DNA of 64,000 nt from Bacillota bacterium. Lineage in GTDB: Bacteria; Bacillota; Negativicutes; Sporomusales; CTSoil-080. Below the pieces are notes generated by a model. That model was not told the origin of the DNA. It ran no database searches and worked only from the letters and a program-made list of their open reading frames with translations. Positions 1 to 64,000 of the stretch are shown here, piece after piece. The stretch spans positions 1 through 64,000 of the forward strand of contig JAGGAC010000007.1 in NCBI GenBank assembly GCA_017889635.1, given 5' to 3'. Within the stretch, counting starts at the first letter, position 1. Each line of letters begins with the position of its first letter. Position numbers and translations under genes: made by a program.

Positions 1-124
1 GCCGCATAAAAAACTGCCAGCAACCCATTTATTAGGGTTGCTGACAACAGAAATGATTTTATATATTTCATTGTTCACTTGACGGGTAGCAGTTCATACA
101 GCTTTTAGGGGCAGTCTCTTTACT

Positions 125-469
125 TTAGTAGCCGATAGGGGCGCAGTTCTCGACTGCGTTAGCAGGATAGCAATTCGGATTAGGACAGAATGGTTTGCAA
201 CGGGGACGACAATACTGAGGATTACAGTTATACGGTTGGCAGGAAGGATTGCATGATGGCGGTAGATAATAGGGGTGGCAGATGGGCGGGCAATTTGGAT
301 AACAGGGCGGCACTTTGGGATTGCAAACTGGTCTGCACCTGGGAGTGCAAGGGGTGGAGATCGGCGGACAGCTTATTTGGCGTTCGTCGTTGACCGTTTG
401 TTCCTTTTTCGCTTCTGTTACTTCAGGGTGTTCCCACTTAGGTCGTTTGGATTTTCCTTTGTTGGACAT
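125..469 (-). CDS. Cys/Pro-rich small protein, candidate RiPP precursor
   Basis: 114 aa ORF with 15 Cys in C-x-P-x-C-like spacing after a charged Cys-free N-terminus (MSNKGKSKRPKWEHPEVTEAKKEQ); overlaps the 3' end of the radical SAM gene by about 52 bp on the same strand. Confidence 0.6.
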   Translation of the reverse strand: MSNKGKSKRPKWEHPEVTEAKKEQTVNDERQISCPPISTPCTPRCRPVCNPKVPPCYPNCPPICHPYYLPPSCNPSCQPYNCNPQYCRPRCKPFCPNPNCYPANAVENCAPIGY

Positions 470-1710
470 CGATGATCATCCTTCCAAATTCCTGTATAGG
501 GATTATATAGGCAATCAACTGAGCAGGCTAACCAGCGTTTTGTTGGATCAGAGCCTTGTGCTAGTGGGCGGCAGTCGGTGCAAGCATAACGGTATTCGCA
601 ATCCTTGCATTTTTCGATCTGATCTTTGGTGGTTTGCCAGCAAGCTTTAAGTTTTTGTCCGTTAAGTACGTCCACGAGCGGAGATTTTAATATGTTTCCG
701 CAAACCTGATTACGAGCAAATATGCAGGGAATGACATCACCTGCCGCGGTAATCGCAATTTTGCCGTTAAGACAGTTGTGTTGGCGCTGGGCGTTGGAAA
801 AACTAAAAGGATCGGTATAAAAGGGAGGCTTGATAGGCTGTTTGGCATACTGTGTAGGGAGCAGGGCGTTGTCATCGCCGCGTCCTGTTGGTCTAACGAC
901 ATCAGGAGGTGTGACTTCGACACCTAGACGTTCGCATAAGTTCATTATGTTTTGGACTTCGAGTTCATTGGTCTTCATTATTATAGAAGCAATACGCAGT
1001 TGAATACCTGCGGCCAACAGTTTATCAATTGCAGCCATCGTTTTAACGTAGCTGCCTTTATTAAGAGTAACTGCATCGTGGGTGGCGGCGTTATCGGCAT
1101 AAATGGTGGTAGCGATGTTAACATTAAAGCGCTTAAAAAAAGCAACATCAGCATCGTCGATAAGGGTGGAATTGGTAAAAATTTCAATGAAGCTGAACTT
1201 TTCTTGATGGGCTTTTTCGATTAATTCACGCCAATGGGGATAGAGAAGCGGTTCACCACCGATTAATTGAATAGCGGTGGCGCCAGCGGAATGAGCCTCG
1301 GTGATTAAAGAGAGCCATCTTTCATGTGGTATAAGGTCAAGGCTGCACGACGGTCCACTGGTGGCATAACAGTGGAGGCATTGATTGTTACAACTGGAAG
1401 TAAGTTCGAGCCAGACGAATTCCAGTTGTAACGGTTCGATTGGTTGGTCCTTTTCTTTGGGCTCAGATGGTTCATTTAGAAAGAATGAGCCCAACCCCAA
1501 CTCTGTTAGATGGTGCAAAAAATCTAAGAATGGCTTATCTTGAGGTGATTCAAGGACTAGAAAATTTTCTAGTTGCTGGCTATGGCAGGCTGTGAGAAGA
1601 CCTAATCCCCCCTGATTAATGGAATGTACTTTGCCGGTTTGCAGGTTATAGATAGCACCGCGCTTCGCGCCCTCAACTAACTTGCAGTAATTATGCAGCC
1701 TGTAATACAC
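418..1710 (-). CDS. Radical SAM/SPASM domain peptide maturase-like protein
   Basis: CNNQCLHCYA (CxxxCxxC) radical SAM motif, GGEPLLYP, C-terminal Cys-rich SPASM-like region (CKDCEYRYACTDC...), N-terminal RRE/PqqD-like segment. GTG start at 1710 preferred over the track start 1770 because AAAAGGAGGG lies just upstream. Confidence 0.85.
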   Translation of the reverse strand: MYYRLHNYCKLVEGAKRGAIYNLQTGKVHSINQGGLGLLTACHSQQLENFLVLESPQDKPFLDFLHHLTELGLGSFFLNEPSEPKEKDQPIEPLQLEFVWLELTSSCNNQCLHCYATSGPSCSLDLIPHERWLSLITEAHSAGATAIQLIGGEPLLYPHWRELIEKAHQEKFSFIEIFTNSTLIDDADVAFFKRFNVNIATTIYADNAATHDAVTLNKGSYVKTMAAIDKLLAAGIQLRIASIIMKTNELEVQNIMNLCERLGVEVTPPDVVRPTGRGDDNALLPTQYAKQPIKPPFYTDPFSFSNAQRQHNCLNGKIAITAAGDVIPCIFARNQVCGNILKSPLVDVLNGQKLKACWQTTKDQIEKCKDCEYRYACTDCRPLAQGSDPTKRWLACSVDCLYNPYTGIWKDDHRCPTKENPNDLSGNTLK

Positions 1711-1896
1711 TGTCAGCCCTCCTTTTGGCATTTTGCTACATAATATGCTAAACTTATTATGAACGTGCACTTATAGATAAGTGATCTGGGGGTAGTTTAT
1801 TTGATGACTATTTTATTAAAATGACTATTAATTATGTTGACAGGTTTGGATAAGTGATATATAATAAACAACGTTGTATTTAACATTTTGATTTAT

Positions 1897-1971
1897 GCGG
1901 AAGTAGCTCAGTGGTAGAGCATCGCCTTGCCAAGGCGAGGGTCGCGAGTTCGAATCTCGTCTTCCGCTCCA
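1897..1971 (+). tRNA. tRNA-Gly(GCC), CCA encoded
   Basis: GCGGAAG acceptor stem pairs with CTTCCGC, TTGCCAA anticodon loop, GTTCGAATC T-loop, TCCA end. Confidence 0.95.
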
Positions 1972-1985
1972 TACAGAAACTAGTA

Positions 1986-2013
1986 CCCCCGGGGAGATCT
2001 CTCCGGGGGGTTT
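1986..2013 (+). terminator. Rho-independent terminator after tRNA-Gly
   Basis: CCCCCGGGGAGATCTCTCCGGGGGGTTTGTT hairpin plus T-run. Confidence 0.75.
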
Positions 2014-2145
2014 GTTACTTGTTTTTGTAATTTATTTATGGTATTATTTAAATCACGGCATCTTCAGGAAACCTGAAGATATGTTCCAGAATTGGAAATA
2101 CTAATGATATGGTACGTGATAATTTAATAAGGGGGATTTCCATAG

Positions 2146-3435
2146 ATGAAGGTTACAGCAGAGAAAGTAGATGCTCACAAGACGGTATTGGAGCTAGAAA
2201 TTCCGCAGCCTGAAGTGGCGAATGCGATTAATAAGGCATACCAACGTCTGGCCAGTAAAGTAAATATACCTGGGTTTCGTAAAGGCAAGGTTCCACGTAA
2301 GGTTTTAGAAATGCGGCTTGGTAAAGCAGCGCTCTTTGATGAGGCTTTTGATATAATAGCCCCAGGTGCTTACGTTGAGGCACTGAAGGAGCAAAATATT
2401 GAGCCGGTAGCTAGGCCTGAACTTGAAGTTGTAAAATTTGAAGAGGATCAGCCGTTGGTTTTTAAAGCCACGGTTATTGGGAAGCCGGAGATTACTCTTG
2501 GTGAGTATAAAGGACTTAAGGTGGACAAACCCTCAGCAGAGGTAGATGCTGAGGAGGTTTCAAAGCAGTTGGAGAATTTGCGAAATCGTCATGCTAAAAT
2601 GGTTGTTGCTGAAAACGCTATCTTAGATAAAGGTGATTTTGCAATTATTGATTTTGAAGGATTTATTGATGGCGTAGCATTTGAAGGCGGCGAAGGAACG
2701 GGATATCCACTGGAGCTTGGAGCAGGTGCTTTTATACCGGGATTTGAAGATCAGCTTATCGGCGCTAAGGCTGGCGATTCACTTGATGTTAACGTTACTT
2801 TTCCAACCGATTATCATGCCAAGGATTTGGCTGGTAAGGAAGCTTTGTTTAAAGTGCGTGTTACAGATGTTAAGCGTAAAGAAATACCAGAGCTTGATGA
2901 TGATTTTGTAAAAGAAATCGGAGATTTCGATACGGTGAAGGAATTGAAGGCTGACATCGAGAATAAGTTAAAAAAGGCCGCTGAGGATAAGGCTGAGCGG
3001 ACTTTACGCACTAACGCTGTGCAAGCTGCAGTGGATAATGCTTCGGTGGATATTCCGGATGTAATGGTGGAAAATCAGATTGATCATATGATGCAAGATC
3101 TTGATATTAGACTCCAAAACAGCGGTATGAATTTAGCACGCTATTTAGAATTTACTAATAGCGATATTGATACTTTGCGGAAAAACTACCGGGATGCGGC
3201 CATGAATAGTGTTAAGACTGAACTGTTGCTGGATGCAGTTGCTAAGGCTGAATCGCTTGAGGTTAGCCCTGAGGAAATGGATGCCGAAGTGGCAGCTATG
3301 GCGGCTGCGTATCAAGCTCCAATAGAGGAAGTAAGAAAGATTATTATTCAAGAAGGTCGGGTAGATTCTCTGACCAAATCAATTTTGCGCAAGAAGGCGG
3401 CCGAGATTATTATTAGTGCGGTAGTTACGGAATAA
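2146..3435 (+). CDS. tig: Trigger factor
   Basis: NIPGFRKGKVPRKVLE ribosome-binding signature, FKBP-type PPIase domain, upstream of clpP-clpX. Confidence 0.97.
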   Translation: MKVTAEKVDAHKTVLELEIPQPEVANAINKAYQRLASKVNIPGFRKGKVPRKVLEMRLGKAALFDEAFDIIAPGAYVEALKEQNIEPVARPELEVVKFEEDQPLVFKATVIGKPEITLGEYKGLKVDKPSAEVDAEEVSKQLENLRNRHAKMVVAENAILDKGDFAIIDFEGFIDGVAFEGGEGTGYPLELGAGAFIPGFEDQLIGAKAGDSLDVNVTFPTDYHAKDLAGKEALFKVRVTDVKRKEIPELDDDFVKEIGDFDTVKELKADIENKLKKAAEDKAERTLRTNAVQAAVDNASVDIPDVMVENQIDHMMQDLDIRLQNSGMNLARYLEFTNSDIDTLRKNYRDAAMNSVKTELLLDAVAKAESLEVSPEEMDAEVAAMAAAYQAPIEEVRKIIIQEGRVDSLTKSILRKKAAEIIISAVVTE

Positions 3436-3499
3436 CAATATTGTTCTGTAATAGAATAGTATAGAGAGAATATATCCTATGGAACCGAGGTGTTGAAAA

Positions 3500-4105
3500 A
3501 TGAACTTTGTACCTGTTGTTGTTGAACAATCCAACCGTGGTGAGCGGGCCTATGATATTTATTCTCGTCTTTTGAAGGACCGAATTGTGTTTATTGGCGG
3601 ACCTATTGACGACAATGTCGCCAATGTTGTGGTTGCCCAGCTTTTGTTTTTGGAATCTGAAGATCCTGACAAAGATATTCATCTTTACATTAATAGTCCG
3701 GGCGGCGTAGTATACTCCGGGCTCGCGATTTATGATACAATGCAATATATAAAGCCTGATGTTTCAACTATTTGTATGGGGATGGCTGCTAGTATGGCAT
3801 CTCTGCTACTTACTGCTGGTACTAAAGGTAAACGTTATGCTTTGCCAAATTCCCGAATAATGATTCATCAACCGCATGGTGGCGCTCAGGGGCAGGCTAC
3901 GGATATTGAGATTCATGCCAAAGAGATTTTGCGGCTACGTGAACTCGGAAATAATATTCTGGTTCAGCATACTGGACAATCGATCGAGAGGATCCAGCGT
4001 GATGTGGAAAGGGATTTCTACATGGATAGCAAGCAAGCTGTGGAATACGGTATTATTGATGCCGTAGTGCAACGTCACGAAAGGGGTAAGGATAATTCCA
4101 AGTAA
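3500..4105 (+). CDS. clpP: ATP-dependent Clp protease proteolytic subunit
   Basis: [11 protein letters not shown] and MIHQP active-site motifs. Confidence 0.98.
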
Positions 4106-4117
4106 AGAGGTGAAGAC

Positions 4118-5380
4118 ATGTTGAAGTTTGGGGATGACAGGGGCCAACTGAAGTGTTCATTTTGCGGCAAGTTACAGGAACAAGTAAAAAAACTGGTTGC
4201 TGGTCCCGGTGTTTATATTTGTGACGAGTGCATCGAACTGTGCAATGAAATTATTGAGGAAGAGCTTAGTGAAGATGTCGAACTCGAACTAAGGGATATC
4301 CCCAAGCCGAAGGAAATTAAGGATATCCTTGATCAGTATGTCATTGGCCAGGAAGATGCAAAAAAGTCGCTTGCGGTAGCTGTTTATAATCATTACAAAC
4401 GGATTAATATGGGGTCGAAAGTGGATGATGTTGAACTGCAGAAGTCCAATATCATTATGCTTGGGCCTACTGGCAGCGGCAAGACGCTTTTAGCGCAGAC
4501 GCTAGCTAAGATTTTAAATGTGCCATTTGCAATTGCTGACGCAACCTCCTTGACTGAGGCTGGGTATGTTGGCGAGGATGTTGAAAATATTCTTTTGAAG
4601 CTTATTCAGGCTGCTGATTATGATGTAGAAAAGGCTGAAAAAGGTATTGTTTATATTGATGAAGTGGATAAAATTTCCCGCAAGTCGGAAAACCCTTCGA
4701 TTACCCGTGATGTTTCCGGGGAGGGTGTGCAACAGGCGCTATTAAAAATTCTTGAAGGCACGGTGGCTAGTGTTCCGCCCCAGGGTGGACGCAAACATCC
4801 ACATCAGGAGTTTATACAGATTGATACCACTAATATCTTATTTATTTGCGGCGGTGCCTTTGACGGTATTGATAAGATTATTGGCTCGCGTACCGGTAAG
4901 AAGACAATGGGATTTGGCGCTGAAATCAAGAGTAAAGAGAAAAACCAGGTGGGCGAAGTTCTACGGCGGATTTTGCCTGAGGATCTCTTACGGTATGGTT
5001 TAATTCCTGAGTTTGTAGGCCGGTTGCCGGTGATTGTAACGCTTGATGCTTTGGACGAAGCAGCGCTTATTCGGATATTAACCGAGCCTAAGAATGCTTT
5101 GGCTAAGCAGTACCAGAAGTTTTTGGAACTTGATAATGTACAACTCGAGTTCAAGGAAGAGGCGCTTAAGGCGATTGTTGAAGAAGCTATGAAACGCAAA
5201 ACCGGGGCGCGAGGACTCAGGGCCATTATTGAAGGTATTATGCGCAATGTAATGTATGATGTGCCATCACGCACTGATGTAGCAAAATGCATTGTAACGA
5301 AGGAAGTCGTGCAGAATAAGGAAGAACCCATTATGGTAACGATAGACCGTAAGACTAAGAAAAAAGAAGAGTCTGCCTAA
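4118..5380 (+). CDS. clpX: Clp protease ATP-binding subunit ClpX
   Basis: N-terminal Zn finger CSFCGK...CDECIELC, Walker [32 protein letters not shown]. Confidence 0.98.
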
Positions 5381-5381
5381 T

Positions 5382-5420
5382 AGTAAAAAGCATTCCGGTT
5401 CATTCGGAATGCTTTTTACT
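5382..5420 (+). terminator. Terminator after clpX
   Basis: AGTAAAAAGCATTCCG...CGGAATGCTTTTTACT near-perfect hairpin. Confidence 0.8.
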
Positions 5421-5555
5421 ATTTAGTCCAAGACTGTAGTTGCGGTTTATTTTTACATAAGCGCCGAAATATGGCGACCCAGCGTTTGGGATAAAATAGT
5501 GTCATCTGCCTATACTAAAACTACAATAAGATGCTGTGGAAAGGAGGCTGGAAAA

Positions 5556-7241
5556 GTGGATTATGCTGTAAACCTGATTACTTTGATCCAGTTTTTTTTC
5601 GCGATCGTCATTGGTTTGTATTTTTGGAATCTTCTCCGGTCGCAGCAAGGAAACCGGGTGGCGGTGGAACGGGAGTCAAAGAAGGAAATGGATAAGTTGC
5701 AGAAACTAAGAGAGATATCCCTGACCGAACCGTTGGCAGAAAGGACGCGTCCCAATACTTTTGGAGAGATTGTCGGACAGGAAGAGGGGCTCAAAGCGCT
5801 TAGAGCTGCGCTTTGCGGACCAAATCCACAGCACGTAATTATGTATGGACCACCTGGCGTAGGTAAAACAGCTACAGCCCGATTGGTACTGGAAGAGGCA
5901 AAACGCAATGAACTTTCGCCTTTCGGTGGAGGGGCAAAGTTTGTGGAGCTTGACGCTACTACTGCGAGATTTGATGAACGAGGTATTGCCGATCCTTTAA
6001 TTGGTACTGTTCATGATCCGATATACCAGGGCGCTGGGCCGCTTGGGATAGCCGGCATTCCCCAACCAAAACCTGGGGCGGTGACAAAGGCGCATGGCGG
6101 GATTTTGTTTATTGACGAAATTGGCGAACTTCATCATGTGCAGATGAATAAACTATTAAAGGTGCTTGAAGATCGCAAGGTTTTTTTGGAGAGTTCGTAT
6201 TATTCAAGTGAGGATATGAATATACCAACCCATATTCATGACATATTTCAAAACGGCTTGCCAGCTGATTTTCGTCTTATTGGGGCGACAACGCATATGC
6301 CGCAAGATATTCCACCTGCTATTCGTTCCCGGTGTGTGGAGATATTTTTCCGACCGTTATTACCTGATGAGATTGGGCGAATTTGCTTAAATGCTGCCCG
6401 GAAGGTCAACTTGGAAATTGAGGATGCGGCGGTTGAGGTGGTAAAACACTACGTAACCAACGGCCGGGAGGCAGTAAATGTAGTGCAGATTGCCGCCGGT
6501 TTAGTTATGAATGATAAGCGTAACGTTATTAGCGTCGCTGACGTGGAGTGGGTGGTGAACTTTGGGCAATATAGTCCTAGGCCGGAAAAGAAAATTGCCA
6601 GTACGCCCCAGGTGGGATTTGCTAATGGTTTGGCAGTATATGGTGCGAATATTGGTACGGTGATAGAAATAGAAGTTTCTGTACGTCCCAATCCATTAGG
6701 ACGGGGAAATGTGATGATAACAGGAGTGGTGGAGGAAGAAGAGATTGGTACTCCAGGTCGGATGATGCGCCGAAAAAGTATGGCGAAAGGCTCGCTGGAT
6801 AATGTACTTACAGTGCTTTCAAATCAGTTTGACATCGACTTTTCCAAATATGATGTTCATGTTAATTTTCCCGGCGGCGGGCCTGTTGACGGACCATCGG
6901 CTGGAGTGTCGGTAGCTACAGCCATTTATTCAGGAATAAACAATATTCCTATTGATAATGTAGCTGCGATGACTGGTGAGGTGTCAATACGCGGTTTGGT
7001 AAAGCCTGTAGGTGGCGTTACCGCTAAGATCACAGCCGCAAAGCAAGCTGGGGCTCGAAGAGTTATTATTCCCAAGGATAATTGGCAGGAAATATACAGG
7101 AACATAGGAATTGAAGTTGTTGCTGTTGAAACGCTGGAAGAAGTACTTGAAAACGTGCTTGTAAAATCGAATGATGTATGCCATCTAGGAATTTTTGCTC
7201 CTCAACATGATTTTTTAAGCGCCATTGGGGTAAAGGCTTAG
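5556..7241 (+). CDS. lonB: ATP-dependent protease LonB (membrane-anchored)
   Basis: GPPGVGKT Walker A, Lon protease PGGGPVDGPSAGVS; N-terminal TM segment. GTG start at 5556 after AAAGGAGG preferred over the track start 5499. Confidence 0.93.
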   Translation: MDYAVNLITLIQFFFAIVIGLYFWNLLRSQQGNRVAVERESKKEMDKLQKLREISLTEPLAERTRPNTFGEIVGQEEGLKALRAALCGPNPQHVIMYGPPGVGKTATARLVLEEAKRNELSPFGGGAKFVELDATTARFDERGIADPLIGTVHDPIYQGAGPLGIAGIPQPKPGAVTKAHGGILFIDEIGELHHVQMNKLLKVLEDRKVFLESSYYSSEDMNIPTHIHDIFQNGLPADFRLIGATTHMPQDIPPAIRSRCVEIFFRPLLPDEIGRICLNAARKVNLEIEDAAVEVVKHYVTNGREAVNVVQIAAGLVMNDKRNVISVADVEWVVNFGQYSPRPEKKIASTPQVGFANGLAVYGANIGTVIEIEVSVRPNPLGRGNVMITGVVEEEEIGTPGRMMRRKSMAKGSLDNVLTVLSNQFDIDFSKYDVHVNFPGGGPVDGPSAGVSVATAIYSGINNIPIDNVAAMTGEVSIRGLVKPVGGVTAKITAAKQAGARRVIIPKDNWQEIYRNIGIEVVAVETLEEVLENVLVKSNDVCHLGIFAPQHDFLSAIGVKA

Positions 7242-7294
7242 TATATGGTTCGGTATTTCTCTGCAAAATGATGCGGAGAAATATTTTTTTGCTG

Positions 7295-7342
7295 ATTTTC
7301 GGCTATATGCAGTCAATAGGTTGGCTGCATATAGCCGAAAAT
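7295..7342. repeat. 18-bp perfect inverted repeat between lonB and lonA
   Basis: ATTTTCGGCTATATGCAG / CTGCATATAGCCGAAAAT. Confidence 0.85.
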
Positions 7343-7407
7343 ACCAATAAATAAAGGTAGTGTGGCAGATTTGGTGTTAGCATCAGGAGCGAAGGTACAA
7401 AGTAAGT

Positions 7408-7450
7408 AGCAACAGCAAAAAAAATTGCGAAAGGATTTTTTGCTGTTGCT
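7408..7450. repeat. 15-bp perfect inverted repeat upstream of lonA
   Basis: AGCAACAGCAAAAAA / TTTTTTGCTGTTGCT. Confidence 0.85.
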
Positions 7451-7516
7451 TAAGAATATTTATAAATAGCGAAGTTGAAACTAACACTGGCGGTTGAATT
7501 TGAAGGAGGAGAGATT

Positions 7517-9835
7517 ATGGCTAAATTAACCCGGAATATTCCGCTATTGCCGCTTAGAGGCATTTTAGTTTTTCCATATATGATTATTCACCTTGATGTT
7601 GGGCGGGAAAAATCTATCAGTGCTTTGGAAGAATCTATGGTTCGTGACCGCTTAATTATGTTGGCTACTCAGCGAGATGCTCAGAATGACAAGCCGGAGC
7701 CGGATGATATTTTCCCTATTGGTACAGTTGTGGAAATTAAGCAATTGTTGAAGCTACCTGGCGGTACTATAAGGGTGCTGGTTGAGGGTATGCATCGGGC
7801 TGAGATTATTAACTATGTGGAAAAAGATCCTTTTTATATGGTTGAAATTCGCGAGCATGATGAGGTGGAGCAAAAGACACCAGAAGTTGAGGCTCTTACC
7901 AGGACTGTTGTTCATCAGTTTGAACAATGGGTCAAACTCAGTAAGAAGATTCCTGCGGAAACGTTGGTATCAGTAGTGGTAGTGGAAGAACCTGGGCGCT
8001 TGACTGATCTTATAGCTAGCCACTTATCACTTAAAATCGAAGATAAGCAGCAACTTTTAGACGCTGTTGATGTGAAAGCACGTCTGGAAAAACTTTGCGA
8101 TATTCTCGGACGGGAGATGGAAATTCTCGAGTTGGAGAAGAAGATCAATGTCCGGGTACGCAAGCAGATGGAGAAGACGCAGAAGGAGTATTATCTCAGA
8201 GAGCAGCTAAAGGCTATCCAGAAGGAACTGGGCGACAAAGAGGATCGCACCGCTGAGGTCGATGAATATCGGCAACGGATGAAGGAACATGAACTGCCAA
8301 AGGAAGTTGCCGATAAAATTCAAAAAGAAATTGAACGGCTGGAAAAGATGCCACCGATGGTGGCAGAAAGTGCGGTTATTCGTACATATTTGGATTGGTT
8401 GTTGGCTTTACCGTGGTCCAAGGATACTACTGACCGGTTGGATATTGCCAGCGCTGAGGAAATATTGGAGGAGGACCATTACGGCTTAGAAAAGGTCAAG
8501 GAGCGGATATTGGAGTATTTATCTATCCGTACACTTGCGGCAAAAATGAAGGGGCCTATTCTTTGTTTAGTTGGCCCGCCAGGGGTTGGAAAAACATCGT
8601 TAGCTCGTTCTATTGCTCGGGCGATGGAACGTAAGTTTGTCAGAGTATCGCTAGGCGGCGTACGTGATGAAGCTGAAATCCGCGGACATCGCCGTACATA
8701 TGTCGGAGCGCTTCCAGGCCGAATAATTCAGGGGATGCGTACCGCTGGTTCTTGTAATCCCGTTTTTCTTCTGGATGAGATTGATAAGATGAGTGCTGAT
8801 TTTCGGGGCGATCCGTCAGCGGCACTTTTAGAGGTTCTTGACCCTGAACAAAATAATACTTTTAGCGATCATTATATCGAAGTTCCTTTCGACCTTTCAC
8901 GTGTACTGTGGGTGGTTACCGCAAATGTAATGCATAATATTCCTCGCCCGCTGCTGGACCGGATGGAGGTAATCAATATTGCTGGGTATACCGAAGAGGA
9001 GAAGGTTCAGATTGCCAAACGCTATTTGGCACCAAAGCAAGTTAACGACCATGGTTTAACTGATAAGCAGATTTTATTTTCGGAAGGGACTATTCAAAAG
9101 GTTATCCGTGATTATACCAGAGAAGCAGGTGTGCGTAACCTGGAACGCAATATAGCCAATCTGTGTCGTAAAGCGGCCCGGCAAATTGTTCAGGACAAGC
9201 GTGTGATGGTTAAGGTTACGGCGCAGAATCTTCATACCTTTCTGGGGGCTCCTAAGTTTCGTCATGCGCAGGCTGAGCGCAATAGCGAGGTCGGTGTGAC
9301 CACTGGACTTGCCTGGACTGAAGTCGGTGGTGATGTGCTGGGAGTAGAAGTTTCAACCATGAAAGGCAAAGGCAAGTTGACACTTACCGGACAGCTTGGT
9401 GAGGTAATGCAGGAATCAGCTCAAGCTGGTTTTAGCTATATTCGCAGTCGGGCCAAGGAGCTTAATATTGATCCGGAGTTTCATGAAAAAACTGATATTC
9501 ATATTCATTTGCCGGAAGGCGCTATTCCAAAGGATGGTCCGTCCGCAGGGATTACTATGGCTACAGCGGTGGTATCGGCATTAACTGGAAAGCCGGTGCG
9601 CAATGATATTGCTATGACTGGCGAAATTACGTTGCGGGGCAGGGTATTGCCGGTGGGGGGCATAAAAGAAAAGGTACTGGCGGCTCATCGTGCCGGCATT
9701 AAAAAAATAATTCTGCCACAGGAAAATAAACGTGATTTGGACGACATTCCGGCAAATGTCAAACGAAACCTGGAGTTTTCGCTTGTGGAGCATATGGATG
9801 AGGTGCTGAAAACAGCTTTGGTGAGCGAAACGTGA
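7517..9835 (+). CDS. lonA: ATP-dependent protease La (Lon)
   Basis: Lon N-domain, [20 protein letters not shown] catalytic Ser. Start at ATG 7517 after GAAGGAGGAG. Confidence 0.97.
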
Positions 9836-9837
9836 CG

Positions 9838-10449
9838 ATGCATGTTTTAAACGCCAGATACATGGCTTCGGCGGTTAGGGCCGATCAGTATCCGCTTGAT
9901 GACATGCCGGAAGTCGCATTTATCGGACGCTCAAATGTTGGCAAGTCATCGCTTATTAATTCGCTGTGTCGCCATGGTGGTTTGGCTCGTATAAGTGGAA
10001 CTCCAGGTAAAACCCAGACGCTAAATTTTTATTCTGTAGCTGTGAAGTTGGATGAAACTGAGCGCAGTGCCTTTTGGCTGGTTGATTTGCCCGGATACGG
10101 CTATGCTCGCACTGGTCGTGGTACTCGGCGGCAATGGACGAAATTTATTGATGAGTATCTGGCAGGATCTAAGCGCCTGAAGCTGGTTTGTCAACTTATT
10201 GACATTCGTCATCCGCCGATGGAAAGCGATGTTCAGGCGTTTCGACGTTTGACTGAAATGGGACTGCCGGTTATGATAATTGGTACTAAGGCGGATAAGA
10301 TTTCGCGAATGGCGATAAAAAAGCATACAGGTTTAATCAGATCAGGGCTGGAGCTTAGAGCGGAGCAAGAGATGATAGTATATTCTGCTGCGAATGGGAC
10401 CGGTCGGGATGAGTTGCTTGACGTCATCAACCGAATTTTGTTAAAATAA
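9838..10449 (+). CDS. ysxC: Ribosome biogenesis GTP-binding protein YsxC/EngB
   Basis: GRSNVGKSSLIN, TPGKTQ, DLPGYGYA, GTKADK GTPase motifs; next to lonA as in many Firmicutes. Confidence 0.96.
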   Translation: MHVLNARYMASAVRADQYPLDDMPEVAFIGRSNVGKSSLINSLCRHGGLARISGTPGKTQTLNFYSVAVKLDETERSAFWLVDLPGYGYARTGRGTRRQWTKFIDEYLAGSKRLKLVCQLIDIRHPPMESDVQAFRRLTEMGLPVMIIGTKADKISRMAIKKHTGLIRSGLELRAEQEMIVYSAANGTGRDELLDVINRILLK

Positions 10450-10509
10450 TAACCGCGGGGCGATACAATATGTTTGCCATTTTACTTAATTAGATAGCCA
10501 GAGGATACT

Positions 10510-10962
10510 ATGATTAGCGAGTTCGATAAAAAGTTGCTGAATATTATTCAGGGCGATTTGCCGCTTTCTAAGCGGCCGTTTGCGCTTGTTGCGAAGCGGT
10601 TGGGCGCAAAAGAGAGCTTTGTGCTTGAACGGCTAAACAGTCTTAAGGCAGAGGGATATATTAGACGACTCGGCGCGTTCTTCGACTCGGAGCGTCTTGG
10701 GTATAAAGGGACGCTGGTGGCGTTGGCGGTTGAGCCGGATATGGTAGCAGCGGTAGCTGAAGTAATCAATTCATATCCTGGGGTTACACATAATTATGAA
10801 CGTGATGGAAGCTATAATCTTTGGATTACGCTTTTGTCGCTTAATGCCGAGGAAGAAGAAGGTATTATTTCTGCAATAAGTGCAATACCAGGCGTTAACC
10901 GGCTGCTCAATTTACCTGCTTCTGAAAAGTTTAAGGTGAATGTGCAGTTTAATTTGGAGTAG
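10510..10962 (+). CDS. ahbA: Siroheme decarboxylase alpha-like (AsnC/Lrp fold)
   Basis: HTH plus AsnC-like domain with GxxRRLGAFFDSERLGYKGTL, paired with a second such gene. Confidence 0.8.
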   Translation: MISEFDKKLLNIIQGDLPLSKRPFALVAKRLGAKESFVLERLNSLKAEGYIRRLGAFFDSERLGYKGTLVALAVEPDMVAAVAEVINSYPGVTHNYERDGSYNLWITLLSLNAEEEEGIISAISAIPGVNRLLNLPASEKFKVNVQFNLE

Positions 10963-10967
10963 ATTGG

Positions 10968-11438
10968 ATGCTAGATGAGCTGGATAGGAAGATTATCGCT
11001 GCTATGCAGGACGAATTGTCATTGGTAAGTGAGCCTTACCGGGATATTGCGGCAGCGGTAGGTATTACAGAGGACGAGCTCTTTGCCAGACTAGAGAGTT
11101 ACCGTCGGTCAGGATATATGCGGCGGATGGGGGCAGTTCTGAGACATCGCAAGGTGGGGTTTTCCGCCAATGCCTTGTGTGCTTGGCTTGTGCCGATGAA
11201 ACGTCTTACGGAAGTTGCGATGCTGATGATTTCCTATCCTTTAATCAGCCATTGTTATGCGCGGGTGGCCCATACTGAGTGGCCTTATAATTTTTATACA
11301 ATGATTCACGGTCATACCAGGGATGAGTGCAGGGAATTTGCGGCCCAACTGGCTGAAGAAACCGGCCTGAAGGATTATGTTATGCTTTTCAGTACCCGTG
11401 AGTGGAAAAAAACGAGTATGCGTTACTTTGGAGGCTAG
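10968..11438 (+). CDS. ahbB: Siroheme decarboxylase beta-like (AsnC/Lrp fold)
   Basis: RRMGAVLRHRKVGFSANAL and SHCYARVAHTEWPYNFYTMIH typical of AhbB/NirG-like proteins. Confidence 0.8.
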   Translation: MLDELDRKIIAAMQDELSLVSEPYRDIAAAVGITEDELFARLESYRRSGYMRRMGAVLRHRKVGFSANALCAWLVPMKRLTEVAMLMISYPLISHCYARVAHTEWPYNFYTMIHGHTRDECREFAAQLAEETGLKDYVMLFSTREWKKTSMRYFGG

Positions 11439-11443
11439 CAAGC

Positions 11444-12361
11444 ATGATGAAGAATTTTACCCAAGTTATGAATGCAGCACAGGAAATTCCTCTCGCCAGG
11501 GTGGCGGTAGCCGCAGCACATGATGATGCGGTGCTTGAGGCTGTACGGGGAGCGATGGAACTGGAAATTGCAAAGTTCACTCTGGTGGGCGATGCAGCGA
11601 AGATCAACGCTTTAGCCAGCGAAATGGGAATTAATCTTGCCAAATTGAAGATTATTGATGAACCCGATAACCGTAAGGCGGCGCTACATGCTGCTTCGCT
11701 GGTATCAAGTGGTCACGATGATATTCTTATGAAAGGACTTTTGAGTACTGCTGATCTTTTGCGGGCGGTCTTAGACAAGGAAGTCGGCCTCCGTAGCGGA
11801 CGTCTGTTGAGTCATGTTTTTGTCATTGAAGCCAAGGGCTATGACCGATTGATTTTGATGACTGATTGTGCCATGAATATCAAGCCGTCGCTGGAGCAAA
11901 AGGTTGAAATTATCCGTAATTGTGGTAGTTTGGCCAAAGTATTAGGAAAAGAGCCTGCACGGGTCGCCGCATTGGCGGCGGTAGAAGTGGTTAACCCAGA
12001 TATGCCAGCTACGCTGGATGCAGCTGCTTTGGCAAAAATGGCTGAACGTGGTCAGATAAAGGATTTTATAATTGACGGACCGCTGGCACTCGATATCGCG
12101 ATTAGTATTGAAGCTGCCAGTCACAAGGGCCTTACTGACAGCCATGCGGCTGGACAGGCTGATGTTCTCTTAGTGCCAAATATCGAGGTCGGGAATGTAT
12201 TAGCTAAATCAGCAGTATATTTTGGAGGCTGTCGGATTGCTGGGTTAGTGTTAGGGGCATCTAAGCCAGTGGTGCTGACGTCAAGGTCTGATACTTTTGA
12301 AGCTAAAATTTTATCAATTGCGTTAGCTAATCTTGTAGGAAATTACGAAAAAAACCGCTAA
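11444..12361 (+). CDS. ptb: Phosphate butyryl/acyltransferase family
   Basis: Ptb-like sequence (DDILMKGLLSTADLLRAVLDKEVGLR, NPDMPATLDAAAL, DGPLALDIAIS). Start 11444. Confidence 0.85.
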   Translation: MMKNFTQVMNAAQEIPLARVAVAAAHDDAVLEAVRGAMELEIAKFTLVGDAAKINALASEMGINLAKLKIIDEPDNRKAALHAASLVSSGHDDILMKGLLSTADLLRAVLDKEVGLRSGRLLSHVFVIEAKGYDRLILMTDCAMNIKPSLEQKVEIIRNCGSLAKVLGKEPARVAALAAVEVVNPDMPATLDAAALAKMAERGQIKDFIIDGPLALDIAISIEAASHKGLTDSHAAGQADVLLVPNIEVGNVLAKSAVYFGGCRIAGLVLGASKPVVLTSRSDTFEAKILSIALANLVGNYEKNR

Positions 12362-12398
12362 TCTGGAGTCAAGTAATCAGCTAATATAATAAAAAGTA

Positions 12399-12459
12399 AT
12401 TCACCAGGTGAACATGTGATTTTAGCAAAATTACATGTTCACCTGGTGAATTTTTTTTT
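12399..12459 (+). terminator. Terminator after ptb
   Basis: TTCACCAGGTGAACATGT / ACATGTTCACCTGGTGAA followed by T9. Confidence 0.93.
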
Positions 12460-12612
12460 GATATTATAATTGAATGAATCACCGATTATTTTACGGAAAA
12501 ACTATAGATATGGCACGAAGAAGACTTAACGTTATTAGGTATGAAGGGCCTGGGGTTACCCGTCCTTTATATAGATGGAAATAACCTATAGTTTTTAGGA
12601 GGTGTGGTTATT

Positions 12613-13686
12613 ATGGCGGATGTATCATTGAAAGGTGAGCAAAGAGTATTCATGACAGGTAATGAAGTAGTTGCGTGGGCTGCTGTTGCAGCAAAAGTTG
12701 ATATTATGTACGGATACCCTATTACACCACAAAATGAAATTATGCACTATTGGACGAGGCTAGCACCAAAATACGGGAAGAAATTCCTTCAGACTGAAGA
12801 TGAGATTTCAGCAGGCTTTACGATGCTTGGTGGGGTTATGACCGGACGTAAGGCCTTTACTGCTACCGCCGGTCCTGGGAATGTCCTAATGCAGGAATCG
12901 GCAGGTATGGCCGAAATGATGCGTTTGCCAGCGGTTTTTGTTATTCAGCAGCGTGGTGGTCCTTCTACGGCAACGGTTATTTATGCGCAGCAGGAAACTA
13001 CGTTGACAGCTTTCGGCGGTAACGGCGAAGGCCATCGGCTTGTCTATTCAACTGCAACCCATCAGGAGTTATTTGATTACACAATTAAGGCATTCAACTC
13101 TGCCTGGACCTATCGCTTCCCAACTTTTGTTTTGGGTGATGGGTATCAGGCTAAAATGCGTGAATCATTGACTATTTATGAGCCGGAAGCAAAGGGCGTA
13201 AAGTTGGTTCAGCAACAAGCGTTGGTTGGCGAGAATAAACCAGGTAAAAAATTTAGGCATCTTAGAAATACCTATAATACTGAGGATGAACTGTATGAGG
13301 TGGTTATGGCTAACCAACGCGAGTGGGACGTTATGGCAAAAAAAGTTGTGGAGTGGTCAGCTGAGGGCTGCGAAGATGCCGAAGTGGTCATGGTGACTCA
13401 CGGCGTGGTTTCTCGGGCTGCGTTGAGTGCATACCAACAACTGCGCGCCAAGGGAAAAAAGGCAGGGTTCTTTCGGCCGATTACCGTTCGCCCATTTCCA
13501 GATCAACAACTGGCTGATGCAGTTAAGGGAGCTAAAAAAGTTTTAGTTGCTGAGTCTGCTTACGGCCAACTATTGAAAATGGTCAAAGAGGCTTTGTATG
13601 GAAAGAACGTCGAACTAGTGCCAATGCTTCGGCCGGGAATTGGGATTACGACCGAAGAACTTATCGAAGAATATAACAAACTGTAG
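12613..13686 (+). CDS. 2-oxoacid:ferredoxin oxidoreductase alpha subunit (Vor/Kor-like)
   Basis: GYPITPQNEIMHYW, TATAGPGNVLMQE; followed by beta, gamma and delta genes. Confidence 0.87.
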   Translation: MADVSLKGEQRVFMTGNEVVAWAAVAAKVDIMYGYPITPQNEIMHYWTRLAPKYGKKFLQTEDEISAGFTMLGGVMTGRKAFTATAGPGNVLMQESAGMAEMMRLPAVFVIQQRGGPSTATVIYAQQETTLTAFGGNGEGHRLVYSTATHQELFDYTIKAFNSAWTYRFPTFVLGDGYQAKMRESLTIYEPEAKGVKLVQQQALVGENKPGKKFRHLRNTYNTEDELYEVVMANQREWDVMAKKVVEWSAEGCEDAEVVMVTHGVVSRAALSAYQQLRAKGKKAGFFRPITVRPFPDQQLADAVKGAKKVLVAESAYGQLLKMVKEALYGKNVELVPMLRPGIGITTEELIEEYNKL

Positions 13687-13704
13687 GGCAGGGGGAAAGA
13701 AGAT

Positions 13705-14475
13705 ATGCAAGAACTGAAAGAAAATAATGTTCTTCAGCCAGCGATTCCTAGGAGCTGGAACGAAGAAACAAAACCACATAAGTTCTGTCCCGGTTGCGGT
13801 CATGGGATCATTCTCAAAGCTCTTGGGGAAGCCATTGATGAATTAGGCATTATTGATCAAGTGGTGTTTGGCTGTGATATTGGTTGTTCTCTGCTTTCAT
13901 GGGACTTCTTCGCATGTGACAGCGTACAGACGCATCATGGCAGGACGACGCCAACAATTACCGGAATGAAACGGGCTAACTCTGATATTGTTGGCATCGC
14001 TTATATGGGTGATGGTGGCGGTTATGCGATTGGCTCGCAGCATCTTTTTAATGCCGCAGTACGAAATGAACGAATTACTGTTATTTTGTGCAACAACTGC
14101 AACTATGGTATGACCGGTGGGCAGATGGCACCGACGACGCTGCCGGGGATGAAGACTGAGACATCACCGTACGGACGGGATGTTAATGAAACTGGTTACC
14201 CGACTAAGGGGCCAGAAATGGTGGCAGCGGTGGCGCCAGAAGGTGCTTATGTGGCGCGTGGCAGCATTGCCAATGTCCGTCAGTTAAAAGGGTTTATAAA
14301 AAAGGCATTGGAAAATCAGTTAGCCGGCAGTGGCTTCTCATTTGTGGAATGTCTGTCGTCTTGTCCGACAAACTGGCGTACTAATGCTAAGCAGACATGG
14401 GAATTCGTTGAAAAGGATATGGCAGAATACTTCAAGGTAGGAGAACTGCGTATACCGCAGGCGAAGGAGGGGTAG
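13705..14475 (+). CDS. 2-oxoacid:ferredoxin oxidoreductase beta subunit (TPP-binding)
   Basis: FCPGCGHGI, GDGGGYAIG...NNCNYGMTGGQ TPP motif. Confidence 0.88.
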   Translation: MQELKENNVLQPAIPRSWNEETKPHKFCPGCGHGIILKALGEAIDELGIIDQVVFGCDIGCSLLSWDFFACDSVQTHHGRTTPTITGMKRANSDIVGIAYMGDGGGYAIGSQHLFNAAVRNERITVILCNNCNYGMTGGQMAPTTLPGMKTETSPYGRDVNETGYPTKGPEMVAAVAPEGAYVARGSIANVRQLKGFIKKALENQLAGSGFSFVECLSSCPTNWRTNAKQTWEFVEKDMAEYFKVGELRIPQAKEG

Positions 14476-14477
14476 AC

Positions 14478-15206
14478 ATGGCAGACGTCATTAAAATTGT
14501 CCTGGCTGGTGAAGGCGGACAGGGGGTGCAGTCAATTGCGGAAATTTTGGCCGAAGCGGCCAACGAAGAAGGCAAAAGTGCTCTTTACATTCCAAATTTC
14601 GGGGTAGAACAGCGTGGTGGAGTTTCTATCGCGTATGTTCAAATCAGTGACGGGCATATTGGCGCCCCAAAGTTTCAGAAGGCTGATATCCTGATTCCTC
14701 TAAGCGCTCGGGCGGTGAAACGGACCAAACAGCATGCTGGAAAAGAAACGGTATATATATATGATAACTCACTGGTGCAGGAGGCCGAAGTTAATGATAA
14801 CATCGTCGGACTGCAGTATTTTGACGTTACACCGCCTTGTCCTGTTAGCAATACGCCTAATGATGATTTACCGCAGGACTTGATTTCTGGAGAACCGAAA
14901 ACTTGTTCTTTTACAAAGTCCGGACCAGGTATCGATCCTGCTGATATTCCGGCTGATGTGGCGCGAGTAATTCCGATTCCTGCAAACGATATCGCCAAAG
15001 ATGAACTGCATCCCCGGGTTTTCAATATTATCATTCTTGGCGCTGTAATTGCAGCAACCAAGGTGTTGCCAATGGAATCAATCAAAACGGCGCTGGAAGT
15101 AAAACTTGGCGAAAAATTTAAGAGTAATCCTAAACTGCGAGAGATGAACTTTACTGCTTTGGACCGGGGTTATCAGCTCATTAAGAACGCGGTGAGGAGG
15201 GGATAA
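14478..15206 (+). CDS. 2-oxoacid:ferredoxin oxidoreductase gamma subunit
   Basis: AGEGGQGVQSIAEILAEAA, VEQRGGVSIAYVQIS. Confidence 0.87.
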   Translation: MADVIKIVLAGEGGQGVQSIAEILAEAANEEGKSALYIPNFGVEQRGGVSIAYVQISDGHIGAPKFQKADILIPLSARAVKRTKQHAGKETVYIYDNSLVQEAEVNDNIVGLQYFDVTPPCPVSNTPNDDLPQDLISGEPKTCSFTKSGPGIDPADIPADVARVIPIPANDIAKDELHPRVFNIIILGAVIAATKVLPMESIKTALEVKLGEKFKSNPKLREMNFTALDRGYQLIKNAVRRG

Positions 15207-15207
15207 G

Positions 15208-15456
15208 ATGGCGAAAGTCAACTGGGAGTCGGCGGTGGCCGAAAGTGAAAAAGGCATATGGGCTGTTTTCCCCGGAATGTGTAAAGGTTGTGGCTTGTGC
15301 ATTGAGAAATGTCCAGTTAAATGCATAGGTTGGTCTGAAGGGCTAGGTGTTTATGGAACACCTAGGGTACAAGCAAATATGGAAAAATGCATTGTCTGTG
15401 GTATTTGCCAAATGGTTTGTCCTGATTGCGCAATCAGGGTGGAAAAAAAGAAATAA
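15208..15456 (+). CDS. 2-oxoacid:ferredoxin oxidoreductase delta subunit, 2[4Fe-4S] ferredoxin
   Basis: CKGCGLCIEKCP and CIVCGICQMVCP. Confidence 0.88.
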   Translation: MAKVNWESAVAESEKGIWAVFPGMCKGCGLCIEKCPVKCIGWSEGLGVYGTPRVQANMEKCIVCGICQMVCPDCAIRVEKKK

Positions 15457-15533
15457 ATGGAAATCTTGGAGTAGACCAGCATTAGTCTTTTGGTGTATGA
15501 TAGAGGCACAATGGTATTGGGTTGGGTGATTAT

Positions 15534-16502
15534 GTGAAACAGCACACCATGTTTGATTTGGTGCAAGACGAGCTTGGATTGGTCGAGAAAAAATTGGCGG
15601 CTGTTATTGAGTCGGAAGACGACATATTGACAGAAATGGGAGTTCATTTACTTCGGGCGGGTGGCAAACGTCTGCGGCCCGCTCTATATTTTTTGTGTGC
15701 CAAGGCCAGATGCATGGAAGAGCATGGTAGTATTCCGATTGCGGCGGCTATCGAATTAATCCATATGGCTACTTTGGTACATGACGATGTGCTTGACAAT
15801 GCTTCAACTCGTAGAAGCCATCCTACTGCTAATGCAAGATGGGGGAATCATGCTTCGGTGCTGGCGGGAGATTATTTGTTCGCTAAAGCATTTTCTTTAG
15901 TTGCCGGTGATGGCAATAAAACGGCACTCAGTATTCTTACAAACGAAATCTGTGCTATATGCGAAGGCGAAATTGCTCAGATCCGCGATAACTTTAATAT
16001 CAATCAAGATGAGAAAGATTATTTGGTACGAATCAGAAAAAAAACGGCCGGATTTATTGCAGCAAGTTGCGAACTGGGGGCAATAGCTGCTGGGCTTTCT
16101 AACGCTGAAATAAAATCATTATATAATTATGGTCTTGCTGTCGGTATGGCTTTTCAGATTACTGACGACATTTTTGATGTGACGGCGTCAGCAGAGCAAA
16201 TCGGCAAACCTGTCGGCAATGATCTTAAACAGGGGATTTTAACCCTTCCGGTTATTTATGCTTTGACCCATGGTAGTCGCAGGGACGAACTTGTGAAGTT
16301 AATTGCAGGCAGAGACATGTCGGAAGATAAACATAGCCAGTGCATGGATATTGTTCTTGGTACAGACGCGGTAGAATATTCTTATCAAAAGGTTGCCGAG
16401 TATTTAGCTATTGCTAAGGCAAATCTGCCAAAGTTAATAGGGGATGATGTTGGGGCTGTACTTTTAACGGTAGCTGATTTTATTGGGTTGCGCAAATATT
16501 GA
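15534..16502 (+). CDS. Polyprenyl (heptaprenyl-type) diphosphate synthase
   Basis: GGKRLRP, HDDVLD and DDIFD Asp-rich motifs; GTG start at 15534 plausible. Confidence 0.9.
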   Translation: MKQHTMFDLVQDELGLVEKKLAAVIESEDDILTEMGVHLLRAGGKRLRPALYFLCAKARCMEEHGSIPIAAAIELIHMATLVHDDVLDNASTRRSHPTANARWGNHASVLAGDYLFAKAFSLVAGDGNKTALSILTNEICAICEGEIAQIRDNFNINQDEKDYLVRIRKKTAGFIAASCELGAIAAGLSNAEIKSLYNYGLAVGMAFQITDDIFDVTASAEQIGKPVGNDLKQGILTLPVIYALTHGSRRDELVKLIAGRDMSEDKHSQCMDIVLGTDAVEYSYQKVAEYLAIAKANLPKLIGDDVGAVLLTVADFIGLRKY

Positions 16503-16662
16503 ACAGCACTAATATAAGATTTTTAAATGTAAAAGGAGAGTGGCTGGTGTCGGCGCTCTTCTTTTAATTATGGGTAAGTTTTGTATGGCGGCGAGGGCTG
16601 TATTGTTTTTTTCTTGCTGGACAAGTATAATAAAATCAAATATCTGGAAAGGATGTGGAGAC

Positions 16663-16884
16663 ATGTTCAATTTCAGCATGCCAGAACTAGTTTTAATATT
16701 GGTTATCGCGCTGGTAGTGTTTGGACCAGGCAAGCTTCCTGAAGTTGGAAAAGCTGTGGGCAAAGGCTTGAATGAGTTTCGACGGGCGATGAGTGATAAA
16801 GAAGAACAAGTTAATATTACGCCTAAAACACCGGAAAGTAGAAATATACAAAATACTACAGAAGTAAAGAAGTCTCAGGAATAG
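16663..16884 (+). CDS. tatA: Sec-independent translocase TatA
   Basis: MFNFSMPELVLILVIALVVFGPGKLPEVGKAVGKGLNEFRRA; next to tatC. Confidence 0.95.
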   Translation: MFNFSMPELVLILVIALVVFGPGKLPEVGKAVGKGLNEFRRAMSDKEEQVNITPKTPESRNIQNTTEVKKSQE

Positions 16885-16894
16885 AGGGTGTTAG

Positions 16895-17638
16895 ATGTCT
16901 GATAAACTTGCTAACGAATACCTTGAGGATGAAGAAGTAAGCACTGGCGCTGAAATGTCGCTCATTGATCATCTCCAGGAATTGAGGCGGCGGCTTATTA
17001 TCAGCATAGCGGCAATAGCTGTAGCCAGCGGAGCTGCTTATTTCTATGCTCAAGAGCTAGTGCATATCATTACTGCGCCTGTCGGCAAGATGTATTATAT
17101 GAATCCGGCGGAAGCTTTTTTTTCTTATCTAAAAGTATCGGTTTTCGCCGGTTTTCTTGTTGCTTCGCCAGTTGTTTTATATGAACTGTGGGCTTTTGTG
17201 GTACCAGCACTTACCAAAAGGGAGCGCAAGGCTTCGTTTATTTTAGTGCCGGCGTCAGTGACGCTGTTTTTTATTGGGCTTATTTTTGCATATTTTTTGG
17301 TGCTCCCAGCAGGCATTCGCTTTTTTATGGGGTTCGCTACCGAGGATTTACAGCCTATGCTTTCTTTGGGTCAGTATTTATCTTTTGTAATTTCTTTTTT
17401 GTTGCCGTTCGGGTTTGTGTTTGAGCTACCGTTGGTAATTCTGGTACTGGCCAAGTTAGGACTAATAAATTCGGCATATTTGGCCGGTAAACGTAAGCAT
17501 ATTTTGGTATTGTCATTTGTTGTGGGCGCAATCATTTCCCCTACACCGGATATTTTTTCCCAAACGATGATAGCAGTTCCGCTACTAATTTTATATGAAG
17601 TTAGTATTTTGTTAGTTAAGTATGGATTGGGTAAGTAG
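16895..17638 (+). CDS. tatC: Sec-independent translocase TatC
   Basis: LIDHLQELRRRL, multi-TM, VGAIISPTPDIFSQTM. Confidence 0.96.
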   Translation: MSDKLANEYLEDEEVSTGAEMSLIDHLQELRRRLIISIAAIAVASGAAYFYAQELVHIITAPVGKMYYMNPAEAFFSYLKVSVFAGFLVASPVVLYELWAFVVPALTKRERKASFILVPASVTLFFIGLIFAYFLVLPAGIRFFMGFATEDLQPMLSLGQYLSFVISFLLPFGFVFELPLVILVLAKLGLINSAYLAGKRKHILVLSFVVGAIISPTPDIFSQTMIAVPLLILYEVSILLVKYGLGK

Positions 17639-17786
17639 AACTGGGGTAAGTCGAAATTACTGAAATAATTGATCGTATATATTTGTACTTATGTTACAAA
17701 AGTGTAACAAGTCGGTGATATAAATGTAATATTTGAGTAGGATAATAAAGCGGATGGATAAATAGCTAAACAGGGGATGAAATTAA

Positions 17787-18170
17787 ATGAAAAATACAAT
17801 TATAGCGATTCTTATGGGAGTAGTTGCTTTTGGTGGGGCAATAAATCATGATATTAGTAAAGCAAATGCTAGCGATTTTATTCAATGGTATTGGCACACT
17901 GATCAAATTATGGCAAGGGTAACAAGTGCTACAAATGTTCCGCGATATATTGCCGCTTACTTTCTTCAAGAAGGAAACACTCCACATGATGTTGTAATGG
18001 CAGGAATGCTTACTAGTGACTCTAAAGACCTGAACATTAGAATAAGTTCAATGACCGAAATACTGTCCATGAAGAAGATTAATAATAGTTGGCTGGAGGT
18101 AGCTGAGGCTTTGGGCGTGGATAAAGAAACGTGCCAAGAGTATTTAGATAGAGTCAGCGATATGGTTTGA
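17787..18170 (+). CDS. Hypothetical secreted protein
   Basis: 127 aa with N-terminal signal-like segment ending near ANA-SDF; no family recognised. Confidence 0.6.
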   Translation: MKNTIIAILMGVVAFGGAINHDISKANASDFIQWYWHTDQIMARVTSATNVPRYIAAYFLQEGNTPHDVVMAGMLTSDSKDLNIRISSMTEILSMKKINNSWLEVAEALGVDKETCQEYLDRVSDMV

Positions 18171-18176
18171 ACTATG

Positions 18177-18206
18177 AAAAATGACTGAACGTGTCAGTCA
18201 TTTTTT
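18177..18206 (+). terminator. Terminator
   Basis: AAAAATGACTGAACGTGTCAGTCATTTTTT. Confidence 0.85.
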
Positions 18207-18268
18207 ATCTAAAGCAGCAGTTAATGTTAAATATTAGGGTGGCCGACTGGGGACTACAAAATAAATTC

Positions 18269-18317
18269 TGGCGTAAGCTTGTTTCCTTAAATGGAGACGT
18301 AGCTTGCGCCATTTTTA
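18269..18317 (+). terminator. Second, orphan terminator-like hairpin
   Basis: TGGCGTAAGCT-t-GTTTCC-ttaaat-GGAGAC-gt-AGCTTGCGCCA then TTTTT. Confidence 0.6.
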
Positions 18318-18421
18318 GTAGGGCCAGCGGTGGTTGTTATTGCCTTTGGTGCTAGTAGTATGATATATTAAAATGCAGGAATTTCTGCGGTTAATATAAT
18401 ATTGATTCTGCATCTTAAGGA

Positions 18422-18961
18422 GTGATTATTTCGCGAAAATATTTATGGATTATTGTTGTAATTATACTCATTAGCATTTGTTTCTATAGTTTTGGTGTTA
18501 AAGACAAAGCCACTCAGTCCGGAGGTAAGGCGGAGGTGCAGACTGAAACAGGCGTGACAGTGGGAAAGACTGTGCCGCAGTTTACTCTTGACGGTATTGA
18601 TGGAAAATCAATTTCGGTTGGTGCTAAGGGAAAAACTTATGTATTGAACTTTTGGGCTACTTGGTGTCCGCCGTGCCGCGATGAAATTCCCGAGTTAGAT
18701 AAGTTTGCTCTAAAACATCGCAACGATATTCAGTTCTACGCAATTAATATCGAGGAAGAAAGTAAAGAGGTTGCGGATTTTTTAAAAAGTAACAACTATA
18801 CTTTCCCAGTTCTAATTGATAAGGACGGGGCAGTAGCCGAGACCTTTCACGTAACAGCTATACCAACAACTCTAGTAGTTGACTCCCAAGGCATTATCAG
18901 GTACCGCACGACTGGCGGTGTGACAGGGGAAGAACTGGAAAAGGTAATTAAGGGATTGTGA
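18422..18961 (+). CDS. TlpA/ResA-like membrane-anchored thioredoxin
   Basis: FWATWCPPCRDEIPEL, N-terminal TM anchor, AIPTTLVVD cis-Pro. Confidence 0.9.
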   Translation: MIISRKYLWIIVVIILISICFYSFGVKDKATQSGGKAEVQTETGVTVGKTVPQFTLDGIDGKSISVGAKGKTYVLNFWATWCPPCRDEIPELDKFALKHRNDIQFYAINIEEESKEVADFLKSNNYTFPVLIDKDGAVAETFHVTAIPTTLVVDSQGIIRYRTTGGVTGEELEKVIKGL

Positions 18962-19080
18962 GATGATAGCACGGAGCTAATAATGTATTTGGTTAAGAGC
19001 AGCGTTTTGCTGCTCTTTATTTATAGAAAAAGGTAATTAATAACAGGATTTAATTGGTACGGTGCAGAAAGGCATATTTC

Positions 19081-19175
19081 ATATAAGTGAGCCTTGGGTT
19101 CGGAGGGGGATTGCCCTCACAGAATACTTAGAGCGAACTTAGTTCGAGCCTTACAGGCTGTTAAAACGAGATAAA
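19081..19175 (+). repeat. Intergenic repeat element, copy 1
   Basis: ATATAAGTGA...TTCGGAGGGGG...TTGCCC...CTTAGAGCGAACTTAGTTCGAG..TTACAGGCTGTTAAAACGAGATAAA, shared with 29311-29444. Confidence 0.8.
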
Positions 19176-19197
19176 TATTGAGGGGAGAAGCGGCAAA

Positions 19198-19671
19198 ATG
19201 AGCAAATCAGACAACCTTGAAAGCAGGTGCATTGAGCATGCAGTTGAAGAATTTACTAAAGGGGGATTATACTGCAGTGAGGCGATTCTGAAAGCATTTA
19301 GTGAGAGCTATGATCTTGGCCTGACACCGGAGTTGTATAAGATTGCAACAGCTTTTGGGGTGGGACTTGGTGGAGCTAAGTGCTGCTGTGGCTGTGTGAC
19401 CGGTAGTGCGATTGTTCTTAGCTTGGTTACAGGTCGGAACACTGCAGTGGAATCTGAGGACTTGGCTTTTTCTGTATCCAGTCAGCTCCATGACGAATTT
19501 AAAAAGCGCTTCAAAGCTACTTGTTGCCGAGTATTGACAAGCAAGGTTGAATGGTTGTCGCCGGAGCACTTAGAACAGTGTGCCTGCTATGTACGTGGAG
19601 CAGCCGAAATAACCACCGACATATTAAAGACAAAGTTAAACAAAAACCCTAATCCAGTTAACAAAGGTTAA
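19198..19671 (+). CDS. C_GCAxxG_C_C family redox-type protein
   Basis: YCSEAILKAF, GVGLGGAKCCCGCVTGSAIVLSL pattern. Confidence 0.85.
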   Translation: MSKSDNLESRCIEHAVEEFTKGGLYCSEAILKAFSESYDLGLTPELYKIATAFGVGLGGAKCCCGCVTGSAIVLSLVTGRNTAVESEDLAFSVSSQLHDEFKKRFKATCCRVLTSKVEWLSPEHLEQCACYVRGAAEITTDILKTKLNKNPNPVNKG

Positions 19672-19701
19672 CTGTAATTAATTAGCTTTTATCATTAACC
19701 G

Positions 19702-19740
19702 CCTGAAAGACTCCGTCATCTTAGGGCGGAGTCTTTCGGG
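19702..19740. terminator. Hairpin between convergent genes; inner sequence resembles part of repeat copy 2
   Basis: CCTGAAAGACTCCG...CGGAGTCTTTCGGG. Confidence 0.75.
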
Positions 19741-19776
19741 CTATAATACTTGAACTTTATATGAAAAATAGGATGT

Positions 19777-22455
19777 TTACGCTTTTTTTACTTGGACGGC
19801 GCATACTTTGTATTCGTAGGTTTTGGTAACTTTGTCGTAAGCGCCGTTAGTTACTTCGTTGGTGGGGGTAGCGGAGAAGTGGAAGGACATCCAGACAATG
19901 CCGGGGGCTACAGCATCGGTTAGCCAAGCTTTGGCGGTTACACTACCTCGCCGGGATGAAATTCTGACAAGGTCATTTTCCTTGATGTCGAGTTTTATTG
20001 CATCCTCGGGATTAAGCATCATCCGTTCTTCGGGAGCATGTTCGCTCAGCCGTTTGGAGTATTTATGGGTACTTACGTTATAGTGATAGAGAATGCGACC
20101 GGTTGTCAAAAGAAAAGGGAATTCTTCGTCCGGTACTTCCGCCGGCGGTTCGTATTCCACCGCCATGAAGTAACCAAGGCCGCAGGTAAAATTACCGCCA
20201 CTGTGGAGGTACGGCGTTCCTGGATGACCGGCTTCGGGGACTGGCCATTGCAGCCCAGTGGCATCGATGCGGTCATAATTTACACCGGTGTAAGCCGGGG
20301 TGAGCTTAGCTATTTCGTCCATTATTTGACACGGGTGGTCATAGTGCATTGAATAACCCATACGAGTAGCCAGGTCAGCAATTATTTGCCAGTCAGGACG
20401 GCTTTTTCCGATCGGAGCGATGGCCTGTCGAACTCGTTGAATCCGCCGTTCGGTATTGGTAAAAGTACCGTCCTTTTCTGCGAAACTGGAGGCTGGAAGG
20501 ATAATATCAGCTAATTTGGCAGTTTCGGTAAGAAAGAGGTTTTGGACTACCAGAAAATCGAGATTGAGTAGTCCGCTACGGATATGATGTGCATCCGCAT
20601 CGGAAAGAACCGGATCTTCCCCCATGATATACATGGCTTTAAGATCGCCGCGGTTTGCGGCATCAAACATATCTGGAAGTGTTAACCCCGGTTTATCTGA
20701 TAGAATAGTGTTCCAGGCTTTTTCAAATTTCTTTTTGCTTTCTGGTTGGGATACCTGCTGGTAGCCAGGATAAACGTTGGGTAGAGCTCCCATGTCGCAG
20801 GAGCCTTGGACATTGTTTTGTCCCCGCAAAGGGTTAACGCCAGTGGAAGGTTTGCCGATATGGCCGGTGAGCATGGTCAGATTAGCCAAACTCATAACAT
20901 TATCAGTGCCGCAGGTGTGTTCGGTGATGCCAAGAGTATAGAAAATAGAGGAACGTTCCGAGGTGGCATAGAGTTTGGCAGCTTTATATAATTGTTCAGC
21001 TGGGACGCCGGTGATTTTTTCTACCAGGTCGGGGGGATATTTTTCTACCACGGCTTTAACCTTGTCAAAACCGGTGGTGCAATTGGCGATAAATTTCTGA
21101 TTTGACCATTCGTTCCTGATGATAATGTGCATCAGACCGTTGATAAGCATAACATCGGTGCCAGGTTTGAGACGCAGCCAGATATCGGCTTTTTGAGCCA
21201 TTTCCGTTTTTCGCGGGTCGGCTACAATAAGTTTGGCACCCTTTCTCAAGGCCTGGCGCATTTTTGCGCCGATGACAGGATGGGCTTCTGAGGGGTTGGC
21301 GCCAATAATAAACATTACCTTACAGTCTGGTATTTCATTGATGGAGTTGGTCATTGCCCCAGAACCAAACGAAGTGGCTAGACCTGCTACTGTGGGACTG
21401 TGGCAGGTTCGGGCACAGTGATCAATGTTGTTGGTGCCGATTACTGCCCGCATGAATTTTTGCATTAGGTAGTTGTCTTCGTTGACACACCTTGCCGAGC
21501 TAACAGCTGCTAGTGCGTCACTACCATAGGTGTTCTTTATTGTTGAGAATTTTTTTGCGATGATGTCCAGGGCTTCATCCCAAGTGCTTTCAACAAAATT
21601 CCCATTCTTTTTAATAAGGGGAACAGTAAGACGTTCCGGGCTATGAACATAGTCGGTGCCGAACCGCCCCTTTACACACAGAAGGCGGCCATTAACCGGG
21701 CCTTCCAGATTAGAGGTAACACCGATTACCTTTCCATTCTTGACGTTTAGGTCGAAGTTACAGCCTACTCCGCAGAAGGGGCAGGTGGTTTTTACCTTTT
21801 TATCAGGTTTTCCAACACCGAAAAGAGACTTTTCAGTGAGTGCACCTACTGGGCAGGCAGAAACGCAGGTGCCACAAAAGACGCAAGACGAGTCTTTCAT
21901 AGTGGAATCGAAGGTTGGGGTGACTTTACTGGTAAAACCGCGTTCAGTCCATTCCAGTACATTACAGACTTGCACTTCTTTGCAAACTCTGACGCAACGG
22001 CCACACAGCACGCATTTGGAATTATCTCTGATAATAAAAGGATTGCTATCATCAAGCTGATATTTGCGTTTTTCTCCTGTAAAGCGGACATTTCTTATAC
22101 CAAGTTCATGGGCCAGCGACTGAAGTTCACAGGTCTGGCTGCGTTGGCAGGTAGGGCACTCCTGAGGATGGTTGGCTAAAAGCATTTCTACAACCGTTCG
22201 GCGTGCTTCAAGGACGGCTGGGGTATTGGTGCTGACTTCAAGCCCTTCGCTGACAGGATAAGTACAGGCTGTGACTAAGCTGCGTGCTCCTTTTATTTCT
22301 ACGACGCAGACACGGCAACTACCCTCGGGCGAGAGGTCGGACAAATAGCAGAGAGTCGGTATGTGAATAGCCAGTTTTGTAGCTGCTTCAAGAACTGTTA
22401 TATTGGATGGTACGCTGACTTTATTGCCGTCGATAGACAGAGTAACTTGGCTCAT
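19777..22455 (-). CDS. fdhA: Formate dehydrogenase-like molybdo/tungstopterin catalytic subunit (Cys type) with NuoG-like Fe-S N-terminus
   Basis: [2Fe-2S] CYLSDLSPEGSCRVC, multiple 4Fe-4S motifs, CPFCGVGCNF, HCARTCHSPTVAGLA active-site region with Cys. Confidence 0.88.
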   Translation of the reverse strand: MSQVTLSIDGNKVSVPSNITVLEAATKLAIHIPTLCYLSDLSPEGSCRVCVVEIKGARSLVTACTYPVSEGLEVSTNTPAVLEARRTVVEMLLANHPQECPTCQRSQTCELQSLAHELGIRNVRFTGEKRKYQLDDSNPFIIRDNSKCVLCGRCVRVCKEVQVCNVLEWTERGFTSKVTPTFDSTMKDSSCVFCGTCVSACPVGALTEKSLFGVGKPDKKVKTTCPFCGVGCNFDLNVKNGKVIGVTSNLEGPVNGRLLCVKGRFGTDYVHSPERLTVPLIKKNGNFVESTWDEALDIIAKKFSTIKNTYGSDALAAVSSARCVNEDNYLMQKFMRAVIGTNNIDHCARTCHSPTVAGLATSFGSGAMTNSINEIPDCKVMFIIGANPSEAHPVIGAKMRQALRKGAKLIVADPRKTEMAQKADIWLRLKPGTDVMLINGLMHIIIRNEWSNQKFIANCTTGFDKVKAVVEKYPPDLVEKITGVPAEQLYKAAKLYATSERSSIFYTLGITEHTCGTDNVMSLANLTMLTGHIGKPSTGVNPLRGQNNVQGSCDMGALPNVYPGYQQVSQPESKKKFEKAWNTILSDKPGLTLPDMFDAANRGDLKAMYIMGEDPVLSDADAHHIRSGLLNLDFLVVQNLFLTETAKLADIILPASSFAEKDGTFTNTERRIQRVRQAIAPIGKSRPDWQIIADLATRMGYSMHYDHPCQIMDEIAKLTPAYTGVNYDRIDATGLQWPVPEAGHPGTPYLHSGGNFTCGLGYFMAVEYEPPAEVPDEEFPFLLTTGRILYHYNVSTHKYSKRLSEHAPEERMMLNPEDAIKLDIKENDLVRISSRRGSVTAKAWLTDAVAPGIVWMSFHFSATPTNEVTNGAYDKVTKTYEYKVCAVQVKKA

Positions 22456-22551
22456 TTATTTCGCTCCTTTTAGAGATGAAGAGTAGTATGGACAACTTAC
22501 TAACAAAAAATTCTTCATTTTTAGATAAGTTCCTGCGTAAGCTGTAATACC

Positions 22552-22580
22552 TTGACAATTGTTTCGGTGGGAAGTATATT
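22552..22580 (+). promoter_or_regulatory. Sigma-A type promoter for T-box/valS
   Basis: TTGACA-N17-TATATT. Confidence 0.7.
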
Positions 22581-22604
22581 GTATCTAACACTATTTTATA
22601 TAAG

Positions 22605-22852
22605 ATATTGGCGAGGAAGGGAAGAGTACGTCCAGTGCGACCGGTTCAGAGAAGAAGCCCTTGGCTGGAAGGCTTCACGGTGCAAACGGCGGAAGGTCAG
22701 CCTGGAGCTGTTGTGCTGAATATTTTAATAGGCGCAACCGGTAGCCCCGTTAAAGGCAATAGAGCCGATAGTCTGAAATAGGCTACTCGGGAAGCAAGGT
22801 GGTACCACGAAGGGGTTCTTTCGTCCTGTGGAGATGAAAGGGCTTTTTTATT
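22605..22852 (+). promoter_or_regulatory. T-box leader (valine)
   Basis: GGAAGAGTACG start, AGAGAAGAAGCC...GGCTGG..GGCTTC distal stem, AAGGTGGTACCACG antiterminator, then terminator GGGCTTTTTTATTTT; directly upstream of valS; possible GTC specifier in GGAAGGTCAGCC. Confidence 0.9.
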
Positions 22853-22879
22853 TTGTAGTCTATTTAAGGAGGAAAAATA

Positions 22880-25519
22880 ATGGGTAATAATATTCCTACT
22901 GTTTACGATCCCCAGGCGGAGGAAAGCAAATGGTATTCTTTTTGGGAAGAGCAGAGGCTTTTTCATGCAGCAGTGGATAAAGATAAAACTCCGTTTAGTA
23001 TCGTAATTCCACCACCGAATGTAACCGGTCAGCTACATATGGGGCATGCGCTGGATAACACTCTTCAAGATATTCTAATCCGTACAAAAAGAATGCAAGG
23101 CTATGACACCTTATGGATGCCAGGCGCCGATCATGCCGGTATTGCTACCCAGATAAAGGTCGAAGAAGTAATTGCTAAAGAGGACGGAGTTTCTCGTTAT
23201 GACCTTGGACGCGAAAAATTTATTGAGAAGGTTTGGGCCTGGAAACAACAGTATGGTAGTCGTATTATCAACCAGCTTAAACGTTTGGGGGCATCCTGCG
23301 ATTGGGAGCGGGAACGGTTTACTATGGATGAGGGCTGTTCGCAGGCGGTGCGAGAAGTTTTTGTTTCATTATATGAGAAAGGGCTTATTTACCAGGGAAA
23401 CCGCATCACTAACTGGTGTACGCGCTGCAATACAGCGTTGAGCGATATTGAGGTTGAACATGAGGAAAAGCCAGGCTTTTTATATCATGTGCGCTATCCA
23501 GTAGAAGGTAGCGAAGGGGAGTTTGTCACTGTGGCTACCACTCGTCCGGAAACCATCTTGGGTGATACCGGTGTGGCGGTCAATCCGGACGATGAGCGCT
23601 ATCGCCAATTAGTAGGTAAGTATCTTATTCTGCCTTTGGTGGGACGGAGGCTGCCAATTGTTGCCGATGAGTACGTCGATCCGTCATTTGGCACTGGGGC
23701 GGTGAAAGTAACTCCTGCGCATGATCCGAATGATTTTGAAATGGGGCTTCGTCACCAGTTGCCCCAGATAGTTGTTATTAATAACGATGGGACAATGGCT
23801 GCCAATACCGGGCGGTACGCTGGAATGGAGCGTTATGAGTGCCGCAAGGCTTTGGTAGAAGAACTAAAGCAAAAAGGCTATCTGGTTAAGATCGACGAGC
23901 ATGTTCATTCAGTGGGCCATTGCCAACGTTGCCGTACAGTGGTGGAACCACTAGTATCTAAGCAGTGGTTTGTGGACATGAAGCCCTTGGCTGAGCCGGC
24001 TATCGCTGCTGTCGAATCGGGGCGTATTCAGTTTGTACCTGAAAGGTTTACCAAGATTTACTTAAACTGGCTGGCTAATATCCGGGATTGGTGTATTTCC
24101 CGCCAAATTTGGTGGGGACATCGCATACCAGCCTGGTATTGTGAATGTGGCGAAGTAGTAGTTTCCCGGCAGGATGTTACAAGTTGTCCGAAGTGCGGCG
24201 GTCAGCTAAAACAAGACCCTGATGTGTTGGATACTTGGTTCAGTTCGGCATTGTGGCCGTTTTCGACTATGGGGTGGCCTGATGAGACGGCGGAACTTAA
24301 ACAGTTCTATCCTACAAGCGTGCTGGTCACCGGCTATGATATTATTTTCTTTTGGGTAGCTCGAATGATCTTTATGGGGCTGGAGTTCCAAAAGGAGATT
24401 CCGTTTAGTAAGGTGTTTATCCATGGTTTGGTTAGGGATGCTGAAGGCCGTAAAATGTCTAAATCGCTGGGCAATGGTATCGATCCTTTGGAAGTAATCG
24501 AAAAATATGGGGCAGATACACTACGATTTACTCTGGTTACCGGTAACACTCCAGGCAATGATATGAGGTTCTACTGGGAGCGGGTGGAGTCCAGCCGGAA
24601 TTTTGCCAACAAGATATGGAATGCGTCGCGATTTGTATTAATGAATCTGGACGGTTTTGACCCTGCAGCTGTGCCGGGGGAGTTTACTCTTGCGGATCGC
24701 TGGATTTTGAGTCGGTACGCCAGTACTGTGGCGGAGATTACTGCCAATATTGAGGCTTTTGAGTTAGGGGAGGCCGCCAGGAAATTGTATGAGTTTATTT
24801 GGAATGAGTATTGTGACTGGTATATCGAGACTGCCAAAGCTCGGCTTTATAATAAGGAAGATGTTGTTAGCCGGGGTACAGCTCAATATGTTTTATGGAA
24901 GGTATTGAAGGGGACACTGGAGCTTCTTCATCCGTTTATGCCTTTTATTACTGAAACTATTTGGCAGCATTTGCCCCACTTGGGTGAGAGTATTGTGACT
25001 GCCGCCTGGCCGCTTGAACATCCACAACTGGTTGATGAAACCGCCGAAACCGAAATGACGTTGCTTATGGAAACAATTAAGTCCATCCGCAATATGCGTG
25101 CTGAGGTAAGTGTTCCGCCAGGCCGGAGAAGCGAGGTTATTTTGCAGGTTAGCGAAGAATGGAAAGAGGTATTTACTGCTAATATCGCCTACCTTAAAAC
25201 TCTGGCAGCAGCTGATGCAGTGATTTGCCCTATGGTGGCTGATAAACCGGAAAATGCGATGACAGCAGTGATTGGTGGTGTAGAGATTTATTTACCGCTT
25301 AAAGGCTTGATTGATGTTGAAAAAGAAAAGGCCCGGCTGAAAAAAGAACTTTTGGCACTGGACAAGGAACTTAGCCGTATTTCTGGCAAACTCGCGAATG
25401 CTGGGTTTGTAGCGAAAGCCCCTGTTGAGGTCATTGAAAAGGAACGGGCAAAAGAGATTGAATATAAGGACAAGCAGGCGGCAATAAATGAGCGGATTGA
25501 GTATCTGGCAAAACTATAA
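22880..25519 (+). CDS. valS: Valyl-tRNA synthetase
   Basis: [15 protein letters not shown] (HIGH), [13 protein letters not shown] (KMSKS), C-terminal coiled coil. Confidence 0.98.
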
Positions 25520-25582
25520 GGAATTTGCGCTGGTTTGAGCGAAGGTCAAACAAGTGAATTTACTTTTAAGGGAGTGACCATT

Positions 25583-26887
25583 TTGACTTACGAACAATCG
25601 CTGGAATATCTGGCATCTCTTGGTAAGTTCGGGATGAATTTCGGTCTGGCGCGGATTGAAAAACTTTTAGCAATTATGCAGCATCCGGAGCGCCGTTATA
25701 AAATTGTTCATATTACCGGAACTAACGGCAAAGGTTCGACCACGTCAATGCTTACCGCCATTCTTAAAGCGGCGGGGATAAAAACCGCAATGTATACTTC
25801 ACCGCACTTAACTGACTATACCGAACGGATGGTGGTAAATAGTCAGCCTATTAGCCACGAGGCTTTTGGTGAGGTTGTCAGGTATACCAGTGATTTCGTG
25901 GCTCAAATGGTCGGAGAAGGATGGGAGCACCCAACCGAGTTTGAGGTGTTGACTGCCGCTGCTTTTTACTATTTTGCTATTGCGGGGGTAGAATACGCGA
26001 TAATCGAAGCCGGTTTGGGCGGTCTTTTGGACTCTACTAATGTTGTTCAGCCAGAAGTGGCGGTGATCACTAATGTAACGCTGGAGCATACTGATCGCTG
26101 CGGCGGGACGGTGGGAGAAATCGCTTACCATAAAGCGGGTATAATAAAACCTGGTGCACCGATAGTGACAGCAGCCTTGGGCGAGGCCTTGGAGGTAATA
26201 CGGGCTAAGGCCGAAGAGAAAAAATCCAGGCTGTATGTCGCCGGACAGAATTTTGCTGGAGAATTTTCTGGTATAGAGGGCAAGCGGCAAGTGGTGACAG
26301 TGACGGTGAACGGGCATAAACTTCGTCCATTTGCGATGAATTTGTTAGGACATCACCAGGTGGAAAATGCCGCTTTAGCCGTGATGGCGGCGCTGATATT
26401 GGCAGAAAACGAAGCAAGAATAACATCTGAAGCTATTGATTTGGGATTAAAAACGGCCTACTGGCCAGGGCGATTTGAGTTTGTTGATGGTGAGCCGCCA
26501 ATTGTTATTGATGGCGCGCATAATCCTGCGGGAGCAAAGGCGCTACGCTCGACCTTGGATGAATTTTTTCCAGGCCAAAAGGTAACGTTTGTTCTTGGTA
26601 TTCTTGCTGATAAAGACGTGGCGTCAATATGCGATGCTATGGTCCGACCGAGAGATCAAGTGATAACGGTGGAGCCATTGTCAGACCGGGCAGCCGACCC
26701 TAAGGCGGTGGCAGAAAAGGTAACGTCGAGCCATGTTGAAGTGGGGGCTACGATTGCAGACGGGATTAGGCGCGCTATTACTTTAGCAGGATCTCGAGGC
26801 TTGATCTGTATAGCTGGGTCGCTATATCTCGTTGGTACAGCTAGACAATTTATCTACAGTAGACAAAATTACTCTGTCGAGATATAA
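25583..26887 (+). CDS. folC: Folylpolyglutamate/dihydrofolate synthase
   Basis: HITGTNGKGSTTSML, DGAHNPAGA; TTG start after AAGGGAG plausible. Confidence 0.93.
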   Translation: MTYEQSLEYLASLGKFGMNFGLARIEKLLAIMQHPERRYKIVHITGTNGKGSTTSMLTAILKAAGIKTAMYTSPHLTDYTERMVVNSQPISHEAFGEVVRYTSDFVAQMVGEGWEHPTEFEVLTAAAFYYFAIAGVEYAIIEAGLGGLLDSTNVVQPEVAVITNVTLEHTDRCGGTVGEIAYHKAGIIKPGAPIVTAALGEALEVIRAKAEEKKSRLYVAGQNFAGEFSGIEGKRQVVTVTVNGHKLRPFAMNLLGHHQVENAALAVMAALILAENEARITSEAIDLGLKTAYWPGRFEFVDGEPPIVIDGAHNPAGAKALRSTLDEFFPGQKVTFVLGILADKDVASICDAMVRPRDQVITVEPLSDRAADPKAVAEKVTSSHVEVGATIADGIRRAITLAGSRGLICIAGSLYLVGTARQFIYSRQNYSVEI

Positions 26888-26888
26888 T

Positions 26889-28160
26889 ATGGGTGATTCA
26901 CAAAAAAAATTATTGGGTGAAGCCGTGAATATTTCGTATCGGACAACAACCATTTCATATCGATTAGATTATCTGATCGAGCACTGCATTTTAGCGGTGG
27001 CCTTTTTTTTGCCTATGTCTCTTAATGTGGGGAGCGGCTTCTTGGCTCTCGGAACTTTGTTGTGGCTAGCAAAGATGGTTCGCAATCGCCACTTTGGTTT
27101 TCGTGCGACCCCCTTTGATTTGCCGGTAGCCGTCTTGGTAGTATTATCGGCGGCATCAGTCTTTATGTCACCTGATCGTAATTTTAGTTTCTATAATTAT
27201 TACAACCTAATGGGCCGGTATATTGTAATCTATTACCTAGTTATAAATAACATCCACTCAGCGGAGCAGGTTAAGCGCTTGTTGAGGACGGTTTTAGTAT
27301 CGGCCAGCTTAGTTGCTGTCTATGGTTTGTATCAATATTCGCATGGAATGGATATTTCGGCTGTTGGCTGGGTTGATGGAGATCAGTTTCCCAAACTTAA
27401 AATGCGGATGTTTTCGACCTTGGAAAACCCAAATCTACTAGCCGGTTTCCTAGTTATTATGATGTCTTTAGCTACAGGAATGGGGCTTTCAGCTTCCAGC
27501 CGGAAGATGAAAGTAATGCTTTTTACATTGGTAATTGTTTTTGGCATGTGTCTTGCCTTAACGTATTCTCGTGGAGCCTGGCTAAGCGTTTTGGCGGTTG
27601 TTGTTCTTTTGGGGATTTTGTATGATCGCAGAATTTTTTGGATTTTAGCGTTTATTCCGGTAATGCTATTAGTTGGGCATGACGTTTTTTTTGACAGACT
27701 TATGTCAATTGCCAATCCTACAGATACGTCATCGGCGTTAAGAATCGCGTTGTGGGAAAGCACAGTGGCGATGATTAAAGATCATCCATTTTTGGGTATT
27801 GGCTGGGGCGCTTACTGGCTGGTATATCCGGCTTATGATTTTTACGTTCAGGACCCTGGAACGACAATATTTCATGCTCATAATATGTTTCTACATATCC
27901 CAGCTGAGATCGGTATACCCGGGTCCCTGTTCTATTTCGGCCTAATGATCGGACATGCTTGGGCCGCGTTTCGGCTGACTAGGCACGATATTGATCGTCA
28001 AACAGCCGGGCTGATGTTTGGCATACTGGCATCTATAGTAAGTATTGTGGTTAGCGGATTTACTGATTATGTGCTGTTTAACATCCAACTATCGATGCTA
28101 TATTGGCTACTTAACGCAGTGGTGGTTCTTGTCTGGATTAATTATGGACGTTACCATTAA
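26889..28160 (+). CDS. O-antigen ligase/polymerase-like membrane protein
   Basis: Multi-TM protein with SRGAW and GIGWGAY...HAHNMFLHIPAEIGIPG Wzy/WaaL-type motifs. Confidence 0.82.
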   Translation: MGDSQKKLLGEAVNISYRTTTISYRLDYLIEHCILAVAFFLPMSLNVGSGFLALGTLLWLAKMVRNRHFGFRATPFDLPVAVLVVLSAASVFMSPDRNFSFYNYYNLMGRYIVIYYLVINNIHSAEQVKRLLRTVLVSASLVAVYGLYQYSHGMDISAVGWVDGDQFPKLKMRMFSTLENPNLLAGFLVIMMSLATGMGLSASSRKMKVMLFTLVIVFGMCLALTYSRGAWLSVLAVVVLLGILYDRRIFWILAFIPVMLLVGHDVFFDRLMSIANPTDTSSALRIALWESTVAMIKDHPFLGIGWGAYWLVYPAYDFYVQDPGTTIFHAHNMFLHIPAEIGIPGSLFYFGLMIGHAWAAFRLTRHDIDRQTAGLMFGILASIVSIVVSGFTDYVLFNIQLSMLYWLLNAVVVLVWINYGRYH

Positions 28161-28294
28161 ATGACAATATTCTGCGTGTTTTGGTCATATCTTTAAATTG
28201 CTTATTGAATTTTTTTTGTATAATATAGAAGCATATAGTTTTGCTTGCTTCTAGTTGGGGAAAAAAAGCTAAAACAGCGTGCAAGTACGATGAT

Positions 28295-28331
28295 GAAGTT
28301 TCAACAGTCTGCGTTTGACTGGTGAAACTTC
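28295..28331 (+). promoter_or_regulatory. Leader hairpin upstream of the hydrogenase operon
   Basis: GAAGTTTCA-a-CAGTC-tgcgttt-GACTG-g-TGAAACTTC, about 75 nt after a TATAAT (28219-28224). Confidence 0.65.
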
Positions 28332-28387
28332 AAAGATATGTGAAGTTTTTAACTAACTGGACGGATTGCCGCTTAAGGAGGATTAGC

Positions 28388-28756
28388 GTGAAACTGGTTG
28401 AAGTGCAAACTGTATTGCGGTCGGAAGTACTGTGCGGGTGGGAAAACTTGGACAGAGAGATTGTTACGGCTTGCGGCGCTGATTTAATGAGCGATGTATT
28501 GGTATATACTAAGGAAAGAACATTGTTGTTGACCGGGCTAACCAATATTCAGGTTGTTCGTACCGCAGAAGTCGGAGATTTGATGGGCATAATATTTGTT
28601 CGTGGCAAGCGTCCGGGGCCTGAAGTTATTGAGATGGCCAGGGTTAAGGGTATCCCGCTTATGCTGACAGAACTCTCAATGTTTGATGCCTGCGGTATAT
28701 TGCATCTAAAAGGAATCCGCGGCTGTTCGGAACGGGTGACCAGATGTGAACTCTAG
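28388..28756 (+). CDS. Stand-alone DRTGG-domain protein (1)
   Basis: Small DRTGG-like domain (VLVYTKERTLLLTGLTNIQVVRTAEVGDLMGIIFVRGKRPGPEVIEMARVKGIPLMLTELSMFDACGIL); GTG start 28388 after GGAGG. Confidence 0.75.
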   Translation: MKLVEVQTVLRSEVLCGWENLDREIVTACGADLMSDVLVYTKERTLLLTGLTNIQVVRTAEVGDLMGIIFVRGKRPGPEVIEMARVKGIPLMLTELSMFDACGILHLKGIRGCSERVTRCEL

Positions 28757-29177
28757 GCAGGCGATTACTACGGAATTTAAACTTAAGGCTGGGGATTTTG
28801 GGGCCGCCGGCGAGGCGTCAAGTCAGATTAAACGAATATTGCAGCAGATCGGAGTTAAGGCTGAGATTGCCAGACGAATTGCAATAAGTGCCTATGAAGC
28901 TGAAATGAATGTTATTATTCATTCGATGGGCGGGATCATGCGGATTGAGATTCTTCCCGACCGTACCGATATTTTTGTGGAAGATGATGGACCGGGTATT
29001 GCTGATGTCAATTTGGCAATGCAGGAGGGTTATTCTACAGCTCCTGATCATATCCGGGATATGGGGTTCGGAGCAGGCATGGGGTTGCCTAATATGGCCC
29101 GGTGTTCGGATGAATTTGAGATTAGTTCTGAGGTCGGGGTTGGTACCAAGATTCATATGGTAATACGTTATAAATGA
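28746..29177 (+). CDS. Anti-sigma-factor/serine-kinase-type HATPase
   Basis: EAEMNVIIHS N-box, DDGPGI G1 box, MGFGAGMGLPNM; overlaps the preceding gene. Confidence 0.85.
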   Translation: MNSRQAITTEFKLKAGDFGAAGEASSQIKRILQQIGVKAEIARRIAISAYEAEMNVIIHSMGGIMRIEILPDRTDIFVEDDGPGIADVNLAMQEGYSTAPDHIRDMGFGAGMGLPNMARCSDEFEISSEVGVGTKIHMVIRYK

Positions 29178-29310
29178 TAAAATATCGATAAATCAGCCGA
29201 AATCAAGTAGAATTTAAGTAATAGGCGATTACTATTATCCTATCTAGATTATCTATTTTACTTGTTTGAGTTTTCAGACTAATATTGATAGTGATAATAT
29301 TCACAGTACA

Positions 29311-29444
29311 ATATAAGTGAATATTGCGTTCGGAGGGGGTTATTGCCCCCGCCTAACGCTTAGAACGAACTTAGTTCGAGTGTTATAGCCTTGTTGATCT
29401 CGACCTAAGAGGACGGAGTCTTACAAGGCTGTTAACGAGATAAA
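29311..29444 (+). repeat. Intergenic repeat element, copy 2
   Basis: Shares with copy 1 ATATAAGTGA, TTCGGAGGGGG, CTTAGAnCGAACTTAGTTCGAG, GGCTGTTAA..CGAGATAAA; carries an extra hairpin AGCCTTGT...ACAAGGCT. Confidence 0.8.
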
Positions 29445-29495
29445 AGAATGTACTGTATGCAGCGTTTGTAATACGTAAGCGTTAAGTGTGGTGAT

Positions 29496-30845
29496 ATGAT
29501 GCCAAAGTATTTTCATTCGGTTCGACTGGCACCTGATAGGTGCAAAGGATGTGTGAATTGTATAAAACGATGTCCTACTGAGGCTATTCGTATCCGGAGC
29601 GGCAAGGCAAGAATTATGGAGTCGCGCTGCATAGATTGTGGCGAGTGTATCCGGCGTTGTACTAATCGTGCTAAAACGGCGGTAACTGATAGTATTAGTG
29701 ATCTTAATAAATATAAATATAATGTTGCATTGCCAGCACCATCACTTTACGCCCAATTTAGTCCCGATATTGAGGTCAAGACAATACTGTGTGCTCTTCT
29801 TAGCATTGGTTTTGACGCGGTGTATGAAGTGGCTCAGGGCGCAGAATTTGTTTCTGCGGCTGTCAGGGAGTATATTGAAGGGGGCGAATTTAAGCGCCCG
29901 GCCATTTCTTCGGCTTGTCCGGCGGTGGTTAAGTTGATACAGGTTAAATTTCCTGAACTCATTGATCACTTGATTCCGCTGGATGCTCCGGTGGAAGTTG
30001 CAGCAAGAATGGCTCGTGCGTCTTGTTGCCAGGAGATTAACTTAATGCAGGAAGAAATCGGTATTTGGTTTATTACACCTTGTGCGGCTAAGATGACGGC
30101 GGTAAGACAACCTCTTGGAGCTGAAAAGTCCGATGTCACCGGAACTATTGCTATGGCGCAGATTTACGGCAGCCTTTTAAAGGCAATCGCGACTTGCCAG
30201 ATAGAAGAAGATTATAGCAAAGCTACGGTCGACGGGCTTGGATGGGCGTTAGCCGGTGGTGAAACAAATGCTGTGCGAGTTCAAAAAGCTTTGGTTGTGC
30301 ATGAAATTCACAGCGTAACTGAGGTGCTTGAGCAGGTTGCGCTCGGTAAATTGAATGATGTAGACTATATCGAAGCGTTAGCCTGCGCTGGCGGATGTAT
30401 CGGCGGACCCCTTGCAGTCGAAAATCGGTTTGTAGCAGAACACAATATGCGGCGGCGTCTGGAAAAACTGCAAGCAGAAGAGAGCGGTGCAACAGTGCGA
30501 GTACCGGTCGCGTCTCCAGAAATAACGGTGAATGAGCGTCGTACCTTCGAACCAAGGCCAAGTTTAAGGCTTGATGAAGATATTGTTAAGGCCATGAATA
30601 AACTCGAGCTAATGCAGGCAACTCTTTTAAAGCTGCCAGGACTTGATTGCGGTTCCTGTGGGTCACCGAATTGCCAGGCTCTGGCTGAGGATATTGTCCA
30701 AGGAGTCGCGAGAGAAGCTGATTGTGTCTTTAAATTACGGGAACGGGTTCGTGATCTAGCAAAAGAAATGGTTGATCTTTCAGAGAAGTTGCCGCCGTCG
30801 ATGGAACAAAATGACCAGGGCCGTGAAGGAGGGGATGGGATATGA
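29496..30845 (+). CDS. hydS: [FeFe]-hydrogenase large-subunit-like protein, putative sensory (HydS-like)
   Basis: Two N-terminal 4Fe-4S motifs, H-cluster-like motifs SSACP, TPCAAK, EALACAGGCIGG, C-terminal DCGSCGSPNC Fe-S domain. Confidence 0.78.
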   Translation: MMPKYFHSVRLAPDRCKGCVNCIKRCPTEAIRIRSGKARIMESRCIDCGECIRRCTNRAKTAVTDSISDLNKYKYNVALPAPSLYAQFSPDIEVKTILCALLSIGFDAVYEVAQGAEFVSAAVREYIEGGEFKRPAISSACPAVVKLIQVKFPELIDHLIPLDAPVEVAARMARASCCQEINLMQEEIGIWFITPCAAKMTAVRQPLGAEKSDVTGTIAMAQIYGSLLKAIATCQIEEDYSKATVDGLGWALAGGETNAVRVQKALVVHEIHSVTEVLEQVALGKLNDVDYIEALACAGGCIGGPLAVENRFVAEHNMRRRLEKLQAEESGATVRVPVASPEITVNERRTFEPRPSLRLDEDIVKAMNKLELMQATLLKLPGLDCGSCGSPNCQALAEDIVQGVAREADCVFKLRERVRDLAKEMVDLSEKLPPSMEQNDQGREGGDGI

Positions 30846-31183
30846 CGGTAGAAGAAGTGGTTGCTATTTTGCCACTCAATGTAGTTGCCGGAGCTAGCTG
30901 CATGGATAAGTCGATTAAGAGCGGTTATACATCAGATTTATTAAGTAATGTGATGGGGTTTGCTGCGGCGGATAGTATATGGATTACTATGCAGGGACAT
31001 CAAAATATAGTGGCCGTAGCGTTACTCGCAGGTTTGGCTGCTGTAATTGTCGCCGGAGGTGCAAAACTTGAATCAGATACTATAGAGAAGGCTAGCACTG
31101 AAGGCATTGTTCTTTTAACTACCGAGTTGTCATCCTTTGAGGTGGCGGGCAGGTTGTATGAACTTGGCGTCAGGGGGGCCTAA
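30842..31183 (+). CDS. Stand-alone DRTGG-domain protein (2)
   Basis: Similar size and layout to 28388-28756 (IVLLTTELSSFEVAGRLYELGVRG C-terminus). Confidence 0.75.
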   Translation: MTVEEVVAILPLNVVAGASCMDKSIKSGYTSDLLSNVMGFAAADSIWITMQGHQNIVAVALLAGLAAVIVAGGAKLESDTIEKASTEGIVLLTTELSSFEVAGRLYELGVRGA

Positions 31184-31926
31184 TGCGGCGGCGCTTTGTA
31201 ACTGACCTCCATGTTCATTCTGTTTTATCGCCCTGTGCCGCGGTGGAGATGACACCGCGCAACATTATTTGGCATGCTGCGAAATACGAAATCGACATTA
31301 TTGCTATTGCTGATCATAACGCAGGTGCTAATGTCCGTGCTGCTCTCGATGCAGCACAAGGGACGGCGATTACCGTTGTGCCGGCGATGGAAGTGGAAAC
31401 AAAGGAAGAAGTCCACTTACTAGCGTTGTTTGGGCAATTAGAAGAACTTTTGATTTGGGAGAAAATCGTAAGAGCACATTTGCCTGAGAAACTAAACGAT
31501 ACCGATAAATTTGGCGTTCAGTTTGTGGTTGACGCCGAGGATAATCTGGTAAAAGTTGAAGATAGATTGCTATTAACTTCTATTTCCCTAGGCGTTGAAG
31601 AGGTTGCCGAACAGGTTGCAAGGCTTGGAGGAATTTGTATAGCCAGCCATGCAGACCGGCCGAGTTACAGTATCGTATCGCAACTAGGTTTTATTCCTCC
31701 GGATATTAAACTCGCTGCACTTGAGGTTTCTGGTCGCTTAGGGCGTGAGCAAACGCTGCAGAAGTTTCCGGTTTTAGAAAATTGGCCGCTTATTGTATCT
31801 TCGGATGCACATTCTATAGATAGATTAGTTAATAGCCCTAAAACAGCATTTTGGTTGGAAGAACCGACCTTTGTCCAGCTTCGGCAGGCATTGAAGGATG
31901 GTACCATTAGCTGGATCAAAGCATGA
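31183..31926 (+). CDS. PHP-domain metal-dependent phosphoesterase
   Basis: DLHVHSVLSPCA, AIADHN, CIASHADRPSYS, SSDAHSI. Confidence 0.88.
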   Translation: MRRRFVTDLHVHSVLSPCAAVEMTPRNIIWHAAKYEIDIIAIADHNAGANVRAALDAAQGTAITVVPAMEVETKEEVHLLALFGQLEELLIWEKIVRAHLPEKLNDTDKFGVQFVVDAEDNLVKVEDRLLLTSISLGVEEVAEQVARLGGICIASHADRPSYSIVSQLGFIPPDIKLAALEVSGRLGREQTLQKFPVLENWPLIVSSDAHSIDRLVNSPKTAFWLEEPTFVQLRQALKDGTISWIKA

Positions 31927-31977
31927 CTGATAAAATGTCTAAAATTATGATAAAAGCATTTCTATAAGGAGGATATG

Positions 31978-32475
31978 ATGAGTAAGGATCAAACTAATCA
32001 ATGTTGCTGTGGAGGTAATAACGAGCAATTTGCCAAGCTTGATGAAGTGCTGGTTAAGTATGAAGGTGTGAAAGGAGCGCTAATACCTGTACTGCAGGAG
32101 GCGCAGAATGTCTACGGCTACTTGTCTAAGGATATTATTACCAGAATTGGAGAAAAACTAGGTATTGCCACTAGTCAGATTTATGGTGTGGCTACTTTTT
32201 ACTCGCAATTTCATCTAAAACCGCGTGGGCGTAATATTATCAGGGTATGCCAGGGGACGGCATGCCATGTAAGAGGTGCTAAAGCCATATTGCAGGCATT
32301 GGAAGATAACTTGAAGATTTCTGCTGGAAGCACCACCCCAGATCTCAAGTTTACCTTGGAAACAGTGGCTTGCATCGGGGCATGCGGGCTGGCTCCGGTG
32401 CTAATGATTAACGATGATACTCATGGTCGACTGACGCCTGAAGCGATTCCCGGGATATTGGCCAAATACGCATAG
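31978..32475 (+). CDS. hydC: NuoE-like subunit of NAD-dependent hydrogenase
   Basis: GVATFYSQFHLKPRGRNIIRVCQGTACHVRGA and CIGACGLAPV [2Fe-2S] motifs. Confidence 0.88.
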   Translation: MSKDQTNQCCCGGNNEQFAKLDEVLVKYEGVKGALIPVLQEAQNVYGYLSKDIITRIGEKLGIATSQIYGVATFYSQFHLKPRGRNIIRVCQGTACHVRGAKAILQALEDNLKISAGSTTPDLKFTLETVACIGACGLAPVLMINDDTHGRLTPEAIPGILAKYA

Positions 32476-32479
32476 CATT

Positions 32480-33043
32480 ATGCGTGAACTGGCTTTACAT
32501 ATTTTGGATTTAGTGCAAAATTCAATTGAAGCAGGAGCAAAGCGTGTATTGTTGGAGATTGTCGAAGATATGTCGACAGACACTTTGCTTATCCGGGTTA
32601 GTGACAATGGTAAGGGAATGGATGCAGAGACAAAGAAAAAAGTCGTTGATCCCTTTGTCACCAGCCGGACGACGCGCCGAGTGGGACTCGGACTGCCGCT
32701 CATCGATATGTCAACCAAGCAGTGTGACGGCTATCTAAAGATTGAATCTGAATTAGGTAAGGGCACTGTCATTGAAGCAGCTTATCGCCACAGCCATTTA
32801 GATCGACCGCCGCTTGGCAATATGCTTGAGACGCTAAAAACGTTGATTATTGCTAATCCAGAGCTAGATTTTAACTATCGCCATATGGTAAATGGCGAGG
32901 TATTTATATTATCCACCTGTGAGCTTTCGGACATATTGGCGGGAGTTCCGTTTAGTCATCCGGATGTTATTGTGTGGCTTCAAGCCTTTTTGTCAGAGAG
33001 CTTAAATAACTTGTATGGAGGTGCAAAAGATGAAAACCATTGA
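32480..33043 (+). CDS. Histidine-kinase-like ATPase (HATPase) protein
   Basis: ILDLVQNSIEAGA, DNGKGMDAE, GLGLPLI boxes; no obvious His phosphoacceptor domain. Confidence 0.83.
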   Translation: MRELALHILDLVQNSIEAGAKRVLLEIVEDMSTDTLLIRVSDNGKGMDAETKKKVVDPFVTSRTTRRVGLGLPLIDMSTKQCDGYLKIESELGKGTVIEAAYRHSHLDRPPLGNMLETLKTLIIANPELDFNYRHMVNGEVFILSTCELSDILAGVPFSHPDVIVWLQAFLSESLNNLYGGAKDENH

Positions 33044-33395
33044 GGATTTAAAACGTATGCGGGAACAATTTCAGGCTGAAAACAGCCTTCGGCAAGCTGG
33101 TGGAATTCAGGTCATTGTGGGAATGGGGACCTGCGGAATTGCCGCCGGGGCGCGTGAAGTCATGACCTCCATTCTTGATGAAATTGCCAAACGCAAACTG
33201 CAAAATGTTATAGTGCGTCAAACCGGTTGCATCGGTATGTGTGAACAAGAGGTGCTTGTCGACGTCGTACGTCCTGGTGAACCGCGCATTACATATGGTA
33301 AAGTTACTGCCGACGATGTGTCCCAAATAATCGGTGAACATGTGGTCAACGGGCGTATTGTTGAGAAATTAGTTGTCGGGAAAATTACTGACTAA
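33030..33395 (+). CDS. [2Fe-2S] thioredoxin-like ferredoxin
   Basis: GMGTCGIAAGA...RQTGCIGMCEQEVLVDV. Confidence 0.87.
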   Translation: MKTIEDLKRMREQFQAENSLRQAGGIQVIVGMGTCGIAAGAREVMTSILDEIAKRKLQNVIVRQTGCIGMCEQEVLVDVVRPGEPRITYGKVTADDVSQIIGEHVVNGRIVEKLVVGKITD

Positions 33396-33420
33396 CCGAG
33401 TAAGCGATAGGAGGTAAAAA

Positions 33421-35211
33421 ATGCAACACATCAGAGCGCATGTACTTATTTGTGCCGGTACCGGCTGCACTGCGTCAGGGGCAAAAAGAGTAGAAGCAGC
33501 CCTGCAGGAAGAACTGGCGAAAAAAGGATTGGATAAAGAAATTAAGATAGTTGAGACTGGCTGCCATGGTTTTTGTGAGGCCGGTCCACTGGTTATTGTT
33601 TACCCTGAGGGAACTTTCTACGTACGTGTCCAGGAAGAGGACGTGCCGGAGTTGGTCGAAAGTCATTTATACAAAGGCCGTATTGTAGAGCGCCTGTTGT
33701 ATAAAGAACCTGTCACTCATGAGAGCGTGCCTAATTACAATGACCTTAGCTTCTATAAAAAACAACAGCGCATGGTGTTGGCTAACTGCGGTCATATAAA
33801 CCCCGAAGTTATCGGTGATTATATAGCTAGTGGTGGCTATGAAGCGTTGGCAAAGGCCCTGACGGGGATGTCTCCGACTGAGGTAGTAGCTGAAGTGAAA
33901 AAATCTGGGTTGCGTGGCCGCGGCGGCGGCGGGTTCCCTACTGGGATGAAATGGGGATTTACCCAGAACGCTGTTGGGGATAAGAAATACGTCGTTTGTA
34001 ATGCCGATGAAGGTGACCCAGGGGCGTTTATGGACCGCAGTGTACTAGAAGGTGATCCGCATCGTGTTATCGAGGGTATGGCGATTTGCGGCTACGCTAT
34101 CGGAGCGGATGAAGGCTATCTTTATGTGCGGGCCGAATATCCTTTGGCGATAAAACGGCTTCGTATTGCTATAGATCAGGCTGAAGAAATGGGTCTTTTA
34201 GGTGAGAATATTTTTGGCTCTGGGTTCAATTTTCGATTAAAAATTAAAGAAGGCGCCGGAGCTTTTGTCTGCGGCGAAGAAACAGCTCTTCTAGCATCCA
34301 TTGAAGGAAAGCGTGGGATGCCTCGTCCTCGCCCTCCCTTTCCGGCTATTTCCGGTTTGTGGGGTAAGCCGACAAACATCAATAATGTCGAAACCTTTGC
34401 CAATATACCGCAGATTATTAATAAAGGCTCGGCTTGGTACGCAAGCATTGGTACTGAAAAAAGCAAAGGTACCAAAGTATTTGCGCTAACCGGGCGGATT
34501 AACCATACTGGTCTGGCGGAAGTGCCAATGGGTATAAGCATGCGGGAAATTATTTTCGACATTGGCGGCGGTATTATCGGTGGCAAAAAATTTAAGGCTG
34601 TTCAGATCGGTGGTCCATCAGGCGGCTGTTTGCCAGAACAATTACTTGACCTTCCTGTCGATTATGATTCCTTGATTCAAGTTGGAGCAATGATGGGCTC
34701 AGGCGGTCTTGTAGTTATGGATGAAACAACCTGCATGGTTGACTTGGCAAAATTTTTCCTTGCTTTTACTCAGGCTGAATCTTGCGGCAAGTGTACGCCG
34801 TGCCGTGAAGGCACTAAGCGTATGCTTGAAATATTGAATAGAATTACAGAGGGAAATGGTAAAGAAGGGGATATTGAGTTATTAGAGGAGATGTCCCGTA
34901 ATATAAAGAATACGGCACTATGTGGCTTGGGGCAAACCGCGCCAAATCCTGTTTTGAGTACACTTCGGTATTTTCGTAATGAATACGAAGCACATATAAC
35001 TGAAAAACGTTGTCCGGCGGGCGCGTGTAGTGCGCTGACAGGCTATAGCATTACCGAGCTTTGTAAAGGTTGCGGGTTATGTAAAAAATCTTGCCCGGTA
35101 GAGGCCATTAGCGGTGAAATTAAGGGACGCCATAACATCAATTCCGAAGCCTGCATAAAGTGTGGAGCCTGCATAGCAAAATGTCCGTTCAAAGCTATTA
35201 TTAAAGGTTAA
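33421..35211 (+). CDS. hydB: NuoF-like flavoprotein subunit of NAD-dependent hydrogenase
   Basis: N-terminal [2Fe-2S], GRGGGGFPTGMKW (FMN/NADH), ESCGKCTPCREG, C-terminal 2[4Fe-4S]. Confidence 0.93.
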   Translation: MQHIRAHVLICAGTGCTASGAKRVEAALQEELAKKGLDKEIKIVETGCHGFCEAGPLVIVYPEGTFYVRVQEEDVPELVESHLYKGRIVERLLYKEPVTHESVPNYNDLSFYKKQQRMVLANCGHINPEVIGDYIASGGYEALAKALTGMSPTEVVAEVKKSGLRGRGGGGFPTGMKWGFTQNAVGDKKYVVCNADEGDPGAFMDRSVLEGDPHRVIEGMAICGYAIGADEGYLYVRAEYPLAIKRLRIAIDQAEEMGLLGENIFGSGFNFRLKIKEGAGAFVCGEETALLASIEGKRGMPRPRPPFPAISGLWGKPTNINNVETFANIPQIINKGSAWYASIGTEKSKGTKVFALTGRINHTGLAEVPMGISMREIIFDIGGGIIGGKKFKAVQIGGPSGGCLPEQLLDLPVDYDSLIQVGAMMGSGGLVVMDETTCMVDLAKFFLAFTQAESCGKCTPCREGTKRMLEILNRITEGNGKEGDIELLEEMSRNIKNTALCGLGQTAPNPVLSTLRYFRNEYEAHITEKRCPAGACSALTGYSITELCKGCGLCKKSCPVEAISGEIKGRHNINSEACIKCGACIAKCPFKAIIKG

Positions 35212-35235
35212 TTTATTAAAAGTGTGGTGATAAAG

Positions 35236-36960
35236 ATGGAAATGGTAAATGTTACAATAGATGGACAACAACTTGAAGTGCCCAAGACTGCTACCGTGCT
35301 TGAAGCAGTGCAAAGGGCCGGTATAAAAATACCGACACTTTGTTATCATCCTGAACTTAGACCAGAAGGAGCCTGCAGGGTTTGTATGGTCGAGGTTGAA
35401 GGAGCTCGTAGTTTGGTGGCGTCCTGTGTTTATCCTGTAAGTGATGGGATAGTAGTTCGCACTAATACTGCAGCTGTGCGAGAGGCACGCCGGATGGTAG
35501 TGGAGCTTTTATTAGCTAATCATCCGCCTGACTGTTTTACCTGTGCTCGTAATTTAAACTGTGAACTTCAAACAATTGCTGCTGACTTGGGCTTAAGAAA
35601 AGTCAGGTTTGAGGGAGAACGGAAAAGCATTCCTATTGACGCTAATAATCCTTCCTTGGTTCGCGACCAGGAAAAGTGTATTCTGTGCGGACGATGCATT
35701 CGAGCTTGTAGTGAGCGACAGGGAGTAAATGTATATAGTTTTGTTCACCGCGGGTTTAATACTAATGTTGCTCCGGCTTTCGAAACTGGTTTGGATGAAG
35801 CTCCGTGTACTTTTTGCGGGCAGTGCGCTGCTGTCTGTCCTACTGCTGCAATAGTCGAAAAGGACGATACGGCGGCAGTATGGAGAGCCATCAGCGATCC
35901 AACGAAGCACGTAGTAGTACAAACTGCCCCAGCCGTTCGGGTGGCTCTGGGTGAGGCCTTGGGAATGGGACCTGGTAGTATTGTTACCGGTAAAATGGTT
36001 GCTGCGCTACGTGACCTTGGATTTGACAGGGTTTTCGATACCGATTTTAGCGCTGATTTAACTATTATGGAAGAAGGTCATGAGTTTATTGGCCGTCTGT
36101 CGAATGGCGGCAAACTGCCGATGATTACCTCTTGTAGCCCTGGTTGGGTCAATTTTATTGAAATTATGTATCCTGACCTATTAGATCATCTTTCAACCGC
36201 CAAATCACCACAGCAAATGTTTGGTGCGTTGGTGAAGACCTATTATGCTGAAAAAAGCGGTATTAACCCCAAAGATATTGTGTCAGTCTCAGTGATGCCT
36301 TGTACCGCTAAGAAAGCGGAGGCGGCCCGCGAAGAAATGAACTCTAGCGGGTACCAGGATGTCGATTATGTACTGACTACTAGGGAACTTGCTCGCATGA
36401 TCAAAGCGGCAGGCATTGATTTTAGCAAACTAGCGGCTGAGCAATTTGATGCTCCTTTAGGTATTTCGACTGGTGCCGCGGTCATATTTGGAGCCACTGG
36501 TGGGGTTATGGAAGCCGCCCTTAGGACAGTGGCGGAAGTTGTGACCGGAAAGGAACTCGAGTCTCTTGATTTCCATGCTGTACGGGGCTTGACAGGCGTA
36601 AGAGAAGCTGAAGTGCCGGTAGGGGATCTCAAAGTCAAAGTTGCTGTTGCGCATACCTTGGCCAATGCTAGAAAATTGTTAGACAGAATTAGAAACGGTC
36701 AGGCTGATTATCACTTTATCGAAATTATGGCTTGCCCCGGAGGCTGCATCGGCGGCGGCGGTCAGCCTTATTCGACATCCTGTGATATCCGGCAAAAACG
36801 CATTGATTCCATTTATGAGTGCGACCAATGCAGTTCACTAAGGAAGTCGCATGAAAATCCGGCGATAAAAGAACTTTATGAAACTTGGCTCGGGAAGCCG
36901 CTGGGCGAGAAATCACATCATTTGCTACATACTCATTATCATCAACAAAAGCGTGGTTGA
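35236..36960 (+). CDS. hydA: [FeFe]-hydrogenase catalytic subunit
   Basis: N-terminal NuoG-like [2Fe-2S]/His-Cys/2[4Fe-4S] domains, H-cluster motifs TSCSPGW, MPCTAKKAE, EIMACPGGCIGGGGQP, C-terminal small-subunit-like domain. Confidence 0.93.
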   Translation: MEMVNVTIDGQQLEVPKTATVLEAVQRAGIKIPTLCYHPELRPEGACRVCMVEVEGARSLVASCVYPVSDGIVVRTNTAAVREARRMVVELLLANHPPDCFTCARNLNCELQTIAADLGLRKVRFEGERKSIPIDANNPSLVRDQEKCILCGRCIRACSERQGVNVYSFVHRGFNTNVAPAFETGLDEAPCTFCGQCAAVCPTAAIVEKDDTAAVWRAISDPTKHVVVQTAPAVRVALGEALGMGPGSIVTGKMVAALRDLGFDRVFDTDFSADLTIMEEGHEFIGRLSNGGKLPMITSCSPGWVNFIEIMYPDLLDHLSTAKSPQQMFGALVKTYYAEKSGINPKDIVSVSVMPCTAKKAEAAREEMNSSGYQDVDYVLTTRELARMIKAAGIDFSKLAAEQFDAPLGISTGAAVIFGATGGVMEAALRTVAEVVTGKELESLDFHAVRGLTGVREAEVPVGDLKVKVAVAHTLANARKLLDRIRNGQADYHFIEIMACPGGCIGGGGQPYSTSCDIRQKRIDSIYECDQCSSLRKSHENPAIKELYETWLGKPLGEKSHHLLHTHYHQQKRG

Positions 36961-36974
36961 AAATAATAAAGATT

Positions 36975-37026
36975 AAAAAGCACCAACTTGCACTTGAAAA
37001 TGTAATGCAAGTTGGTGCTTTTTGTA
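36975..37026 (+). terminator. Terminator of the hydrogenase operon
   Basis: AAAAAGCACCAACTTGCA...TGCAAGTTGGTGCTTTTT. Confidence 0.93.
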
Positions 37027-37056
37027 AAGAATACCGCTACTAAGATCCTAAATGTA

Positions 37057-37256
37057 GGAGGGCCAAGCTGCCCGGTAAATGGACAGTCTTGGCTAAGTAT
37101 TTATAGAGAATATAATGACTGCTTGGTATATTATATTCCGTGCTTAGAATAGCTTTTATAGGCCGTTTACCGTCTTGCCCAGGACTATATCGAGCAGCCT
37201 TCTTTACAGTGGGTTACGGGACGAAGCATCATCCAAACCACTACAGAAAACCTCCC
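37057..37256. ncRNA. Candidate structured intergenic RNA, unassigned
   Basis: Nested complementary segments: GGAGGG(37057)/CCTCCC(37251), CGGTAAA(37073)/TTTACCG(37166), CTAAG(37093)/CTTAG(37143), GAATATAAT(37108)/ATTATATTC(37130), AGTGG(37208)/CCACT(37238); no ORF. Confidence 0.4.
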
Positions 37257-37536
37257 TTCGCTTGAGTAGTATATATTATTAAAAAAGGGTAGCTGAAATT
37301 CCTAATGGTTACAATTTATCTATTTGAAAAATATGGATAAAGCTGTAGTAAGGTTTGGCTGTATACCTATTAGAAAGTAAAGTGATATTTTAATAGTATA
37401 TTAACGAAGTGGATTAGGAGTATGGATTAAAACAGAAAGCGAAAATGGAAAATATGCATTAATGACTAAGGGGGCAAGTTATGCTAGACTATACATAAAA
37501 TGTAGTCAATAATTTTATTGAGAGGATGAAACAGGA

Positions 37537-38007
37537 ATGTTGAATAGAAAAATGACGCTTATACTGATTATAAGCATTATGGTGATCGTATTAGCGGCAG
37601 CTGGGTGCGGAGGTGGCAGTGGACTTCAGCGGGTTTCCGGGCTGTCCTCCGATGATGTGGTAAAGACCTTTTTTAATGCAGCTAAATCAGGTCAGTTAAA
37701 TGAAGCTGCTCTGTATGTGGCGCCAAGCTCAAAAAATGACCCCCAGACAGTTCTGAAATATCTGACTGGCCAATCAGGTCTGGAAGTAATAAAGCATGCT
37801 AATCTTCTGTCATTAAAAAAGGTAACTGAACAAGGTAATTACGCAGTTGTTGTGGCTACGTTGCAGCCTGAGCAGAATAGCCTTGCGTTGACAGTTAAAC
37901 CGGTTGGGTTGGAAAAGATTAATGGTGAGTGGTATATTGTTGATTTCAGTAAAATTTATCAAGATTCAAAATATCAATTGTTGCAGCAACTATTGAGCAA
38001 GATATAG
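37537..38007 (+). CDS. Lipoprotein, DUF4878-like
   Basis: Lipobox LAAAGC; ~150 aa NTF2-like domain (VVKTFFNAAKSGQ...INGEWYIVDF). Confidence 0.7.
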   Translation: MLNRKMTLILIISIMVIVLAAAGCGGGSGLQRVSGLSSDDVVKTFFNAAKSGQLNEAALYVAPSSKNDPQTVLKYLTGQSGLEVIKHANLLSLKKVTEQGNYAVVVATLQPEQNSLALTVKPVGLEKINGEWYIVDFSKIYQDSKYQLLQQLLSKI

Positions 38008-38009
38008 AG

Positions 38010-38037
38010 TTTATCTCGTTAACAGCCTGTAAGACTC
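38010..38037 (-). repeat. Intergenic repeat element, partial copy 3
   Basis: Reverse complement GAGTCTTACAGGCTGTTAACGAGATAAA matches 29416-29444 except for one inserted A. Confidence 0.85.
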
Positions 38038-38048
38038 ATTTATATCTA

Positions 38049-38076
38049 AAAGGCGGGAGCAATCCCGTCTTTTTTG
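38049..38076 (+). terminator. Terminator after lipoprotein gene
   Basis: AAGGCGGGAgcaaTCCCGTCTTTTTT. Confidence 0.8.
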
Positions 38077-38257
38077 CTATTTGCTCGGGTTGGGCGAATA
38101 TTGTGTATGCTGTTATCAAGGTATTTGATTAGGATACTGAAGTTTTTACAACATCTCTTGTGGAAATAATTTACATATAGCTATATAATATGCTTGATAG
38201 AAAAATTTGTTTCAAAATAATTGTTGGCGATATACGAGGTGATGACTTATTGTTAAT

Positions 38258-40153
38258 TTGGTCGGAATACTCGTTTCGATAAAAGACGAAATCAATAATG
38301 GAACAGTTAATGAGCTTGAAAAACTAGGTGAACCGTTATCATACATGTCTATAAGCAGAACTGAACTAGTAAATGAGTTTGCTGGACTAACCAAAGCATT
38401 GATAAATTCAATTTATAACAACTCTTTTTCGTATTTAACAACTTATTTGAATGGTATATGTAAGGTCAGACTTGAACAAAGTGTTAGACTGTCTGATATC
38501 ATGGCGGTTTTTGATGTCTATGAAACAGCATTAAAGGATGCAATGTCGTCTTATCTTCTACAGGATTTGGTTAGCCTAAACCGCTTTCGCAGGGAGATCG
38601 ATACCCTACTAGACCGGGCTCGTGTTTATGTATCGGAGCATTTCTTTGTGCTATATGAGGAAACAGTTTTCAGACAATTTGAGCAGCTGCGTATTATAAA
38701 CGATATTTCAACACATATTGCTTCTTCCTTAAACATTAACAATGCGCTGAATTTCATTGTTACTAATGCGGTACATGTGTTTAATGCAACTTGTGGAAGT
38801 ATATCTCTTGTTAGTAAAACAGGGGAGTTTTTAACAAGCACTTCTCATGGCTGGAAAAAAGAATCTTCACCTCAAGTTATTTCTAATAACGTATTATCAT
38901 TTGCTAATATAGTAGTGATATCAGCAAAAGACCATGTTCTTGATTCTTATAATGAAGTATTTATTAGTGAAGGTGTAGAAAAGTTTATTTTGATTAAACT
39001 TTGTAGTAATGCACACGTCTTAGGGCTGCTAGTTCTGGGCTTTAATGATGATCGTAGTTTAACTGAGGCTGATGAACGGGTATTATCTACTTTTGCTAAT
39101 CATGCTGCTGTAGCTGTGCAGAACGCGCAACTATATGGCGATACTGATCAAAAACTGCAAGATCGTGTTCATGAAGTAACGGTTTTGTTGGAACAAAACC
39201 GAGCGATATTGTACTCTATGCGTGAAGGAGTAATAGCCATTGATGCCGAGGGGTATATAACAACCATCAATAATGAGGCATTCCGTATGTTACACGGTGC
39301 TACTGAACTTATTGGTGAGCATATCAGCCGGGTTATACCTGACTCTAGAATGCTTATGGTTGTTGCAACCGGAAAAGCAGAATATGACCAAGAGTATAAA
39401 ATCAGTAATGGTTCAGTGATAGTAAATAGTGTTCCTATAGTTGTGAATGGTAAGGTTACAGGAGCTATAGCAACATTTCGAGATAAACAGGATTATAAAC
39501 AGATTGCTGAAGAATTAATCGGAGTAAAGAGTCTACTTGAATCAATGCGGGCGCAGTCTCATGAATTTATTAATAAGCTTCATGCTATATCTGGTTTAAT
39601 TCAAATGGAACAATATGATAAGGTTGTGGAACTGATAACCCAAATTTATAAAAATAAGCAAGAACTTATCAGCTTTATTGTAAAACGTATCCAAGATAAA
39701 GCTACAGCTGGATTGCTTCTAGGGAAGATTAGTCAGGCAAAAGAAAAAGGCGTAATGCTTAGAATTACGCCTCGTACCCGGTTGAAATCGTTGCCAGAAC
39801 ATTTTAGCAGCGCGTCAATGGTAACGGTAATTGGGAACTTAATAACGAATGCCATTGAAGCGGTACTTGACCAAACTGTTGATCGCAGAATTATTGATGT
39901 TCATATTTTGGCGGGGAAGAAGTATTTGAATATTGTGGTTAACGATAAAGGACAAGGTATTTTGAAGAAGGATCAAAAAAAAGTCTTTCAACGAGGTTTT
40001 TCAACGAAACAAGGAAGCCGTGGCATCGGATTAGCGCTTGTACGTCAGGAAGTTGAGGCAAGCGGAGGAAGGATAATTCTTAAATCCCAGCAGAATGTTG
40101 GAAGCAAATTTACAGTTATGGTTCCGTTGATGATAAAAGAATGCGGAGGGTGA
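38258..40153 (+). CDS. Cytosolic sensor histidine kinase (RsbRD-like N-terminus, GAF, PAS, CitA/DcuS-type kinase)
   Basis: GAF region, PAS (MREGVIAIDAEGYITTINNEAFRML), RAQSHEFINKLHAISGLIQM CitA-type H-box, HATPase NLITNAIEAV / DKGQGI / GIGLALV; no TM seen. Confidence 0.83.
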   Translation: MVGILVSIKDEINNGTVNELEKLGEPLSYMSISRTELVNEFAGLTKALINSIYNNSFSYLTTYLNGICKVRLEQSVRLSDIMAVFDVYETALKDAMSSYLLQDLVSLNRFRREIDTLLDRARVYVSEHFFVLYEETVFRQFEQLRIINDISTHIASSLNINNALNFIVTNAVHVFNATCGSISLVSKTGEFLTSTSHGWKKESSPQVISNNVLSFANIVVISAKDHVLDSYNEVFISEGVEKFILIKLCSNAHVLGLLVLGFNDDRSLTEADERVLSTFANHAAVAVQNAQLYGDTDQKLQDRVHEVTVLLEQNRAILYSMREGVIAIDAEGYITTINNEAFRMLHGATELIGEHISRVIPDSRMLMVVATGKAEYDQEYKISNGSVIVNSVPIVVNGKVTGAIATFRDKQDYKQIAEELIGVKSLLESMRAQSHEFINKLHAISGLIQMEQYDKVVELITQIYKNKQELISFIVKRIQDKATAGLLLGKISQAKEKGVMLRITPRTRLKSLPEHFSSASMVTVIGNLITNAIEAVLDQTVDRRIIDVHILAGKKYLNIVVNDKGQGILKKDQKKVFQRGFSTKQGSRGIGLALVRQEVEASGGRIILKSQQNVGSKFTVMVPLMIKECGG

Positions 40154-40857
40154 GCATTATGGATGGCAAGGTTAATACTGTAATTATTGAAGACGAGCCT
40201 ATGGTGCTCGAACTTCATCGGCAGTACACTAATAGAATTAAGGAATATTGTTTGATCGGGTGTGCTTTAAGCGGTGAAGATGGGCTTAGGTTGGTAGAGG
40301 AAAAAAAGCCTCACTTGGCTGTTGTTGATATTTATATGCCAGGAATTAATGGCTTAGAGGTGCTAAAACATATTCGAAGTCAAGGCTGGAATACTGATGT
40401 TATACTGGTAACCGCTGCGCATGATACTGAGTCTGTGCAACAAGGCATTCAGTATGGTGCAGTGGACTATATTGTCAAACCTTTTACTTTTCAGCGTTAT
40501 AAAAAGGCACTTTCTAGTTATAGAGAATACTTTAACAAATTGCGGTTAAGCAAATCAATGTCCCAACAGGATATTGATGCGTTAAAATCAAATATTATTG
40601 GCACTAGGCCACATTTACCTAAAGGTTTGCAACAAACTACGCTTGATGCAATTGTCGAATCCTTGCAGCAGAATCAAGGGTACTTTACAGCCCAGGAAGT
40701 TTCAAAAAGTACTGGAATATCCAGGATTACCGTGAGGCGATATCTTCATTATCTTCTTGACAATGGATGGCTTAAAGAGAACATGTCTTATGGTCCTATT
40801 GGGCGTCCGTTGCAAAAGTATATAATTATTAAAGAGTTTATAAATCAGAATAATTGA
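40141..40857 (+). CDS. CitB/DcuR-type response regulator
   Basis: IIEDEPMV, VVDIYMPGINGLEVL receiver, C-terminal HTH (STGISRITVRRYLHYL). Confidence 0.9.
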   Translation: MRRVSIMDGKVNTVIIEDEPMVLELHRQYTNRIKEYCLIGCALSGEDGLRLVEEKKPHLAVVDIYMPGINGLEVLKHIRSQGWNTDVILVTAAHDTESVQQGIQYGAVDYIVKPFTFQRYKKALSSYREYFNKLRLSKSMSQQDIDALKSNIIGTRPHLPKGLQQTTLDAIVESLQQNQGYFTAQEVSKSTGISRITVRRYLHYLLDNGWLKENMSYGPIGRPLQKYIIIKEFINQNN

Positions 40858-40897
40858 GCGTAGGACATATGGTTAAAACAAGTCCGACGTAATGAGC

Positions 40898-40926
40898 AAA
40901 AAAGCCAGAATACTGGCTTTTTTTAT
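40898..40926 (+). terminator. Terminator after response regulator
   Basis: AAAAAAGCCAGAATACTGGCTTTTTTT. Confidence 0.85.
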
Positions 40927-41063
40927 TTTTGATATCTAGTAAACAGGTTATTTTATTTACGTTATTACCTTAATTTACTAAATGTGGTAAATATTAAAAG
41001 CTTCATTTATACTGAAATCAAAAGAAGGAAATTTTAAATGGGTCTTCAAAGGGGGAAAGATTT

Positions 41064-43253
41064 TTGAGTAACATAAGAAAAATTCTTTCCTTTAGAGTTG
41101 CAGATGCTATGCCGGAAGATGTAGGTAATGGACATGTTAGAATCGATAACGACGATATGGATCAGATGGGAGTAATTATTGGTGATATTGTTGAAATTCA
41201 GGGGCGTAAAACTACAGTGGCAAAAGTGGTACCATGTTTTTCACAGTTTAAAAAGCAAAACATAATTCAAATGGAAGCTATTATTCGTGAGAATGCCGGA
41301 GTGGGGATTGATGAACGTATAACTCTGCAGAAGACAGAACGCCAGCCTGCCAGAGCAATTGTACTAAGCCCTATTGATACTACTATCGACTTTAGTGATG
41401 CTCAGGATATAGAACATCTTGCACGAATACTAAACGGTTTGCCTGTTATCACAGGTGATAAGATTAAGGTGGTTCTTGCCGGAGCTCGTGGTCAGTATTT
41501 TAATGTTATTGGTACTTCGCCACAGGGAGCGGTAGTTATTAATGCAGCAACCAAGATATCTGTTACAGAAACTGATTTATTAGAAGATTTAAGTTATCGG
41601 GCTTCATATGAAGATGTTGGAGGTCTTGATAAGGAACTTGGACGTATTCGGGAAATGGTCGAACTACCGCTTAAATATCCGGAGATATTTCGTCAACTTG
41701 GAGTGGAGGCTCCTAAAGGAGTACTCATTTATGGACCACCTGGTACTGGTAAAACATTAATGGCGCGGGCGGTAGCCTGCGAAACCAGGGCAACTTTTAT
41801 CCATATTAACGGTCCAGAAGTTGTTAATAAGTACTATGGTGAAAGCGAAGCGAGGCTACGGGAGATATTCGAGACGGCTCAGCGACGTGCGCCAGCTATT
41901 ATATTTATTGATGAAATAGACGCTATTGCGCCCAAACGGACTGAGGTTATTGGTGATGTAGAAAAAAGAATTGTTGCGCAATTGCTAGCGCTAATGGATG
42001 GTCTTAAAAATCGCGGACAAGTCATTGTTATCGGTGCGACGAATGTGCCGGACATGGTCGATCCGGCTCTAAGGCGGCCTGGGCGGTTTGATCGAGAGAT
42101 ATCAATAAACCCGCCAGATCGATTAGGGCGGTTGAGGATTCTAAAGATTCATACTCGCACGATGAATATTGATACATCGGTTAACCTCGAAGAAATCTCT
42201 CAAATAACTCATGGATTTGTCGGAGCAGATTTAGCAATTCTCTGTAAAGAAGCAGGCATGAACGCAGTCAGACGGATCTTGCCACAATTAGATTTTACTG
42301 CAGACTATATAGATACCGAGACATTAACGGCAAGTCGAATTACTATGCAAGATTTTTCCAAAGCATTCCGCGAAGTTGAGCCGACTGCCACTCGCGAGTA
42401 TTTTGCCGAAAAACCTAGTAATCAGTGGGAGCAGGTTGGTGGTTTGGCAGCTATCAAGGAAAAACTACGGGCGGTAATTGAATTGCCATTGATTTACCCT
42501 GAAGTATTTAAAAGTATGCGACAAGGAATGCCTAAAGGTGTTTTGCTTACAGGTCCGCCTGGTACAGGAAAAACACTTATTGTTCGGGCATTGGCGGGGA
42601 CAATTAACGCTCACTTTATAGCTGTTGATGCTTCAACACTTAACTCACGGTGGTTGGGAGAGGCAGAAAAAGGGCTAAGACAAATTTTTAAGCGGGCTAA
42701 ACAAGTGGCTCCTTGTATCTTGTTTTTCGATGAGATCGATGCAATGGCACCTGTTCGCACCGGCGGTAATCGACATGATTCTGACAGACTGGTAAGCCAG
42801 CTATTGCTTGAACTTGACAATATTATGGATTCTGCCGGTGTAATAGTAATTGGTGCGACCAATCGTCCTGATAGAGTTGATCCGGCCTTATTACGAACTG
42901 GACGTTTTGATTATAGGCTCGAACTTCCTAAACCAAATTGCGAGGAACGGTTAGAAATATTTCATATTTATACTGAGGGGCTTAATATTGCTGATGATGT
43001 AGATTTTTCGGCATTAGCGGTAAGAACTGATGGGCTGGTAGGTTCAGATATCCAGGCGATTTGCAAGCAAGCCGCTTTAGGTGCTATTAATAATTATCTT
43101 AATTCGAGTTGTGGAGATTATAGTTCTTGTAATTTTAGGGTATGTGCTCTGAATTTTGAGGAAGCGTTTCGTGACATTTTGTCTGAAAAAGCTATAAATA
43201 CATCTAGTGTTATGGGGGTGGGTGAAAAATGTAATACACTTGTTAGTCCTTAA
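41064..43253 (+). CDS. CDC48/VCP-like AAA ATPase with two AAA modules
   Basis: CDC48 N-domain-like start, two Walker A (GPPGTGKT), DEIDAIAPKR and DEIDAMAPVR, SRH motifs in both modules. Confidence 0.93.
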   Translation: MSNIRKILSFRVADAMPEDVGNGHVRIDNDDMDQMGVIIGDIVEIQGRKTTVAKVVPCFSQFKKQNIIQMEAIIRENAGVGIDERITLQKTERQPARAIVLSPIDTTIDFSDAQDIEHLARILNGLPVITGDKIKVVLAGARGQYFNVIGTSPQGAVVINAATKISVTETDLLEDLSYRASYEDVGGLDKELGRIREMVELPLKYPEIFRQLGVEAPKGVLIYGPPGTGKTLMARAVACETRATFIHINGPEVVNKYYGESEARLREIFETAQRRAPAIIFIDEIDAIAPKRTEVIGDVEKRIVAQLLALMDGLKNRGQVIVIGATNVPDMVDPALRRPGRFDREISINPPDRLGRLRILKIHTRTMNIDTSVNLEEISQITHGFVGADLAILCKEAGMNAVRRILPQLDFTADYIDTETLTASRITMQDFSKAFREVEPTATREYFAEKPSNQWEQVGGLAAIKEKLRAVIELPLIYPEVFKSMRQGMPKGVLLTGPPGTGKTLIVRALAGTINAHFIAVDASTLNSRWLGEAEKGLRQIFKRAKQVAPCILFFDEIDAMAPVRTGGNRHDSDRLVSQLLLELDNIMDSAGVIVIGATNRPDRVDPALLRTGRFDYRLELPKPNCEERLEIFHIYTEGLNIADDVDFSALAVRTDGLVGSDIQAICKQAALGAINNYLNSSCGDYSSCNFRVCALNFEEAFRDILSEKAINTSSVMGVGEKCNTLVSP

Positions 43254-43286
43254 TCTAGTTAGTCGTAATGTAAAGGAGGATAAAAA

Positions 43287-43922
43287 ATGACACTGGCAGT
43301 TGCTATCGATGCCAATATGCGGGAAATTACCGTATGGACCAGAGGGGTTACTCTGGCAAAGGAAGCGCGGGACGTTGCCACACTAATGGCAAAGGCTGGC
43401 GGAGTTGAAGGATTGTATGTACAATCTTTCGATAATTATGTCGATCTTCCCGACCGTATTAATGTGGCCTGTAAGAGTTATGCACGCCTAAGCCCTGAGC
43501 CAATAGAAACTTATTATGAATATGAGAATTATCATCCAGATGTAGTAGTTGTCACTGAAGAAACAATGGTCAAGGGACACAATATTTTGGAAGGCTGTAA
43601 GCCGGGAACAGTTGTGGTTATAAATACTGCCCGCGATCCGCAAAAACTCTTGAAATATATCTCGCCCAAAGAAAAGCTAGCTAATGTTAAAGCTATTGCT
43701 ACTATCGATGCCAATGCTCTGGGCATGAATGTTATGCTGACTTTTGACGGTACTGAAGGTGCTGGTGATGATACTACGATTGGCGCTGGTGTGGGTGCGG
43801 CTATTGCTGGAGCGGTAGCAAAGGCGACTGGTTATGCCAAGTTGGAATCACTGCTTAAAGTTGCTGAAAACAAAGATGCGGTAAAGCTAGGCTGGGATAA
43901 GGTAACCGTTTTGGCTCTGTAA
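43287..43922 (+). CDS. Oxalate oxidoreductase gamma-like subunit
   Basis: Gamma-domain fold of 2-oxoacid:acceptor oxidoreductases; followed by delta, OOR-type alpha and beta. Confidence 0.78.
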   Translation: MTLAVAIDANMREITVWTRGVTLAKEARDVATLMAKAGGVEGLYVQSFDNYVDLPDRINVACKSYARLSPEPIETYYEYENYHPDVVVVTEETMVKGHNILEGCKPGTVVVINTARDPQKLLKYISPKEKLANVKAIATIDANALGMNVMLTFDGTEGAGDDTTIGAGVGAAIAGAVAKATGYAKLESLLKVAENKDAVKLGWDKVTVLAL

Positions 43923-44017
43923 TGGCTGGGCATATGGTTTTCTACTGGAGTATCTTCAAATAATTAGTTAGAAATAAGTAAAATTATATAAGTTGAAATT
44001 ACAAGGAGGTGTCTATT

Positions 44018-44308
44018 TTGCCGAAGGCATATAAACAAGTTCCGTTTGCTGCTATTGTTAAGTCGCCTACGGTGAACAATCAGGGAATGGTGACAGGCAA
44101 TTGGCGGTATCTACGACCTGTTGTTGACAAAGGATTGTGTACAGAATGCAAAATGTGCTGGATTTCATGCCCGGATGCTACTGTCAATTATTCGAAAGAC
44201 GACGGGATTAGCTTTAATCTCGAATTCTGCAAAGGTTGCGGTGTTTGCAGTAATGTTTGTCCGGTAGGGGCAATCAATCGAGTGCCCGAGCTAGATTTTG
44301 AAGATTAG
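44018..44308 (+). CDS. Oxalate oxidoreductase delta-like 2[4Fe-4S] subunit
   Basis: CTECKMCWISCPD, CKGCGVCSNVCPVGA; TTG start after AAGGAGG. Confidence 0.83.
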   Translation: MPKAYKQVPFAAIVKSPTVNNQGMVTGNWRYLRPVVDKGLCTECKMCWISCPDATVNYSKDDGISFNLEFCKGCGVCSNVCPVGAINRVPELDFED

Positions 44309-44319
44309 GAGTGAATAAG

Positions 44320-45567
44320 ATGCCGATTAAGAAGAGAGGTACAGGTTTAACTGCAGTCGCTGACGCTTGGCAACTTGCCGATATTGATGTTACAGCATCC
44401 TATCCAATCAGACCGTATACAGCAGTTATGGCCGAAGTAGCAAAACGTATTGCCAACGGCCAAATGAAATGCGAAATGGTTCACGGCGAAGGTGAGCATG
44501 CTCAGTTTAGTATTGCTCACGGTGCTTCCATGGCTGGAGCGCGCGCTACTACGGGTAGTTCAGGTGTAGGCGTTACCTATGCTTTTGAAACTTATTCACC
44601 GATTGCTGGAGGCCGTTGTCCTATTCAAGCCCTCATTGGCGACCGGACCCTCGATCCTCCTGGCGATTTTGGATCAGAGCACACGGATTGTTTGACACTT
44701 AGAGATAACGGCTGGATTTATGGTTGGGCCGAAAATGCACAAGAAGCATTGGATAACAGCTTGCTGTGTTTCCGTATTGGTGAAGATCCGGAAATAATGT
44801 TGCCCCAGATCGTGGCAATGGATGGTTATTTTGTAACTCATATTTCTCAAGACTATGTAATGCCTGATCAGGCCCAGGTTGATAAATTTTTACCACCATT
44901 CAAGCCTGAGTTCCGTCTGGATGTTAACAAACCGGTAATTATGGGGCCGCAAATTGAGCCGGAAATGGGACCGCCGCTAGAATGGGATCGTAATGTAGTT
45001 ATGGAACGGGTTAAAGAACTAATTCCAAAAGCAACTGCTGAGTTTAACAAAATTTTTGGTGCTAAATATGCTCCGTTTGTTGATGAATATATGACCGATG
45101 ATGCCGATATGGTATTCCTTTTGCAAGGTGCTCATGCCGTAACCTGCCGCAGCGCGATTAAATATTTACGTGAAGCCGGTTATAAAGTTGGCATGTGCCG
45201 GTTGCGCTGGATTCGTCCGTTTCCAGATGCGGCGCTCCAGCAAATTTTACCGAAATTCAAGGTAGTCGGCGTTATTGATACTAATACTTCCTATGGTGCG
45301 GCCGGCGGTGGCGGTGTATTGTTGGTTGAGACAAGAGCTTCTGTTTCCGAAGTTGCGAACAAGCCCATTATCCAAGGGTTTACTTCTGGACTTGGTGGGG
45401 AAACGATTACACATGAAGAATTTTTCAAAATGGCAGATATGATGAAGCAGACTTTAGATGCTGGTAAGATTATACAAAGCTCAACCTGGGTGAACTTTAA
45501 CGATTACGATAAAGCTGCTATTGAAGTGAAAGCAGCATGGGAGCAGGCTGCACCGAGCACGAAATAA
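44320..45567 (+). CDS. Oxalate oxidoreductase alpha subunit
   Basis: From ATG 44320, YPIRPY places Arg at 31; IGDRTLDPPGDF places Arg109, Asp112, Phe117, matching my memory of the OOR substrate-binding residues. Confidence 0.85.
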   Translation: MPIKKRGTGLTAVADAWQLADIDVTASYPIRPYTAVMAEVAKRIANGQMKCEMVHGEGEHAQFSIAHGASMAGARATTGSSGVGVTYAFETYSPIAGGRCPIQALIGDRTLDPPGDFGSEHTDCLTLRDNGWIYGWAENAQEALDNSLLCFRIGEDPEIMLPQIVAMDGYFVTHISQDYVMPDQAQVDKFLPPFKPEFRLDVNKPVIMGPQIEPEMGPPLEWDRNVVMERVKELIPKATAEFNKIFGAKYAPFVDEYMTDDADMVFLLQGAHAVTCRSAIKYLREAGYKVGMCRLRWIRPFPDAALQQILPKFKVVGVIDTNTSYGAAGGGGVLLVETRASVSEVANKPIIQGFTSGLGGETITHEEFFKMADMMKQTLDAGKIIQSSTWVNFNDYDKAAIEVKAAWEQAAPSTK

Positions 45568-46536
<969 letters not shown>

Positions 46537-46552
46537 TAGCTGGGCAGACTCG

Positions 46553-46591
46553 AAGTCCCTGGTTCCTATGAACAAAAGGAACTAGGGACTT
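46553..46591 (+). terminator. Hairpin after OOR beta
   Basis: AAGTCCCTGGTTCCT...AGGAACTAGGGACTT; weak U-tract. Confidence 0.55.
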
Positions 46592-46926
46592 AATATTCTG
46601 CAAAGGTATGCAAAAACGGCGATTTTTGCACCCTAAGCTTGCGATAGTAATTTGGCAGGAATATGTAAAAAGTCCGTTAGAGCGTAAATGAAATATTTTT
46701 AGAAATTCTGAATAGATATTTAGTATGAACGATTTACTCCTAGATTGGCAGTTAGACAAACTAACAACTGACTAACATTGCTTCCGCAAAGTTTGGGGTA
46801 CTACTTCTCTTTAGGTAGAGATTAAGGTTTGGCGAAGATTTTCGTAGCCTTTATTATGCCCTGGTATCTAAAAGTAGACAGTTGGATGCGGTTGTCTGAT
46901 ATTAATATACTAGGAGGGTTGTTTAA

Positions 46927-48207
46927 ATGGGGGCCAGCGTTAATCCTAATATTGCGGCCTATGGGAATTTTCTGGGTAATCGTTGGGTGCAACTGATTAC
47001 AGCGGTTATCAGTATGGTGATGATTGCCAATCTACAATATTCGTGGACCTTGTTTTCTACGCCGGTACGGGATGATCTAAAGGTCTCCTTGGCGGCAGTT
47101 CAGTATGCGTTTACGTTGTTTATTATGTTTGAGACGTTTGTTCAGCCTGTTGGAGGGTATCTTTTGGATCGTTTTGGTGCTAGGCGAATGTTTACTCTCG
47201 CTGGATTGCTGGTTGGCATCGGCTGGGTTATGATGGGGAAAATACACTCTTTGTCTGGGCTTTACTTTTATTATTCCCTGGCGGGGGTAGGGGCGGCAAT
47301 AATTTATGGCGGCAGTATCAGTGTAGCAGTGCGATGGTTTCCTGATCGCCGCGGAATGGCCAGCGGATTGATTGCTGCTGGATTTGGCATGGGGGCTTTA
47401 CCATTTCTGCCTGTTATATCAAGCTTGCTAAAAAGCGGTGGTCCAGCTTCAGCATTTATGTCAACAGGAATTTTACAGGGATTAATAATTATTTTGGCGG
47501 CACAAATTTTGCGGTATCCTGTCAGTTATAAGAAACAGGCTGCAAGCGTTGGGACGGCGGAAGTTGCCAAACCTGTTGTTGCCAGAGGGTTCAAATTCCA
47601 TGAAATGCTTGCAACTCCTCACTTTTGGCTGCTTTGGATCATGTTTTTAGGGGTTAATATAGGTGGTATGCTTATAACTGCCCAGACGAAACCATTCGGT
47701 CAAAGCATAAATATTACTGCTGCCGCGATTGTGATTGCGGTAGGGGTGCAGAATATTGCCAATGGTTTTGGCCGTATTGCCTGGGGGTGGGTTTCTGACA
47801 GAATTGGCCGATATACTACTATGACTTTGTCTTTCGGTTTAAATGCAGTATTTTTGTTCTTGCTGGCTTTTGTTGGTCTCAATGATGTCTTGTATATTAT
47901 TATAACGGCATTGATTGTAATGACCTGGGGACAGTGCTTCGCTTTATTTCCGGCAGCAAATGCAGATATTTTCGGCACGACTTATGCAGCTACGAATTAT
48001 GGCTTTTTATATAGTGCAAAAGGATTTGCCTCTATTTTCGGAGGGGGATTAGGTGCTTATCTTGCCCATTCTTTTAGTTGGTCTATGGTATTTTCAGCAG
48101 CCGCAGGATTCTCACTTTTTGCGGCAGTAATGTCAATGGTTATTCCAAGAATTTCTAAACCTACTATATCTGGCATTGCTTTAAAGGATAAACAAATTCC
48201 AGGATAA
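46927..48207 (+). CDS. MFS transporter, OxlT (oxalate/formate antiporter)-like
   Basis: 12-TM MFS; NLQYSWTLFSTPVRDDLKVSLAAVQYAFTLFIMFETFVQPVGGYLLDRFG; next to the OOR operon. Confidence 0.85.
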   Translation: MGASVNPNIAAYGNFLGNRWVQLITAVISMVMIANLQYSWTLFSTPVRDDLKVSLAAVQYAFTLFIMFETFVQPVGGYLLDRFGARRMFTLAGLLVGIGWVMMGKIHSLSGLYFYYSLAGVGAAIIYGGSISVAVRWFPDRRGMASGLIAAGFGMGALPFLPVISSLLKSGGPASAFMSTGILQGLIIILAAQILRYPVSYKKQAASVGTAEVAKPVVARGFKFHEMLATPHFWLLWIMFLGVNIGGMLITAQTKPFGQSINITAAAIVIAVGVQNIANGFGRIAWGWVSDRIGRYTTMTLSFGLNAVFLFLLAFVGLNDVLYIIITALIVMTWGQCFALFPAANADIFGTTYAATNYGFLYSAKGFASIFGGGLGAYLAHSFSWSMVFSAAAGFSLFAAVMSMVIPRISKPTISGIALKDKQIPG

Positions 48208-48312
48208 GGAGGAGACTATTATACCTTAAATGATACAATTATTGGGTAGGGAAATCGCAACAGCAGCAATAATTGTGTAAATATTGCAAAAACTGTTACT
48301 CGTGATGGCGAA

Positions 48313-48414
48313 TAAGCTAATAAAAAACTCATTGTTTGGTTCCATTTTGCTTATTGTGGTTGTTAGTACTTCCATTATAGCGGATGGCTAAACAATGAGT
48401 TTTCTATTAGCTTA
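48313..48414. repeat. 102-bp element bounded by 25-bp near-perfect terminal inverted repeats
   Basis: TAAGCTAATAAAAAACTCATTGTTT ... AAACAATGAGTTTTCTATTAGCTTA, one mismatch. Confidence 0.85.
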
Positions 48415-48511
48415 TATGGTTATTTTTAGTATGCTCAGGAGTACTGTGGGCGGTGACCTAACAAATTTGGACTGCATATAATAGTACATGAAATTGATAG
48501 GGGGGAGATAG

Positions 48512-48946
48512 ATGACAGCGATTAATAATGTTGATCGGACTATGAGCGATGAACGTGAAGATCGCAGTATGGTTCATGTGCATTCGTTTAATTCGCTTAG
48601 TTTTGTTCATGATGATCACCAGCATATCGTTATGGGAGTTACAGCTCCGGCCCGGCTGGCTGGCGGGTCGCATGTTCACCGGATTCGGGTGCGTACTTCT
48701 TACTTCGTTGGAGCTTCTGGTCATTGGCATTGGTTTGATGTAGTAACTGGTCCAGCTATATGTACTATGGATGGAGGTCATGTTCATACTTATGAAGGTC
48801 CAACAAGTGTAGATAATGGTCATGATCATGGTATAGCGGATGCTACAACTCAGGCGCCGGACTTTGAGATTAGTGATGTAGATGAAATGTCGCCGGATTA
48901 TTCAAAGTCAAAGAAAAAAACTCTTAAACGGGATTCAGGACAGTAA
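48512..48946 (+). CDS. YmaF-like His-rich protein
   Basis: Repeated HVHxF / GHxH motifs (MVHVHSFNS, GSHVHRIRVRTSYF, GHWHWFDVVTGPA). Confidence 0.75.
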   Translation: MTAINNVDRTMSDEREDRSMVHVHSFNSLSFVHDDHQHIVMGVTAPARLAGGSHVHRIRVRTSYFVGASGHWHWFDVVTGPAICTMDGGHVHTYEGPTSVDNGHDHGIADATTQAPDFEISDVDEMSPDYSKSKKKTLKRDSGQ

Positions 48947-49005
48947 AAATGATGGTAGCAAAGCGATATTATGCCGCATATCATATTCTATAAATGAGGC
49001 CAAGA

Positions 49006-49056
49006 CGCCTACGAAAACCAGAGCCTCAGCTCTGCAGCGGTAGGCGCTCTTTATTT
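49006..49056 (+). terminator. Two-tier hairpin upstream of asnB
   Basis: CGCCTAC(49006)/GTAGGCG(49040) enclosing CAGAGC(49019)/GCTCTG(49029), then CTCTTTATTTT. Confidence 0.5.
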
Positions 49057-49077
49057 TCCGATAAGGAGAGGAAAGGT

Positions 49078-50925
49078 ATGTGCGGTATTACCGGATGGAT
49101 TGATTGGCAGGAGGATTTGACGCAAAAACAGGAGACTTTGCAGGCTATGGTCAATACTTTGGTGGTGCGTGGGCCAGACGCTTCAGGAATGTATATTTCT
49201 CATCATGTAGCTATAGGCCACCGGCGGCTATGCGTAATAGACCCGGAAGGCGGTCAGCAACCTATGGTGAGGCAACGCGGCGATAGTACTTATGTAATCA
49301 CTTATAATGGTGAACTTTATAACACATATGAGTTAAGGGAGCAACTAGAAGCATGCGGCCATTCTTTTTCATCTTCGTCAGATACCGAGGTGCTGTTAAA
49401 GTCGTATATGGAATGGGGCCCAGCGTGTGTTGCGCGCCTTAATGGCATTTTTGCTTTTGCTGTATGGGATGATGCAAAGCAAAGCCTGTTTATGGCCAGG
49501 GATAGGTTAGGTGTTAAACCATTATTTTATAGTCAAAAAAATAAAAGTTTATTTTTTGGTTCAGAGCTTAAGGCGATCTTAGCTCACCCAGCTATTGAAC
49601 CGGAGATTACAGCTGAGGGTTTAGCAGAAATATTTATGGTGGGGCCGGCGCGAACTCCAGGGCACGGTGTTTTCCGCGGCATCAATGAATTAAAGCCTGG
49701 TTACTATGCTATGTATAATCGGCAGGGGTTTACGGTCAGTCAATATTGGTCACTGGAAAGTAAGCCGCATGAAGATGATTTTCTGACCACGTTAACGATT
49801 GTGAGGGAGCTGTTTCAGGATGCTGTTAAACGGCAGTTAGTATCTGATGTTCCGTTATGCACTCTATTGTCTGGCGGTCTTGATTCCAGTGCAATTACGG
49901 CTATTGCCGCAAGAGATTATAAGGAAAGAGGCATGGAGTGTCTCAATACATATTCGGTTGAATATGTTGATAATGAAAGGTTTTTCAAGGAAAATAGTTT
50001 TCAGCCCAACCGCGATGCACCTTGGGTGGATAAGGTTTCTAGTTATCTTGGTACTTGTCATCATGAGATATTGCTTGATACACCAGAATTGGCCGGGGTG
50101 CTGGAGCAAGCTGCCAGGGCTAGGGATTTACCGGGAATGGCTGATGTTGATACTTCACTGTATCTTTTTAGTCGGGAAATAAAAAAAGGTTCAACTGTGG
50201 GTCTTTCCGGTGAGTGTGCCGACGAGGTTTTTGGCGGCTATCCATGGTTTTATCGTAATGAAATGCTTCAAGCAGAAACATTTCCTTGGTCACCGTGTCC
50301 GGATATCCGGCTGGAGTGGTTGTCGCCGGAGCTAAGAAAGAGTGACATTTTTAAAGACTATTCTTGTCAGCGTTACCAGGAAGCCTTGACTGAGGTATCG
50401 AGGCTACCTGGGGAAAATGCTGAGGCGGCGAGAATGAGGGAAATACTTTATTTGAGTCTTACTAGGTGGATGCCAACACTCTTAGATAGGAAGGATCGCA
50501 TGAGTATGGCGTTCGGGCTGGAACTGAGGGTTCCGTTTTGCGACCACCGTTTAGTGGAATACGTTTGGAATATACCGTGGGAGCTAAAGTATTATCAGCA
50601 ACGGGAAAAGGGGCTACTTCGCCAAGCTTTAACCGGACTTTTGCCCGATGATGTTTTGTGGCGACGGAAAAGCCCTTACCCCAAAACGCATAATCCATCG
50701 TTTTTCCAGGCGGTCCGTGAGCAACTTAAAGTTATTCTAAGTAATCAATCGTCTCCATTACTCCAACTTATTGATACTGCAAAAATTCGTGAGTTTACTA
50801 AGTCTGATGACGCAAGATCGACATTTCCATGGTTTGGACAGCTGATGGGAGGACCACAGCTTATGGCCTATATGATACAGGTGGATGCTTGGTTAAGGCA
50901 AAATAAAGTTAAGGTAGTATTATGA
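49078..50925 (+). CDS. asnB: Asparagine synthase (glutamine-hydrolysing)
   Basis: MCGITGWIDW (N-terminal nucleophile Cys2), SGGLDSSAI PP-loop; ATG 49078 preceded by AAGGAGAGG. Confidence 0.93.
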   Translation: MCGITGWIDWQEDLTQKQETLQAMVNTLVVRGPDASGMYISHHVAIGHRRLCVIDPEGGQQPMVRQRGDSTYVITYNGELYNTYELREQLEACGHSFSSSSDTEVLLKSYMEWGPACVARLNGIFAFAVWDDAKQSLFMARDRLGVKPLFYSQKNKSLFFGSELKAILAHPAIEPEITAEGLAEIFMVGPARTPGHGVFRGINELKPGYYAMYNRQGFTVSQYWSLESKPHEDDFLTTLTIVRELFQDAVKRQLVSDVPLCTLLSGGLDSSAITAIAARDYKERGMECLNTYSVEYVDNERFFKENSFQPNRDAPWVDKVSSYLGTCHHEILLDTPELAGVLEQAARARDLPGMADVDTSLYLFSREIKKGSTVGLSGECADEVFGGYPWFYRNEMLQAETFPWSPCPDIRLEWLSPELRKSDIFKDYSCQRYQEALTEVSRLPGENAEAARMREILYLSLTRWMPTLLDRKDRMSMAFGLELRVPFCDHRLVEYVWNIPWELKYYQQREKGLLRQALTGLLPDDVLWRRKSPYPKTHNPSFFQAVREQLKVILSNQSSPLLQLIDTAKIREFTKSDDARSTFPWFGQLMGGPQLMAYMIQVDAWLRQNKVKVVL

Positions 50926-51159
50926 AGTTTGTGCGTTTAAATTTGTTGTTGCTCTGATTATTGACAGGCGCGGAGGCGCTTGATAATATAACATTAATAA
51001 TATTGGAATAGTCAAGCTGTTCCAATGGAAAATGCAACCAGCAATTCGGCCGGGAGTGGCTTGGGCTTGCTGGTTGTTTGCCATATTAGATAGTCAATGA
51101 AGAAGTTGCGGAGGCTAAGTTGTCGGGCCTTATTTTAAGGTTGAAACCAATTATGCGAG

Positions 51160-52764
51160 GTGGACGGAGTGTATTCTCTTTTAATACGTGGTGGATTAAT
51201 TGTTGACGGAACAGGAAGACCGCCTTATCCAGGCGATGTGGCGGTGGAAAACGGCATTATAGTTGCCATTGATGCAGAGATATCAGATTTAGCGGTTCAG
51301 ACAATTGATGCGACTGGGCTTATTATAAGTCCAGGCTTTATCGATATTCATTCTCATGCCGATGCCAGCATTTTTCGCAATCCGTTGTCGGAGAGTAAAG
51401 TCCTGCAAGGCGTGACGACTGAGATTGTTGGAAACTGCGGCATCGGGTTGTTTCCAGTTGATACAAAGAGAGTTGATATGCTTATTCAGTATTTACTCTT
51501 GCATGAGACAAGTTTGCCGCCAGAAGGAATAACTTGGTGTGATTTTAATCAATATACTGATATTATTGAGTCTAACGGACTGGGGGTTAACTTTGCTCCA
51601 CTGGTAGCGCATGGAACGCTACGAATAGCTGCAATGGGAATGGAGGCACGTCAACCAGAACCAATTGAATTGGCTGCAATGAAAGCAATGCTTGATTCAG
51701 CATTAGAGCAGGGAGCATGGGGATTGTCCTCTGGACTGATTTATCCACCAGGGAGTTTTGCCGCATCGAGCGAACTTACTTGTTTGGCTGGAGTTGTTGC
51801 TCGATATGGGAGCATATTTGCTGCCCATATTCGTAATGAGGGCAACAATCTTCTGGAGGCGATAAGAGAAATAATAGCAATCGGTCAGGCAAGTAACGCA
51901 CGGGTGCAGATTTCACATTTGAAGGCAATCGGCAAGGCAAATTGGGGGCGAGGAAAAACTGCCTTGGAGTTATTGGCAGAGGCCCGGCGGCAAGGGGTGG
52001 ATGTTGCCGCCGATATGTATCCATATGAAGCTAGTAGTACATCTTTGACTGCTATTGTGCCGCAGTGGGCGATGGAAGGCGGTTCTGATGCGTTATTAAG
52101 AAGGTTGGCAGAAAGAGATGATCGGGAGGAGATTAGTACCGGAATTTCCCGGGAAATGTCGCTACGCGGCGGTCCGGCAAGTATTATGATAACGGCTGTC
52201 GGTATGCCTGGTGGAAAGGCGTTTTCGGGCAAAACAATTGCAGATTTGGCGATGGAGTGGCGGTGTGGTGCAGAGGATGCTGTTATTAAGCTTCTGATTA
52301 TGGCTGAGGCTGTTGTCAGTGCGGTATTTTTTTCACTTTTCCCGGAAGAGGTTTCCGTTATTGCTGTCGATAAGGCTGTAGCAGTGGGCTCCGACGGGTT
52401 TGGTATGAACGCACTAAGGGATGGTTCGGTTGCTACTCATCCGCGTTCTTACGGGACTTTCCCGAAATTTTTGGCAAAATACGTTCGAACAGATAAGTTG
52501 CTTAACTGGGAAGAGGCTGTCTACAAGATGACAGGTCTTCCAGCGGCAAGGCTTGGGTTCAAAAGGCGTGGCATTTTAAAGAGTGGCAATTTTGCGGATA
52601 TTACCGTGTTTGATCCGCTGCGAGTGAACGACAAAGCAGGATATATTGAGTGTCACAACTATTCAGAGGGAATTGAATGGGTGTTTGTCAATGGTCAGGC
52701 TGTGGTAAAGAGCGGAAGAATAACTGGCAACATGCCAGGGAAGGTACTACGTAGACAAAGTTAA
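51160..52764 (+). CDS. N-acyl-D-amino-acid deacylase/D-aminoacylase family amidohydrolase
   Basis: PGFIDIHSHADAS, GVTTEIVGNCGIGLFPV, ADMYPYEASSTSL. Confidence 0.87.
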   Translation: MDGVYSLLIRGGLIVDGTGRPPYPGDVAVENGIIVAIDAEISDLAVQTIDATGLIISPGFIDIHSHADASIFRNPLSESKVLQGVTTEIVGNCGIGLFPVDTKRVDMLIQYLLLHETSLPPEGITWCDFNQYTDIIESNGLGVNFAPLVAHGTLRIAAMGMEARQPEPIELAAMKAMLDSALEQGAWGLSSGLIYPPGSFAASSELTCLAGVVARYGSIFAAHIRNEGNNLLEAIREIIAIGQASNARVQISHLKAIGKANWGRGKTALELLAEARRQGVDVAADMYPYEASSTSLTAIVPQWAMEGGSDALLRRLAERDDREEISTGISREMSLRGGPASIMITAVGMPGGKAFSGKTIADLAMEWRCGAEDAVIKLLIMAEAVVSAVFFSLFPEEVSVIAVDKAVAVGSDGFGMNALRDGSVATHPRSYGTFPKFLAKYVRTDKLLNWEEAVYKMTGLPAARLGFKRRGILKSGNFADITVFDPLRVNDKAGYIECHNYSEGIEWVFVNGQAVVKSGRITGNMPGKVLRRQS

Positions 52765-52794
52765 GATCTCCAAACTATTGAATTAAGTAGTATG

Positions 52795-52844
52795 TTGTCT
52801 AGACTATCTCCCATACCAACTGGTATGGGAGATAGTCTAGACAA
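52795..52844. repeat. 24-bp perfect inverted repeat (hairpin) between convergent genes
   Basis: TTGTCTAGACTATCTCCCATACCA-AC-TGGTATGGGAGATAGTCTAGACAA. Confidence 0.93.
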
Positions 52845-52886
52845 AGGAACTGGATATATCTATTGCAAACGGTATAATTATGGTAC

Positions 52887-53546
52887 TTAACCTTTCGGTT
52901 TAGGAGGAAGACCAGGATAAGTGCCAGGATAGATGACTAATTCACGATCGGTCATTACTTTGACGATAACACTTAATTCAACTGAGGCCTTGAATTTGTT
53001 AGTACAGCCTTTTTCTGGTGGACACCAGCAAGGCTTATGATGGGGATTGTATTCAGGGCTATCGCTCGATTGGTTGTGCTTATCATCCCAGTTATATTGA
53101 TCATAGTTCTGTTTGTACCAATGGGCGCGGGTGTGAGAATCACAATCGTAGTCAACTGAGTTGACAATAACTCTGGCTTCGGCATCCATCCCCCGGCGAG
53201 CTCTCCTGATTGGTACGTCAACAGTAAAGCGTATCCGCCTGGCTTCTACAGCGTGAACGGGTTGGTTGGGCAGGCATGCAACATAGATTCCTTTTACTTC
53301 GAAGTCGCCGCAGACAATTACTTTATTGGTGAGTACATCTACGTTGGTTATCCTTACTTTTTTTATTAGGACATCAATTATTTGTTCAATGGCTGGCTTG
53401 TTTTTGGGTACAACAATGCTAATGTCGATAGATTTTTGCATCGAATTTTCGCCAACAACCTGACGCACTATGATGCTCTGAGGTCCCGCCTGGGCACCAA
53501 GGACGCATTTTCCTAATACGGTTTGCGGTTGGTACATGTATTTCAC
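52887..53546 (-). CDS. SPOCS (DUF3794)-domain protein
   Basis: VEARRIRFTVDVPIRRARRGMDAEARVIV SPOCS-like; HKPCWCPPEKGC insertion. Confidence 0.7.
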   Translation of the reverse strand: MKYMYQPQTVLGKCVLGAQAGPQSIIVRQVVGENSMQKSIDISIVVPKNKPAIEQIIDVLIKKVRITNVDVLTNKVIVCGDFEVKGIYVACLPNQPVHAVEARRIRFTVDVPIRRARRGMDAEARVIVNSVDYDCDSHTRAHWYKQNYDQYNWDDKHNQSSDSPEYNPHHKPCWCPPEKGCTNKFKASVELSVIVKVMTDRELVIYPGTYPGLPPKPKG

Positions 53547-53717
53547 ACATACACCTCCTTTTGCGGGCTTTACTTATAATATGCAAAGTAATGGCTATAG
53601 AGTGAATCGAAGATTGAAATTCGAGGCGGGATTTATAGTCAATAAATTTTTATAGCAGCAGGGGAGAACTGGAAAGCTTCGAATTAATTGAATATGAATA
53701 GTTTAGGGAGGCTTGTC

Positions 53718-54203
53718 ATGGAGTTGGTACTACTAAGACATGCTAAAGCGGAAGAATGCCCGCCTTGGATTAGTGATGAAGAGCGTAATCTTACGCCAAA
53801 GGGGCGTAAGAAAGCTCAGGCAGCAGCAAAGGGATTAGTCAAGTTTTTGCACGATGTCGATCAGTTGGAAATATGGTCCAGCCACGCCTTGCGCTCAGTC
53901 CAGACGGCTCAAATACTGGCAGCCAACTTTGGTGGCATGGAGGTTAAAGAGTACCGTTATATATATACCGGGCGGTTGGAAGAGGTGATGAAAGAACTGC
54001 GACAAATGAGAGCTGATGCGGTAGTGGTGGTTGTTGGTCACGAACCACATCTTGGGGTGTGGGCTAAGCAACTTGCGGGCGTGACTTTGCCATTTAAAAA
54101 ATGCGCTGCCGCTGGATTTAAAATAGATTTTGAAGAGGAATTAAATATTAAACTTGAATGGTTTGCCAGTTCAAAAATATTGGCAAAGCTGGGAGAAGAG
54201 TAG
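53718..54203 (+). CDS. sixA: SixA-like phosphohistidine phosphatase
   Basis: LVLLRHAKAE RHG motif, VGHEPHLG. Confidence 0.87.
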   Translation: MELVLLRHAKAEECPPWISDEERNLTPKGRKKAQAAAKGLVKFLHDVDQLEIWSSHALRSVQTAQILAANFGGMEVKEYRYIYTGRLEEVMKELRQMRADAVVVVVGHEPHLGVWAKQLAGVTLPFKKCAAAGFKIDFEEELNIKLEWFASSKILAKLGEE

Positions 54204-54217
54204 TTGGGGGGACAAAA

Positions 54218-55798
54218 ATGCCTGATAATGACGGTATCGAGGTCGAACTAAAACTCCGGTTACTTAATGATACAAATTGGGGAGCGGTTTTTGCTGCTCC
54301 GGCAGTTGTTGGAGTAAATGCTTTAGCACCTTCGAGCGAACTTTTGGATAGCCGGTACTTTGATTCGCCGGATCATGCTTTACAAAAAGCTGGTCTCGCT
54401 TATCGCATTCGTCGTGAAGATGGTCGGTGGATTGCTACAGTTAAAGCAGGGGGGACGTCGGTCGGTGGTTTGCATGAACGAAGGGAGTGGAATGTTGAAG
54501 TTGCTCAAGATCAGCCTTCAATCGAACCTTTTATAGATACCGATGCTGGCGAGCTTTTAATGGAGGCGCTTGGTGACAAGCCATTGATAATGGTGCTTGG
54601 TACAGTATTTGAACGGTACAAGACTATCCTGACAACGATGGATGGCAGTGTGATCGAATTAGCGGTTGATCGAGGAAAGATTACCGCAGGGGAGTTTGAG
54701 GAGCTAATTTCTGAGGTGGAACTGGAGTTAAAGGCCGGCAAATCGGCGGCAGTATTGGCCTTGGGGGCTGAATTGGCGTCAAGTGTTCCTATGACAGTTG
54801 AGCCAAGAAGCAAATTCTTCCGTGGATTATGTCTGGCTGGATTGGCTGAAGAAAGTACGCAAGATACTGTATATGTGCCTGATATGACGGCAAACGCCAG
54901 TGCGGGTATTAGTCAACTGCTTGTTAATCAGATACATAATGTATTTATAGCCCAAGATGATTTTTTAGCTAAACCAGCAGGAGCGGAAGGGCTACATAAA
55001 CTGCGGATGGAGCTTAGACGGTTGCGTTCGCTGTTGTCTTTTTCCAAGCCATTAGCTGACCTGGAAAAATATGTCGAGTGGCAGGGGAAGCTCAGTGAGT
55101 GGAGCCGGAGTATGAACCGTCTCAGGGAAATTGATGTAGCTTTGAATGTTTGGTTAGAGGCTACTGATAATGGCGGAATACTGCTATCACCACCGCCTTG
55201 GCTTGGGCTGCTTTTGACTGCCGAACGTGAAAAGCTGGCCCAGGAATTGGTTGCGGTTTTTTCAAAAGGGTGTTTGAGTGCAACGTTGCTTGGCCTTTGG
55301 GTATGGGGGGTTGAAACGGCCTCTCCTCGGGAAGATGATACTATAAAATTAGGTGATTTTGCTGCAGAGAGGCTGGCAGAATGGATTGAAATATTGAGAA
55401 ATGTGGGTAAAGACGCTAATATTGATGAACAGGGTCAAATCCATACTGCAAGAATTCAAGGTAAGAAGTTGCGTTATGTTTTAGAGGCCTTGTCGCAGGA
55501 TGATGCAAAAACAAAGAGGTTGCTCGTTTGCCTGAAACGCTTGCAGACTTGCTTAGGTACGGTAAGGGATGGGCAATTAATTGGTGCGTTTCTTAATGAG
55601 TGGATGGATTTACATGCTAGTAGGATTATTTATCGTGATGCAGGAATTATTGCTGGTTGGATGGCACGGGATTATTTTGAAGCGAGACGTGACTTTGAGC
55701 CAGTGTGGCAGCGATTTCGGCGTTCTGCCAAGCGGTGGCTGCGGAGCTGTTCTAATAAGCATAAGCGGAGAGAAAGTAGTAAAGCTTCTAAGTGTTGA
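54218..55798 (+). CDS. CYTH-CHAD domain protein
   Basis: N-terminal EVELKLRL (ExExK CYTH), RRLRSLLSF and IQGKKLRYVLEAL CHAD helices. Confidence 0.88.
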   Translation: MPDNDGIEVELKLRLLNDTNWGAVFAAPAVVGVNALAPSSELLDSRYFDSPDHALQKAGLAYRIRREDGRWIATVKAGGTSVGGLHERREWNVEVAQDQPSIEPFIDTDAGELLMEALGDKPLIMVLGTVFERYKTILTTMDGSVIELAVDRGKITAGEFEELISEVELELKAGKSAAVLALGAELASSVPMTVEPRSKFFRGLCLAGLAEESTQDTVYVPDMTANASAGISQLLVNQIHNVFIAQDDFLAKPAGAEGLHKLRMELRRLRSLLSFSKPLADLEKYVEWQGKLSEWSRSMNRLREIDVALNVWLEATDNGGILLSPPPWLGLLLTAEREKLAQELVAVFSKGCLSATLLGLWVWGVETASPREDDTIKLGDFAAERLAEWIEILRNVGKDANIDEQGQIHTARIQGKKLRYVLEALSQDDAKTKRLLVCLKRLQTCLGTVRDGQLIGAFLNEWMDLHASRIIYRDAGIIAGWMARDYFEARRDFEPVWQRFRRSAKRWLRSCSNKHKRRESSKASKC

Positions 55799-55803
55799 AA
55801 AAA

Positions 55804-55850
55804 GGAATCTCCTGTGGAAGTGATTGATCTTCTTCCATAGGAGATTTTAC
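55804..55850 (+). terminator. Terminator after CYTH-CHAD
   Basis: AATCTCCTGTGGAAG...CTTCCATAGGAGATTTTACTTT. Confidence 0.75.
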
Positions 55851-55923
55851 TTTGCATTTTAGGTTATGGAACATTTCATAATAAAACTAATTATTGAGTA
55901 ACTGGAAACAGTAAGTTTGCGAG

Positions 55924-56961
55924 TTATTCAGTAATCTCGTAAATTGCTATTTCGCCAATTTCACGGTTGGCAGCTAAGATTACATCAGAAGTTTGCTTGT
56001 TAAGTACTGCTATATTGCTGGGACCGCCGGAATTATCTATAGTAAAATGCTTAATTTGGCCAGAGGCATTAATTTGAAAGCAGTTTAATTCCCTATTTCC
56101 TTTTCTTCCGCCAATGATAAATGACGGTTTGTTTAATATTTTTCCACCCCATACAACATGGCCGAATTCATATTCGTGCTCATGAATTGGAATTAATTTG
56201 TCATCGACATACTTATATATTTTTCCGTAGCTGCCATGGAAAGGCTCAATAGTGGCTAGTTCCATACATCCGTCATTATCTATATCACATACAGCTATAT
56301 CACTAACTTCATGGTTTAATATTTGTTCAGATTCCCAGTTGTCGGTATTATTTTGTGGCAGATATAGAACAAATACTCCTTCTGAACCGGAAACAATATA
56401 GGCATCTCGCCCTTTCCAGTTTCCTTTACAAAATCCATGGTTTTTAGTAATGCCTTTAAGTATTGGTTTTAACTCAAAGGGTTTGTGTATTTCTGGAGGT
56501 ATTTCTCCGATATATACACTGCCGGGTTTTGACCAGTCTTCCTTAGAGTCTTTATCTTCACAGAGGGTTGCACCAATGAAGAGGAGTCTATTATTAAAAG
56601 CAAATACATCGAATCTGTGCAAATACGGAATAATCATAATGGGAGTAACTGTCCATTTTGAATCAGCATCACAGATGGCATGAACTATCTGTGATGCTTT
56701 TGCCTGAAACGTAGGTGTGAAATCTTGGGTTGCAATAAATTCGTTTTTTCTGCCAGGTATCGGAACAATATTCATTGTTCCTCCTGGTCCGTCCCAGACT
56801 TTGTTTTCATCCCAAGTGTCTTCAGCGAATGCAATGCAAGGACCATGCCCTTCAGTTGCAACAAGATAGTGCATCTTTTCATTCAATTTCATAATTGCAG
56901 TTGCATAAGCTTTGTCCAGTTGGCCTAAAACTTTTTTATTTATTTTCACCTTAATTGCCAC
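55924..56961 (-). CDS. Hypothetical beta-propeller-like protein (FG-GAP/VCBS-like)
   Basis: Repeating beta-blade pattern, e.g. SDIAVCDIDNDGCMELATIEPFHGS and SNIAVLNKQTSDVILAANREIGEIAIYE. Confidence 0.6.
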   Translation of the reverse strand: MAIKVKINKKVLGQLDKAYATAIMKLNEKMHYLVATEGHGPCIAFAEDTWDENKVWDGPGGTMNIVPIPGRKNEFIATQDFTPTFQAKASQIVHAICDADSKWTVTPIMIIPYLHRFDVFAFNNRLLFIGATLCEDKDSKEDWSKPGSVYIGEIPPEIHKPFELKPILKGITKNHGFCKGNWKGRDAYIVSGSEGVFVLYLPQNNTDNWESEQILNHEVSDIAVCDIDNDGCMELATIEPFHGSYGKIYKYVDDKLIPIHEHEYEFGHVVWGGKILNKPSFIIGGRKGNRELNCFQINASGQIKHFTIDNSGGPSNIAVLNKQTSDVILAANREIGEIAIYEITE

Positions 56962-57021
56962 TCCTTACGTTATATTCTAAGCACAATATACCCAAAATAC
57001 GTTGCACATATGCTCGTGGTA

Positions 57022-57047
57022 TTATCATATGCTCAACATTATGATAA
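57022..57047. promoter_or_regulatory. Palindrome upstream of the propeller gene (candidate operator)
   Basis: TTATCATA-tgctcaacat-TATGATAA. Confidence 0.45.
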
Positions 57048-57156
57048 CGATTTTTCATTTTTCCGTCAATAGTGGTTGAATGGTAGCAGTAAAAAGGAAC
57101 AGTTGTGCAATTAATATTAGAATGGTTTGATGAAACATTAGCAGAGACGCTTTTTA

Positions 57157-57200
57157 AACAAAATAACAGCCCACAATAATGCGGGCTGTTATTTTGTTTA
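57157..57200 (-). terminator. Terminator of the SorC-type regulator
   Basis: AAACAAAATAACAGCCC...GGGCTGTTATTTTGTTT. Confidence 0.85.
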
Positions 57201-58157
57201 AATGTTGAATGATTCAGAAGAAAGTTCTAATATTTTTTCAGCAGTTCTGTCATCTGTTATCAGAGTATTAATCAGCTTTCCATTAAGTGCTCCAATAATG
57301 GCGCGGGCTTTTTCTGTGCCACTGGCTATGCCGATTACTACCGGCACTTTTTTTAACAGTTCTATTCCTACACCAACAATACCAGCGTGAAGTTTGAGTG
57401 GCAGGACATTGCCCATAATGTCATAATGATGCGCGCAGATATGCCCGGCAGCGCCTTTTCGTTTTAATTGTTCAATAGCTTCTTTACTGAGGTAACTTAA
57501 CCAGGTTTGACTAGGGGAAACTGTAGGTTCCAATGAGCCAATGCCTGTTACGATGATGTCAGCTTCTTCGGCGATACGCAAGGTTTCTTTGATATGAGGG
57601 TTTTCAATTAAAACGTCTCTAGCTTCCGAACTGCCGACAAATAGGGGGGCGTGGATGTAGTAACATTTTCCACCATAGATTGCAGCTGTTTTTCTTACTA
57701 CGTTAAAGCCATCAGTTTGGCTATTAGGAATGGCCGCGCCAAAAAGCTGTACTACTTTGATGGGAATTTTACGGTTGGGGTTGAGTGCTTCGACCGTGTT
57801 ATGAAGCGCTTTACCCCAAGATATTCCGAGAATAGAGTCTTCTTTGATAACGCTGTCAATATAGCGGGCAGCTAAAAGAGCAACGCCACGCAGGGTCTCT
57901 TCGCCACGCCGGTTTTGGGCTTCTAATATTCTGATATCTTTAAGCCCAAACTTTGTAAGAAGCTGATGTTCAAGCACTGGTGACCTGTCCCAAGGATAGT
58001 GGATGTGGATTTCAACAACTTTTTTTTCACGGGCTTCCTGTAATAGTCGGGATACAGTTGAACGTGATGTATGAATATGCTTGGCAATTTCATTTTGGGT
58101 CATATTATTTTCGTAATATAGGCGCGCTACTTCAGAAAGCAATTCAAGCTCTTCCAT
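57198..58157 (-). CDS. SorC/DeoR-family (sugar-binding) transcriptional regulator
   Basis: N-terminal HTH (NMTQNEIAKHIHTSRSTVSRLLQEAREKKVVEI), sugar-binding domain GISWGKAL...GIGSLEPTV. Confidence 0.92.
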   Translation of the reverse strand: MEELELLSEVARLYYENNMTQNEIAKHIHTSRSTVSRLLQEAREKKVVEIHIHYPWDRSPVLEHQLLTKFGLKDIRILEAQNRRGEETLRGVALLAARYIDSVIKEDSILGISWGKALHNTVEALNPNRKIPIKVVQLFGAAIPNSQTDGFNVVRKTAAIYGGKCYYIHAPLFVGSSEARDVLIENPHIKETLRIAEEADIIVTGIGSLEPTVSPSQTWLSYLSKEAIEQLKRKGAAGHICAHHYDIMGNVLPLKLHAGIVGVGIELLKKVPVVIGIASGTEKARAIIGALNGKLINTLITDDRTAEKILELSSESFNI

Positions 58158-58290
58158 GAAAAGTCCTCACTTTGTTATTTTGCAGATGGTATCATGGGTA
58201 AAAATTGATATTATTATCAATTATAGCATATTGCTTTCATAAGGCGGCTTTCTTTAGGCCAAAAATTCTTTTCTTACCATAAAGTAATAA

Positions 58291-59355
58291 TTATAGGAAA
58301 GAAGTATATGGCAAATCTATATCGCCTTCAAAACAATCATCAAAGCCGCGGGGGTAATGATATTCGCGTTTATCTTTATCCTCAGGATAAACGAATTTTC
58401 CACCTACTTGCCAGATAAAAGGTTTGAATTTATATTGCAGCCGATTTTTCTTCATTTCAAAAAGAACACTGATTTCGGTCGGATCTGCTTGGAAATTTGA
58501 CCAAATATCATGATGAAAGGGAATGATTACCTTTGTGTTTAGCGCTTCTGCCATCCGCAATATATCGGAGGCAGTCATTTTATCGGTAATGCCTCTGGGA
58601 TTTTCCCCGAAGGAGCCTAGAGCCACATCAATCTGATAATTATTGCCGTGTTTGGCATAATAATTTGAGTAGTGTGAATCACCACTGTGATATATGCTGC
58701 CGCCGGGAGTCTTTATGACGTAGTTTACTGCTCTTTCATCCATGTTGCCAGGCATTTTGCCTTTTAAAATAACGTCTTTGGGAGCGGTAATCAATGCGGT
58801 ACGGTCAAAGGATTCAAGGGCTAAGAGTTCGGTATCTTTAATCTTGATAATGTCCCCAGGCTTGACTATGGTACAGCGAGTTTCAGGCACGCCCCAACTA
58901 ATCCAGAGATCGACACAGGCTTTTGGGCCAATAAAAGGAACTGATGATTCGCAATTTTTTAATACGGCTGCAGCAACATTTATGTCGATATGATCATTAT
59001 GATCGTGGGTTGATACTACTGCATCAATTTTTTTAATTGCAAACGGATCCAAGACAAAAGGTGTTACCCTAAGATTTGGCTGTAGTTTTTTGCCTCCGCT
59101 CATTCTTGCCATTTGATGATGTGGATCCATTAGCGGTTTAGCTTTTGTTCTTTTTCCGCTGCCGCACCAAAAATCAATGCAGATATTTGCGTCGTTCTCG
59201 GATTTTACCCATATTCCTGTGCAACCTAGCCACCACATAGCAAATGTGCCAGGAGAAACTACTTCTGCTTCAATTTCTTCATTAAGCCAGGTTCCCCATT
59301 CCGGAAAGGTGCTTAATATCCAAGATTCTCTGGTTAATTGGTCAATTTTGCTCAT
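58291..59355 (-). CDS. ulaG: L-ascorbate-6-phosphate lactonase UlaG
   Basis: Metallo-beta-lactamase fold [22 protein letters not shown]; clustered with the ascorbate PTS. Confidence 0.93.
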
Positions 59356-59459
59356 TTTTTCACCCTTCTTTTTTGTTGTATTTTTTTATAGCAAATGTCT
59401 GTGGGGCACTCAGTTATTTTGAGCAAATGTGCAAATTTTGCATTATTGGCACCTGAGTA

Positions 59460-59489
59460 TTGACATACAATTCAGTCATTTGCTATGCT
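59460..59489 (+). promoter_or_regulatory. Promoter of the ulaABC operon
   Basis: TTGACA-N18-TATGCT in the ulaG/ulaA divergent region. Confidence 0.55.
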
Positions 59490-59520
59490 GAGACTGAGAA
59501 TATGACCAGATGATGAACGA

Positions 59521-59546
59521 ATGTGCTAATAATATTGTAAGCACAT
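59521..59546. promoter_or_regulatory. Candidate operator palindrome
   Basis: ATGTGCT-taataatattgta-AGCACAT, just downstream of the -10. Confidence 0.5.
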
Positions 59547-59651
59547 GGTTGTGGGTTTGTCAAGATAGTAACCAGCGAAAAAAGGAGGAGTATTTAGTAC
59601 CAGGACAAGAAGACTGAATTTTCCTGAAAAACGAAAGGAGATGTAACAAAT

Positions 59652-61103
59652 ATGGATTTTTACGCTGCTTTTGAAGTTGGTTTTAAGTGGTTTCACAACA
59701 ATATTATGACCAAACCGGAGTTCTTTATTGGCGGTCTTGTCTTTATTGGATATATGTTGCTTCGTAAGCCGATTTATGAATCGTTTGCCGGCTTTCTTAA
59801 GGCCTCTGTAGGGATGATGATATGGGGAGTTGGCGCTGGCGGTCTGGTAAATACATTTCGTCCCATTTTGGCTGGTCTAAACGATAGATTTCATCTGAAT
59901 GCAGCGGTTATTGATCCTTATTTTGGTCTGGCTGCAGCTCAAAAGGCGATTGAAGTTGCCGGTGTCTCTCTTGGTTGGACGATGATGGCGCTTATCGTAG
60001 GCTTCTTTTGGAATATCCTGCTTGTATTATTACGGAGATTTACTAAGATTCGCACCGTATTTCTAACCGGTCATGTTATGATTCAGCAAGCGACAACCGC
60101 CAGTTGGCTGATCTTTTTTGCCATACCTCAACTGCAGAATACAAATGGAGTTATTTGTATAGGACTTTTGATAGGAACATACTGGGCTGTTTTTTCAAAC
60201 TTAACGGTGGAACCTGCTCAGAAGCTGACCGGCAACGCCGATTTTGCTGTAGGCCATCAACAAATGGGGTGGGTATGGCTGACCAGCAAGATAGCACCTA
60301 AAGTTGGCGACCCGGAAAAATCGGTAGAAAATATCAATTTGCCGCGTTGGTTACAAATGTTTAATGATAACGTTGTTGCTACCGGTACTTTAATGCTGGT
60401 CTTCTTTGGGATAATAATGCTCATTTTAGGAGAGCCTTACATGCGGGGGATTGATAAAGCTGGTTTTCCGGCAACGCTATCTTTCCCAATTTATATTCTT
60501 TCTAAGTCTTTTTCGTTCGCGGTTTATCTGTTTATCTTACTTAGTGGCGTAAGAATGTTTGTGGCTGAACTGACTGAGTCATTCCGCGGTATTACAGATA
60601 AATTGCTGCATGGTTCTTTGCCGGCGGTCGATTGTGCGGTGACTTACGGTTTTGCTTCGCCAAATACAGTGCTGTTCGGTTTTGTTTGTGGGGCTCTTGG
60701 CCAGTTTACTGCTATTGCCGGACTACTGGTGTTTAATTCACCAATAATGATTATCACCGGTTTTGTACCTGTATTTTTCGATAATGCTACTGTTGCTGTA
60801 TTTGCCAATAAGTTTGGCGGACGACGTGCAGCAGCCATTCTTCCATTTTGTACAGGGATTTTCCAGGTAGTTGGCGGCGCTTTAGCAGCGTGGTATTTTG
60901 AATTGTACAAGTATGGCGGTTGGCATGGCAATATCGACTGGGATACTATATGGCCCATCTTCGGTGTGCTTTTCAAAAACTTGGCCATTCCTGGTGTCGT
61001 TGTCGTAATTGTCCTGATGCTTGTTATTCCGCAGCTCCAATACTGGCGCAGTAAGGACAAAGAACAGTATTTCAGTTGCCAGTACTCTGACGAACCAAAA
61101 TAA
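59652..61103 (+). CDS. ulaA: PTS ascorbate transporter subunit IIC
   Basis: UlaA-type multi-TM permease (RPILAGLNDRFHLNAAVIDPYFGLAAA; PVFFDNATVAVFANKFGGRRAA). Confidence 0.93.
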   Translation: MDFYAAFEVGFKWFHNNIMTKPEFFIGGLVFIGYMLLRKPIYESFAGFLKASVGMMIWGVGAGGLVNTFRPILAGLNDRFHLNAAVIDPYFGLAAAQKAIEVAGVSLGWTMMALIVGFFWNILLVLLRRFTKIRTVFLTGHVMIQQATTASWLIFFAIPQLQNTNGVICIGLLIGTYWAVFSNLTVEPAQKLTGNADFAVGHQQMGWVWLTSKIAPKVGDPEKSVENINLPRWLQMFNDNVVATGTLMLVFFGIIMLILGEPYMRGIDKAGFPATLSFPIYILSKSFSFAVYLFILLSGVRMFVAELTESFRGITDKLLHGSLPAVDCAVTYGFASPNTVLFGFVCGALGQFTAIAGLLVFNSPIMIITGFVPVFFDNATVAVFANKFGGRRAAAILPFCTGIFQVVGGALAAWYFELYKYGGWHGNIDWDTIWPIFGVLFKNLAIPGVVVVIVLMLVIPQLQYWRSKDKEQYFSCQYSDEPK

Positions 61104-61134
61104 AGCTTAATCAATAATAAAGGGGGTAGCTTCA

Positions 61135-61419
61135 ATGCTTAAAGTAGTTGCTGCATGTGGTAATGGTATGGGATCAAGCCAGATTATAAAAATGAAGATC
61201 GAAAAGGTATTTAAAAAATTAAATATTACAGCCAGTATTGATCATATGAGTGTGGGGGAGGCCAAAACGGCTGCTGCTAATTATGACGTTGTTTTCTGTT
61301 CTATTTCATTGATCAATCAGTTTGTTGTTAAAAATAACCGGACCAAGGTTATTGGCTTGGTCAACCTCTTGTCAGAGCAAGAAATCGAGGCAAAGATTGT
61401 CGAAAACGATATTAAGTAA
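61135..61419 (+). CDS. ulaB: PTS ascorbate transporter subunit IIB
   Basis: VVAACGNGMGSSQIIKMKIE phospho-Cys loop. Confidence 0.93.
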   Translation: MLKVVAACGNGMGSSQIIKMKIEKVFKKLNITASIDHMSVGEAKTAAANYDVVFCSISLINQFVVKNNRTKVIGLVNLLSEQEIEAKIVENDIK

Positions 61420-61493
61420 GCTAAGAGCAGTGGCATGAATTCCTGGTGTTCTGCTCTGACTTCTTTACGAAAAAGGTGGTAGACGAAGAGATT

Positions 61494-61952
61494 ATGATTA
61501 ATTTACGAGATATGCTTAATCAAGAGACTATACTTCTTCAGGCAGAGGCAGATGATTGGCAAGCTGCTGTGCGATTGGGCGGTCAGCTTTTAATTGATTC
61601 AGGAGTTGCTGAGCCTAGGTATATTGATGCAATTATTCAATGTACGATAGAGTTTGGGCCGTATTATGTTTTGGCTCCTGGATTAGCAATGCCGCATGCT
61701 AGGCCGGAGCATGGCGTCAAGAAAACTGGTTTTAGTTTGATGACATTGAGAACTCCAGTGCCTTTTGGACATACGGAAAATGATCCGGTGGATATATTGA
61801 TTTTCCTAGCTGCAGCTGACAGTAGTTCACATCTTGAAGCAATGAGTCAGATTGTAACAGTATTTTCTGATGATGAGGCATTTGCGAAGATACGTCAGGC
61901 GAAAGATGCTAATCAAATAAATGAATTGTTAAATCAGATGGTTGATATATAA
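61494..61952 (+). CDS. ulaC: PTS ascorbate/mannitol-type subunit IIA
   Basis: APGLAMPHARPEHGV phospho-His motif. Confidence 0.92.
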   Translation: MINLRDMLNQETILLQAEADDWQAAVRLGGQLLIDSGVAEPRYIDAIIQCTIEFGPYYVLAPGLAMPHARPEHGVKKTGFSLMTLRTPVPFGHTENDPVDILIFLAAADSSSHLEAMSQIVTVFSDDEAFAKIRQAKDANQINELLNQMVDI

Positions 61953-61984
61953 GTTTTAGTGACAAATGTTAGGTTGGTGGGGTA

Positions 61985-62848
61985 ATGTCAATATTAAAAG
62001 AAATTCCTATCGGTATTTACGAAAAGGCATTGCCAACGTCCATTGGCTGGGAAGAAAGGCTGAGTGCCGCAGCTAAGGCTGGCTATGATTTTGTTGAAAT
62101 TTCCATCGACGAGAGTGATCAACGTTTGGCAAGACTTAATTGGAATAAAAAGGAGCGGGATGAGCTTCGGCAGGCTGTTCTGGCTACCGGGGTAAAAATT
62201 CCAACGATGTGTTTGAGTGGACATAGAAAATATCCATTGGGAAGCGAAGATGTTGAAATTCGCCGTCAGGCGCTGGATATTATGGAAAAGGCCATAAATT
62301 TTGCGGTTGATACCGGAATTCGGATAGTACAGGTTGCCGGTTATGATGTTTTCTATGAGAAAAGTAACGAGAAGACTAGGGGAAATTTCCTTGATGGACT
62401 TCGTCGCAGTGTTGCCTGGGCAGAGAAAGCCGGAGTAATGCTGGCTATCGAGACAATGGATTATGAGTTCATGAATTCGGTGGAAAAAACTATGGCTTTT
62501 GTAAAGCTTATTAATTCACCTTGGTTGCAAGTTTACCCGGATATTGGTAATCTATCGGCCTGGGGACAGGACATTAATAAGGAATTTGAAGCTGGAAGAG
62601 GACATATTGTGGCTGTTCATGTAAAGGATACGGTCCCTGGAGAATTTCGCCGTGTGCCGTTTGGCCAGGGGAAAGTTCCTTTTGCTGCTGCTTTCAGGAA
62701 GTTAGCGTCAATGGATTACAAGGGACCGGTACTTGTGGAAATGTGGAATGATGATGCTGCTGATTCGATTAATATTATTGCTGAAGCACGACGATATATT
62801 AGCAATCAGATGCTAAATGGCTGGAGTCAGGTATCACAAGGAGTGTGA
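61985..62848 (+). CDS. ulaE: L-ribulose-5-phosphate 3-epimerase
   Basis: [10 protein letters not shown]...[21 protein letters not shown]; UlaE/SgaU type. Confidence 0.93.
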
Positions 62849-62853
62849 TAATT

Positions 62854-63555
62854 ATGTTGGAAGAACTTAAATTAGCTGTTTGGAAGGCTAATTTGGAGTT
62901 GCCGGAAAGAGGATTGGTGACATATACTTGGGGAAACGTGAGTGGCATTGATAGGGAAAAGGGTTTGATAGTAATCAAACCAAGCGGCGTGTCATACACC
63001 GATCTTAAAGCGGAGGATATGGTTGTACTTGATTTGGCGGGGAACAGGGTGGAGGGTAAACTAAATCCTTCCTCTGATACTGCTACGCATCTGATTTTAT
63101 ACAAGAACTTTGATACTATTGGTGGGGTGGTTCATACTCATTCTCCTTGGGCGACTGCTTGGGCTCAGGCAGGAATGTCGATACCGGCTTTTGGAACTAC
63201 TCATGCTGATTACTTTTTTGGTGACGTTCCCTGTACACGCAAATTGACTGCTGAAGAGATCAAAGGGGAATATGAGGCAGAGACCGGAAATGTTATTGTG
63301 GAAACTTTTGCAGATAAAAACCCACGGTATATGCCAGGCGTATTAGTTTATAACCATGGACCTTTTACCTGGGGGAAGGACTGCTATGACGCTGTTCATA
63401 ATGCTGTGGTAATGGAAGAGGTTGCAAAAATTGCCTATCATACGCGAGACCTGAATCCTAAGGTGGGGAGTATTGATAAAGTTTTATTGGAAAAACACTT
63501 TTTACGTAAACATGGCAGCGGAGCATATTATGGGCAGAAAAATACAATACTATGA
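62854..63555 (+). CDS. ulaF: L-ribulose-5-phosphate 4-epimerase
   Basis: [39 protein letters not shown], AraD/UlaF class II aldolase. Confidence 0.94.
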
Positions 63556-63574
63556 GCTTAAAGAAGAAGCACGT

Positions 63575-63616
63575 AAAAATGCAGCCTATCTCAGATGAGA
63601 TGGGCTGCATTTTTGC
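63575..63616. terminator. Bidirectional terminator between ulaF and nitrilase
   Basis: AAAAATGCAGCCTATCTCAGATGAGATGGGCTGCATTTTT. Confidence 0.88.
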
Positions 63617-63619
63617 TTA

Positions 63620-64000
63620 TTAATAACATTCGGGGCGACGGTCAGTAAAAATTGGGATTCTTTGCCGAACGTCGTCAACCAAGCTAAAATCGATATCGAC
63701 TATAATGGTCTGTTCCTCGCTTGCAGATCCTTGGGCCAGGATTTCTCCCCAGGGACTGACTGCTAGCGAGTTACCAAAGAAGGTGGTGTTGCTGTCACTG
63801 CCAACGCGATTGACGGCGATTACGAACATTTGATTTTCGATTGCTCGAGCCAGAGTGAGGGTCAACCAGTGCTGACCGCGTGCTGCTGGCCATTGTGCTG
63901 GAACAAACAGTGTGCGGCAGCCTTTAAGTGCTAACGCCCGGGGAAGTTCAGTAAACCTTAGGTCATAGCAAATGATCAGTCCGGCTTTGCCGGTGCTAAG
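63620..64000 (-). CDS. Carbon-nitrogen hydrolase (nitrilase family), truncated by window end
   Basis: Minus-strand frame is open to base 64000 and encodes AGLIICYDLRFTELPRALALKGCRTLFVPAQWPAARGQHW with the catalytic ICYDLRF motif; track start 63865 is internal. Confidence 0.88.
   Translation of the reverse strand, partial: LSTGKAGLIICYDLRFTELPRALALKGCRTLFVPAQWPAARGQHWLTLTLARAIENQMFVIAVNRVGSDSNTTFFGNSLAVSPWGEILAQGSASEEQTIIVDIDFSLVDDVRQRIPIFTDRRPECY

Follow-up and report, generated by a model that had tools for sequence, protein, structure and literature searches.

The stretch of DNA analyzed here (the window) takes up the first 64 kb of contig C36 (G000:C36) from a 4.5-Mb genome; base 1 of the window is also base 1 of the contig. 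Two overlapping genes on the reverse strand lie at this edge, and the contig sequence downstream of the second of them ends there. The first gene (positions 418 to 1710) encodes a 430-residue radical SAM/SPASM protein, here called the maturase, with orthologs across the class. Its likely start is the GTG at 1710 (protein MYYRLHNY...), read from the sequence together with an upstream ribosome-binding site, AGGAGGG (1717 to 1723, reverse strand); the frame itself is open from a GTG at 1770. On the same strand are an exact copy of the 12-mer GCATATTATGTA (1737 to 1748), which we read as a −10 element, and an AC dinucleotide (1765 to 1766) that the spacing seen in aligned promoters marks as the −35 element, 17 nt before the CATA. 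The second ORF (125 to 469), which has an ATG start, overlaps the 3′ end of the maturase gene by 52 nt and encodes a 114-residue candidate precursor with 15 Cys residues, 14 of them in C-x-P units; it matches the precursor profile at 55 bits. The first 33 residues (371 to 469, reverse strand) form a charged leader that has no Cys and contains RPKWEHPEV, a motif kept in adjacent and dispersed precursors, and Cys-motif counts place the C-x-P core at 128 to 370 on the same strand. The 15-Cys ORF, its overlap with the radical SAM gene, and its Cys-free charged N terminus had all been reported in a first-pass annotation of this DNA, and each proved real. The divergent upstream genes are a tRNA-Gly (gcc) gene (1897 to 1971, forward strand), located between the maturase promoter and a trigger-factor-like gene, and clpP/clpX-like and Lon-type genes, the protein genes being named from sequence reading rather than from a domain scan. 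Some relatives also have a tRNA sequence upstream of their maturase gene.

The maturase exceeded the Pfam cutoffs for both Radical_SAM (PF04055) and SPASM (PF13186). Its CX3CX2C cluster motif (residues 107, 111, and 114; positions 1369 to 1392, reverse strand) and the seven Cys residues of its SPASM region (residues 313 to 400; positions 511 to 774, reverse strand) are invariant in an alignment of 28 relatives. These features identify it, by sequence, as a radical SAM/SPASM peptide maturase, as the first-pass annotation had said. Beyond these two generic models, neither ORF exceeded a family cutoff in NCBIfam or Pfam. Among the matches listed, the maturase reached no NCBIfam named-family cutoff (best, 104.9 of 500 bits), and neither SCIFF nor PapB nor any other named rSAM-peptide model was over its cutoff; its scores were likewise below the cutoffs of the sactipeptide models AlbA (76 of 850 bits), SkfB (68 of 300 bits), and StsB (78 of 625 bits). 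No curated family claims either protein. The earlier remark that the peptide is unlike SCIFF agrees with its C-x-P motif. Among solved structures, those closest to the enzyme belong to the thioether maturases SkfB and CteB and to SuiB; SkfB gave the best profile match. The N-terminal domain (residues 1 to 95; positions 1426 to 1710, reverse strand) consists of strands and helices in an AF2 model of only moderate quality, and it had no sequence match among solved RREs. An RRE/PqqD-like identity, which had been suggested for this region, is plausible from the model, and by analogy with SkfB, CteB, and SuiB the domain may bind the leader as an RRE.

Of the 28 genomes of the order, 26 have a maturase ortholog (50 to 74% identity), as do 50 of the 382 genomes of the class Negativicutes; two more genomes of the class have only a side-clade enzyme of 34 to 37% identity. 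Most orthologs adjoin a small ORF whose product has a leader of the (K/R)PKWExPEMxxWDDD type followed by a C-x-P core; this ORF usually overlaps the maturase gene or sits just downstream and is found upstream in Anaerospora and G019. Since this leader and core recur beside orthologs across the class, the pairing is not a matter of chance, and the arrangement (a precursor with a conserved leader and a variable core, adjoining a modifying enzyme) is that of a RiPP locus. Absence or frameshifting of the small ORF next to orthologs had been named as grounds for doubting the pair, and it does occur, but only in a minority: the adjacent precursor has a frameshift within the repeats in G098 (L083), a stop in the leader in G001 (L019), and an end right after the leader in G012 (L082), and about eight ortholog genomes have no adjacent precursor. 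Dispersed precursors are intact in G098, G001, and G012, and all of the genomes with a broken or missing adjacent copy except G109 have C-x-P precursors elsewhere. Outlying homologs from a Clostridiales metagenome-assembled genome (L016), from G274 (L078), and from another class (G486, L101) adjoin C-x-P peptides with quite different leaders, as does the 37%-identical side clade (L063 to L065), some of all these leaders being of the double-glycine type. Next to a more distant homolog (G579, L102, 190 bits), there was no C-x-P peptide in the stretch read. Because the leaders differ while C-x-P stays, the C-x-P rule belongs to the enzyme clade and not to one leader type. The small ORF therefore behaves in sequence comparisons as the substrate proposed in the first-pass annotation, being kept beside orthologs with a near-invariant motif that recurs beside outlying homologs.

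Two further arrangements were observed. In G025, G022, and G024 (L075, L076, and L077), a side-clade maturase stands behind an array of as many as eight short ORFs, whose products have double-glycine leaders (VEKLTDESLDKVSGG) and cores of C-x-P units, and in two genomes such arrays lie approximately 15 to 22 kb from the main locus; these arrays are likely a separate, exported-RiPP version. G104 has a further full-length copy of the maturase (L081/L280; G104:C6:148000-157500), its second, which also adjoins a C-x-P precursor; next to it is encoded a 906-residue glycosyltransferase-methyltransferase-glycosyltransferase protein, hinting that this copy marks a spore surface locus. The flanks scanned around the maturase loci showed neither an exporter nor a leader protease, in keeping with what had been noted for the window.

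C-x-P units account for 528 of the 533 Cys residues in 36 adjacent precursors. The corresponding figure for 107 precursors, adjacent and dispersed, is 1239 of 1264, with Pro at Cys+2 in 98% of cases and at the other offsets tested in 2 to 36%; the dispersed set was prefiltered on C-x-P content, whereas no C-x-P-ratio filter was applied to the 36 adjacent ORFs or to the 14 found through the promoter, and each of these two sets gave 99% C-x-P. Cys and Pro are the sole near-invariant core residues and the middle residue varies widely, with extreme cores such as (CWPRQQ)n in Pelosinus, (CFPRQT)n in G102, and (CFPRP)n in G004; the genome of the window itself encodes a (CFPRQ)13 precursor (L169). 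The C-x-P precursors exceeded no family cutoff in Pfam or NCBIfam; one repeat precursor matched the elgicin lantibiotic model (37.9 bits; cutoff, 40), which we set aside as a repeat artifact, the best stretch being one residue. An aromatic residue (F, Y, or W) occupies the middle position in 661 of the 1239 units and Arg often follows the Pro, a pattern resembling the aromatic-x-x motif, so that the products could in principle be three-residue, triceptide-like cyclophanes on aromatic-Pro-Arg, with the Cys residues serving for disulfides or metal. However, in 13 adjacent precursors, including that of the window, only 0 to 21% of the units have an aromatic middle residue while C-x-P stays constant, and the aromatic residue in each unit that marks triceptides is thus missing. 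We rejected cyclophane-only chemistry as a general rule on these grounds and consider cyclophanes in place of Cys bonds unlikely.

The GCATATTATGTA element is found upstream of the maturase gene in most orthologs, and seven genomes hold 35 copies of the 12-mer compared with 1 for a reversed control. Many copies precede further C-x-P genes, on other contigs or far off on the chromosome. These promoter-found genes encode the leader W[ED]xPE[IM]x[DE]W, a motif common to adjacent and dispersed precursors, and a precursor profile search returned 10 loci in the genome of the window and 1 to 10 matches in others, some of which have no precursor beside the maturase gene. When 101 upstream regions were aligned, AC stood 17 nt before CATATTATGTA at 70 of 99 aligned sites and 16 or 17 nt before it at 87 of 101; other AC spacings held 1 to 13 sites, except for 16 nt, with 17. 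Upstream regions with at most one mismatch to the 12-mer numbered 50 of 71 for the dispersed genes and 32 of 46 for the maturase, versus 3 of 2340 shuffles, the first of these figures being affected by the fact that part of the dispersed set was found via the promoter itself. The published mother-cell −10 element is CATATTAT-like and common to SigE and SigK, and the −35 element is AC for SigK and ATA for SigE (PMC3789822). An AC at −35, a CATA-type −10, and a separation of about 17 nt match the SigK form; SigE and SigG readings were set aside because the −35 reads AC, not ATA. Of the 10 full-pattern sites in the genome of the window, 8 precede the maturase gene or a C-x-P gene. Another, again the full AC-N17-CATATTATGTA promoter, precedes a DUF2642 gene (L270, G000:C68:51345), which is a candidate spore protein gene. 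DUF2935 and ferritin-like genes also have this promoter in other genomes. Related proteins of 205 to 274 residues with the same promoter are encoded at L178 (G000:C13:35113), L111, L112, and L121; L121 scores as a DUF2935 protein (199 bits), and L178 falls below every family cutoff.

Among the 382 Negativicutes genomes, the maturase is present in 50, spoIVA in 52, and both in 47. Precursors are found in 50 genomes after removal of one artifact (G303), where a pentapeptide-repeat gene had been read out of frame, across internal stops; 48 of the 50 also have the maturase. Two maturase-positive genomes, G109 and G315, are exceptions; a weak match in G315 (E, 0.0013) reads as a C-x-P ORF with MPEIFDW, and in G109 a precursor was not found. 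Precursors occur with no maturase ortholog in G024 and G105, both incomplete genomes. Across the 382 genomes, the enzyme and its precursors thus track spoIVA and spore formers, a class-level co-occurrence that is uncorrected for, and confounded by, common descent; the Fisher values (~1e-50) ignore phylogeny and are not to be read as probabilities. In G003, G122, and G123, the enzyme and the precursors are both absent while spoIVA is kept, and G004, a family-mate of G003, has both. This pattern suggests joint loss, beyond an ancestry shared with sporulation. The first-pass framing, in which only one substrate was seen, is not supported: the locus is not a self-contained cluster for a secreted peptide. 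This genome encodes about 10 dispersed substrates, the adjacent ORF among them, and promoter type and distribution point to late sporulation.

The sequences themselves show that enzyme and precursor are paired, that the precursors have a leader in common and a nearly invariant motif, that the genes share a promoter, and that they are distributed together with spoIVA. Building on this, we think it probable that one late mother-cell maturase modifies the C-x-P units of many dispersed spore coat or surface proteins. A SigK-type mother-cell promoter would switch on the maturase and its adjacent precursor late in sporulation, and the same promoter type would switch on further C-x-P repeat proteins genome-wide, from 10 precursor loci here. 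The maturase, probably via its N-terminal domain, would recognize the leader W[ED]xPE[IM]x[DE]W at the N terminus of each precursor, and radical chemistry would then modify the Cys of each C-x-P unit. We infer that the radical step targets this unit because Cys and Pro alone are near-invariant, the residue between them being variable and often nonaromatic. The likeliest bond would be a thioether from the Cys sulfur to a carbon of the unit, in either the Pro at +2 or the residue between. We know of no precedent for Pro as the acceptor. There is precedent in spacing, in the Cys-to-i+2 thioether reported in CteA, Cys32-Thr34 (PMC8326336). The products are probably not exported and would become crosslinked parts of the spore coat or surface that do not depend on oxygen; the late mother-cell promoter type and the failure to see any exporter or leader protease in the flanks scanned suggest that they remain inside the mother cell and are deposited on the spore. 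By our own reasoning, thioethers would be attractive for a strict anaerobe, disulfides being harder to form. A more specific version, which we put forward tentatively as a possibility, has Cys-to-Pro (i to i+2) rSAM crosslinks, up to about 26 per protein, giving an anaerobe a covalently hardened spore surface independent of disulfides, while a single enzyme would serve all substrates of a dispersed SigK regulon.

Secreted RiPPs are often the products where a SPASM maturase adjoins a Cys-rich precursor (PMC8326336), and the 37%-identical side clade with double-glycine leaders would agree with an antimicrobial or signaling ranthipeptide or sactipeptide, made by maturation of the adjacent ORF, cleavage of the leader, and export. 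The main clade differs: scanning around its loci showed neither an exporter nor a leader protease, a genome can hold as many as 10 dispersed precursors, presence in spore formers is near-universal and vertical, and the promoter is of the SigK type. Because no exporter was seen at the loci scanned and the substrates are many and dispersed, we reject a self-contained bacteriocin cluster for this clade, and we regard a conventional secreted product as improbable. It is just as doubtful that the C-x-P proteins are ordinary disulfide-linked coat proteins, with the enzyme acting elsewhere and the genes neighboring and coregulated only through sporulation, for although Cys-rich coat proteins not needing a radical SAM enzyme are known from Bacillus and the promoter also serves DUF2935, DUF2642, and ferritin-like genes, the gene pair is overlapping or adjacent, enzyme and precursors are jointly absent in G003, G122, and G123, and distant enzyme homologs adjoin C-x-P peptides with unrelated leaders.

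The proposed spore-linked system shares features with several known ones. SCIFF (CteA/CteB) and freyrasin (PapA/PapB) likewise have a radical SAM/SPASM maturase adjoining a Cys-rich precursor; SCIFF is also near-universal in a clade of anaerobes, and freyrasin also has repeated Cys units. Their motifs are six Cys in 45 residues and CxxxD, respectively, whereas the motif here is C-x-P, with many dispersed substrates and a SigK-type promoter. SkfB and AlbA have the same domain order, a radical SAM domain and a Cys-rich C-terminal domain, but here there is no single short toxin-like core and no exporter was seen. Triceptides (XyeA/XyeB) are built of short repeated units, and some units here are aromatic-Pro-Arg; here, however, it is Cys and Pro, not an aromatic residue, that are required. 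ProcM of the prochlorosins is one maturase with many dispersed, leader-tagged substrates, apparently like the maturase described here, but it belongs to another enzyme class and the regulon here is spore linked. We know of no radical SAM partner for CotY/ExsY-type coat proteins. CotY and ExsY are Cys-rich proteins of the Bacillus spore coat or exosporium (PMC9562818). Like the C-x-P proteins, they and their relatives are late mother-cell, Cys-rich products with a proposed structural role.

We found no report of C-x-P RiPPs or of radical SAM maturation of spore coat proteins in the open-access literature, subscription journals being largely outside the scope of the search. The enzyme class is known; the substrate rule, the dispersed multisubstrate organization, and the link to sporulation appear to be new. 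Most work on radical SAM peptide maturation has concerned the making of secreted peptides, and the SCIFF peptides widespread in clostridia have, to our knowledge, no settled function yet. The sequence evidence gathered here ties a radical SAM maturase to spore formation and to many dispersed, near-invariant C-x-P substrates. This lets radical SAM modification or crosslinking of spore proteins be tested directly in the cultivable and nonpathogenic genera Sporomusa and Pelosinus, and the maturase would provide a repeat-processing enzyme for peptide engineering. For the Sporomusa-related spore formers, these observations point to a previously unreported way in which a spore surface may be built or hardened without oxygen.
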